Shown here: positions 1-42,094 of the stretch, piece by piece
Numbering within the stretch: position 1 is the stretch's first letter
How the letters are laid out: each line of letters starts with the position of its first letter
NCBI GenBank assembly: GCA_035540975.1
Contig: DATLFN010000064.1
Span: 1 to 42,094, forward strand
Direction: 5' to 3'
From: Acidimicrobiales bacterium
GTDB lineage: Bacteria > Actinomycetota > Acidimicrobiia > Acidimicrobiales > GCA-2861595
DNA length: 42,094 nucleotides
Position numbers and translations under genes: made by a program
Notes under the pieces: generated by a model
What the model was told of the DNA's origin: nothing
The model's database searches: none
Seen by the model: only the letters and a program-made list of their open reading frames with translations

Positions 1-2484
1 GTGTGGTGGTGGGGGCGAAAGGCGCAGCGGGTGGGGGCGGCGGAGACGCCCGACGGTCCGGCCGACGTGGCCCTCGCCGACGGGCGGCCGGCGTGGGTGG
101 ACGGCGGCCCGCGGGGGCCCGTCGACGTCGGCGGCGCCGTCGTGCACGCCGAGTCCGTCGAGGCCGGCCGGCTGGCCGTCGCCCCACCGCCGGCGGCGCC
201 GGCCGGCGACCTGGCGCCCGACCAGCGGGCCGCCGTCGCCCACGGGTCGGGGCCGGCCCGGGTCATCGCCCCCGCCGGGTCGGGGAAGACCCGGGTGCTC
301 ACCGAGCGGCTCCGCCACCTCGTCGTCGACCGGGGCTACGAGCGGGAGACGGTCCTGGCCGTGGCGTACAACAAGAAGGCCCAGGAGGAGTTGGAGGCGC
401 GGTGCGCCTCGTTCCGGCCCCGGGTCCGGACCCTCAACTCGCTCGGCCTGTCGCTCGTCACCTCGGCCCGGGGCCGCCAGCCGCAGGTGATGGACGAGCG
501 CGACGTCCGCCGCCTCGTCGACGACCTGTTGCCCCGCCGGCAGCGGCGGGCCAACACCGACCCCATCGGGCCCTACCTGGAGGCGCTCTCCCTGGTCCGC
601 CTCGGCCTCCGCGACCCGTCGGGGGTGGAGGAGGAGCGCGACGACGTGCCCGGCCTGGCCGAGGCGTTCGGGCCCTACCGCCGCCGCCTGGCCGAGGCGG
701 GGGCGATGGACTTCGACGAGCAGATCTACGCCGCCGTCGAGGTACTCCTGGCGGACGGGGCGTTCCGCCGGTCGGCCCAGGCGTCGTGCCGCCACCTCCT
801 CGTCGACGAGTTCCAGGACCTCACCCCGGCCCACGTGCTGATGCTGCGCCTCCTCGCCGCGCCCGGCCTCGACGTGTTCGGCGTGGGCGACGACGACCAG
901 GTGATCTACGGGCACGCGGGCGCCGACCCGGCGTTCCTGGTCGACTACGCCCGGCTGTTCCCCGGAGCCGCCGACCACCCGCTCCGGGTCAACTACCGGT
1001 GCCCCGAGGTCGTGGTGGGCGCCGCCCGCACGCTGCTCTCGTACAACGAGCGGCGGGTCCGCAAGGAGATCGTCGCCGGGCCGGACGCCGACCCCGAGCC
1101 GTCCGCCCTGGCCGTCACCCGCCACCGGCCGGAGGCGGGTGGCGCCGCCCTGGCCGGCGTCGTCACCGGCTGGCTCGCCGAGCCCGGTGTGGAGCCGGCG
1201 TCTGTGGCCGTGCTGGCCCGGGTGAACTCCCTGCTCCTGGCCCCCCACGTGGCCCTGGCCGAGGCGGGCGTCCCGGTGGACTCCGTGCTGCGGCCCGAGG
1301 TGCTGGAGCGCACCGGCGTGCGGGCCGCGCTCGCCTACCTGCGCATCGGCGCCGACCCCGACCACATCGACGGGGCCGACGTGGTGGAGGTGTACCGGCG
1401 CCCGTCCCGCGGCTTCCCCCAGTGGTTCCCGAAGTGGCTGAAGGGCCGCTTCACCCTGGACCGCCTGCGGGCCATGGGCGAGCGCATGGACGACGCCAAG
1501 GTCGCCGCCAAGGTCGACGGCCTGGTGGACGACCTGGCGATCGTGGCGCGGGCGGCGGCCGACGGGACCACGCGCGAGGTGCTGACCGTGGTGAAGGGCC
1601 GGGTCGGCCTCGGCAGCGCCATGGGTCTGCTCGACAGCTCGGCGTCGGGCGAGGGCGGCTCGAGCCATTTGGACGACCTGGAGGCGCTCGAGCAGGTGGC
1701 CGCCCTCCACCCCGACCCGGCCACCTTCGAGTCGTGGCTGCGGGCCACGTTCCATCGCGAGGCGGTGCCCGGCGGAGTGACCCTGTCGACCGTCCACCGG
1801 GTGAAGGGCCGGGAGTGGGACCGGGTGGCGGTATTCGGGGTCACCGCCGGGCTGGTCCCCCACCGCCTCGCCCTCGACGAGGAGGAGGAGCGGCGGGTGC
1901 TCCACGTGGCCATCACCCGAGGCCGCCGCCGCGTCCACCTGCTGGCCGACGAGTCCCGGCCGTCGCCCTTTCTCGACGAGCTGGACGGGACGGCGCCGCG
2001 CCAGCGTCCGCGCCCGGCCCGCCCGGCGGCTCCGGCTCCGGCTCCTGGGGCCCGCCCGCCCCGGGTGGCGACGACCGAGGCCCGGGTGGGGCTGGCCGTG
2101 GTGGCCAACGGCGGCTTCGAGGGCACCATCGAGTCGATCGACCCCGAGGGTGCGACGGTCCGGCTCGGAACGGGCGCCGCCCTGCGGGTCCGCTTCGGCG
2201 AGCCGGTGTCGGTGCGGGGCAGGCCGGCCGTGCTCACCGCCCGCCCCGCCATGGCGCCCGACGCGGAGCAGGCGGAGGAGGCGCTGCGGGCGTGGCGCAC
2301 CGACCGGGCCAGGCGCGACGGGGTCGCCCCGTTCATCGTCCTGCACGACCGCCACCTCCGGGCCATCGCCACCGCCCGCCCCCGCACGCTCGTCGCCCTG
2401 CGCTCGGTGGACGGCATCGGCCCAACCAAGCTCGAGCTCTACGGCGACGAGATCCTGGGCGTGATCGAGGCCCTCGACGCCTGA
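1..2484 (+). CDS. UvrD/PcrA-type ATP-dependent DNA helicase with C-terminal HRDC domain
   Basis: Superfamily 1A 3'-5' DNA helicase of 827 residues. Visible motifs are Walker A (PAGSGKT, about residues 91-97), motif II LLVDEFQDLTP, motif III GDDDQVIYG, motif V STVHRVKGREWD and motif VI VAITRGRRR. The last ~60 residues form an HRDC domain ending in a VDGIGPTKLELYG helix. HRDC at the C-terminus is the arrangement of mycobacterial UvrD2, but the tetracysteine element I associate with UvrD2 is not visible here. The linker instead holds a small beta-rich, Tudor/SH3-like stretch (about residues 695-740). Expected role is DNA repair or replication-fork maintenance in the cytoplasm. The frame is open from base 1 with a GTG, so the true start may lie upstream and the ~60-residue Gly/Ala-rich N-terminus is uncertain. 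Confidence 0.93.
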   Translation: MWWWGRKAQRVGAAETPDGPADVALADGRPAWVDGGPRGPVDVGGAVVHAESVEAGRLAVAPPPAAPAGDLAPDQRAAVAHGSGPARVIAPAGSGKTRVLTERLRHLVVDRGYERETVLAVAYNKKAQEELEARCASFRPRVRTLNSLGLSLVTSARGRQPQVMDERDVRRLVDDLLPRRQRRANTDPIGPYLEALSLVRLGLRDPSGVEEERDDVPGLAEAFGPYRRRLAEAGAMDFDEQIYAAVEVLLADGAFRRSAQASCRHLLVDEFQDLTPAHVLMLRLLAAPGLDVFGVGDDDQVIYGHAGADPAFLVDYARLFPGAADHPLRVNYRCPEVVVGAARTLLSYNERRVRKEIVAGPDADPEPSALAVTRHRPEAGGAALAGVVTGWLAEPGVEPASVAVLARVNSLLLAPHVALAEAGVPVDSVLRPEVLERTGVRAALAYLRIGADPDHIDGADVVEVYRRPSRGFPQWFPKWLKGRFTLDRLRAMGERMDDAKVAAKVDGLVDDLAIVARAAADGTTREVLTVVKGRVGLGSAMGLLDSSASGEGGSSHLDDLEALEQVAALHPDPATFESWLRATFHREAVPGGVTLSTVHRVKGREWDRVAVFGVTAGLVPHRLALDEEEERRVLHVAITRGRRRVHLLADESRPSPFLDELDGTAPRQRPRPARPAAPAPAPGARPPRVATTEARVGLAVVANGGFEGTIESIDPEGATVRLGTGAALRVRFGEPVSVRGRPAVLTARPAMAPDAEQAEEALRAWRTDRARRDGVAPFIVLHDRHLRAIATARPRTLVALRSVDGIGPTKLELYGDEILGVIEALDA

Positions 2485-2498
2485 CCCGGCCACACGCC

Positions 2499-2532
2499 GG
2501 GTGGCTCGTCACCCCGGGGCGACGAGCCACCC
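2499..2532. terminator. Bidirectional hairpin terminator between convergent genes
   Basis: A perfect 12-bp inverted repeat (GGGTGGCTCGTC at 2499-2510, its complement at 2521-2532) has a 10-nt loop. It lies 15 nt after the helicase stop and overlaps the last codons and stop of the convergent sugar kinase. There is no T-tract, as is common in high-GC actinobacteria. Confidence 0.65.
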
Positions 2533-3963
2533 CCGCTCCCCCAGCGCCTCCAGGAAGCGCCGGTAGCTGCGGTCGAGCGCCTCCCGCTCGTCGTCGACCG
2601 GGCCGACCTCCTCGCCCGGCGCGCCCATGGCCTCGGCGGCGACGGCCACGTCGGGATGGAGGGTGCCCGAGGCGGCCAGGATGCACGCCCCCAGGGCGGT
2701 GGACGCCCCCGGCTTGGCCACCAACGGGACGCCCAGGGCCGTAGCCCTGATCCGGTTCCACACCCCGCTGGCGCTGGCCGCGCCCGACGCCGAGATGGGC
2801 CCGTCGGCGGCCGCGCCCAGCCCGGCCAACCGCTCGTACCCGAGGCGCTCCACGAAGGCCACGCCCTCCAGCACGGCCCGGTAGCGGTCGACGGCGTCGC
2901 CCTCGTCCCCGCCGAGGACGAAGCCCTCGGCGTCGGGCGCCACGAACGGGAAACGCTCGCCCCGCCCGACCAGCGGGTACGCGACGCTTCGCGCCGGCCC
3001 GGCGGCGGCCGCCTCCCGGTCCAGGGCGGCCAGGTCGCGACCGGCGAAGCCCGCCCCCAGTGCGGCCCCGCCGGTGCTGGAGGCGCCTCCCGGCAGCCAC
3101 CACCCGAGGGGGTGCCGGTGGCTGTAGACGGCGCCCCCCGGGTCGGCGACCAGCTCCCGGCTGACGCCCTTGAGCACCAGCGTCGTCCCCAGCACCGACA
3201 CGAAGCGGCCGGGGACGGCGGCGCCGGCGGCCAGCTGCGAGGCGCAGGCGTCGGTCATGCCGAGGCGGACCTCGCACCCGGCGGGCAGCCCGGTCGCGCC
3301 GGCGGCCTCGGCGCCGACCCGCCCAACGGCCGTCCCCGGCGGCCGCACGTCCGGCAGGAGCCGGCCGGGGACGCCGAGGGCGTCGAGCGCCTCGGCCGCC
3401 CACTCGCCGGCCAGCGGGTCCCAGCCGCTCTTGAGCGCCGAGCTCCAGTCGGTCGCCACCAGCCCGCCCACCAGACCCGACACGACGACGTCGGAGGCGT
3501 GGGCCACACGGGCCGCCGCGGCGGGGACGGCGCCGTGGCGCACCATCCACCCCCACTTGGCCAGGCCGAACGACGGCTGCACCCGCAGGCCCAGCCGCCC
3601 CCAGCGTTCCGCGCCGGCGTCCTGCGCCCGGTCGGCCTCGGCGCCCGCCCGCTGGTCGGCGTACGTCAGGGCGGGACCGACGGGCGCGCCCCGGTCGTCC
3701 ACGGCGACCACCGTCCCCGACGTGGCGCACACGGAGACGGCGACGACCGACGCGCCGGCGTCGCCGAGCCCGTCGGCCAGCCGGCGCAGGGCGGCCACGG
3801 TGGCGGGCCACCAGGCGGCGGCGTCCTGTTCGACCTCCCCGGGCCGGGCCGACCGCGGAGGCGGCAACGGCACCGACGCCTGCCCGTGGACGCGGCCGTC
3901 GGCGGCGGCGGCCACCACCCGCACGTCGGCGGTGGCCAGGTCGACGCCCACGACCAGCTCCAC
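2509..3963 (-). CDS. FGGY-family carbohydrate kinase (xylulokinase/gluconokinase-like)
   Basis: ATP-dependent sugar kinase of 484 residues, the usual FGGY length. The N-terminal ASKHA nucleotide-binding motif is at residues ~4-20 (VVGVDLATADVRV), a second phosphate-binding region includes VSVLGTTLVLKG, and the C-terminal domain carries the family signature near GVWNRIRATALGVP and STALGACILA. It would phosphorylate a pentose, polyol or aldonate; the substrate cannot be read from sequence. No transporter or regulator for that sugar is adjacent. The start is GTG at 3963. The gene is divergent from the unknown gene at 4059, with a 95-bp gap. Its C-terminus runs into the shared terminator hairpin with the helicase. 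Confidence 0.88.
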   Translation of the reverse strand: MELVVGVDLATADVRVVAAAADGRVHGQASVPLPPPRSARPGEVEQDAAAWWPATVAALRRLADGLGDAGASVVAVSVCATSGTVVAVDDRGAPVGPALTYADQRAGAEADRAQDAGAERWGRLGLRVQPSFGLAKWGWMVRHGAVPAAAARVAHASDVVVSGLVGGLVATDWSSALKSGWDPLAGEWAAEALDALGVPGRLLPDVRPPGTAVGRVGAEAAGATGLPAGCEVRLGMTDACASQLAAGAAVPGRFVSVLGTTLVLKGVSRELVADPGGAVYSHRHPLGWWLPGGASSTGGAALGAGFAGRDLAALDREAAAAGPARSVAYPLVGRGERFPFVAPDAEGFVLGGDEGDAVDRYRAVLEGVAFVERLGYERLAGLGAAADGPISASGAASASGVWNRIRATALGVPLVAKPGASTALGACILAASGTLHPDVAVAAEAMGAPGEEVGPVDDEREALDRSYRRFLEALGERGWLVAPG

Positions 3964-4058
3964 CGGGCGCAGGCTACGGCCGCCGACGCATCCGACGGGC
4001 GGGGACGGGCGCCTCCTCGTCGTGCATCCGGTCCGGGGGGGCGCGCGAGGATCGCGGG

Positions 4059-4601
4059 ATGCTCTGCCTGTTCGGGTTCGACCGGGTCGGCGTGGCCGTG
4101 TGCGACCTGTACTTCCTCGACCCCGAGCCCGAGCCGGGCCAGGAGGGTGGCGAGCAGGGCGTCCGGCTGGAGGTCCGCGTACTGGAGCGGGGCCCGCTGC
4201 CCGGCTCGGCGTACTCGGCCCAGCCCGTCGAGGTGTCGACGCCGGTGTGGCGGGCCGACCTCCTGGAGTCGGTCGCCAACCCCGGGTCGCTCGACCGAGC
4301 CCACCACCACCCCCGCTTCGACGGCTGGGAGCCGGGTCGTCGGCACTTCGACGACGCCCTGACCGCCGACCCCGTGGCGTGGGTGGGGCGACGGCTGGCC
4401 GACCTCGACCAGCTCGTCGCCGCCGCCGGGGTGGCGCCCGACGTCCTCGGGCCCGACGACGCGGCCGCCGTGCGCGACGCCGTCCCCGAGATCGTGGCGA
4501 CTATCGAGCGCCTGCTCGACCGGGCCCGGGCCGCCGGCTACGGCCAGCCCGGGCGTGCCCCCGCGCCGGGCCCCGGCGGAGCCCGGTTCGGCTGGCTGTA
4601 G
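4059..4601 (+). CDS. Hypothetical protein, 180 aa
   Basis: I do not recognise this family. The reading frame has strong codon bias and starts at ATG 4059 after a GGATCGCGG stretch. The protein appears soluble: there is no signal peptide and no transmembrane segment. It is rich in acidic residues, has a central His-Pro-Arg patch (AHHHPRFDGWEPG, residues ~87-99) and a C-terminal helical region with many Ala and Asp residues (DDAAAVRDAVPEIVATIERLL). The last ~20 residues are Pro/Gly-rich. It ends 16 nt from the stop of the convergent permease gene. The layout, divergent from the sugar kinase and convergent with the ABC operon, gives no functional hint. Confidence 0.7.
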   Translation: MLCLFGFDRVGVAVCDLYFLDPEPEPGQEGGEQGVRLEVRVLERGPLPGSAYSAQPVEVSTPVWRADLLESVANPGSLDRAHHHPRFDGWEPGRRHFDDALTADPVAWVGRRLADLDQLVAAAGVAPDVLGPDDAAAVRDAVPEIVATIERLLDRARAAGYGQPGRAPAPGPGGARFGWL

Positions 4602-4617
4602 GAGACGGCGCCGGCGG

Positions 4618-5568
4618 CTACCAGGAGCCGGTGGCCCGCAGGCGGGGGTCGAGCACGTCCCGCAGGCCGTCGCCCAGCAGGTTGAGCCCGAGGACCACGA
4701 ACGACACCGCCATGCCGGGCGCCAGCATGAGGTGGGGGTACGACGGGAAGTAGGGCCGCGACTCGTTCAGCATCGATCCCCACTCCGGGGTGGGCGGCTG
4801 GGCACCCAGACCGAGGAAGCTGAGCCCCGCCACCGCCAGGATGAGCCGTCCCATGCGCTGGGTGACGAGGACGACGACGGCCGGGGCGATGTTCGGCAGG
4901 ATGTGCCGCCGGATGAGGCGGGCGTTGCCGGCGCCCAGGGCGCTGCTCGCCTCCACGTACGGCTGCCTGCGCACCGACAGGACCAGTCCCCTGACGATCC
5001 TGGCGAAGCCCACCCACCACACCGACACCAGCCCCACCAGGACGGCCAGCACGCTGGGCTCGAACAGGCCGGCGATGGCGAAGGCGACGACCAGGCCCGG
5101 AAGGGCGAGGAGGAGGTCGACGACGCGCATGATCACGGCGTCCACCTTCCCGCCGAAGTGGCCGGCGACCGTGCCGACGAGGACACCGATCGACATGACG
5201 AGGGCGGTCGCCAGCGCCGCCGCGCCGAGGGAGAGGCGCCCGCCGTGCAGGATGCGGCTGAGGACGTCGCGCCCCAGGCCGTCGGTGCCGAGGAGGTGCC
5301 CCCACGACGGGGAGCGCAGCCGCTCGCCGGTGATGACCAGCGGGTCCTGGGGCGAGACGAGCGGAGCGAGCAGCGCCGCACCGGCGGCCAGCGCCACGAT
5401 CGCACCGCCGGCACACGCGTTCCCGCTGCGCAGCACGCGCCCTGCCAGCCGCCGCGGTGCGCCCACCGTGCCCGGGGCCGGGTCGACCGCGGGCGCCAGG
5501 ACGTCGCCCCCCACCGCCGGCTCCTCCGCCGACGCCGCAACCCCCGCCCGCCGCGGCCCCGCCACCAT
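4618..5568 (-). CDS. ABC transporter permease, DppC/OppC type
   Basis: Inner-membrane permease of 316 residues for peptide, nickel or opine-type uptake. The N-terminal ~40 residues are cytoplasmic, followed by one TM segment and then the BPD_transp_1 domain, which carries the EAA-loop region (YVEASSALGAGNARLIRRHILPN). The motif WGHLLGTDGLGRDVLSR just after the first TM is characteristic of DppC/OppC. The start ATG at 5566-5568 shares one base with the stop of the upstream permease (TGATG), so translation is coupled. The frame is open further upstream to 5751, but that part is antisense-like to the dppB-type gene. It is the last gene of the minus-strand operon; no ATPase gene follows. Confidence 0.9.
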   Translation of the reverse strand: MVAGPRRAGVAASAEEPAVGGDVLAPAVDPAPGTVGAPRRLAGRVLRSGNACAGGAIVALAAGAALLAPLVSPQDPLVITGERLRSPSWGHLLGTDGLGRDVLSRILHGGRLSLGAAALATALVMSIGVLVGTVAGHFGGKVDAVIMRVVDLLLALPGLVVAFAIAGLFEPSVLAVLVGLVSVWWVGFARIVRGLVLSVRRQPYVEASSALGAGNARLIRRHILPNIAPAVVVLVTQRMGRLILAVAGLSFLGLGAQPPTPEWGSMLNESRPYFPSYPHLMLAPGMAVSFVVLGLNLLGDGLRDVLDPRLRATGSW

Positions 5569-6512
5569 CAGCGGCCCTCGGCCGACAGTCGGATGCGGGG
5601 ATCGAGCGCCCCGTAGACGAGATCGGTGAGGAAGTTCACGACGACGTAGGCCGTGGCGGTGACCAGGACGAAACCCTGGATCACCGGGTAGTCCTTGGCG
5701 TTGATGGCATTGACGGCGAGCTCGCCGAGCCCCGGCCAGCTGAAGATCCACTCGACGACGAACGCCCCGCCCAGGAGGCCCCCGAGCGAGAGGCCGATGA
5801 CGGTGACGATGGGCACGGCGGCATTGCGGAGCGCGTGGGCGAACAGGACACGGGAGGTGCCGACGCCCTTCGCCCGGGCCGTGCGGAGATAGTCCTCGCC
5901 GAGGACGTCGAGCACGGCGGCGCGAGCGAACCGGGTGAGGCTGGCGGCGGACCCGAGGGCGAGGGTCAGTGCGGGGAGCACCAGATGCTGCGCCGAGTCG
6001 AAGCCGAGCACGGGGAGGACCTCGAGCCGCACGGCGAAGAACAGGATCAGCAGATAGGCCAGGAGGTAGCCCGGGAGCGATGCGCCGACCAATGCACCCA
6101 TGCGGCAGATGTGGTCCACCAGCGTGTCGCGGCGGTAGGCGGAGAGCACCCCGAGGGGCACGGCGATGAGCACCGAGAGGGCGAGGGCGGCGCTCGCCAA
6201 CAGCACCGTCCGCGGCAGCCGCTCTCGTATCAGCGAGGCGACGGCGTCACCGCTGACGTACGACTCACCGAGGTCGCCGCGCGCCGCCCGCCCGAGCCAC
6301 CGGGCGTACTGCACCGCCAGCGGGCGGTCGAGGCCGAGCTCCTCGCGCTTGCGCTCGATCTGGTCGGGCGTCGGCGGCAGCTCGAGCGTGAGCTGGAGCG
6401 CCAGCTCGGCGGGATCGCCCGGGGCGAGGACGCCGAGGCCGAAGGTGACGACCGAGACCCCGAGGACGACGACGGCGAGCCATACGACCCTCGCCGCCGT
6501 GTAGCGGATCAC
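5568..6512 (-). CDS. ABC transporter permease, DppB/OppB type
   Basis: Permease of 314 residues with six predicted TM segments. The N-terminal signature of the DppB family is present (a first TM, then PGDPAELAL and the LGLDRPLAVQYARWLG segment before a GDLGESY motif). The EAA-like loop (DYLRTARAKGVGTSRVLFAHALRN) that contacts the ATPase lies at about residues 205-228. It should pair with the DppC-type protein encoded next, forming the heterodimeric channel. The start is GTG at 6512, 33 nt after the stop of the pilin-fused binding protein, so the three genes form one operon. Substrate is unknown. The cognate ATPase must be encoded elsewhere. Confidence 0.92.
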   Translation of the reverse strand: MIRYTAARVVWLAVVVLGVSVVTFGLGVLAPGDPAELALQLTLELPPTPDQIERKREELGLDRPLAVQYARWLGRAARGDLGESYVSGDAVASLIRERLPRTVLLASAALALSVLIAVPLGVLSAYRRDTLVDHICRMGALVGASLPGYLLAYLLILFFAVRLEVLPVLGFDSAQHLVLPALTLALGSAASLTRFARAAVLDVLGEDYLRTARAKGVGTSRVLFAHALRNAAVPIVTVIGLSLGGLLGGAFVVEWIFSWPGLGELAVNAINAKDYPVIQGFVLVTATAYVVVNFLTDLVYGALDPRIRLSAEGR

Positions 6513-6545
6513 CGGCCGGCACCCCCGGTCAGGCCGCCCCGCCGC

Positions 6546-8495
6546 TCACAGGTCGCTCGACGCCGTGGTCCTGTAGACGGTGGACCAGTTGAGGTGCGAC
6601 TCCGCCGGGTGTGGTGGCGTGAACCCCGCCACCCCCTTCTTCATGGCGTAGACCCGGGAGAGGCCGGCCAGGGGGATGATCTTGACCTCTTGATCGAACA
6701 GGAGGTCCATGGCCTCGGCCGAGTACCGCTGGGCGCCGTCGAACGTGGGCGACGCCAGCGCCCGCTCCACCAGGGCGTCGAAGGCGGGCCCGGCCTGCTG
6801 CCAGGGGCCGCAGTTCGGCGGCGTGGCGGCGAGGCAGGACACCCAGGGGTTGACCGACTTCGACCACCACTGGAGGGTGAGCAGGAAGGCCGGGTTGGCG
6901 TCGTTCTGGTTGGGGTTGGTGTGGTCGAGGTCCCACAGCCCCTGGTTCTTGCGAGTCGTGCGCTGCGCGCTGGACAGGTTGCCACCGATCTCGATCTCGA
7001 TGCCGGCCTTGAGAGCTCGCGACCTCAGGTCCTGCAGCAGCGGGTCGTCGGCGTTGTTCGTGCTGCTGAGCATGTACAGGCTGAGGCGCTCGCCCGCCTT
7101 CTGGCGCACCTCGTCGGCGCCGCAGGCCGTGTTGGCGCCCGGAGCGCCGCCGCCGCACGTCCACCCGTCGGCGTCCAGGACCTGTCGGGCCTGCGCCAGG
7201 TCGAACGGGACGCCCTGGATCATCGGGGCATGGCTGCCGAGGATCGACGGCGGCGACGGGGTGTGCACGACCGTGGCGACGCCCGGCTCCCAGTTCTGGT
7301 CGACGAACTCCTGGCGGTCGATGCTCAGGGCCAGCGCCCGACGGACGCTCGGGCTCTGGAGCTCGTCGTACGCCGGATCGGTCCCGGCCAGGTTCATGTA
7401 GAAGTTGAAGACGTAGCTCGGCGGGGCCGTCACGACGTCGAGGTCGGACTTGGCGCGCAGGCCGGCGACCTGGCTCCGACCGACGTCGTACATGGCGTCG
7501 ATCTGGCCCGCTTCCAGGGCGAGCCGGCGGGTGGTGGCGTCGCCGATGAACCGGAACGTCAGCTCCCGCAGCCTTGCCTTGGTCCCCCAGTAGGCGTCGT
7601 GGCGCTCGACGACGATGCGGTCGCCCTGCGTGTAGCTCTTGAACTTGAACGGGCCGGTGCACACCACCGTCGACGCCGTCGCCGGCATGGTGGATGGCTC
7701 GGTCTGGTCCTTGATGACGGCGTAGGTGGGGTGGACCAGGATCTCGGGAAGCCGGAGGTTGGACTCGGCCGGCGTGATGTCGATCGTCTGCGGGTCGACG
7801 ACCACGCTCGATGCCGCGCCGAGCTTGGCCGTGAAGTCGTCTCCCTTGGAGACGAGCCGGTCCATGGACCACTTGACGTCCTGGGCGGTGAACGCCGACC
7901 CGTCGTGGAAGGTGACCCCGGGCCGGAGCCGGAACCGCCAGGTCGGGTTGTTGACCCCACCCGTCTTGTAGGTCGGGTTGTTGCCGGGGTTGATGAGCTC
8001 CCAGCTCGTGGCCAGGCGCTCGCCCACCGAGTAGTCGTTGCGGACCTTGGCGAGCGTCTCGCACGTTCCGGCGTCCAGGGCGAACCGGGACAGCCGGAGC
8101 TTGCTGTTCGCCCACGGGTCGGCCTTGTAGCCGACCGTCATGGTCTGGTCGGCGTCGCCCACCGGTTGGCCGGCAGCGATCGAGTACCCCGTGCCGTCGG
8201 ACGTCGGTGCGATGTGGTGGTAATCCGACGGCGAGGCGAGGAAGCCGCCCTCGACCAGCTCCTCGACGCTCCCGGCGTAGCGACCGTTCTTGGCGAAGAA
8301 CGCCTCCTGGGCGGTCCGGATGGTGCGGGCGTCGGTGGCCTCGGCCGCCGACTCGCCCTTGTCGTCGATCCCGCTCACCGAGAACACCACGACCCCGGCC
8401 AGGATCCCGAGGATGACGATGACGACCAGGAGCTCGATGAGCGTGAAGCCGTCCTGGCGTGACCGGTTCCTCGTGCGTGAGACCAGCCGGGTCAT
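6546..8495 (-). CDS. Type IV pilin-like domain fused to family 5 ABC solute-binding protein
   Basis: A 649-residue protein in one unbroken frame. Residues 1-16 are a basic leader ending in Gly (SRQDG). Then comes FTLIE with the conserved Glu at mature position 5 and a long hydrophobic helix (residues ~17-40), the class III signal cut by prepilin peptidase. Residues ~41-115 look like a GspG/PilA globular domain (DARTIRTAQEAFFAKNGRYA, ELVEGGFLASPSDY). From ~118 to the end is an SBP_bac_5 dipeptide/oligopeptide-binding fold, starting MTVGYKADPW and including RLRPGVTFHDGSAFTAQDV and a C-terminal PAESHLNWSTVY. The expected Sec signal or lipobox of a binding protein is absent. The start is ATG 8495 with GGGGAGGG a few bases upstream; the frame extends to 8588 but without coding character. 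The two permeases follow 33 nt later. Inference: the binding protein is displayed on a pilus/pseudopilus, or the pilin helix serves as membrane anchor. Confidence 0.9.
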   Translation of the reverse strand: MTRLVSRTRNRSRQDGFTLIELLVVIVILGILAGVVVFSVSGIDDKGESAAEATDARTIRTAQEAFFAKNGRYAGSVEELVEGGFLASPSDYHHIAPTSDGTGYSIAAGQPVGDADQTMTVGYKADPWANSKLRLSRFALDAGTCETLAKVRNDYSVGERLATSWELINPGNNPTYKTGGVNNPTWRFRLRPGVTFHDGSAFTAQDVKWSMDRLVSKGDDFTAKLGAASSVVVDPQTIDITPAESNLRLPEILVHPTYAVIKDQTEPSTMPATASTVVCTGPFKFKSYTQGDRIVVERHDAYWGTKARLRELTFRFIGDATTRRLALEAGQIDAMYDVGRSQVAGLRAKSDLDVVTAPPSYVFNFYMNLAGTDPAYDELQSPSVRRALALSIDRQEFVDQNWEPGVATVVHTPSPPSILGSHAPMIQGVPFDLAQARQVLDADGWTCGGGAPGANTACGADEVRQKAGERLSLYMLSSTNNADDPLLQDLRSRALKAGIEIEIGGNLSSAQRTTRKNQGLWDLDHTNPNQNDANPAFLLTLQWWSKSVNPWVSCLAATPPNCGPWQQAGPAFDALVERALASPTFDGAQRYSAEAMDLLFDQEVKIIPLAGLSRVYAMKKGVAGFTPPHPAESHLNWSTVYRTTASSDL

Positions 8496-8603
8496 GTGAG
8501 CCCTCCCCCAAGGTGTGCCGGCAGGCCACGAAGGCTCGGCACGGAGCTCCTCGCGGGACCCTCGGTCGTGGCACTCCCGACGCCACATCGTCTGGTCGCA
8601 CGT

Positions 8604-8609
8604 ATTGTA
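8604..8609 (-). promoter_or_regulatory. Candidate -10 element for the pilin-SBP/permease operon
   Basis: On the minus strand TACAAT matches 5 of 6 bases of TATAAT and would place the transcript start about 100 nt before the ATG at 8495. The area around it is AT-richer than its surroundings. No convincing -35 is visible at 17 bp, so this is tentative. Confidence 0.3.
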
Positions 8610-8694
8610 ACGGTCTACTTCCGTGGGTATCTAGTCCCGCCCCACGACGTGCTCGGCCTCGCCGTCGGGCGCGCAACCTTCCACGTTGCTTACC

Positions 8695-11301
8695 ATGACG
8701 CCTGTGCCCAGCGATGCCGGCGACGCGCGTCCGGCCGGACGGAGCGCACCGGTGCCGCCAGGCCCGCCGGCCCGCCGTCGCCGCAGCGCCAGCCTCCGCC
8801 GCCTCCTCCTCTCGATCGCCGTGATTAGCGGGGCCGTCTACGCCGCGTTCTGGACGTCGTGGACGTGGGACCACCACCAGGAGGAGCGCAGACGGGCCGA
8901 GACGGTCGTCCAACGCAATCTCGACCGGGCCACGCTCGGGTTCGTCGGTTTCCTGAAGGCTCGGACGGCCGCCGCGGCCGAGGCGGCGGCGGCCGTCGAC
9001 CCCGGGGCGCCGGGTGGGCCGGCGTGCCCCCTGCCGAGCATCCCGGTCAGCCCCGGCGACGCGCCGATCGAGCGCTACGACCTCGTGCGGCCCGACGGCT
9101 CCCTGGTGTGCACCACGGCTGGCGCCACGAGCGGGCCGGTCCCCTCGGCCCTCGGGGCGCCGTGGCTGGCAACCGACTATCGGCCCGGCTCGCCGTCCGA
9201 CGACTACGTCGACCCGGCGACCGGTCTCAGCGCGTGGGGCGTGGCGTTCCCGGTCGGGAGCGGCGCCGACGCCGCCGTCCTGGCGGCGGTGGTCCAGCTG
9301 GCGCCGGCCAGCGACCAGCTCGGGGGGCTCTTCGGTGACGGGCTCGGGACCGCGTACGTGGTCTCCGACGCCGAGACCGGCGCCATCCTCTCGCGCCCGG
9401 CCGGCACCTCGTGGACGGCGGAGCGCCCCGGCGGGCACATCGTCTTCAGCCGCCGCATCCCGGGAACCGACTGGCAGCTCTCGGCCGGCGTCGACCGGTC
9501 GGTCGCCTACGCCGAGACCTGGGACGAGGTGAAGGGCGGCGCCCTCGCGCTCGTCGCCGCCATAGGGGCGCTCACCCTCCTGACCACGCTGGTCCACCGC
9601 CGCATCGTGCGGCCGCTGGGCGACATCACCGCCGCCGCCCGGCGTGCCGGCGACGGCGGTACGACGTCGCTGGACGAGTCGGGACCGGCGGAGCTGGCCC
9701 AGCTGGCACGCGAGCTCAACCAGCTGACGGCGAGCCGGGCCCGGAGCGAGAACCTGCTGAAGGTCACCGCCGAGCACCTCGCCCACTCCGTGGAGCGTCT
9801 GGACGCCGTGCTTGCCAACTCGGCCGACATGGTCCTGATCGTCGACGGCGACGGCAAGGTCACCTTCGCCAGCCCGGCCGCCGCCGCCGCCTGTGCGCCC
9901 GTCGTCGTGCCCGGCGTCGAGCTGGCGTCGGTGGTCCATCCCGACGACGCGGCCAAGGCGACCGCCCTGGTCCGGCCCGGGGCCCCCGCCGACCCGACCG
10001 TCGAGCTGCGGCTCGGCAGCCACGGCTGCGGCTGGCGGCACGTCGAGATGGTCGCCCGTGACCTGCTCGACCACCCGGCCGTGCACGGGATCGTCATCAA
10101 CGGGCGCGACGTCACCGAGCGCCGGGCCGAGGCCGCCGAGCGCGCCGCCCTGGACGAGCAGCTCCACCAGTCGCAGCGCCTGGAGAGCCTGGGCGCCCTC
10201 GCCGGCGGCATCGCCCACGACTTCAAGAACCTGCTGTCGGTGATCGTGTGGACGAGCGACATGGTGGCGAGCGACCCGGCGGCCGGCCCGCTGCTCGGCG
10301 ACCTCGACGAGATCCGGGAGGCGGCCTCCCGCGGGGTCGACCTGGCGCAGCAGCTGCTCACGTTCGCCCGCCGTGACCAGGCGCTGCCCGAGCCCATCGA
10401 CGTCGGCGCCGAGCTGCTCGCCCTCGCCGAGCTCCTGCGGCGGGCGCTGGGCGACCACATCGACCTCGACCTGCGGATCGACCCCGGCCTTCCCCCGGTC
10501 CGCGTCAACCGGTCGCGTTTCGACCAGGCGATCGTGAACCTGGTCGTGAACGCGCGCGATGCCATGGGTGCGGGCGGCCGGCTGGTCGTCGAGGCGTGCG
10601 AGCACCGCTCGACCGGCGAGCCGGGGCTCGATGCCGGTCCCTGCGTCGTCGTCGCCGTCTCCGACTCGGGGTCGGGCATGGAACCGGAGGTGGCCAGGCG
10701 GGCCATGGAGCCCTTCTACACGACCAAGGCGCCCGGGCAGGGAACGGGGCTGGGCCTCGCCATCGTCCACGGGATCGTCACGTCGGCGGGCGGCGCCGTG
10801 CGCATCGCCTCCGAACCCGGACGGGGGACGACCGTGCGCCTCCTCCTGCCCGCCTCCGACGAGCCCAGCTCGACGACCGCTTACGACACCACCCGCGAGC
10901 CCGCCCTCGGCTCCGGCGAGGTGGTCCTGGTCGTCGAGGACGACGACCCGCTGCGGGCGCTGGTCGAGCGGATGCTGCGGGCCGGCAACTACACCGCCGT
11001 CGGCGCCGCCGACCCGGCGGCTGCGCTCGTGCTGGCCGCCGACCCCGACCAGCGCCTCGACGTGGTCCTCAGCGACCTCCTCATGCCCGGGATGTCGGGG
11101 GCGGACCTGGCCGCCCGCCTGGGCGACAAGCGCCCGGGCGTCCCCGTCATCTACATGTCGGCCTACACCGCCGACATCCTGGAGGAGCTGCTGGAGGCGG
11201 GGAGCTCACCGGTGGTCCTCGAGAAGCCCTTCACGCAGCGCCAGCTGCTGGAGGCCGTCGACGAGGCGCTCAGCCGGTCCAGCGCCGCGTCCGGCCGCTG
11301 A
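8695..11301 (+). CDS. Hybrid sensor histidine kinase with receiver domain
   Basis: Membrane-bound hybrid kinase of 868 residues. The order is: basic N-terminus; TM1 at ~37-55; extracytoplasmic sensing domain ~60-278, PDC/Cache-like by its layout and the YDLVRPDGSLV segment; TM2 at ~283-301; HAMP ~302-355; PAS ~366-470; HisKA with H508 in GGIAHDFKNLL (usual motif is HDFNN); HATPase with N-box around 611-624, DSGSGM and GTGLGLAIV; and a C-terminal receiver domain with VVEDDDP, D794 as phospho-acceptor and K844. With the receiver at the C-terminus and no output domain, phosphate is probably passed to another protein. It is divergent from the pilin-SBP operon and shares its intergenic region, so it may sense or control that system (inference). 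A TTG at 8686 is an alternative start. Confidence 0.92.
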   Translation: MTPVPSDAGDARPAGRSAPVPPGPPARRRRSASLRRLLLSIAVISGAVYAAFWTSWTWDHHQEERRRAETVVQRNLDRATLGFVGFLKARTAAAAEAAAAVDPGAPGGPACPLPSIPVSPGDAPIERYDLVRPDGSLVCTTAGATSGPVPSALGAPWLATDYRPGSPSDDYVDPATGLSAWGVAFPVGSGADAAVLAAVVQLAPASDQLGGLFGDGLGTAYVVSDAETGAILSRPAGTSWTAERPGGHIVFSRRIPGTDWQLSAGVDRSVAYAETWDEVKGGALALVAAIGALTLLTTLVHRRIVRPLGDITAAARRAGDGGTTSLDESGPAELAQLARELNQLTASRARSENLLKVTAEHLAHSVERLDAVLANSADMVLIVDGDGKVTFASPAAAAACAPVVVPGVELASVVHPDDAAKATALVRPGAPADPTVELRLGSHGCGWRHVEMVARDLLDHPAVHGIVINGRDVTERRAEAAERAALDEQLHQSQRLESLGALAGGIAHDFKNLLSVIVWTSDMVASDPAAGPLLGDLDEIREAASRGVDLAQQLLTFARRDQALPEPIDVGAELLALAELLRRALGDHIDLDLRIDPGLPPVRVNRSRFDQAIVNLVVNARDAMGAGGRLVVEACEHRSTGEPGLDAGPCVVVAVSDSGSGMEPEVARRAMEPFYTTKAPGQGTGLGLAIVHGIVTSAGGAVRIASEPGRGTTVRLLLPASDEPSSTTAYDTTREPALGSGEVVLVVEDDDPLRALVERMLRAGNYTAVGAADPAAALVLAADPDQRLDVVLSDLLMPGMSGADLAARLGDKRPGVPVIYMSAYTADILEELLEAGSSPVVLEKPFTQRQLLEAVDEALSRSSAASGR

Positions 11302-11355
11302 CGCGGCCGCGGCGGGAGGCGCACCCGGGCCGGCCGTCCTCCTACGCTGCCGCCC

Positions 11356-11832
11356 ATGCTCCTCGACGGCGTGAACCACGTGGCGCTCCTCACCAACGAC
11401 GCGCAACGACTGGTCCGGTTCTACGAGGAGGTGTTCGACGCCACGATGAGCGGCCGGATGGACGCGGGGGACGGCGCCGTCCTCACCTTCATCGACATCG
11501 GGACCACCGCCCAGCTCAACGTGTTCGAGGTGCCGGGGAACACCGAGGCCGAGCGCCAGACCCCGATGTTCGGGCGGGGCCGCATCGACCACCTGGGGCT
11601 CCAGGCTGCGTCGCTCGACGCCTTCGGCGCGATCCGCGACCGCCTCATCGAGCGGCGTGCCACCGACGGGTTCGTGACCGACTTCGGCGACGTCCTGAGC
11701 GTCTTCTTCCGGGACCCGGACGGCCTGGAGTGCGAGGTCTGCGTCGCCAACCCGGATGCCCGGCCCGGCGTCCGCAACCCCCCGGGGACCCCGGCGGCGG
11801 GGTACCCGGTCGTCGACGCGCCCGACCGCTGA
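11356..11832 (+). CDS. VOC (glyoxalase/dioxygenase) family protein
   Basis: Small cytoplasmic protein of 158 residues with the vicinal oxygen chelate fold. The first beta-alpha unit begins VNHVALLTNDAQRLVRFYEEVF, and the second unit shows GRIDHLGLQAASLDAFGAIRDRL with a C-terminal FFRDPDGLECEV strand. Potential metal ligands are His in NHVAL, His in IDHLGL and Glu in LECEV, the usual VOC positions. Length fits a single-module enzyme or resistance protein; the substrate cannot be inferred. It is separated by 11 nt from the downstream ADP-ribosylglycohydrolase gene and is probably co-transcribed with it. Confidence 0.87.
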   Translation: MLLDGVNHVALLTNDAQRLVRFYEEVFDATMSGRMDAGDGAVLTFIDIGTTAQLNVFEVPGNTEAERQTPMFGRGRIDHLGLQAASLDAFGAIRDRLIERRATDGFVTDFGDVLSVFFRDPDGLECEVCVANPDARPGVRNPPGTPAAGYPVVDAPDR

Positions 11833-11843
11833 CCGAGGGGCGA

Positions 11844-12764
11844 ATGAGGATCCAGGCCGCCCGCGACGCGCTCGACGGGCTGTCGGTCGGCGACGCCCTC
11901 GGCGAGCAGTTCTGCGGGCCGCCCGACGAGATGCGGGCAGCCGCCCTGGCCCGGCGGGCCCGTCCGGCACCATGGCGCTGGACCGACGACACGCTGATGG
12001 CGTCGTCGGTCTTCGAGGTCCTCGCCGCCGGGCGGGAGGACGACCAGGACGCGTACGCACGGAGCTTCGCCGAGCGGTACGAGCCCGGGCGCGGGCACGG
12101 CCCGGCCACTCGAGACCTGCTGTCCGCCATCGGCAGCGGCGGGGACTGGCGCACGCTCGCGCCGGCCGCCTTCGGCGGCCGCGGTTCGTGGGGCAACGGC
12201 GCCGCCATGCGCGTCGGCCCCCTCGGGGCGTTCCACGCCGGGGACCCGGCCGGGGCGGCCCGGGCGGCGGCCCGCCAGGCCGTCGTCACCCACACCCACG
12301 CCGAGGCGGTGGACGGGGCGGTCGCCGTCGCGGTGGCCGCCTCGGTGGGCGCCGCCAGCCGCGGGGGCACCGCTCCGGGATTCGCCGAGGTGCTCGGCGC
12401 CTCGCTCGAACGTCTCGGCGAGACCCGTACGGCGGCCGGCCTCCGCCAGGCGCTGCGCCTGGGGCCGGGCACCGATCCGGCGACCGCCGGCGCCGTCCTC
12501 GGCACCGGCGCCGGGGTCGCCGCCTTCGACACCGTCCCCTTCGCCCTGTGGTCCGCCGCGTGCAGCCCCGACGACTACGAGGAGACGTTCTGGCGCACGG
12601 TCGTCGTGCTCGGCGACCGGGACACGACGTGCGCCATCGCCGGAGCGGTGGTGGGCGCCCGGGTGGGCCCGAGCGGGATCCCGCAGGCCTGGCTGGCGGC
12701 GCGGGAGCCGCTCCCACCGTGGGTCGGCGCCGGGTCCCGGCCCGGGAGCGCCGTCAGCCGGTGA
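11844..12764 (+). CDS. ADP-ribosylglycohydrolase (DraG/ARH family)
   Basis: Cytoplasmic hydrolase of 306 residues that would remove ADP-ribose from proteins or small molecules. Family marks are the N-terminal GLSVGDALGEQF, the metal-binding WTDDT at residues 46-50, the GSWGNGAAMRVGPLGAF segment, TH.HAEAVDGA and the C-terminal GDRDTTCAIAGAVVGARVG. In most relatives this last motif reads GDTDT; the Arg in the third position is a mild deviation and the second Asp of the metal site is kept. The ATG at 11844 has GAGGGG seven bases upstream. Its last codons overlap by 11 bp the end of the convergent acetyltransferase gene. No ADP-ribosyltransferase is seen nearby. Confidence 0.9.
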   Translation: MRIQAARDALDGLSVGDALGEQFCGPPDEMRAAALARRARPAPWRWTDDTLMASSVFEVLAAGREDDQDAYARSFAERYEPGRGHGPATRDLLSAIGSGGDWRTLAPAAFGGRGSWGNGAAMRVGPLGAFHAGDPAGAARAAARQAVVTHTHAEAVDGAVAVAVAASVGAASRGGTAPGFAEVLGASLERLGETRTAAGLRQALRLGPGTDPATAGAVLGTGAGVAAFDTVPFALWSAACSPDDYEETFWRTVVVLGDRDTTCAIAGAVVGARVGPSGIPQAWLAAREPLPPWVGAGSRPGSAVSR

Positions 12765-13230
12765 GCTCCTGCGAGTAGTAGAGGGCACGCTCGGTGGACC
12801 CGGGCGTCTGGACGGCCGAGAACCCGTGACGCTCGTAGAACCGCTGGGCGCCGACATCTCCCTCGTCGACGTTGATCTCGACCAGCTCGGCCCCCCGGGC
12901 GCGCACGGCGGACATCATCAGGTCGACGACGGCGGACCCGGTGCCCCGACCGCGCCGGTCGGCCACGACGTAGAGCTCGTCGAGCAGCGCGACGGGGCCG
13001 GCGTACCACACGTTCGGTCGCAGCGTGGCCAGGGCGACGGCGACCGACGGCGCTCCGGCCAGCACGGCGATGGTCCGGTCCCCGGCGAGCAGGACCCGGA
13101 GCCGGCCGGCGAGCACCTCGACGCCGGGTGACGGCGTGTCGAACTCCTCGTTGAAGTCGTGCAGCAAGCGGGCGACCTCGCCGGCATCCTCGACCGTCGC
13201 CAGCCGCGGGCTCCACCGGTCGTCACCCAC
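12754..13230 (-). CDS. GNAT family N-acetyltransferase
   Basis: Single-domain GCN5-related acetyltransferase of 158 residues. The beta4 strand and acetyl-CoA pyrophosphate loop are clear: LLDELYVVADRRGRGTGSAVVDLMM carries the R-G-R-G-T-G motif A at about residues 93-98. The C-terminal GAQRFYERHGFS is motif B. The start is GTG at 13230. The acceptor substrate is unknown. The 3' end overlaps the convergent ADP-ribosylglycohydrolase gene by 11 bp. The upstream neighbour on the same strand is the TetR gene, 63 bp away, with a hairpin between. Confidence 0.9.
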   Translation of the reverse strand: MGDDRWSPRLATVEDAGEVARLLHDFNEEFDTPSPGVEVLAGRLRVLLAGDRTIAVLAGAPSVAVALATLRPNVWYAGPVALLDELYVVADRRGRGTGSAVVDLMMSAVRARGAELVEINVDEGDVGAQRFYERHGFSAVQTPGSTERALYYSQELTG

Positions 13231-13259
13231 GGCGGCACCGTACCCAGTGCGGTCGGTCC

Positions 13260-13277
13260 GGGCGACCGGCGTCGCCC
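13260..13277 (-). terminator. Short hairpin after the tetR gene
   Basis: GGGCGAC at 13260-13266 pairs perfectly with GTCGCCC at 13271-13277 across a CGGC loop. It lies about 17 nt beyond the stop of the TetR gene and just upstream of the GNAT start. There is no T-tract; it could be a weak terminator. Confidence 0.4.
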
Positions 13278-13293
13278 ACCGGCTCCGGCGAGC

Positions 13294-13968
13294 TCACCGG
13301 CCGCCGCCGGGGCTGCCGTCGTGCGCCGGCGCGACCAGACCGAGGTCGGCGAGGACGGCGTCGAGCACCGCCTCTGCCGGCGGCCACGGGAAGGCGAAGC
13401 GCTGGCCGATCCGGAGGTCCACCAGCCCGTGGCCCGACAGCCAGATCTGGAGGGCGAGGAACCAGCTGTCGCGGGCGGTGGCGGCGCAGGCGCCGGCGTC
13501 GAGGCAGCGCTGCACGGCGTCGACCAGGGCGAAGAACGTCGGAGCGCCGGGGTGGTGCTCGGGATCGTCGCCCACGCCGGCCGGCGCGGCCGCGCTGAAC
13601 AGGACGCGGTAATGGCCGGGGCGCTCCTCGGCGAAGCGCAGGTAGGCCAGGCACCATCGCCGCAGGGCGTCAAAGGGGTCGTCGGCGCTGGCGGCCGCCT
13701 TGCCGAGCAGCTCGTGCAGCTCCGCCCACCGATCCTCCAGCACGGCCACGAGGAGCGCCTGCTTGTCCTCGAAGTGGCGGTAGATCGACGGGGGCGTCAC
13801 GCCGACGGCGGCAGCCACGGCGCGCATGGACAGCCGGTTCGTATCGCCGACCTCGGCCAGGAGGTCGCTGGCGGCGGCGACCAGCTCGCTGCGGAGCCGG
13901 TGGCCCTCGCCGCGGCGGGCCCGGGCCCGGGTGGGCCGTCCCGCAGGAGGAGATCGCCGTTGACGCAT
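13294..13968 (-). CDS. TetR/AcrR family transcriptional regulator
   Basis: A 224-residue repressor. After a basic ~20-residue N-terminus comes the TetR DNA-binding domain (LVAAASDLLAEVGDTNRLSMRAVAAAVGVTPPSIYRHFEDKQALLVAVLEDR) at about residues 29-80. The helical ligand-binding domain follows, ending in a Gly-rich tail. It starts at ATG 13968, 50 bp from the divergent ABC exporter genes. Context strongly suggests it represses that exporter and itself, releasing DNA when the exported compound binds. The candidate palindromic operator lies in the 50-bp gap. Confidence 0.93.
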   Translation of the reverse strand: MRQRRSPPAGRPTRARARRGEGHRLRSELVAAASDLLAEVGDTNRLSMRAVAAAVGVTPPSIYRHFEDKQALLVAVLEDRWAELHELLGKAAASADDPFDALRRWCLAYLRFAEERPGHYRVLFSAAAPAGVGDDPEHHPGAPTFFALVDAVQRCLDAGACAATARDSWFLALQIWLSGHGLVDLRIGQRFAFPWPPAEAVLDAVLADLGLVAPAHDGSPGGGR

Positions 13969-13979
13969 GAGTGAACGGA

Positions 13980-13992
13980 CGTTAGCTTAACG
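13980..13992. promoter_or_regulatory. Candidate TetR operator palindrome
   Basis: CGTTA-GCT-TAACG is a perfect 5-bp inverted repeat around a 3-bp centre. It is located between the divergent tetR (start 13968) and exporter (start 14019) genes. The stretch is AT-richer than its surroundings. Position and symmetry fit a TetR dimer site controlling both genes. Confidence 0.5.
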
Positions 13993-14018
13993 CATGTGAC
14001 CTTTCACGCGTCCACTCG

Positions 14019-15047
14019 ATGGTGCCCATGAGCGAGGGCCCGGCCATCGAGGTGCGCGACCTGGCCAAGCGCTACGAGCCGGCCGGCGTCGACGCGCTGC
14101 GCGGCGTGAGCTTCGAGGTGGCCCGGGGGGAGATCTTCGGGCTGCTCGGCCGCAACGGGGCCGGGAAGTCCACCGCCGTCCGCATCCTCACCACCTTGCT
14201 CAGGCCCACCGCCGGCACCGCCGCGGTGCTCGGCGTGGACGTCACCGCCCGGCCCGCCGAGGTGCGGGCGAGCATCGGCGTGGCGCTCCAGGAGGCGGCG
14301 CTGGACGAGCTGATGAGCGGCCGTGAGCACCTCGTGCTCGCCGCCCGCCTGGCCGGCACGAGGGCGGCGGCGGCCGCCGCCCGGGCCGACGAGCTGCTCG
14401 AGATCTTCGGCCTCACGGGAGCCGCCGACCGCCTGGCCGGCCGCTACTCGGGCGGTATGCGCCGGCGTCTCGACGTGGCCATGGCGCTGGTGCGCGGCCC
14501 CGAGGTGCTCTTCCTCGACGAACCGACCACCGGCCTCGACCCGCAGAGCCGGCGCGCCCTGTGGGAGCTCATCGGCGAGCAGCAGGAGCGGGGGACCACC
14601 GTCCTCCTCACCACCCAGTACCTCGCCGAGGCGGACGAGCTGGCGCAACGGGTGGCCGTCGTCCAGGCCGGCACCATCGCCGCCATCGGGACGCCCAGCG
14701 CGCTCAAGCGCCGCTACGGCTCGACGACCGTGCGCCTGCGCGTCGCCGGCACCGACGCCGAGCACGCGATACGGGAGGCAGCCGGCTCGGCGGAGGTGGT
14801 GGCCGCCGGCGACGGGCGGCTCGTCCTCACCGCCGACGGAGGCGACGCCGCCCTGCCCGCCCTCCTCGGGCGCCTCGCCGCCCTCGGATCGTCGTTCGAC
14901 GAGCTGGAGGTCCGCTCCCCCACCCTGGAGGACGCCTTCGTGGCGCTGACCGGGGCGCAGCTCGAGGCCGACGCCGGCCAGGCGGACGACGGCTCGCTGG
15001 CAGCCGTGCGTCGTGGCCTGGGGGTCGCGGCGGGGACGGGCCGGTGA
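14019..15047 (+). CDS. ABC transporter ATP-binding protein, DrrA-type drug exporter
   Basis: ATPase subunit of 342 residues. Walker A is GRNGAGKST (about 44-52), the signature is YSGGMRRRLDVAMAL, Walker B is LFLDEPTTGLD, followed by the switch His region replaced by TTQYLAEADELA. A C-terminal extension (~230-342) with LEDAFVALTG is characteristic of DrrA-type multidrug and polyketide exporters. It would energise the membrane protein encoded next. ATG at 14019 and ATG at 14028 are both possible starts; neither has a strong ribosome site, so a leaderless transcript is possible. Its stop overlaps the GTG of the permease gene (GTGA), indicating coupled translation. Confidence 0.93.
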   Translation: MVPMSEGPAIEVRDLAKRYEPAGVDALRGVSFEVARGEIFGLLGRNGAGKSTAVRILTTLLRPTAGTAAVLGVDVTARPAEVRASIGVALQEAALDELMSGREHLVLAARLAGTRAAAAAARADELLEIFGLTGAADRLAGRYSGGMRRRLDVAMALVRGPEVLFLDEPTTGLDPQSRRALWELIGEQQERGTTVLLTTQYLAEADELAQRVAVVQAGTIAAIGTPSALKRRYGSTTVRLRVAGTDAEHAIREAAGSAEVVAAGDGRLVLTADGGDAALPALLGRLAALGSSFDELEVRSPTLEDAFVALTGAQLEADAGQADDGSLAAVRRGLGVAAGTGR

Positions 15048-15820
15048 GCGCCGGCCCCGCCCAGGTGCGGATCCTGCTCGCCCGCAACCTGCGCGAAGGC
15101 GTCCGCAACCCGGTGCTCGCCTACGGCCTGCCCGTCGTCATCCCGCTCACCATGTTCGTCCTGGTGGCGAAGACGCTCTACCGGGTCACCGAGCTGCCCG
15201 GCTTCCCCACCACCAACTACGCGGAGTGGATGTCGCCCGCCATCTTGATGCTCACGGCCATGACCGGCGTGGGCTACGCGGCGACCAGCCTGGTTATCGA
15301 CATCCAGTCGGGCTTCCTCGACCGCCTGCGCCTGCTCGGTGCCGAGCCGTCCTCGTTGCTGGTGAGCCGCCTCCTGTTCGACGTCGTGCGGGTGCTCCCG
15401 GCCGGCGCCGCCCTGTTCGTCACCGGGGTCGTCCTGGGGACCGACGTGAACGAGGGCGCCGTCGGCGTGGTCCTGCTGTTCGGCCTCCTCCTGCTGTGGG
15501 CCGCTGCCTATGGCGGGCTCTACTTCGTCATCGCCCTGGCCACGCGCAACGCCCAGGCGCCGCTGGCCCTCGCCCCGCTTTTCCTGCCCCTCCAGTTCCT
15601 GTCGACCCAGTTCGTGCCCGAGAGCCTCCTCCCCCGTTGGGTCCAGATCGTCTCCGCCTGGAACCCCTTCACGTACATGGTCGATGCCGCCCGCGCCCTC
15701 GTCACCGGCCCCCTCGAGGCCGAGCCGCTCCTCAAGGCCCTCGGCGTGGGGGTGGCCCTCCTCGTCGTGACGCAGCTGGCGGCACGCCACTACTTCGCCC
15801 GCGCCGTCGAGGCCGGCTGA
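15044..15820 (+). CDS. ABC-2 type transporter permease, DrrB-like
   Basis: Integral membrane protein of 258 residues with about six TM segments, the ABC-2 layout. Segments include VLAYGLPVVIPLTMFVLV, ILMLTAMTGVGYAATSLV, the cytoplasmic SGFLDRLRLLGAEPSSLLVSRLL loop typical of DrrB, and a C-terminal FTYMVDAARALVTG re-entrant region. It forms the transmembrane part of the exporter with the preceding ATPase. Its GTG start at 15044 overlaps the ATPase stop. The likely inducer or substrate is a hydrophobic drug-like compound, inferred from family and the divergent TetR gene. A large palindrome begins 28 nt after its stop and could end the transcript. Confidence 0.9.
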   Translation: MSAGPAQVRILLARNLREGVRNPVLAYGLPVVIPLTMFVLVAKTLYRVTELPGFPTTNYAEWMSPAILMLTAMTGVGYAATSLVIDIQSGFLDRLRLLGAEPSSLLVSRLLFDVVRVLPAGAALFVTGVVLGTDVNEGAVGVVLLFGLLLLWAAAYGGLYFVIALATRNAQAPLALAPLFLPLQFLSTQFVPESLLPRWVQIVSAWNPFTYMVDAARALVTGPLEAEPLLKALGVGVALLVVTQLAARHYFARAVEAG

Positions 15821-15848
15821 GCCCGGGCCCGACGCGCCGGGGCGCCTC

Positions 15849-15995
15849 AGGGACTGGGATTGAACTACGTGAGTGAAGAGGCGACGCCGGTCTGCCTGCT
15901 CGTCGTGGAGAAGCCGTTGCGAGAACTGGGTTGGGACCTGTTCGATGGCAGACCGGCGTCGCCTCTTCCGAGCAGGTAGTTCAATCCCAGTCCCT
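15849..15995. repeat. 147-bp two-step palindromic element (MITE-like or large hairpin)
   Basis: Two nested perfect inverted repeats: a 20-bp outer pair (15849-15868 with 15976-15995, starting AGGGACTGGGATTG) and a 21-bp inner pair (15876-15896 with 15947-15967, starting AAGAGGCGACGCC). They are separated on each side by unrelated 7- and 8-nt bubbles, and enclose a 50-nt loop. CCTGCTCG at 15895-15902 also complements the right bubble, giving an alternative fold. No transposase is inside and no clear target duplication is seen. It lies between the exporter operon and two broken genes. Confidence 0.85.
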
Positions 15996-16085
15996 CACCG
16001 CACCCGCCGGTACGCTCCCGCCGGGCGGCGTCGCGGGGGTCCTGCCCGCCACCGCCACGATGGTGCCGGGCCCGGTGGCGAGCCG

Positions 16086-16380
16086 CCTTGGCCGCGCCGG
16101 GTGCTCGTGGTCGTCCCGGCCGTGGCGGGCGGGCTGGCCGTGCGGGTGGCGACGACCCGGTCGAGCTGGACCGTCCTCGAGAGCGACGAGGCGGTCGTCG
16201 GCCTGATGGCCCGCAGCATCCTCGACGGCGACGTGCGCGCCCTCTTCCGGGGGCAGCGGTACGGCGGCACGGCGGAGGCGTTCGTCCTGGCCGCGTCTTC
16301 GGCATCGCCGGGCCCTCGACCCTCGCCATCCGCGCCGTTTCGGGGTCGATCGAAGCCGCGGCTGCCCTCCCGGTGTGGCG
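16086..16380 (+). pseudogene. Frameshifted, truncated GT39/ArnT-like glycosyltransferase remnant
   Basis: The plus strand encodes the N-terminal part of a polyprenyl-phosphate-sugar glycosyltransferase of the GT39/PMT superfamily. A TM-like RVLVVVPAVAGGLAVRV is followed by the characteristic LESDEAVVGLMARSILDG and FRGQRYGGTAEAFVLAA (the acidic pair in SDEA is the catalytic-loop mark). The reading frame then shifts by one base near 16293-16297, and the family continues in another frame as VFGIAGPSTLAIRAVSGS and AAALPVWR. All downstream membrane helices (normally ~400 more residues) are missing. Homology stops where the antisense dehydrogenase remnant begins. No reliable start codon is visible. 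Confidence 0.7.
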
Positions 16381-16427
16381 TGGGACGCCGGGGCGGGAGC
16401 CCCGTGCAGGGAGCGGGGGGTAGCCGT

Positions 16428-16788
16428 GGAGGCCCTTGATGCCGCGCTCGGTGTAGCGCCCGTTGCGGCACATGTCCCACGCCCCGGCGCCGCACGGCCC
16501 GCACGGGACGGGGTCCGGTCGGCGGACGATCCCCACCACCAGGTCGCCGGGAGCGAGGTCGCTGCGGGCGGGCGCCGCGACCACTCGTCCCAGCGACTCG
16601 TGGCCGAGGACCAGGAGCCCGGACCCCGGCGGGGCGGCCCCGTACTCTCCGTCGGCGATCTCCACGTCCGTCCCGCAGATGCCGACGGCGACCCCCTCGA
16701 CGAGCACGTCGCCCTCGCCCACCGGTCCGTCGTCATCGGCCACCGCGGCGCTGCCGGCCTGCCCGGGCCGGACCACCATCGCCCGCAT
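16428..16788 (-). pseudogene. Truncated zinc-dependent alcohol/glucose dehydrogenase (N-terminal third)
   Basis: The first ~120 residues are those of a medium-chain zinc dehydrogenase, closest in appearance to glucose 1-dehydrogenases. GICGTDVEIADGEYG carries the catalytic-zinc Cys, VLGHESLGRVV the GHE motif, and CGPCGAGAWDMCRNGRY the structural-zinc cysteines, followed by TERGIKGLHG. Family-like sequence then ends abruptly at about 16428. The frame stays open to 15865, but that part is antisense to the glycosyltransferase remnant and to the palindrome. The NAD(P)-binding Rossmann domain is lost, so it should be inactive. ATG at 16788 shares one base with the GH15 stop (TGATG), so the two genes once formed a glucose-release and oxidation operon. 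Confidence 0.75.
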
Positions 16789-18578
16789 CAGGCGCACGTG
16801 CGCCGGTCGACGGGCCGAGCGGCCGACGTCAGGTTCAGCGCGGTGTTGACCAGGCCCACGTGGGAGAAGGCCTGGGGGAAGTTGCCGAGCATCCGCCCCG
16901 AGGCGGGGTCGTACTCCTCGGCCAACAGGCCGACGTCGTTGGTCAGGCCCACCAGCCTCTCGAACAGCTGTGCCGCCTCGTCGTGGCGGCCGGTGACGGC
17001 CAGGGCGTCGGCCAGCCAGAATGAGCAGAGCAGGAACGCCCCCTCCTTGCCGGGCAGCCCGTCGACGGAGGTGCCGTGCTCGGTGGGGTAACGCTCGATG
17101 AACCCGTCGGCGCCGAGCTCTCGCCGCACGGCGTCGATCGTGCCCCGCACCCGCTTGTCGTTCGGTGGCAGGAAGCCCACGAGCGGGATCATGAGGAGGC
17201 TGGCGTCGAGCTCGGGCGAGCCGTAGGACTGGGTGAACGTGCACCGACCCGGATCGAAGCCCCGCTGCGACACCTCGTCGTGGATCTCGTCGCGCACGCG
17301 CCGCCAGCGATCGACGGGGCCGTCGAGGCCGAACTCCTCGACGGCGCGCACGCCCCGGTCGAAGGCCACCCAGCACATGACCTTGGAGTGCACGAAGTGG
17401 CGGGCGGGGCCGCGGACCTCCCACAGGCTGTGGTCGGGCTGGCGCCACCCGGTCTCCAGCCAGGACAGCAGCTCGCGCTGCACGGCCCAGGCGGCGGCGT
17501 CGGGGGGGACCCCGGCCACCCTCGCCTGGTGGAGGGCATCCATGACCTCCCCGTAGACGTCGAGCTGGCGCTGGGTGGCGGCGCCGTTGCCGATCCGGAC
17601 CGGCCGGCTGCCCTCGTAGCCCGGCAGCCACTCGAGCTCGAGCTCGGGCAGGCGGCGCTCACCGGCCGCGCCGTACATGATCTGCATCTGCGACGGGTCG
17701 CCGGCGACGGCTCGCAGGAGCCAGTTCCGCCACGCCACCGCCTCGTCCCCGTAGCCGGCGGCGAGCAGCGCCTGGAGCGTGAAGGTGGCATCGCGCAGCC
17801 AGCAGAAGCGGTAGTCCCAGTTCCGGACGCCGCCCGGCACCTCGGGCAGCGAGGTGGTCGGCGCGGCGACGATCCCGCCCGTGGGCGCGAACGTCAACGC
17901 CTTGAGCGTGATCAGCGACCGCTCGACCTCCCGGTGCCAACGGCCACCGCCCGTGCAGCGACCGGACCACTCCCGCCACCACGCGACGGTCTCGGCGAGG
18001 GCGACGTCGGGATCCGCCCGGCGCTCCAGCGCCTGGTGAGACGGGTGCCAGGTGAGCACGAACGGGACCCGGTCACCGGGGCCGACGGCGAACGTCGCCC
18101 TCGTCGCCATGTCCTGGCCGTGGACCTCGGCGGTGGTGACCAGCTCGAGGGCGTCGGGACCGGCGATCAACGAGAGAGCGCCGTCGATGCGCTGGGCCCA
18201 GGGGACGGTCGAGCCGTAGTCGAAACGGACCACCAGGTCCATCTCCATCGTCACCGAACCGGAGACGCCCTCCACCACCCGCACGACGTCGGGCGCGGCG
18301 CCGCGCACAGGCATGAAGTCGGTGACCCGCACGGTGCCACCACCGGTGTGGAAGGTGGTCTCCAGGACCAGTGTGCCCGCCGCGTACGCACGCTCGACGC
18401 GGTGGGCGTCGCCGAGCGGGGCCAGCTTCCACCGGCCGTGGGAACGGTCACCGAGAAGGGCGGCGAAGCAGGCCCCGGAGTCGAACCGCGGCAGGCACAG
18501 CCAGTCGATGGACCCGTCGATGCCCACCAAGGCGGCGGTCTGGGTATCGCCGATCAGCGCGTAGTCCTCGATGTTCAT
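16788..18578 (-). CDS. Glycoside hydrolase family 15 protein (glucoamylase/trehalase-like)
   Basis: Cytoplasmic enzyme of 596 residues. It begins MNIEDYALIGDTQTAALVGIDGSIDWLCLPRFDS, the hallmark N-terminus of bacterial GH15 proteins. An N-terminal beta-sandwich (~1-220) is followed by an (alpha/alpha)6 barrel with VRNWDYRFCWLRDATFTLQALLAAGY, LPELELEWLPGYEGSRPVRIGNGAA, SLWEVRGPARHFVHSKVMCWVAFDRG and AFLLCSFWLADALA. It would release glucose from alpha-glucans or trehalose by inversion. The start is ATG 18578 with TTGGAGCG upstream; the frame is open to 18977 without coding character. It was coupled to a glucose-dehydrogenase gene that is now truncated. Confidence 0.92.
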   Translation of the reverse strand: MNIEDYALIGDTQTAALVGIDGSIDWLCLPRFDSGACFAALLGDRSHGRWKLAPLGDAHRVERAYAAGTLVLETTFHTGGGTVRVTDFMPVRGAAPDVVRVVEGVSGSVTMEMDLVVRFDYGSTVPWAQRIDGALSLIAGPDALELVTTAEVHGQDMATRATFAVGPGDRVPFVLTWHPSHQALERRADPDVALAETVAWWREWSGRCTGGGRWHREVERSLITLKALTFAPTGGIVAAPTTSLPEVPGGVRNWDYRFCWLRDATFTLQALLAAGYGDEAVAWRNWLLRAVAGDPSQMQIMYGAAGERRLPELELEWLPGYEGSRPVRIGNGAATQRQLDVYGEVMDALHQARVAGVPPDAAAWAVQRELLSWLETGWRQPDHSLWEVRGPARHFVHSKVMCWVAFDRGVRAVEEFGLDGPVDRWRRVRDEIHDEVSQRGFDPGRCTFTQSYGSPELDASLLMIPLVGFLPPNDKRVRGTIDAVRRELGADGFIERYPTEHGTSVDGLPGKEGAFLLCSFWLADALAVTGRHDEAAQLFERLVGLTNDVGLLAEEYDPASGRMLGNFPQAFSHVGLVNTALNLTSAARPVDRRTCA

Positions 18579-18989
18579 CGCTCCAACATGCCCGGTGGGC
18601 CACCGCTCCGAATCCCCGGCCCGGAACTGGGCGACCGGCCCGTGGCGCGCACACTTGACGAGTGCCGACGTCGTCGGGACGCGGCCAGGCCGCCGGTGCC
18701 GGTGGATACGTTCTGGCGGCAGATGTGGCGAATAGCGCCACTTCTTGCCGCCAGAAGCTCCCCCCCGCCGGTTCTGCGCGGTCGGGGCCGTAGCCGCCGG
18801 CGGCGGTGCGTGGAGACGCCGACGGGCGGAGCCACGGCGTCGAACGAGTTCTGGCGTCGCCGCACCGACGTGCCGGTCGGCGCTCCGTTGCCGTCGGCCA
18901 GCGGACCGAGACCGCCGGAGGCTGCCGGCGCACCGAAGATGTGCTCGCGCTGGCCCTGATGGCGCCCAAGCCGGCAATCGGGGCCGCGA
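18579..18989. other. Intergenic stretch without a supported gene
   Basis: About 410 bp upstream of the GH15 gene. Open frames exist on both strands but none has a convincing start, motif or codon pattern. The only structure I see is the long imperfect hairpin at 18711-18756. Confidence 0.6.
18711..18756. repeat. Long imperfect hairpin upstream of the GH15 gene
   Basis: TTCTGGCGGCA at 18711-18721 pairs perfectly with 18746-18756, and an inner TGGCG/CGCCA pair (18726-18730 with 18736-18740) closes a 5-nt AATAG loop. The 4-5-nt internal bulge is nearly complementary too. It lies 133 bp upstream of the GH15 ATG. It lacks a T-tract, so it is more likely a regulatory or repetitive extragenic palindrome than a terminator. 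Confidence 0.75.
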
Positions 18990-19334
18990 CTACGGCTGCA
19001 CGAGCCCGTAATCATCGGCCGCATTGAGAGCGTCACCGACAAACCACGCGTCGATCGTCACGATCACGTCGTCGCCGTCAACTCGGCCACGGTCCTCCAA
19101 GGCGGCTCCAATGAGGGCAAGCGCCGCGGCCCGGCTGCGCACGATCCGTTCCTCGCACTTCTCGCCCGTCAGATCGGAATCGCCGTCACGTTGCCACGCC
19201 TCGACCGCGGCATCGGCAAGTCCCCGAGGAATACGAACCTCGATCTCCGTTGGCTGCTCGGACAAGCGCGCGCCCATCTGTGCCAGGAGGCTCTCGTCGG
19301 CCTTCCAGGTGGCGAGCACGTCGGCGTCTGTCAC
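18990..19334 (-). CDS. Hypothetical protein, ~114 aa
   Basis: I do not recognise the family. The product is a small soluble acidic protein without signal peptide or TM segment. The first half contains EIEVRIPRGLADAAVEAWQRDGD and the second half an amphipathic helix (SRAAALALIGAALEDRG) followed by DDVIVTIDAWFVGDALNAADDYGL. GTG at 19334 is chosen because AGGA lies seven bases before it; a GTG at 19352 would add six residues. Codon use is normal for the window. It sits alone in a gene-poor region between the GH15 gene and a toxin-antitoxin pair, so it may be accessory. Confidence 0.65.
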   Translation of the reverse strand: MTDADVLATWKADESLLAQMGARLSEQPTEIEVRIPRGLADAAVEAWQRDGDSDLTGEKCEERIVRSRAAALALIGAALEDRGRVDGDDVIVTIDAWFVGDALNAADDYGLVQP

Positions 19335-19710
19335 TCCGACATCCTGCCTCACGCATGCGGGCCGCCCCGACGTGCCGGGCGGCGAGCACTGCGGCGGCCG
19401 GCGATACGTCCGCGACGACCGGCCTCGTGCTCACGATCACCAGTGCGGCGCGGCGGGCGGCGCCGCGAGCCGGCAGTCGGCGCGGCCGCCTGGTTGACGG
19501 ACGCTGCTTCCGCGCACGAGTCGAAACGCGTCTCGAGAAGAGTTGCCAGTCATTCCTGAGGTGTTCGCAAGCTTCGTGAGGATCAGTTGCTGGAGGCGGA
19601 AGGCACCCCACGGCCGCTCGGAGCGGAAGGCTGGTTGCACCGGAGAACGAGACCTTCTCGTCGGCTACGCCGATCACCATTCGTTCCCCGTTCGGGTCTC
19701 GCGGGGTGGA
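19335..19710. other. Intergenic stretch without a supported gene
   Basis: About 375 bp between the small unknown gene and the PIN-domain gene. Open frames on both strands show no recognisable motif, ribosome site or conserved feature. Confidence 0.55.
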
Positions 19711-20097
19711 TCAGGCACCCCCGACGCGAACGTCGTTGACCGTGTGCCGAGCGAGGGCGCGCAGGTCCCGAAGGTCCCCGGTGAGCACCGTCGCTCCGCC
19801 CACTGCATCGGCGAGAGCAACAACGATGGCGTCGACCGCCGACGGCTTGCGGGCGCCTCCTACCGCCGCCCGCAATGCCGCGCCCTTGCGTGCGAGGATT
19901 TCGTCGGTGGAGAGCACCTCGCAGGTGCGCAGGAGGCGGTTTTCGTGGAAGTCGCGGCGGTGGTCCCCGGTGAGGACTTCGGTGAGCACCACCGCGGGTA
20001 CGAGCGCCGGCCACTCGCCCCTGCGTCGCAGCTCCTCCAGGCGGGCTCGGTCCTCGGCCAGCAGGGACAGCCCGCCGGAGTCGAGGACCAATGTCAC
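19711..20097 (-). CDS. PIN-domain ribonuclease toxin (VapC-like)
   Basis: A 128-residue PIN-domain protein of the usual VapC length. The acidic residues of the nuclease site can be placed: Asp in LVLDSGG near the N-terminus, Glu in VVLTEVLTG, Asp in SAVDAIVVALA, and Asp in VLTGDLRDLRAL. It would cleave RNA (tRNA or rRNA in known VapCs) when free of antitoxin. Its GTG start at 20097 overlaps the antitoxin stop by 4 nt (GTGA), the standard operon layout with the antitoxin first. It appears intact, unlike several neighbours. Confidence 0.88.
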   Translation of the reverse strand: MTLVLDSGGLSLLAEDRARLEELRRRGEWPALVPAVVLTEVLTGDHRRDFHENRLLRTCEVLSTDEILARKGAALRAAVGGARKPSAVDAIVVALADAVGGATVLTGDLRDLRALARHTVNDVRVGGA

Positions 20098-20345
20098 GCC
20101 GAGCGGCGGTCGTGCTCGGTGCCGAAGAGCCTGTCCGCCCAGGCCGTCGCCTCCGTCCGCTCCGTCTCGTTCGTGGGCCCGAGCTCGGTTTCGAGCTCAG
20201 CCAGGTAGCTGTCGAGCTCGGCGATCTTGGCCAGTCGGTTCAGCTCGGTTGAGACGGCCCGCTGGGCGAGCTGGGAGATGTTCAGCCCAGCGCCCCGCGC
20301 TTGGTGGTAGAGGTCGTCCGGGATGGTGATGTTGACGCGGGCCAT
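20094..20345 (-). CDS. Ribbon-helix-helix antitoxin (CcdA/VapB-like)
   Basis: An 83-residue antitoxin. The N-terminal RHH DNA-binding motif is clear: ARVNITIPDDLYHQA gives the beta-strand and first helix, then GLNISQLAQRAVSTEL the second helix. The C-terminal ~45 residues are acidic and probably wrap around the toxin (ELDSYLAELETELG). It should neutralise the PIN toxin encoded next and autorepress the operon. ATG at 20345 is supported by the motif starting at once. The frame is open further upstream into a decayed gene, but that part is unrelated. Confidence 0.87.
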   Translation of the reverse strand: MARVNITIPDDLYHQARGAGLNISQLAQRAVSTELNRLAKIAELDSYLAELETELGPTNETERTEATAWADRLFGTEHDRRSA

Positions 20346-20361
20346 GCGCACAGAATACACA

Positions 20362-20749
20362 TCATTGAGGGCGGGCCTGAGGCTCCTCCCCGACGACCGA
20401 GGCGTTCGACGTGCCGCTGGTGGCAACGAAGACGACGCTGCGGTTGGCGGTCTTGGCCACGACGGCGTTCTCCATGGCGTCGAGCTCGTCGGCGCTGGAC
20501 GACCCCGCCAAGCCCTGGAGGCCGAGGACGAGTTCGATCGTCGCTCCCAGCCGGGCGATGACGGTCGCCGCCGGGGCCAGCGGCAGGAGACGGGCAGCAG
20601 CGTTGCGCTCGTTGGCGACACGGCCGCCTGCGGTCGCCAGAACGGCACGTTGGCGTACCAGTCGCCGAGCACGGTGGTGGCCGCGGGTGGCTCGCTCAGG
20701 GGCCGACCGACGCGGTCGAGGAACTTCCTGGTCCCCCGGATGACACCAT
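20362..20749 (-). pseudogene. Frameshifted DUF6933-like gene
   Basis: Coding similarity jumps between frames. One frame gives VIRGTRKFLDRVGRPLSE and DWYANVPFWRPQAA, which I recall as the start of DUF6933-type proteins. A second gives NER, the first again TLLPV, and the second LLPLAPAATVIARLGATIELVL and ELDAMENAVVAKTANRSVV, up to a stop at 20362-20364. At least three small indels are needed, including one next to the putative ATG at 20749. Function of the family is unknown to me. It lies immediately upstream of the RHH antitoxin gene on the same strand. The family name is from memory and less certain than the frameshifts. Confidence 0.6.
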
Positions 20750-20760
20750 CGCGACGGAGG

Positions 20761-21058
20761 TCAGACCGGCGCGCGCTCGGACGCCAACTCGCCGTGGAGG
20801 CGGTCGAACGATGTCGACCAGGGAAGCCTTGATCTCGCCACTTCGAGCCTGGGCGACTCGCCCGACCAGATGGTCGACGATGGCGAGGCGCGTCCCACTG
20901 AGATCCGTCCGCACCGGGCAGGCGTAGGCCACGACGAGCTCGGCGTACAGGTCGATCATGGCCGCATCGCTCGGACGCCACGAACGAGGCTCGCTGACCG
21001 CAACGGCCGCCGCAGCGCATGCATCGGCCACGAACACCAGCGGGTCGTCGCTGCGCAC
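20761..21058 (-). pseudogene. Small unknown gene with a single-base frameshift
   Basis: The frame from GTG 21058 reads as a normal protein (DDPLVFVADACAAAAVAV, DAAMIDLYAELVVAYACPV, TRLAIVDHLVGRVAQARSG, EIKASLVDIV). It then degenerates. Removing one of the two A bases at 20807-20808 (plus strand) restores an in-frame DRLHGELASERAPV followed by a stop at 20761-20763, only 12 nt before the next gene's putative ATG. The protein would be ~98 residues, soluble and helical. I do not recognise the family. This may be true decay or an assembly indel. Confidence 0.6.
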
Positions 21059-21322
21059 ACGAGTACTGGATCAGCGGCCATCCGAATGCCCCTCTCGCTG
21101 TCCTCTCGGCGGAGCTACCCCGCTCCGATCGTGCGCAGGGAGAGACGATTGGGGCCCGGGGAGAGGCCTGGAGAACCGCGCTTCTCTAGCGCGGCGCGTT
21201 CTCGGCACCCGACGGTGATGACGCCGACCCGCGCGCGAGTCCACCCTTCAGGACGACGATGTCCGCGCTGACGACGTGATCCCCACGTGCGCCTCACCGA
21301 CGGTCTTCCGGCATCCGTACCG

Positions 21323-21922
21323 TCAGCGGAGCCTGGGTTTCGGAATGTCGGCGTACCCCTCGGCGGCGAGGACCCGACCAAACTGCTCGAAGACCGCACG
21401 GCCCTGCTCCGAAAGCTCTCTCGCCTCGCCCTCCCGGGCCTCCTGCTCCGATCGGAAGTACGCCACGTCGATGAAGCGGCCGTCCTGCAGCCACACCGTG
21501 AAGCCGCCGAGTATGTCCGGTCGCTCCCTGTGAAGAATGGGCTCGGCCTGGACCATCACCGAGCGGGCCGCGACTCTGTCGCCGCTGCCCCAGAACACCT
21601 GGACGAAGCCTGCGTCGTCGGATCCACCCCCCATCGAGACGTCGACTGCCGCCGACTCGAAGATCCGAGCGGGCCCGGCCAGTGCCTGCTCCAGTTCGGC
21701 CCACCACGCCCGTTGTTCGGGGCGCTCGCTGTTCCGGCGGGCGGCGTCCTCGCCATCGAATCGGGCGACGAGAACCACCTCGCCGTCCGTCGTGAGGCCG
21801 GCGGTGGACCCGAGAAAGCCCATCTCACCGGGACGCAGCCGCAGCTCTGTCTCCCATCGGTCGAGGGCAACGACGAGAGCCCCCTCGTCCCGGACCGGAG
21901 CACGGATGACCTGGACGAACAT
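21323..21922 (-). CDS. Hypothetical protein with two dimeric alpha/beta-barrel (ABM-like) repeats
   Basis: A 199-residue soluble protein that looks like an internal duplication. The first half begins FVQVIRAPVRDEGALVVALDRW, continues with GFLGSTAGLTTDGEVVLVARFDGEDAARRN, and ends in a helix with WWAELEQAL. The second half begins FVQVFWGSGDRVAARSVMVQAE and follows with GFTVWLQDGRFIDVAYFRSEQEAREGE. This matches the ferredoxin-like antibiotic-biosynthesis-monooxygenase/Dabb fold, with one barrel formed within the chain. No catalytic assignment is possible. The ATG at 21922 starts the first repeat exactly; the frame is open to 22300 without homology-like content. Confidence 0.75.
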   Translation of the reverse strand: MFVQVIRAPVRDEGALVVALDRWETELRLRPGEMGFLGSTAGLTTDGEVVLVARFDGEDAARRNSERPEQRAWWAELEQALAGPARIFESAAVDVSMGGGSDDAGFVQVFWGSGDRVAARSVMVQAEPILHRERPDILGGFTVWLQDGRFIDVAYFRSEQEAREGEARELSEQGRAVFEQFGRVLAAEGYADIPKPRLR

Positions 21923-22237
21923 CCCACCATTGATAGTGCTCCGGAGGTCTCGGCTGTCAGCCGACCCGACGCTCCTCTCATCGCCAGCGGACGGGACAAC
22001 CGGCTCTGGGTTGCAGCGCAACGAACAGGGTTCGGCGGCCGCACCCAGTAGGCGGGACGATCGTGAGCGATGGCCAAGACGTGAAGAACGTCGCCCGTGA
22101 CCAGGTACGCGACGTGCGGAGGTGCCGGTGACCTTGACGTGAGGGCATCTCAGCGGCGCGGCCGGGCCGTCGTTCTGTCCAGCTGCATCGCCGAACACTG
22201 GCCGATTACGGTGAGGCGCACCGGGTGAGGAGGATCC
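21923..22237. other. Intergenic stretch without a supported gene
   Basis: About 315 bp between divergent genes (ABM-like protein to the left, VOC remnant to the right). It probably holds both promoters, but I cannot identify convincing -10/-35 pairs or operators. Confidence 0.5.
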
Positions 22238-22570
22238 ATGCGAGTAACCGGAATCAACGCGAACCTTCCGGTTGCCGACATCGCCGCGACCCGCGACCAA
22301 TCGGGTGGGTCGCTCGATACTCGACGCCCGGCGGCGACGCCTCCGTCCAACTCGTCACCAGCGACGCCACGGCGCCCCACGACTCAGTCATCTCGGTTCA
22401 CGTCGGCGACAGTATCGATGATGCGTACGAGGAGGCGAAGCGTCGGGGGTACGAGATCGTTCACCCGCTCACCGACGAGCCGTCGGGGGTGCGAAGGTTC
22501 CTCGTGCGCGCTCCGGACGGCAACGTGATCAATCTTGTCAGCCACGGGGACGAGTGGGCGCGCCCAGCCC
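22238..22570 (+). pseudogene. VOC-family gene with internal deletion and frameshift
   Basis: The start ATG at 22238 follows GGAGGATCC and opens MRVTGINANLPVADIAAT, the first strand of a ~115-residue VOC protein. The frame then runs off. Another frame continues with IGWVARYSTPGGDASVQLVTSDATAP, DSVISVHVGDSIDDAYEEAKRRGYEIVHPL and VRRFLVRAPDGNVINLVSHGDE, the rest of the same fold. About 15-20 residues of the first helix and second strand, usually with an FYxxxLG segment, are missing at the junction near 22300. Therefore a deletion removed part of the first module. The remainder is well preserved, so decay looks recent. Confidence 0.7.
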
Positions 22571-22930
22571 CACCTCCATCACCGACCGTCCGGCACCGCT
22601 GACCGAAGCGGCCGGCGAGACCACGTCAACCTTCTTCGACAGGGACAGTGCCGCAACTGGGCACCACGGCCCGCATGAGGGCGTGCGGATCCGGCCGTGG
22701 AACGGAAAGCGCCGTCAGCGGGAGACCCGGCCCGGTGAGCGCGACCAAGCCGCCTCGATGCGCCTAACCGGGCACCACAGAAGCGCCTCGAGAGACGGCC
22801 TGTGGTTTCCGCTCGGCATCCCGCCCGGCGCTCGAACCCTTCGACGACTGATAGGCGCTTGGCGCCGTTCTTCGGCACCGGTGAAATGGTCGGGCTGCCT
22901 GCGCGACGGACCGGTCGGGCGCGCTCGAAC
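22571..22930. other. Intergenic stretch without a supported gene
   Basis: About 360 bp between the VOC remnant and the PPOX-family gene. I find no ORF with motifs and no clear hairpin. Confidence 0.5.
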
Positions 22931-23446
22931 CTAGGGCGGGAATCGAAAGCGGGTGACATCGGTCGGGAAGTCGAACCACGCGAAGGCCGTGGTGGGGGTG
23001 AACACCACCAGACCGCCGGCACCGGGCCCCTCCCAGGCGTCGGGCTTCGGCTCGTAGCCGCGGTCGCGGTACTTGGCGGCGTACGCCGCGGCGAGGCGGG
23101 TGCCGAGATCGATGCCCGGAGGATCGGCCGGCCGGGAGGTGCCGTCGACGATCACCGCCTGCCAGCCGTCCTCGAGGTGCAGGGTGCACGCCGGATTGCG
23201 CGTCAGGTTCCGGACATGGGTGGTCGTCGGCGCTCCGTCGTACCAAAAGCGGCCGCCCACCCAGACACCCCACCGCGGCACGATGTGGGGCCGCCCGTCC
23301 GGCCGAGTGGTCGCCAGCCAGTACTGCGCCGCCGCCACGAGCCGAGCTTCGACGTCGGACCAGTCGAGCAGCCCGTCGTTGCTCTTCGGAACTCCGTAGC
23401 CCTCGGGCATCCGCGCCCGGTCACGTGAGGGTTGAGCGTCGCGCAC
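22931..23446 (-). CDS. PPOX-class (pyridoxamine 5'-phosphate oxidase fold) family protein
   Basis: A 171-residue split-barrel flavin- or F420-binding protein. Typical features are YWLATTRPDGRPHIVPRWGVWVGGRFWY, the strand pair contacting the cofactor phosphate, then THVRNLTRNPACTLHLEDGWQAVIVDGTSR, and a C-terminal FAWFDFPTDVTRFRF strand. In actinobacteria many such proteins reduce substrates with F420H2, but cofactor and substrate cannot be read here. GTG at 23446 and ATG at 23410 are both possible starts; the fold begins only after residue ~25, so the shorter version would also be complete. It appears intact amid decayed neighbours. Confidence 0.85.
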   Translation of the reverse strand: MRDAQPSRDRARMPEGYGVPKSNDGLLDWSDVEARLVAAAQYWLATTRPDGRPHIVPRWGVWVGGRFWYDGAPTTTHVRNLTRNPACTLHLEDGWQAVIVDGTSRPADPPGIDLGTRLAAAYAAKYRDRGYEPKPDAWEGPGAGGLVVFTPTTAFAWFDFPTDVTRFRFPP

Positions 23447-23836
23447 GGCTCCGCGTTAGCACGTCGCCGCCACTCCGAGCGCACCACGAGCGGCCCGCCG
23501 ACAGACGCCGACGATGGCGCTGGTCGTGATGCCGTCGACGACTCCGAGGACGCGACCCCCATTTGGCAGGCGGCAACGATGTGCGACGCGCGCTGATCGG
23601 CGCTTCGGTACAACCATGTCGCCGACGCCGCGCCAACCAGCCGACGTTCCCGTGCCGAAGACGAGGCCACCGACGCCCGGCGATACTTCCGTTCTTCACC
23701 GTTCGCGGTATGACACGGGGATCCCAGCGTCAGTGGGAGTTCGACGCTGGCCCCGTACCGGGCCAACTAGGGTGGTTCTCGGCGTGCCGGGAAGTCTGGT
23801 CGGCGACGGAGTTCAGCGACCAGCGAAAGGCGCACC
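23447..23836. other. Intergenic stretch without a supported gene
   Basis: About 390 bp with open frames on both strands but no recognisable motif, ribosome site or hairpin. Confidence 0.5.
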
Positions 23837-24064
23837 GTGCCACACCTGAAGGACCTTGACAGGGCGGTCGACCTGGCGGAGGAGTGGTTCGTCCTCGCTG
23901 CCAGCGGCCAAGGCGCGAGCAGTGCGCTCGCGAGCTCGCCGTGGTCGATGCCGGCCTTCTTCGTGGGTTGGATCGGGCTCGGCGTTCTGCTCGCCGCGGC
24001 GCTCGGGAGCCGGGGGCACGACCGCCGTCTGATGATCGCGCTGGGCGTGGTGTCGGCCCGTTGA
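23837..24064 (+). CDS. Small hypothetical membrane protein, 75 aa
   Basis: Begins at GTG 23837 with AAAGG about nine bases upstream. The first ~35 residues are an amphipathic, acidic segment (HLKDLDRAVDLAEEWFVLAA), then comes one clear hydrophobic helix (PAFFVGWIGLGVLLAAAL, residues ~38-55) and a short basic tail (GSRGHDRRLMIALG). I do not recognise it. It could be an independent single-pass protein or the start of a longer gene that has been frameshifted, because the next 90 bases contain no obvious gene. It lies upstream of another small gene and the Mrp antiporter operon on the same strand. Confidence 0.45.
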   Translation: MPHLKDLDRAVDLAEEWFVLAASGQGASSALASSPWSMPAFFVGWIGLGVLLAAALGSRGHDRRLMIALGVVSAR

Positions 24065-24152
24065 TGGCCATCGACCAGCTCGCCCGCGGCTGTTGGCGCC
24101 CGGGTGCGACGGCGGTGACCTGGACGTCCTGGTGCTGATCCAGGAGGCGCCC

Positions 24153-24446
24153 GTGAGCGTCCGCTCTGTCATCCCGGCGTTGACGGCAGTCGCGGCCGAG
24201 ATGCGCGTACCGAGTCTCGCTCGGGTGGTGCCGTACGAACGGCTCGAAAGGGAAGGCAACGAGGTGATCGACGCCGCCCCGTCGGTGCTCGTCGCTGCGA
24301 GGGAGCTGGTGCGTATCCGCCTCGCTTCGCTCGTCCTGGTGCCCGGCCCGCCGGCGCTCGCCGCCCGTCGGTTCCCGGCACATCGAGGACGAACGCTCGT
24401 TCTCCGCGCCATCTACGAATCCGCCAACGCCTCCGTTCGCTGGTAG
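24153..24446 (+). CDS. Hypothetical protein, 97 aa, immediately upstream of mrpA
   Basis: The start is GTG 24153 with a strong AGGAGG site five bases before it. The frame is also open from a TTG at 24093. The product is soluble, with an Ala/Val-rich N-terminus (VIPALTAVAAEMRV), a central helix EREGNEVIDAAPSVLVAARELVRIRL and a C-terminal RRFPAHRGRTLVLRAIYESANASVRW. I do not recognise the family. Its stop at 24446 is 3 nt before the mrpA GTG, so it is probably co-transcribed with the antiporter operon and could be an accessory or regulatory partner (inference from position only). Confidence 0.55.
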   Translation: MSVRSVIPALTAVAAEMRVPSLARVVPYERLEREGNEVIDAAPSVLVAARELVRIRLASLVLVPGPPALAARRFPAHRGRTLVLRAIYESANASVRW

Positions 24447-24449
24447 TCG

Positions 24450-26786
24450 GTGCTCTTCGTCCTCCTCGCGCTCCACGCTGCGCTTGGCGTCTCCGCGCTT
24501 CTGACCGCGCGGCGGTTGGGCCGCTGGGCCCTCGTCCTGGGCGGTCTGGCACCTGCGCTCACGATGGTGTGGGCGCTGGCACGAGCGGCCTCGGTCGTCG
24601 ACGGCGGTGTCGTCGCTGAGCGGGCGACCTGGGCCGCGGGGCTGGGCCTCGGTCTCGATCTACGGTTCGACGCCTTCGCCCTGCTGATGACGGTGCTCGT
24701 CTCCGGCATCGGCACGCTCGTGTTCGTCTACGCGTGGTACTACTTCGGAGCATCGGAGAAGGTCGGCCGCGCCGCCGGCCTGCTGACGCTTTTCGCGGGC
24801 GCGATGTTCGGCGTCGTCGTCGCCGACAACCTCCTGTTCCTCTACGTCTGCTGGGAACTGACGTCCGTAACGTCGTACCTGCTCATCGGCATCGATGACG
24901 CCGAACCCGAAGCTCGCTCGGCCGCGTTGCACGCTCTGCTCGTCACCGGATTGGGCGGTCTCGCCATGCTCGGTGGGTTCGTTGCGATCGGGCAAGAAGC
25001 GGGCACCTACCGGATCGCAGAGATCCTCGCCGACCCACCGACGAGCTCGACGACCGCCGTCGCGCTCATCTTCGTCCTCCTCGGCGCGTTCACCAAGTCG
25101 GCCCAGTATCCGTTCCACAGCTGGCTTCCTGCGGCGATGGTGGCGCCGACGCCCGTCAGCGCGTACCTCCATTCAGCCGCCATGGTGAAGGCCGGGGTCT
25201 ACCTCCTGGCACGGTTCGCGCCGGCGTTCGCTGCCGTCGGTGTCTGGCGCCCGCTCGTGGTCGCCGTCGGGTTGACGACCATGGTCGCCGGCGGGCTGCG
25301 GGCGCTGCGGCCGTTCGACCTCAAGCAGCTGCTGGCATTCGGGACGATCAGCCAGCTCGGCTTCATGACCGTCCTCCTCGGTATCGGCCGCCCGGAGGCC
25401 ACCGCCGCCGGTTGCGCCCTGTTGCTCACGCACGGACTGTTCAAGGCGGCGCTGTTCATGACGGTCGGCCTCGTCGACCACGAGGCGCACACGCGTGACG
25501 TCCGCGAGCTGCCCCGGCTGAGCTCGGGCTGGATGCTGCCACGCGCCGTGGCGTTCGTCAGCGCCGCCTCTATGGCGGCGATCCCGCCGTTCGCGGGCTT
25601 CATCGCCAAGGAGGAGGCCTACGCCGCACTCGTGCACGGCGGCGGCGGCGAACAGCTCGTCCTCGTCGGGATCGTGGCCGGGTCGATCCTCACCGTCGTC
25701 TACAGCCTCCGGTTCTGCGCGGCACTGTGGCGCCCGGACCTCGTGAGCGATGTGCCCCGGGATCGATCGACCCTCGGCCGTCGCCCGCCCCTCGGGTTCG
25801 TCCTCCCCGGGGCGGCCCTGGCGACGGCGTCCGTCGTGTTCGGCGTCGCGCCGATGATGTGGTCGGAGCTGGTCGACCATGCCGCGCAGGCGCTCGACGC
25901 CGGCGCCGGGACGCACCTCGAGCTGTGGCACGGTTTCACGACGGCGCTCGTCCTCTCGATCGCGACGCTCGCCTGTGGCGCCCTTGTCTTCATCGGCCGC
26001 CGACGGGTGGCGGTCCTCCAGGGCCGACTGGCGCCTCCGGTGACGGGCGCGGCCGTCTACGACGGCACCGTGCGGGTGGCCCAGAAGATCGCCGTGCTCG
26101 CGACGAGCGTCGCCCAATCCGGTTCCATGCCGATCTACCTGGCGGTGACGCTCGCGACCGCCGCGGTGGTGCCGGGTGTCGGCTTGCTGTCGGGTGAGTG
26201 GTTCCCCGGGTGGCCCGACGTGCTGGGCCGCCCGGCACACCTCCCCATCGCGGCCCTGCTGATCACGGCTGCGGTGGCGGCGACGGTCGCAACCCGGCGG
26301 TTCGCGGCGGCGCTGCTGCTGGGCGTCGTGGGATACGGGATGGCGATCTTCTTCGTCGTCCAGGGAGCCCCGGACCTGGCGCTCACCCAGTTCGCCGTCG
26401 AGACGCTGTCCGTCGTCGTCTTCCTGCTCGTCCTGCGCCGGCTGCCCGACCGCTTCGAGCGGCGTCCGCAGGCAATCGGCCGGGTCTACCGCCTGACGGT
26501 GGCGGCGGCGGTCGGCGTATTCGTCGTGCTGATGGCGGTCGCGGTGTCGGGCTCGCGGACGGCCCCTCCGGTATCGCGGGCGATGTCGGAACGGGCGCTC
26601 TCCGATGGCGACGGCAAGAACGTGGTCAACGTCATTCTCGTCGACATCCGTGGGATGGACACGATGGGCGAGGTCACCGTGCTCGTTGCCGCCGCGATCG
26701 GGATCGTCGCCCTGGCGCGGGTCGGCGAGGTCCCGCGTGGCCGCTCTTTGCGACGCGGCCGCGGCCGGCGTCGGGTGGCGTCATGA
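24450..26786 (+). CDS. mrpA: Na+/H+ antiporter subunit A (MrpA/MnhA)
   Basis: A 778-residue polytopic membrane protein, the large subunit of the Mrp cation/proton antiporter. Its core is related to the NuoL subunit of complex I: CWELTSVTSYLLIG carries the TM5 glutamate, KSAQYPFHSWLPAAMVAPTPVSAYLHSAAMVKAGVYLLARF is the proton-channel signature, and DLKQLLAFGTISQLGF follows. The C-terminal ~150 residues are the MrpA-specific extension (GAPDLALTQFAVETLSVVVFLLVLRRLP, then KNVVNVILVDIRGMDTMGEVTVLVAAAIGIVAL). It is the first gene of a complete operon. The start is GTG 24450 and its stop overlaps the mrpB ATG (ATGA). Confidence 0.95.
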   Translation: MLFVLLALHAALGVSALLTARRLGRWALVLGGLAPALTMVWALARAASVVDGGVVAERATWAAGLGLGLDLRFDAFALLMTVLVSGIGTLVFVYAWYYFGASEKVGRAAGLLTLFAGAMFGVVVADNLLFLYVCWELTSVTSYLLIGIDDAEPEARSAALHALLVTGLGGLAMLGGFVAIGQEAGTYRIAEILADPPTSSTTAVALIFVLLGAFTKSAQYPFHSWLPAAMVAPTPVSAYLHSAAMVKAGVYLLARFAPAFAAVGVWRPLVVAVGLTTMVAGGLRALRPFDLKQLLAFGTISQLGFMTVLLGIGRPEATAAGCALLLTHGLFKAALFMTVGLVDHEAHTRDVRELPRLSSGWMLPRAVAFVSAASMAAIPPFAGFIAKEEAYAALVHGGGGEQLVLVGIVAGSILTVVYSLRFCAALWRPDLVSDVPRDRSTLGRRPPLGFVLPGAALATASVVFGVAPMMWSELVDHAAQALDAGAGTHLELWHGFTTALVLSIATLACGALVFIGRRRVAVLQGRLAPPVTGAAVYDGTVRVAQKIAVLATSVAQSGSMPIYLAVTLATAAVVPGVGLLSGEWFPGWPDVLGRPAHLPIAALLITAAVAATVATRRFAAALLLGVVGYGMAIFFVVQGAPDLALTQFAVETLSVVVFLLVLRRLPDRFERRPQAIGRVYRLTVAAAVGVFVVLMAVAVSGSRTAPPVSRAMSERALSDGDGKNVVNVILVDIRGMDTMGEVTVLVAAAIGIVALARVGEVPRGRSLRRGRGRRRVAS

Positions 26787-27244
26787 CGCCACGGCGCTCC
26801 GTGATCGTCGACACCACGGTCCGTCTGGTCTTCGACGCCGCGTTGGTCCTGTCGGTGTACCTGCTCTTCGCCGGCCACAACCAGCCGGGCGGCGGCTTCG
26901 TCGGTGGCCTGGTGGCCGCCGCTGCCTTCGCACTGCGGTACATCTCCGGCGGACTGGAGGACGTGCACGCCGCCGCTCCGGGCCCGCCGTGGGGTTTCCT
27001 GTCCGCCGGACTGCTGGTGGCGGTCGTAGCGGCGCTCGTGCCGGTGGTGGCGGGCGCCGGACCCCTCGACCAGACCGCAGTGGAGTGGGACCTCCTGCTG
27101 GTCGGTCACGTGAAGCTCACGACGGCGACCGTCTTCGACACCGGCGTCTACCTCATCGTCGTGGGGGTTGTCCTGATGGCGTTCGAGGGCCTCGGCGAGT
27201 ACTGGCGGGATGCCGTCCGGCCGCCGCCCGAGGACGGCACGTGA
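26783..27244 (+). CDS. mrpB: Na+/H+ antiporter subunit B (MrpB/MnhB)
   Basis: Membrane protein of 153 residues with about four TM segments. It has the MnhB signature GHNQPGGGFVGGLVAAAAFALRYISGG near the N-terminus and VKLTTATVFDTGVYLIVVGVVLMAFEGLG near the C-terminus. It is an essential small subunit of the Mrp complex. The start ATG at 26783 overlaps the mrpA stop and its own stop overlaps the mrpC GTG, so translation is coupled on both sides. The corresponding domain at the end of mrpA is distinct, so this is not a duplication of it. Confidence 0.94.
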   Translation: MTPRRSVIVDTTVRLVFDAALVLSVYLLFAGHNQPGGGFVGGLVAAAAFALRYISGGLEDVHAAAPGPPWGFLSAGLLVAVVAALVPVVAGAGPLDQTAVEWDLLLVGHVKLTTATVFDTGVYLIVVGVVLMAFEGLGEYWRDAVRPPPEDGT

Positions 27245-27618
27245 CACTGCTGCTGATCGTGACGGCCGGCCTTCTCTGCGCGTGCGGGACGTACCTCGTG
27301 CTCGGGCGTCAGCTCAGCCGCGTCGTGATCGGCGTCGGTCTCCTCGGCCACGGCGTCAACATCCTGCTCGTTCTCTCCGGCGGTGACGGCGGCGACCCGG
27401 CCTTCGTGGGCGGCGACGCGGGCGAGTTCGCCGATCCGCTCCCGCAGGCGCTCGTCCTCACGGCCATCGTGATCACCTTCGGGGTGATCGCGTTCTTGCT
27501 CGCGCTGGCGTTCAGGAGTTGGCGATTGACGGAGGACGACGAGGTCGAAGACGACGTGGAGGACCGCCGCATCGCCCGAGACGCCGTCTTGTTCGCCGAT
27601 GACGAGGAAGAGTCGTGA
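27241..27618 (+). CDS. mrpC: Na+/H+ antiporter subunit C (MrpC/MnhC, NuoK-like)
   Basis: A 125-residue NuoK-related subunit with three TM helices. Motifs are GTYLVLGRQLSRVVIGVGLLGHGVNILLV in the first two helices and DPLPQALVLTAIVITFGVIAFLLAL in the third. The C-terminal ~30 residues form an unusually acidic cytoplasmic tail (DDEVEDDVEDRRIA, DDEEES). GTG at 27241 overlaps the mrpB stop; the stop overlaps the mrpD GTG. It is part of the proton path of the antiporter. Confidence 0.94.
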   Translation: MTLLLIVTAGLLCACGTYLVLGRQLSRVVIGVGLLGHGVNILLVLSGGDGGDPAFVGGDAGEFADPLPQALVLTAIVITFGVIAFLLALAFRSWRLTEDDEVEDDVEDRRIARDAVLFADDEEES

Positions 27619-29099
27619 ACGCGCTCCTCGCCGGGCCCATCCTGCTCCCGCTCGCCGGCGCAGCGCTGTCCATTGGTGTCGGACGGTGGCGGCACGCCCA
27701 GCGCGTCATCGGTGTGGTGACCCTCACCGTCGTCACCGGCCTGAGCGTCGCGCTGCTCCTCCGAGTCGACGACGAGGGCCCTCGGTCCGTGCAGGCGGGC
27801 GGCTGGGAGGCGCCCGTCGGCATCACGCTCGTGGCGGACCGTCTCGCCGCGATCATGCTCCTCATCGCGGTGCTGATGCTGCTGGCCGTGCTCGTGTACG
27901 CGATCGGCCAGCCGGGTGCCGAGGAGGACCACGTCGGTTTCCACCCCGTCTACCTGATCCTCGCGGCCGGCGTCGCCGCGGCGTTCCTCACCGGCGACCT
28001 GTTCAACCTGTTCGTCGCCTTCGAAGTCATGCTGATGGCGAGCTACGTCCTCATCACGCTCGGGGGGCGGGCCGACCAGGTGCGCAGCGGCATGACCTAC
28101 GTCGTCATGAGCCTCATCGCCTCGACCCTCTTCCTGCTCACGCTGGCGTTCGTGTACTCGTCGACGGGGACCGTCAACCTCGCCGACCTCAGCACCAAGA
28201 TCGCCGACCTCCCCAGTGGTGTCCGAAGCGGGTTGGCGCTGCTGCTCATCGTGGTCTTCGGCATCAAGTCGGCGATCTTCCCGCTCTACTTCTGGCTCCC
28301 GGACAGCTACCCGACGGCGCCGACGCCCGTGACCGCCGTGTTCGCCGGGCTCCTCACCAAGGTCGGTGTCTACGCGCTGGTGCGCAGCCAGACGCTCCTC
28401 TTCCCCGAGGACACCCAGCCCGGGACGCTGCTGCTCGCCGTGGCGGCAGTCACCATGGTGGTCGGGGTTCTCGGCGCGATCGCCCAGAACGACATCAAGC
28501 GGATCCTGTCGTTCCACATCGTGAGCCAGATCGGCTACATGGTGATGGGACTCGGCCTGTTCACCGTGGCCGGCCTCGCGGGCGCCGTTATCTACATCAT
28601 CCACCACATCGTGGTGAAGACCACGCTGTTCCTCGTCGCCGGGCTCATCGAGCAGCGCACCGGTACGGCCAAGTTGGCCGACCTGACGGGGCTGCGCCGC
28701 CTGGAACCAGCGCTCGCCGTCCTGTTCCTGCTCCCGGCGCTCAGCCTGGCCGGGATCCCGCCATTCTCAGGGTTCGTCGCCAAGCTGGCGCTGGTTCAAG
28801 CCGGGCTCGCCACCGGTGAGTACGTCGTGGTGGCGGTGAGCCTGGCGGTCAGCCTGCTCACCCTCTTCTCCATGACGAAGATCTGGGCCAACACGTTCTG
28901 GGGCCCCGATCCGAGCAGCGACCCGGGGCGGACGCTGACCGCGCCTCGACGAGCGCTCATGGTCGGGTCCACCGCGAGCCTCGTCGTCCTCAGCATCGGG
29001 ATCGCCGTGGCGGCAGGACCAATCTACGACCTGTCGGAACGCGCTGCTGCGGATCTCGTCGACACGAGCACCTACGTCGACGAAGTGCTGGCGCCGTGA
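27615..29099 (+). CDS. mrpD: Na+/H+ antiporter subunit D (MrpD/MnhD)
   Basis: The second large antiporter-like subunit, 494 residues and about 14 TM segments, related to NuoM/N. Key motifs are FEVMLMASYVLI, carrying the TM5 Glu, KSAIFPLYFWLPDSYPTAPTPVTAVFAGLLTKVGVYAL with channel Lys residues, NDIKRILSFHIVSQIGYMVMGLGLFT, and IHHIVVKTTLFLVAGLIE. It works with MrpA as the second ion-translocating module. It is GTG-started at 27615 within GTGA and ends within GTGA for mrpE. Frame and family landmarks are complete. Confidence 0.95.
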   Translation: MNALLAGPILLPLAGAALSIGVGRWRHAQRVIGVVTLTVVTGLSVALLLRVDDEGPRSVQAGGWEAPVGITLVADRLAAIMLLIAVLMLLAVLVYAIGQPGAEEDHVGFHPVYLILAAGVAAAFLTGDLFNLFVAFEVMLMASYVLITLGGRADQVRSGMTYVVMSLIASTLFLLTLAFVYSSTGTVNLADLSTKIADLPSGVRSGLALLLIVVFGIKSAIFPLYFWLPDSYPTAPTPVTAVFAGLLTKVGVYALVRSQTLLFPEDTQPGTLLLAVAAVTMVVGVLGAIAQNDIKRILSFHIVSQIGYMVMGLGLFTVAGLAGAVIYIIHHIVVKTTLFLVAGLIEQRTGTAKLADLTGLRRLEPALAVLFLLPALSLAGIPPFSGFVAKLALVQAGLATGEYVVVAVSLAVSLLTLFSMTKIWANTFWGPDPSSDPGRTLTAPRRALMVGSTASLVVLSIGIAVAAGPIYDLSERAAADLVDTSTYVDEVLAP

Positions 29100-29620
29100 C
29101 GCGCCTCCTTCACGTCGTCACACTCACGGCGATCTGGCTGGCCCTCTGGTCCGACATGTCCACCGCCAACGTGCTCAGCGGCGTTCTCCTCGCATGTGCG
29201 ATCGGCCTCTTCTTCGGCACCTGGCGCACCGGCACCGTCGTCGTTCGACCGCTCGACGCCGCCCGGTTCGCGCTGTACTTCGTCGCCAAGCTCGTGCAGG
29301 CGACCGTCACCGTCGCTCGCGCCGTGATCGCCCCGCGGCATCGCGTGCACACCGGGATCGTCGCTGTGCCGCTGCGCGGGTGCTCCGATGCGGTCGCGAC
29401 GCTCATCGCCGACGCCATCAGCCTCACTCCGGGCACCCTGACGCTCGAGCTTCGCCGCCGCCCCCTGACCCTGTTCGTCCACGCCCTCGACGTCCGCGAC
29501 GTGGAGCAGGTGCAGGCCGACGTCCGCCGGCTCGAGGTGCTCGCTTTGAAGGCGTTCGGCCCACCCGCCGCGCTCAGCGGTCTCGACGTCGATGACACCA
29601 CCTCCTGGGAGTGCACGTGA
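29096..29620 (+). CDS. mrpE: Na+/H+ antiporter subunit E (MrpE/MnhE)
   Basis: A 174-residue subunit with two to three N-terminal TM segments (VVTLTAIWLALWSDMSTANVLSG, LLACAIGLFFG) and a long cytoplasmic C-terminal domain. That domain contains VHTGIVAVPLRGCSDAVATLIADAISLTPGTLTLEL, the family signature near SLTPGT. It ends in a hydrophilic tail. MrpE stabilises assembly of the complex in characterised systems. GTG at 29096 overlaps the mrpD stop. Confidence 0.93.
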   Translation: MTRLLHVVTLTAIWLALWSDMSTANVLSGVLLACAIGLFFGTWRTGTVVVRPLDAARFALYFVAKLVQATVTVARAVIAPRHRVHTGIVAVPLRGCSDAVATLIADAISLTPGTLTLELRRRPLTLFVHALDVRDVEQVQADVRRLEVLALKAFGPPAALSGLDVDDTTSWECT

Positions 29621-29868
29621 TCGTCGCCGCCACCGTGCTCCTCGTCGCCAGCGCCGCCTGCTTCATGACTCGGGCGGTGCTCGGCCCCTCGCTCGCCGAC
29701 CGGGTGGTCGCGATCGACGGCTTCGTCGTGACGATCGTCGCCGTGATCCTCGTGGACTCGATCCGCACCGGCAGCCCGTGGTTCCTCGGCGTCGCCGTCG
29801 TCGTGGCGTTCGTCGGGTTCGTCGGCACCACCGCCGCCGCCAGGTTCATCGAACGGCGAGGGGGCTGA
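29617..29868 (+). CDS. mrpF: Na+/H+ antiporter subunit F (MrpF/MnhF)
   Basis: An 83-residue protein with three TM helices. The segment TRAVLGPSLADRVVAIDGFVVTIVAVILVDS contains the conserved G-P-x-x-x-D-R-V-x-A-x-D pattern of MrpF. GTG at 29617 forms the usual GTGA overlap with mrpE and is preferred. A GTG six bases earlier would add two residues. Confidence 0.93.
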   Translation: MIVAATVLLVASAACFMTRAVLGPSLADRVVAIDGFVVTIVAVILVDSIRTGSPWFLGVAVVVAFVGFVGTTAAARFIERRGG

Positions 29869-29870
29869 CG

Positions 29871-30206
29871 TTGAAGACGGTCGCCGAGGTGCTCGCGCTC
29901 ACGGGAGCGGTGTTCGCACTGCTCGCCGGTATCGGCGTTCTCCGCTTCCGGGACGTCTACGCACGCATGCATGCCGCCACGAAGGCCACCACCCTCGGGG
30001 TCGCGCTCGTCGGGCTCGGCGCCGCCATCGCCCTCGACAGCGGACGCTCGAAGGCCCTTCTCGGCGTGGTCTTCATCTTCATCACCGCGCCGAGCGCCGC
30101 CCACTTCGTCGGCCGGGCCGCCTACCGAGCCGAGGGCATCGAGATCGACCTCGCCGCTCGCGATGATCTCGCCACGATGCTCGACGAGCGGGATGCGCTT
30201 GACTGA
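29871..30206 (+). CDS. mrpG: Na+/H+ antiporter subunit G (MrpG/MnhG)
   Basis: A 111-residue subunit with about three TM segments. The family motif GVLRFRDVYARMHAATKATTLG is present at residues ~22-43, followed by the VFIFITAPSAAHFVGRAAY helix. The start is taken as TTG 29871, because GAGGGGG lies seven bases upstream. A CTG overlapping the mrpF stop is possible but rarer. It is the last operon gene, converging on the UPF0182 gene with a 27-bp gap and no clear terminator. Confidence 0.9.
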   Translation: MKTVAEVLALTGAVFALLAGIGVLRFRDVYARMHAATKATTLGVALVGLGAAIALDSGRSKALLGVVFIFITAPSAAHFVGRAAYRAEGIEIDLAARDDLATMLDERDALD

Positions 30207-30233
30207 GTCGAGCCAGGCCGTGCGCTTCGCAGC

Positions 30234-33149
30234 TCAGCCGGTCTCTTGAGCGGGCGGCGCACCGGAGGCGTCCCGGGCCCGCTCGAACGCGTCGCGCGCC
30301 TCCTGAGCCTTCTGCGCGTACGTCACGAGGTCGCCCGCCCGCAGCGCGGCGTCCGCTTCGGCGAACGCTGCGGCGGCCGCTCCCAGGTGCTGGCGCACCT
30401 CCTGTGACACTCCCTCCGGAGTCCCGCCGGCCGGTACCTCGCCCGGCTCGCTGGTCGCGGCGTCGGCCGGGCCCTCCTCCAGCGTCTCCGGCGCGGCCCC
30501 GAAAACTGCCACGAGCGCATCCTGGAAGGTGTCCCGGACGGCGATGCGGTCACCGAACGCGACGATCACCTTCTTGAGCTCTGGAACGGCGTTCGCCCCC
30601 GTCGCCTGCACGTAGAGCGGACGCACGTAGATGAGCGACTGCTCCACGGGGATGATGACGAGGTTCCCCAGCCGCACCTCCGAACCGGCCCTGCTCAAGA
30701 GGGTGATCAGCTGGGAGACCTCGGGCTCCTGGTTGATCCTCGCGTTCACGATGGCTGGGCCATCGACCTGGCGGTCCCGGGGCATGACGAACACTTCCAG
30801 CTCGCCGTAGTCGTCGGGGTCCGCCTTGGCGACCATGAAGGCGGAGAGCTCTCGCCGTGAGTCGTCCTCCGAGAACGGCACGAACGGCTGGAGGATGAGG
30901 AACTCGGTCGCCGGAGCACCCGGCAGCTTCATCAGCAGGTAGTAGGGGTCCATCCGCCGTGCCGACTCGCCCCCCGGGGCGGCTGGGGCCGCTGAGGCGG
31001 GCTGTGGGGTGGTCGCCTGCGGGGCCGGGGCGGCCGTACCGGGGTCCTGGGCGAGGTTCCAGCGGTCGGACTGGGAGTAGAACTCCCCGGGATCTCCGAT
31101 GTGGTAGCGGCCCCACATGTCCGTCTGGACCCGGAACAGGTCCTCCGGGTAGCGGAAATGCCTCCGCAGCTCATCGGGTACCTCGTCGGCGTCGCGAAAG
31201 AGCCTGGGGAACGCCTTGGCGTAGGCGGCCGTGATCGGGTCGTCCGGGTCGACGCGGTAGAAGATCGGGTCGCCGTCGTAGGCATCCACAGCGACCTTCA
31301 CCGAGTTGCGCACGTAGTTGAACCCGTGGTTCAGGCCACTGGCCGGGCCGACCCGTCCGCCGCCGGCGGACTCGGCGTAGGGGTAGCGGTCGGTCGTGGT
31401 GTACGCGTCGATGAGCCAAGTGATGCGGCCGTCGAACACCACGGGGTAGGGGTCGTCGTCGAAGTGCAGGAAGGGGGCGATGGCCTCGACCCGCTCACGG
31501 ATGTCCCGCCGGTACAGGATCCTCGAATCCTCGGTCATGAACCCGGAGATGGCGGGATTGACGTCGGCGAAGCGCAGGGCGAACGCCACGCGGCGAAGGA
31601 TCGACCCGATCCCGACGCCTCCCTTGCCGTCGTAGCGATTGGTGACCGCGGTCCCGTCCTCGCGGACGTAGTCGATCTCGTCGCGCCCGCTGTTGACGAT
31701 GGCATAGCCGCCGATGGCCTCGCCGTGGTAGAGCCTGGGCTGGGCGATCTCGGGCTCGCCTTGCGGGGGGATGTTCTTGACCAGGAAGTCGGGCTGGCCG
31801 TCCGACGTCACGGCGTTGGCGGGGGAGAGCACGGCGCCGTAGCCATGGGTGAACGCCAGGTGGCGGTTCTCCCAGGTGTCGGAGGGAAGGCTGTCGGGGC
31901 TGAGCTCCCGAGCGGACAGGAGGATCTGCGTCTTCTCGTCGCCGACCCCGTAGCGGTCGACGTCCACGTCGGTGAACCGGTAGAAGGTCCGCACCTCCTG
32001 CAGTCGCTGGTAGGTCTGGCGCAGGACCTGGGGATCCCACAGGCGCACGTTGCGGATCGTCTCCGCGTTGTCCACGAGCGCCTCGGCGCGAAGGTTCTCG
32101 TCGTAGGCGAAGTCGCGAACCGTCACGTCGTCAAGCCCCATAGCGGCGCGAGTGGCCGCGATGTTCCGCTCGATGAACGGCGCTTCCCGCGTGGACTCGG
32201 CCGGCTCGACGCGGAACCGCTGGATGAGCGCCGGGTAGGCCGTCCCGGCGATCAGAGCGACCAGCGCCCACAGTCCTACGGCGATGGCGGGCAACGTCCA
32301 CCGCTGCTGACGGATGTTGTAGAGGAACAGCCCGGCGGTGAGCAGCGATATCACGATGAGCAGCTCGAAGGCGGGAAGCTGGGCGTTGACGTCCGTGTAC
32401 GACGCGCCCTGGACGACGCCGCGTGTCGAGCGGGTGAGGTCGAAGCGGTCGAAGTAGTAGCCGAGCGCTTTGAGCAGGGCGATGACCCCGAGAAGCACAG
32501 AGAGGTGGGCCGTCGCCGCCGGCGTGGCCCGCCGGCGACGGACCTGGAACCGCAACCCGCCGTAGACGTAGTGGGCGGCCGTCGCGACCAGTGCCGCGAC
32601 GACGAGGGCCACGAACAGCCAGTCGGCTACGAAGGCCAGGAACGGCAGCTGGAAGACGTAGAAGCCCACGTCGCGCCCGAACAGGGGGTCCTCGACGCCG
32701 AAGGAGACGGAGTTGCGGAGGAGGACCCACTCGTCCCAGCGCCCCGCTGCGCTGAGCCCGAAGAACAGCCCGAGGACGACGGCCACCGCGGCGTGCACGA
32801 GCGCGGGCCGGCGGTCGACCACCGCCAGGAGCGGCTGTAGCCCCACCTCCTCCGGTCCGGGGGGGCGCACGTGGGGGGCGAGGCGCCGGGCCATCGCCAG
32901 GTTGCCCCAGATCAGCCCCGAGAACACCGCGGTGAACACGAGGGCGAGGCTCACCTTGGACCAGAGGACGCCGGCCCACACGCTGGTCTGCTCCAGGGAG
33001 TCGAACCAGAGGTAGTCGGTGTAGAAGCCGGCGATGGCGCGTGCGGAGGTGAGGAGCACTGCAGCAGCGGCGGCACCAAGAAGCACCAGGGTGCGCAGCG
33101 CCGAGCGCCGGAAGGCCTCTCTTCGAGGCTCGGGATCCTCAGCGCTCAT
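30234..33149 (-). CDS. UPF0182 (COG1615) family large membrane protein
   Basis: A 971-residue protein of a family widespread in actinobacteria with unknown function. The N-terminal ~310 residues hold seven or so TM helices, with landmarks AGFYTDYLWFDSLEQTSVW, DPLFGRDVGFYVFQLPFL and LGYYFDRFDLTRST. A large extracytoplasmic domain follows (NIAATRAAMGLDDV, LWDPQVLRQTYQRLQEVRTFY, YTTTDRYPYAE). The C-terminus (~900-971) is an Ala-rich predicted coiled helix (AAAAAFAEADAALRAGD). ATG 33149 is chosen because the protein family starts shortly before TM1. GTG 33248 would add a 33-residue basic extension. Promoter not identified. Confidence 0.92.
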   Translation of the reverse strand: MSAEDPEPRREAFRRSALRTLVLLGAAAAAVLLTSARAIAGFYTDYLWFDSLEQTSVWAGVLWSKVSLALVFTAVFSGLIWGNLAMARRLAPHVRPPGPEEVGLQPLLAVVDRRPALVHAAVAVVLGLFFGLSAAGRWDEWVLLRNSVSFGVEDPLFGRDVGFYVFQLPFLAFVADWLFVALVVAALVATAAHYVYGGLRFQVRRRRATPAATAHLSVLLGVIALLKALGYYFDRFDLTRSTRGVVQGASYTDVNAQLPAFELLIVISLLTAGLFLYNIRQQRWTLPAIAVGLWALVALIAGTAYPALIQRFRVEPAESTREAPFIERNIAATRAAMGLDDVTVRDFAYDENLRAEALVDNAETIRNVRLWDPQVLRQTYQRLQEVRTFYRFTDVDVDRYGVGDEKTQILLSARELSPDSLPSDTWENRHLAFTHGYGAVLSPANAVTSDGQPDFLVKNIPPQGEPEIAQPRLYHGEAIGGYAIVNSGRDEIDYVREDGTAVTNRYDGKGGVGIGSILRRVAFALRFADVNPAISGFMTEDSRILYRRDIRERVEAIAPFLHFDDDPYPVVFDGRITWLIDAYTTTDRYPYAESAGGGRVGPASGLNHGFNYVRNSVKVAVDAYDGDPIFYRVDPDDPITAAYAKAFPRLFRDADEVPDELRRHFRYPEDLFRVQTDMWGRYHIGDPGEFYSQSDRWNLAQDPGTAAPAPQATTPQPASAAPAAPGGESARRMDPYYLLMKLPGAPATEFLILQPFVPFSEDDSRRELSAFMVAKADPDDYGELEVFVMPRDRQVDGPAIVNARINQEPEVSQLITLLSRAGSEVRLGNLVIIPVEQSLIYVRPLYVQATGANAVPELKKVIVAFGDRIAVRDTFQDALVAVFGAAPETLEEGPADAATSEPGEVPAGGTPEGVSQEVRQHLGAAAAAFAEADAALRAGDLVTYAQKAQEARDAFERARDASGAPPAQETG

Positions 33150-33538
33150 GTCGGCCCAGAGCGGAGCGGGGATGACGGTCGCGGCGTACCGCCCACCAAC
33201 GGAGCGTCGCTGAGGGCGTCGCACGTAGACCCGCATGGTTCCGGTCACCAGGCGCCCCGGCCTCCGGACACACCTGCGGGGTGAAGGGTGGCTCGGCCAT
33301 GAAGCTCCTCATCAGGGTCGACGGACTATCTCGCCGACCAGGCTTCCCGGCACGCCAACCGCCACCGTAGCCCACGGGCACCCCTCCGTGTTGGCGGCGA
33401 TCAACGAAGCGACGTTCACAGCGCTTCGTAAGGGCAGGTGAACGTTGAGCCGAAGGGCCCACCCTGATCAGGCTGATGACGCCACCCGATGTGCTGACGG
33501 AAAGGACCCACAGCCTCAGGACAGGTCGCCGGCATCCG
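33150..33538. other. Intergenic stretch upstream of the UPF0182 gene
   Basis: About 390 bp. It contains the region where a UPF0182 promoter is expected, and weak open frames on both strands, but no supported gene or hairpin. Confidence 0.5.
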
Positions 33539-33744
33539 TCAGCCAGGGGGAGGGTAGGCGCGGGCATCGCCAAATCCGAGGTCGAAAGTCACCAGAGCTC
33601 GCTCGTCGCGACGGCAGCGGCGAGGACGTCGGGATCGGGTCGGCCGGCGAGCTGCTCTTCAGCAACGGTATCGACGTCGTGGCCGAGAGCGAGAAGTGGA
33701 TCCTTGGCGACGACAGTGGTGTTCTCGCCGAGCTTGAGCCTCAC
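33539..33744 (-). pseudogene. DUF5615 PIN-like toxin remnant with a frameshift
   Basis: From GTG 33744 the frame reads VRLKLGENTTVVAKDPLLALGHDVDTVAEEQLAGRPDPDVLAAAVATSEL. This resembles the N-terminal two-thirds of DUF5615/PIN-like proteins, which normally begin with a K-L-D-E-N motif; here the acidic Asp is replaced (KLGEN). A one-base loss near 33598-33601 creates a stop. In the next frame LVTFDLGFGDARAYPP continues the family up to a stop at 33539-33541, so only ~67 residues remain in total. The partner antitoxin is not recognised; the 277 bp to the next gene on this strand hold only weak open frames. Confidence 0.6.
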
Positions 33745-34021
33745 GTGGTCGGCGAGAGCGGACGGATCTCCTGCTTGGCGAGCCAGGCTCCGTAGGCGAC
33801 CGCGGCCCCGACGCCGTCGGCAGCTCGAGCGGGTCGTCGTTCACGGCTCCAGTATCCCTGGCGAGAACCCGCCCGCGCCGGCCGCCCGACCCACCACGTG
33901 AGCCGCTGGTCGGCTCGTGAGGTCCCCGTCACGGCCGTGTAGGTGGCAACGTGGCGCTCCGCCCCCGCGGCCTTCAGGACCGGCGGACGGCGCGTCGGGC
34001 GGGCCGCTCCCGGCGAGGCGT

Positions 34022-35407
34022 TCATGCGAACAGCCCGGTGCGGGGGCCGGCGGCCCGTGATCGCAGGTAGGCGAGCATGGCGCTCTCGCCGGCGGGAGTA
34101 AGCCGGATTCGTCGGGACGGCCAGTCGCCTTCCTCGACGACGAGCGCGAACAAGCCGCCCAGCCGCAGCCACGGCCGGGTCGCCCATCTGACCTCCCGCT
34201 CGCCCGGCGGTTCCCCGCCGTGGCCTCCGACCCGCCAGCCGTGCTCGGCGGCGAGCGCCGCGACACGGGGCCACAGTTCGTTGGTGGCGATCTCTCGGCT
34301 CTCCTGGTCCAACAGGACCAGGGTGGCGGTCTCGGCCATCATCTGGTCGAAGTCGTCGTCGCCGGCCAGCCAAGGCACCACCCGAGCCCAGGCCAGGGTC
34401 GGGTCGGCCGCCATGGCCCGTCCCGACGGCGTGAGCTGGAGCCGGCGTCGGTGGCGGCGGGCGGCACCGCAGTGGCGGACGAGGTCGTGCACGGCGCCGA
34501 GCTGCCACACGTCGTCCTGGCGGTTCGGTCCCCGGAAGCCGTATTCCCACCATGCCCACCGCTGGGTGGCCTCGATCACGAATGCCCGGTTGAGGGCGCC
34601 GGTCTGGGTCAGGTCAAGGCCGCCGCGGGTCTCGAGCTCGCCGAGCAGCCACCGCAACGGCGCCAAGAGATCGGCGGCGGCGTCGGGCACCGGGATGGGT
34701 GGCAGCAGCCGGTTGGCGTGGCGGGCCCGCAGCACCCCCAGCCCCTGGCTGCGACCTCGGGCGAAGGACACCCAGTGTTCGAGGCGCTCAGTGAGGATCG
34801 CGCTGCGCCACGTCTGGGTGGGGAGGGTGGAGTGGGGGCGGTCCAGCGTGCCGGCCGCCACCGCCTGCTGGCGTTCCCGCCAGCCCCGTGCACCCGGCAC
34901 CAGCTCGCCGGCGGCGATCGCCTGCTCCAGGGCCATGGCGACCGTGGACCGGGCGCACGCCTCGTCGGTACCCATCATCGACCCCCAAGCGAAGTCGTCG
35001 AGATCGGGCGGGTCGATCCCCGAGCGCGCGACGGCCCGCCGGAACGCCTGCCGGCCCTGGTCGTCGGAGCGGCGGTAGGCGGCGTGGACCTCGGCGGTCA
35101 CCGGCGAACGGCAGATCGCCGCGTAGCGGTCGAGACCCAAACCGTCGAGCAGCGCCGCGGTAGCGGCGGCGACCTTGGTGACGACGTCCTCCTCAGGGGG
35201 CGCCAACCACTTCAGCGGCAGCTCATACCACAAGAAGAGCTGGACCTGTTCCTGGGTCATGGACGCCACCCCCTGGCCCCAGGTCAGGGCGTTCCAGGCC
35301 GCTTCGGCGTTCCTGCCCAACTCTTCGTCTCGAGCCCACAGCTTGGCGATGACCGGCTCCGCAGGCCGGTCCCCGTTACCGGAGTCCAGATCCTCGTCGT
35401 CGTGCAT
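34022..35407 (-). CDS. Hypothetical protein, 461 aa
   Basis: I do not recognise the family. The frame is uninterrupted, with good codon bias, from an ATG at 35407 preceded by a GGATGAGGT stretch. There is no signal peptide or TM helix. The N-terminus is acidic and helical (VIAKLWARDEELGRNAEAAWNAL, then MTQEQVQLFLWYELPLKWL). A middle part contains many Trp and Arg residues. Two segments look like winged-helix endings (RRLQLTPSGRAMAADP at ~310 and RRIRLTPAGESAMLAYLRSR near the C-terminus), suggesting a duplicated DNA-binding-like domain. It lies alone between a toxin remnant and insertion-sequence remnants, so horizontal origin is possible. Confidence 0.75.
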   Translation of the reverse strand: MHDDEDLDSGNGDRPAEPVIAKLWARDEELGRNAEAAWNALTWGQGVASMTQEQVQLFLWYELPLKWLAPPEEDVVTKVAAATAALLDGLGLDRYAAICRSPVTAEVHAAYRRSDDQGRQAFRRAVARSGIDPPDLDDFAWGSMMGTDEACARSTVAMALEQAIAAGELVPGARGWRERQQAVAAGTLDRPHSTLPTQTWRSAILTERLEHWVSFARGRSQGLGVLRARHANRLLPPIPVPDAAADLLAPLRWLLGELETRGGLDLTQTGALNRAFVIEATQRWAWWEYGFRGPNRQDDVWQLGAVHDLVRHCGAARRHRRRLQLTPSGRAMAADPTLAWARVVPWLAGDDDFDQMMAETATLVLLDQESREIATNELWPRVAALAAEHGWRVGGHGGEPPGEREVRWATRPWLRLGGLFALVVEEGDWPSRRIRLTPAGESAMLAYLRSRAAGPRTGLFA

Positions 35408-35618
35408 ACCTCATCCTTCCGCGGCGGCGGGCGCTTCCGCCCCCCAGCACGTTCGCTGATCTCCCGACCCGGTGGCCCTGACCAGGGCGGCGACCTCGGG
35501 CTACGCGGTGGGCGGCTTCGTCTCAGCATCGGAGGGTCGACGGTGGCGATACGCCGACGGGCCCGTTCGATCTCGGCAAGCTTGTCACGACACCGGCGAG
35601 GATGGACCTGACCCGGTC

Positions 35619-35883
35619 ATGGAGACCATGGCAGGGAAGAAGGCCGGGCACCGGCGGTCGTTCTCCGAGGAGTTCGAGGCGGAGCTGGTCGACCTTGTCC
35701 GCACCAGCGGCAAGACGGTCACCGAGGTGTGCCGCGCCTTGGACCTCACCGAGACGGCCATGCGGGGCTGCTTACGCCAAGCCGAGATCCACGGCGTAAG
35801 CGGAGCGGGCTGACCACCTCCGAGCGTGAGGAGCTGGCCCGGCTGCGCAAGGAGAACAAGGTGCTGCGCGAGGAGCGTGAGGG
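35619..35883 (+). pseudogene. IS3-family transposase OrfA remnant
   Basis: ATG 35619 or 35628 opens METMAGKKAGHRRSFSEEFEAELVDLVRTSGKTVTEVCRALDLTETAMRGCLRQAEI, the helix-turn-helix of IS3/IS911 OrfA. It stops at 35813. One frame over, SEREELARLRKENKVLREER continues as the leucine-zipper helix normally found in the same OrfA, so a frameshift lies near 35800-35812. OrfB and the right end are missing. The remnant ends where the IS110 remnant begins on the opposite strand (~35884). The left inverted repeat was not identified. Confidence 0.72.
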
Positions 35884-36322
35884 TCTTGACCTTGGTGGAC
35901 CTAGCGCTGCGCTTGGCCACCGTCAACGCTCAGATCGCCCACAGAAGGCCCCTCGTCTTGGCCGCACCGGAGGCCCGGCCCGACAGTGCGGCCCGGGCCG
36001 CTTCACAGGTCCGAGGGGAACGGACTTGCCCTGGCGGCGTCAGCCATACGATTCAGCCGGTCCACCTCCACGATGTCGATGCCGGTGACCCTCAGCGCAC
36101 TTGCCAGCCCGGCGCCGTAGGAGCCGGTGCCTTCAACGCCGACGGGGTGACGGTACCGAACGACTGCAACCACGACACCAGGCGTCGGTGGCCGCCGGCA
36201 CCGGTGGTGTACTCCTCGACGCCTAGCAGCCGCCGATGTCGTCGAGCGCAGCGGTGACGTACACGTCCAGGTGGGTATCCACGCCGCCGGTCACGGCCAA
36301 GCGCTGGTTCTACGATGGTCAT
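35884..36322 (-). pseudogene. IS110-family transposase remnant with several frameshifts
   Basis: ATG 36322 with GGGAGGG upstream begins MTIVEPAL. In a shifted frame AVTGGVDTHLDVYVTAALDDIGG carries the first catalytic Asp of the DEDD transposase. The original frame resumes with LGVEEYTTGAGGHRRLVSWLQSFGTV, then another shift gives VGVEGTGSYGAGLASALRVTGIDIVEVDRLNR (with the catalytic Glu). Finally EAARAALSGRASGAAKTR, an in-frame stop, and LTVAKRSARSTKVKT appear before the sequence is cut at the IS3 remnant. At least four disruptions. The C-terminal Ser-containing half is gone. It is clearly inactive. Confidence 0.78.
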
Positions 36323-36952
36323 CGCCCTCCCTTCCGTCTCAGGTGGCCAAGGGGTGGCACGCAGCGAGCCCGGACGGCGGTCACTGAAGCGGTCGACTGA
36401 TCCAGCAGCCGCCCGCTTCACGCCGCCCGACCGGTGCGGCCGGCAGTTGATCATCTAGGCACTGGGCCGACGGGTTGTTGCGAAGACAACGCGCCGCGTC
36501 AGCCAGTCCTCGGGTCAGGCCAAGGCCAGAGGATTGACCGTAGTGAGCACCGCCTCCGGACCGGTGGATGGTCGATCACCCTTCCCCGTACATCCTCCCC
36601 GCCAGTTTTCGTTCGGTTGTTCCTCACGGGCCGTACACGCCAGTAGCCGCCACGTTGGCCGCACTCACCACCCGTCCCCCGTCACGATCGAGCCTCTACC
36701 GGGCTCCCGTAGGCCGCTTCCCGCCTCCCTGGGCGCAGGGAGGCCACGACGGCCACCCGGGTCCAAGCGCGCAGCGAAGCCGGCCGGTCAGCCGGGCCCG
36801 ATGTCGCACCACCCCCCGTACCGTCTGGAGCGAGGAGAAGAAAAGCCGATGTCCAGTGGTTTCCGGTTCCGGGCTCCAGGTCGCGAGGCGGTCGATCCGC
36901 GGAGCCGCTACGGCAATTTCGACCAGCACGTAGTCGTCTTCCGGGCTTGGGG
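36323..36952. other. Intergenic stretch without a supported gene
   Basis: About 630 bp between the IS110 remnant and the S8 protease. Open frames on both strands lack motifs and consistent codon use. It may include old insertion-sequence ends, but no inverted repeat could be assigned. No clear terminator for the protease gene was seen. Confidence 0.55.
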
Positions 36953-38104
<1,152 letters not shown>

Positions 38105-38150
38105 GTCAGTGACCTTCCGCCGGGTTGTGGACTTATCGGCGAGCGCCTCG

Positions 38151-38183
38151 CCGAACTGGAGGGGCCACCGAACTGGAGGGGCC
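38151..38183. repeat. Tandem 17-bp direct repeat in the protease/secreted-protein promoter region
   Basis: CCGAACTGGAGGGGCC occurs at 38151-38166 and again at 38168-38183, one base apart. It is centred ~65 bp upstream of the protease ATG and before the divergent gene's start. Tandem direct repeats of about this size are the usual target layout for OmpR-family regulators, one of which is encoded 2 kb away. Confidence 0.7.
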
Positions 38184-38207
38184 CGTGCCGACGTCGACCC
38201 GACACGG

Positions 38208-38939
38208 GTGAGGTTTAGGGTCCCCTTAGCGCTGAGGGCGGCTGGGAGGGGCATCCTTGGTGCGGTGGGACTGCATCGGTTGTTTGCTGTCGGGCTGTGG
38301 CTGGCGGCCACGGTGGCGTCGACGGCCATGGTGTGGGCAGCGACGTCGATCGTCGCCGCTGATGTGACGGACCGCCCTGCGCCGGTCGTCGCCCATGACG
38401 ACGTGGTGAGCGAGCTGGAGGCTGGTTCGTCGGTAATCGGGATGACGACGACCAGCACCACCCGGGCGGTGAGCGGTCCGGCCTCGACCGTTCCGGCCTC
38501 TGGTCAGGCGGCGGCGCCTGCGGGCCCGAATTTGCCGTTGCCGGGGACGGCTCCGCCCGGGGCGCCTCAGGCAGGCGCCACCGCCGCTCCGGCGGCGCCT
38601 CCCACCACTACCCGCACGACGCCTGCGGCTGGGGTCGGGGTTGTGCCCGCGCCTGGCCCGGTGGGTCCGCCGGCCTCCCAGGCGGCGCCGGGGCCGTCAG
38701 CGACGTACTCGACCGATGGTGGGGTAGTGAGGGTGGCTTGCACCGGCGTGTTCATCGACCTGGTCTCGGCGATCCCGAGCGACGGCTACTCGGTGAACGT
38801 GGTCGCCGATGGGCCGGAGAACGTGGACGTTCGATTCGTCGGTTCCGGTCAAGAGCTGTCGGTCAAGGCAGTGTGCTCCGGAGAGCCGATCAGGTATTAC
38901 GGGCAGACCCCACCGAGGCGAGCGCCGGGACCGCCATAA
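38208..38939 (+). CDS. Membrane-anchored Pro/Ala/Thr-rich extracytoplasmic protein
   Basis: About 243 residues. The N-terminus is basic, followed by one hydrophobic segment (HRLFAVGLWLAATVASTAMVWAATSIVAA) acting as signal anchor or signal peptide. Then comes a ~110-residue linker rich in Pro, Ala, Gly and Thr, and a compact C-terminal domain (VVRVACTGVFIDLVSAIPSDGYSVNVV and SGQELSVKAVCSGEPIRYYG) with two Cys that could form a disulfide. I do not recognise the family. Start options are GTG 38208 or GTG 38265; either keeps the hydrophobic segment. The gene converges on the sensor kinase gene with a ~20-bp gap. The layout suggests a cell-surface role tied to the adjacent protease and two-component system. 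Confidence 0.68.
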   Translation: MRFRVPLALRAAGRGILGAVGLHRLFAVGLWLAATVASTAMVWAATSIVAADVTDRPAPVVAHDDVVSELEAGSSVIGMTTTSTTRAVSGPASTVPASGQAAAPAGPNLPLPGTAPPGAPQAGATAAPAAPPTTTRTTPAAGVGVVPAPGPVGPPASQAAPGPSATYSTDGGVVRVACTGVFIDLVSAIPSDGYSVNVVADGPENVDVRFVGSGQELSVKAVCSGEPIRYYGQTPPRRAPGPP

Positions 38940-38959
38940 GTGTGGGCGACGCGGGTTTG

Positions 38960-40267
38960 TCAGCGACGGATGGGCGGTGGGCCGAAGCACACCTCGAACC
39001 GGGCTCCTCCATCGGCCGACCGTCCGACGGTGAGGCGACCGCCGGAGGCCTCCGCGGTGCGGCGCACGATGTCCAGGCCGAGGCCGGTGCCGGTTCCGCT
39101 GCTCGCCCCCCGTCTGGGGAGCGTGTCTCCTGGGAGTCCGGGGCCGGCGTCTTGAACGATCAGGATCCGGTCGCCGCCGGAGCCGGCGGTAACCTCGACC
39201 GAGAAGGACGCACCGGTGGGGGTGTGGGCGAACACGTTGTTGACCAGGGCGTCGAGGCACACCTCCAAGTCTCCTTGGGAGACACCGATCGGTTGCGGGC
39301 CGCTGGGCACATCCACCGTCCAGTGGCGGCCTTGGTTGGAGGCCAGGATCGACCAGAAGGCCGCCCGGTCTCGGACGACCTTTCCCAGGTCACAGGCTCC
39401 TTGCCGGCCGCGTCCTGTGGCTCGGGTGCTGGAGCGGGACTCCCGGATGGCCCGGGTGACGACCTGTTCCAGCCGGTCGACATCGCCGGTGATGCGCTGG
39501 CGGTCCTCGGTTGATGCGAGGCTCTCGGCGTCCAGGCGGAGCACGGTGAGGGGGGTCCGCAGCTGATGCGACATGTCGGCGGCCGCCTCTCGTTCGGCGG
39601 CGAGGAGGTCGCCGATGCGGTCGGCCAGCCCGTTGACGGCGCGGCCCACCTCGGCCACCTCGGGAGGGCCCGCCGGTGAGACCCGGGCGCCCATCTCGCC
39701 CCGTTGGAGCTGGCTGGTCACCGAGTAGAGCTCGCCCATGGGCCGGACGATCGACAGGGCCAGGCGGTCGGCGAGGGCCACGGCGACGACGACGACGAGC
39801 AGGCCGATGGCGGCGATGACGGCCCAGGCCCGCTGGACGCCGCTGCGCAGCAGCGAGCCCTCGACGCGGACCCGGACCACGGTCGCCGCCGTCGGGTCGG
39901 GTCCGACGGCGCCGACGAGGATGTCGCGGCCACCGTTCGGGGCGGGGGTGGTGAACGAGCGGCCCTTGCGGGCCAGCTCGACCTCGGCGTCGGCGGGGAC
40001 CTTCTCCCCGAGGATGGTGCCGTCGGGCAGGTAGACGGTGATGGGCCGGGGGCTGCCGGCGTTGGCCTGTTCGACCAGCTGGGTGATGGTGGCGGTCTGG
40101 CCGGGGACGGCGCTGATGGCGCCGGCCAGCGAGCGGGATTCCAGCTTGGCGGCTTCGAGGGCCCGGTTGGCGGCCACGACCTGGATGAGCCGGCCCAGGG
40201 GGAGGCAGAAGGCCAGCACGATCATGGTGGTCACCGCCGCCGCGGTGAGGGCCAGGCGGGCCCTCAC
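38960..40267 (-). CDS. Two-component sensor histidine kinase (OmpR-partner type)
   Basis: A 435-residue membrane kinase. TM1 is at ~5-25, a ~120-residue extracytoplasmic sensor (~28-145) contains YLPDGTILGEKV, TM2 is at ~149-167, HAMP at ~168-225. HisKA follows with H234 in DMSHQLRTPLTVLRL, then HATPase with N-box DALVNNVFAHTPTG (343-344), DAGPGLPG and GTGTGLGLDIVRRTAEASGG. The GTG start at 40267 overlaps the response-regulator stop by 4 nt, the standard pair layout. It should phosphorylate the regulator encoded just upstream. The signal is unknown; neighbouring secreted proteins suggest a cell-envelope cue. Confidence 0.93.
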   Translation of the reverse strand: MRARLALTAAAVTTMIVLAFCLPLGRLIQVVAANRALEAAKLESRSLAGAISAVPGQTATITQLVEQANAGSPRPITVYLPDGTILGEKVPADAEVELARKGRSFTTPAPNGGRDILVGAVGPDPTAATVVRVRVEGSLLRSGVQRAWAVIAAIGLLVVVVAVALADRLALSIVRPMGELYSVTSQLQRGEMGARVSPAGPPEVAEVGRAVNGLADRIGDLLAAEREAAADMSHQLRTPLTVLRLDAESLASTEDRQRITGDVDRLEQVVTRAIRESRSSTRATGRGRQGACDLGKVVRDRAAFWSILASNQGRHWTVDVPSGPQPIGVSQGDLEVCLDALVNNVFAHTPTGASFSVEVTAGSGGDRILIVQDAGPGLPGDTLPRRGASSGTGTGLGLDIVRRTAEASGGRLTVGRSADGGARFEVCFGPPPIRR

Positions 40268-40950
40268 GGGGTGTGCGGGTCGATGAGCATGACGCCCACA
40301 CCCCGCACGCTGCGCAGGTAGCGGGGCGACCGGGCCGACTCGCCCAGCTTGGTCCGCAACCACGACAGGTGGACGTCAACGGTCTTCTCGGGGCCCCCGT
40401 ACGGCTGCCGCCACACCGCGGCGAGGAGCTCCCGTTTGGAGACGACCTCGCCTCGGCGGGTGGCGAGGTGCCAGAGCAGGTCGAACTCCTTGCGGCTCAG
40501 GTCCATCGGCTGGCCGTCGATGGCGGCCACCCGGCTGCGAGCGTCGAGGGTGAGCCCACCGATCCGGACCGGCTCGTCGGCGTCGTCCTCCCTGACCCGG
40601 CGGAGCACGGCCCGGATGCGGGCGTCGAGCTGGTCGGCCGAGTACGGCTTGATCACGTAGTCATCGGCGCCGGCGTCGAGGGTCCGGATGATCTCGCCCT
40701 CGTCGTCGCGGGCGGTGGCCACGATCACGGGGACGGTGCTCACCGCACGAAGCATCCGCAGCAGCTCGAGGCCGTCGATGTCGGGCAGACCGAGGTCGAG
40801 GACGACCACGTCAGGGCGCTGGTCGACGATCTCGCCCAAGGCCCGCAGCCCGCTGGACGCCCCCAGCACCACGTGACCACGTTCGGTCAAGCCCCTGGTG
40901 ACAGCAGCAAGGATGTGGGTGTCGTCCTCCACTACGGCGACGGTCGTCAC
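40264..40950 (-). CDS. OmpR/PhoB-family response regulator
   Basis: A 228-residue regulator. The receiver domain (~1-118) shows the acidic pair VVEDDTH, phospho-acceptor D52 in VVLDLGLPDIDG, Thr/Ala switch residues in VIVATARDD and K101 in YVIKPYS. The winged-helix DNA-binding domain (~127-224) contains LSRKEFDLLWHLATRRGEVVSKRELL and TVDVHLSWLRTKLGE. GTG 40950 starts the first receiver strand exactly; the frame is open to 41103 without coding character. It heads the operon with the sensor kinase. Candidate targets are the tandem repeat at 38151 and its own upstream region. Confidence 0.94.
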   Translation of the reverse strand: MTTVAVVEDDTHILAAVTRGLTERGHVVLGASSGLRALGEIVDQRPDVVVLDLGLPDIDGLELLRMLRAVSTVPVIVATARDDEGEIIRTLDAGADDYVIKPYSADQLDARIRAVLRRVREDDADEPVRIGGLTLDARSRVAAIDGQPMDLSRKEFDLLWHLATRRGEVVSKRELLAAVWRQPYGGPEKTVDVHLSWLRTKLGESARSPRYLRSVRGVGVMLIDPHTP

Positions 40951-41208
40951 GCTGCGACGGTACCGCCACGACTGCAAGACGAACCGTTGGAGATCCCGAT
41001 GCCCGAGTCGAACCGGCGTGGGATGGCGGAAAAAGGGGTGAGTCTTGTGAGCGGCTTTGCCTGGGCTTAGGGATCGGGCCCCCACACTGAGGTCAGTCGC
41101 CACCTAGTGGGGGGGCCACCGAAAGGGCTACCTGCTGGTGACAGCAGCGAGCAACGTCACCGGGCCTGCGCCGCGGGCAGCCGGACTACCCAAGTGGAGG
41201 AAGACCCA

Positions 41209-41781
41209 ATGATCATCACCGAACTTCTCGCAGCGCTCAGCGTGGCCACCAAGGCCGCTTTCGGCGTGGGCATGGCCACCGTCGCCGTGACCGCCGGCGG
41301 AGCGGCCGGCGTTCTGCCCGGCCCCACCCAGGCCGCGGTGGCCACCACCGTCGAGGCCGTCAGCCCGTTCTCGTTCCCCAGCGGCGCCAGCGCCAAGGCT
41401 GACTTCGGGGGCACGGTCGCCACCGACGCCACCGATGGCGGCGTCGACGGCACGGCCGTGAGTGCCGACGCCAAGCTGCAAGGCGACGCCAACCGCCCCG
41501 CCGACACCGGCCGTCCCGCCGCTCCGGGCCAGAACGGCCTGGACAAGGCAAACACCACGCCTGCTGCTGGCCACGCCCCGACCGCTGTTCCCTCCGGGAA
41601 GCCGGCCACCGCCGGCACCCAGGGCTCGACCGGGCTCGACATTGCCAGCACCACCCCGGCCGCCGGTCCTCCGGCCGCCGCCGGCACGCAGAGCACCGCC
41701 GGCCTGAGCACCGCCGGCAGCACCCCGGCCGCCGGCTTCATCCCCGACTCGGTCCCCCCGGCCCGACCCGGCCGGCCCTAA
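41209..41781 (+). CDS. Secreted low-complexity Ala/Pro/Thr-rich protein with degenerate repeats
   Basis: A 190-residue protein. ATG 41209 has a strong GGAGGAAG site six bases upstream, so the longer frame from 41107 is rejected. The N-terminus has a hydrophobic signal or anchor segment (KAAFGVGMATVAVTAGGAAGVLPG). The rest is low complexity, rich in Ala, Pro, Thr and Gly, with three degenerate ~20-residue repeats: NGLDKANTTPAAGHAP, TGLDIASTTPAAGPPA and AGLSTAGSTPAAGFIP. No Cys or enzymatic motif. It resembles surface-exposed spacer proteins, but no family is recognised. It is divergent from the response regulator and followed by a strong hairpin. Confidence 0.72.
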   Translation: MIITELLAALSVATKAAFGVGMATVAVTAGGAAGVLPGPTQAAVATTVEAVSPFSFPSGASAKADFGGTVATDATDGGVDGTAVSADAKLQGDANRPADTGRPAAPGQNGLDKANTTPAAGHAPTAVPSGKPATAGTQGSTGLDIASTTPAAGPPAAAGTQSTAGLSTAGSTPAAGFIPDSVPPARPGRP

Positions 41782-41804
41782 CCCAGCCGCACCACTCACT
41801 TCCC

Positions 41805-41835
41805 GGGAGGCCCGCAGCGTTGCTGCGGGCCTCCC
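41805..41835 (+). terminator. Strong hairpin terminator after the secreted repeat protein
   Basis: A perfect 14-bp stem (GGGAGGCCCGCAGC at 41805-41818 with its complement at 41822-41835) closes a 3-nt GTT loop, 24 nt after the stop codon. There is no T-tract, as is usual for this GC level. Confidence 0.8.
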
Positions 41836-41950
41836 CGCGTCGCGACGGGGAACATCCACCGACGGCCTCCGCGACGTGACACCCGTCGGGGAAGCGCACT
41901 CACGCCATCCAGCGCTGCGCGGGCTCGCTCCACCGGACACTCGGGCGCCT

Positions 41951-41995
41951 CGACGTAGCCATCGAGCGAAAGGCTGCGTCAACGTGGCTACGTCG
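41951..41995. repeat. Inverted repeat downstream of the tRNA-Val
   Basis: CGACGTAGCCA at 41951-41961 is perfectly complementary to 41985-41995 with a 23-nt loop. It lies ~58 nt beyond the tRNA 3' end, reading the minus strand. It could be the tRNA terminator or a protein-binding site; the long loop argues against a simple terminator. Confidence 0.55.
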
Positions 41996-42052
41996 CAGGG
42001 GATGGTCACCGGCCCCGGACCAGGACATTCCCTCGGACCTGCTCCTTCGCGG

Positions 42053-42094
42053 TGGGCGCTGAGGGACTCGAACCCCCGACCCCTTCCTTGTAAG
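42053..42094 (-). tRNA. tRNA-Val (anticodon UAC), 3' part, truncated by the window edge
   Basis: Reading the minus strand from 42094: anticodon loop CTTACAA (anticodon TAC), 3' anticodon stem GGAAG, variable loop GGGTC, T-stem GGGGG, T-loop TTCGAGT, T-stem CCCTC (one G-U pair), 3' acceptor strand AGCGCCC, and discriminator A at 42053. All lengths fit a class I tRNA, and A73 is normal for tRNA-Val. The CCA end is not encoded. The D-arm and 5' half lie outside the window. Confidence 0.85.

Follow-up and report, generated by a model that had tools for sequence, protein, structure and literature searches.

A type IV pilin fused to a family 5 ABC-importer receptor in an Acidimicrobiales bacterium: a candidate modular pilin of a retractable pilus

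The window analysed here (the whole stretch of 42,094 nucleotides, contig C64 of genome G000; 3.45 Mb in 171 contigs, 97% complete) carries a gene in which a type IV pilin is joined to a solute-binding protein (SBP) of family 5. Its features are as follows.

8501–8509, minus strand: ribosome-binding site GGGGGAGGG, 5 nt upstream of the ATG, read from the sequence
6546–8495, minus strand: complete pilin–SBP fusion gene, 649 amino acids, a single frame of 649 codons plus stop
8448–8495, minus strand: prepilin leader, residues 1–16, ending in Gly16 with predicted prepilin peptidase cleavage after it (N_methyl and sequence)
8286–8447, minus strand: pilin helix α1, residues 17–70, with Glu at mature position 5 (AlphaFold helix and alignment A1)
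8172–8285, minus strand: remainder of the pilin module, residues 71–108, matching the C-terminal region of full stand-alone pilins (alignment A1)
6549–8147, minus strand: SBP module, residues 117–649, with the SBP_bac_5 core at residues 161–541 (6873–8015)
5568–6512, minus strand: ABC permease 1, BPD_transp_1, DppB/OppB type, downstream of the fusion (Pfam)
4618–5568, minus strand: ABC permease 2, BPD_transp_1, DppC/OppC type, downstream of the fusion (Pfam)
8752–11301, plus strand: hybrid sensor histidine kinase with HAMP, PAS, HisKA, HATPase and receiver domains, divergent from the fusion; putative operon link

An earlier note on this DNA had described one 649-codon frame with its own strong ribosome site, a prepilin leader (Gly16, FTLIE, Glu5) running on to a complete SBP_bac_5 domain, and both permeases in the operon, and the sequence and the Pfam matches agree with it on each point. 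N_methyl was found at residues 11–36 (E 1.3e-9) and SBP_bac_5 at residues 161–541 (E 5.7e-65; 220 bits against a cut-off of 32.4), with no Pfam domain in the fusion beyond these two. The start is a class III, N_methyl (IPR012902-type) signature in which Gly16 is followed by FTLIE with Glu5, and the stretch FTLIELLVV is invariant across alignment A1. Residues 1–108 align with complete plain pilins of 100–150 residues; the fusion therefore has a whole pilin module and not a mere signal. The pilin-like domain is thus complete, as had been proposed, at a corrected size: about 108 residues with the leader, in line with stand-alone pilins, which have 100–120. An AlphaFold model of the module has a long first helix (residues 19–70, 52 residues) at moderate confidence (mean pLDDT 75), and Foldseek returned weak pilin matches for it (best PDB match Thermus PilA4, E 0.25, probability 0.95). 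The closest named pilins are those of Amycolatopsis and Nocardioides. Among solved structures, the SBP part finds its matches in nickel- and peptide-binding proteins, with the nickel-binding protein 3t66 at the top.

The two modules join at about residues 108–118 (window ~8142–8174), in keeping with the junction near 8130–8180 marked beforehand. The GC content at third codon positions is 0.94–0.98 over the entire frame, junction included. The SBP module has no lipobox, second membrane segment, second start or signal sequence, and the pilin helix is the sole membrane segment of a protein that lacks the lipoprotein or Sec signal of an SBP. With an N_methyl motif, a complete pilin module and an extra C-terminal domain unrelated to pilus biology, the protein is, as judged from its sequence, a modular type IV pilin.

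Modular type IV pilins form a large group, with more than 1,200 proteins in 264 architectures in one survey (PMC8179133), among them PilB (vWA) and PilC (lectin) of Streptococcus sanguinis. The fusion resembles the S. sanguinis type as the survey presents it, with a small N-terminal pilin module and a bulky functional module. It differs in that the modules discussed in the main text of the survey are adhesive, carbohydrate-binding, peptidase or of unknown function, whereas here the module is an ABC-importer receptor with permeases adjacent; Dataset S1 of the survey may already list the architecture. From the side of the transporter, the fusion is akin to the family 5 SBP lipoproteins (NikA/DppA/OppA/AppA type, with DppBC/OppBC) in its SBP_bac_5 fold, assigned by sequence, and in the cognate pair of BPD_transp_1 permeases in its operon, as in an SBP_bac_5 ABC-importer receptor, but it has a complete prepilin module in place of the lipobox or Sec signal. 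Our literature searches found no paper in which N_methyl and SBP_bac_5 occur together and none on bacterial pilin–SBP fusions.

The architecture recurs both in relatives and in further copies within the window genome, and thus passes the test of the earlier note that it should not be missing from all relatives. Five of the 11 SBP_bac_5 genes of this genome bear N_methyl (the window gene, one on contig C27, two on C65 and one on C154), and on C136 a further fusion, the sixth, has Peripla_BP_2 attached to this type of pilin and is followed by FecCD and ATPase genes. Three fusions, all on one contig, are present in G002, from another genus (g3) of the window family. In another family of the order (f29), G117 has one fusion, orthologous to that on C154 and 74–78% identical to it. 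Besides the window gene there are thus nine SBP-type fusions, eight in G000 and G002 and the ninth, with a divergent pilin module, in G117; among the sampled genomes the SBP version of the pilin was found in just these three. Ten such fusions in three genomes rule out a unique oddity. Glu5, which many polymerising pilins need, is kept in all of them except that of G117. A permease pair comes immediately after each of the fusions of the window, C27, C65 and G117. A search of viral contigs gave no relative, and a search of genome contigs gave generic pilins, with no named fusion among the matches listed.

Two of these loci merit separate description. The G117 fusion (L152:5379–7715) has a degenerate pilin start, GVTVITIIV, without Glu5, and might serve as a subunit at the tip or be a relic; the 78% identity of its SBP module to that of C154 may reflect horizontal transfer. 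At L031:6815–8089, a pilin with a Peripla_BP_2 (FecB-like) receptor precedes FecCD permease and ATPase genes, so that this type of pilin bears receptors of two classes.

The fusions on C65 lie in a cluster for a second pilus system (system 2). Its order is PilW-like pilins, PilC, PilB, a two-component system, a plain pilin of the type found in the fusions, a permease pair, a fusion, a second permease pair, a fusion, OppD/F and PilT. On contig C26 of G002 a plain pilin, a two-component system, permeases, the three fusions and OppD/F are likewise closed by PilT; the system-2 PilB of G002 is on a different contig. Both cluster PilT proteins score above the TIGR01420 cut-off (450 and 417 bits against 319). 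The C65 cluster contains no prepilin peptidase and no PilM/N/O, and the one prepilin peptidase (PilD) gene of the genome is on C73, so that the genome has both the peptidase and the PilB/PilC homologues for which the earlier note had called. Of six genomes from the family, only G000 and G002 have system-2 PilB (77% identical) and PilT (74%), and these two are also the only fusion bearers; the remaining genomes have pilus ATPases of other systems only, mostly at or below 51% identity (at most 45–51%). G003, of the same genus as G002, lacks this pilin type, and its relative of the window SBP is a lipoprotein (L034:8232–9860). The sample is small, yet the pattern is consistent. The window operon itself is not adjacent to pilus genes.

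The two modules of the fusions were then compared for their relationships. In a tree of the SBP modules, the fused proteins fall into two well-separated clades, each with an unfused lipoprotein member, and the supported branches force at least two changes of state. With Peripla_BP_2 added to these two clades, the same pilin type was joined to receptors at least three times, and such repeated joining of one pilin module to receptors of unrelated families amounts to evolution by module swapping. Among the eight proteins compared, the pilin modules are 70.9% identical within genomes versus 59.7% between them (the most extreme of 56 relabellings), whereas the SBP modules show no within-genome excess (33.6% within, 35.9% between). 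The orthologous SBP modules of C65b and G002b, for example, are 78% identical, but their pilin modules just 52%. The fused pilin modules fall together with the pilins of system 2 and separate from canonical PilA, with a support of 100/100. Pilin modules matched to their genome are the pattern expected if the module must fit its own pilus; the likeness could also be the product of gene conversion that has no functional significance.

Pilins of this type occur in 86 of 397 genomes from the order, 78 of 395 from the class and 50 of 396 from the phylum, in samples that overlap and with a stricter cut-off in the phylum search. They are often beside PilB/PilC/PilT, and in other lineages they bear CBM2, lectin-like (Laminin_G_3) or repeat modules. 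The pilus type is thus a general vehicle for binding modules, which in the family of the window are, by their predicted domains, ABC receptors. Long frames in other members of the class and phylum that had been considered as SBP fusions turned out to be modular pilins of other kinds (CBM2, lectin-like, repeat or propeller) or were spurious; G325, G337, G962 and G929 are among those rejected as SBP fusions. Individual cases include two same-type pilins with a cellulose-binding CBM2 after long Thr/Pro-rich linkers (L154:5562–6716, assigned by Pfam, and L155:5106–6302, assigned by resemblance), modular pilins from the class in which the added module is a repeat or resembles a lectin (L164, L166–L168, L170, L172, L174 and L177), and a genome with seven pilin-type matches (G408). 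In another lineage of the phylum, a pilin of this type with a beta-propeller-like C-terminal module (L190:1797–3338) shares its contig with a PilB/PilC/PilT cluster (L189).

Taken together, these data favour a modular type IV pilin with a family 5 (peptide/nickel-type) ABC-importer receptor as its effector, working with a dedicated retractable pilus as an analogue of the archaeal bindosome; we give this reading a probability of about 0.6. The clustering of receptor genes with a pilus motor and a transporter suggests nutrient capture by pili, otherwise known to date only from a comparable archaeal system. PilD would remove the leader and leave the mature pilin helix in the membrane, from where PilB/PilC would build receptor-bearing pilins and plain pilin into a pilus or a short pseudopilus. 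Because the SBP module is bulky, the receptor-bearing pilins would probably be at or near the tip of the filament, and ligand would be bound at or beyond the cell wall. The loaded receptor would then reach its permease pair through PilT-driven retraction or disassembly, or from an unassembled pool in the membrane. The display of the receptor on a pilus, already proposed in the earlier note, gains support from the C65 cluster and from the co-occurrence with the pilus system in the family; the display itself, the polymerisation and the coupling to transport are what we infer. More tentatively, the pilus might carry several ABC receptors as interchangeable subunits, extended past the cell wall, with PilT retraction handing loaded receptors to the permeases. 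It counts against a pilus that a receptor on it must return to the membrane to feed its permease, that the window operon is away from pilus genes, that the G117 fusion lacks Glu5, and that C65 lacks the peptidase and PilM/N/O.

A close precedent is the bindosome of Sulfolobus solfataricus (GlcS, AraS and the Bas system; PMC4187195, PMC4471445), in which SBPs carry class III (prepilin) signals and deletion of the Bas machine impairs sugar uptake. The earlier statement that no system of this kind had been described was thus too strong, given the bindosome (PMC4187195) and the bacterial modular pilins covered by the survey (PMC8179133). Both systems have ABC binding proteins with class III signals, which here too would be served by a dedicated type IV pilus-like machine. 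Here, however, the host is a bacterium, a whole pilin module is fused rather than only a signal and helix, the SBPs belong to family 5 and to Peripla_BP_2, and PilT is part of the cluster. The fusion system would work like the bindosome without being a member of it, since its ATPases are bacterial, their scores against NCBIfam BasE (NF053672) are only 26–44 bits for a cut-off of 1000, so that they are not orthologous Bas machinery, and the PilT family is absent from archaea (PMC4858521). If the preferred reading is correct, the archaeal bindosome has a counterpart in bacteria that is equipped with a retraction motor, feeding ABC importers becomes a further job of bacterial type IV pili, and a wall-covered bacterium has a way to collect nutrients away from the membrane. 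To our knowledge, a filament of the archaeal bindosome has never been seen.

The main rival to a receptor-bearing pilus is that the pilin segment, processed or not, only tethers the receptor in place of a lipid anchor, without ever becoming part of a filament. No lipobox is present in the fusions, in contrast to the unfused SBPs of the genome, most of which have one or else a Sec signal; most fusions have permeases next to them, as fits normal SBP work at the membrane; the closest unfused relatives are lipoproteins; and the G117 fusion has lost Glu5. A bare helix would suffice for tethering, yet the module of about 108 residues is kept whole, with Glu5 in all fusions but one. Moreover, the fusions cluster and co-occur with PilB/PilC/PilT, their pilin modules match the genome's own pilins and not the SBP ancestry, and binding modules for which there is no permease are also found on this type of pilin. 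Anchoring alone is thus somewhat unlikely. Less probable still is a pilus-borne SBP whose binding of peptides, glycan fragments or metal complexes would serve attachment or histidine-kinase signalling rather than import. Two-component genes are found beside fusions on C64, C65 and C26 of G002 and near that on C27, the CBM2 and lectin-like modules of relatives suggest adhesion, and the modular pilin PilB of S. sanguinis is described as an adhesin in the survey (PMC8179133). This role sits poorly with the permease pairs placed directly after several of the fusions, with OppD/F in the clusters and with the Peripla_BP_2 fusion, which has transporter genes of the FecCD type, the kind that suits it, alongside. 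A frameshift, misassembly or chance read-through of two adjacent genes, conceivable in an assembly of 171 contigs, is already refuted by the nine independent fusions in three genomes, by a coding signal that is even across the junction and by an SBP module with no start or signal of its own.

Several further observations concern the neighbours of the fusions. Histidine-kinase or two-component genes adjoin several fusion operons (window 8752–11301, L027:5237–8193 and L032:4607–7447), perhaps for ligand-linked regulation. NMT1/THI5-like binding proteins adjoin the C27 fusion (L026:8981–9859) and its lipoprotein relative in G003 (L034:9875–10780), and so form a conserved neighbour. The C65 cluster includes a degenerate pilin-like protein (L027:18048–18479) with a pilin-like middle, in which a prepilin cleavage motif could not be recognised. 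Near fusions, L029:378–908, L032:13091–13678 and L032:18178–18600 encode small conserved proteins, each with a single predicted membrane segment and possibly accessory to the system; Pfam has no family for the first two. At L034:4139–7186, a single gene of 1015 amino acids encodes an OppC-type permease together with two ATPase domains of the oligopeptide type, so that one chain makes up nearly a complete transporter.
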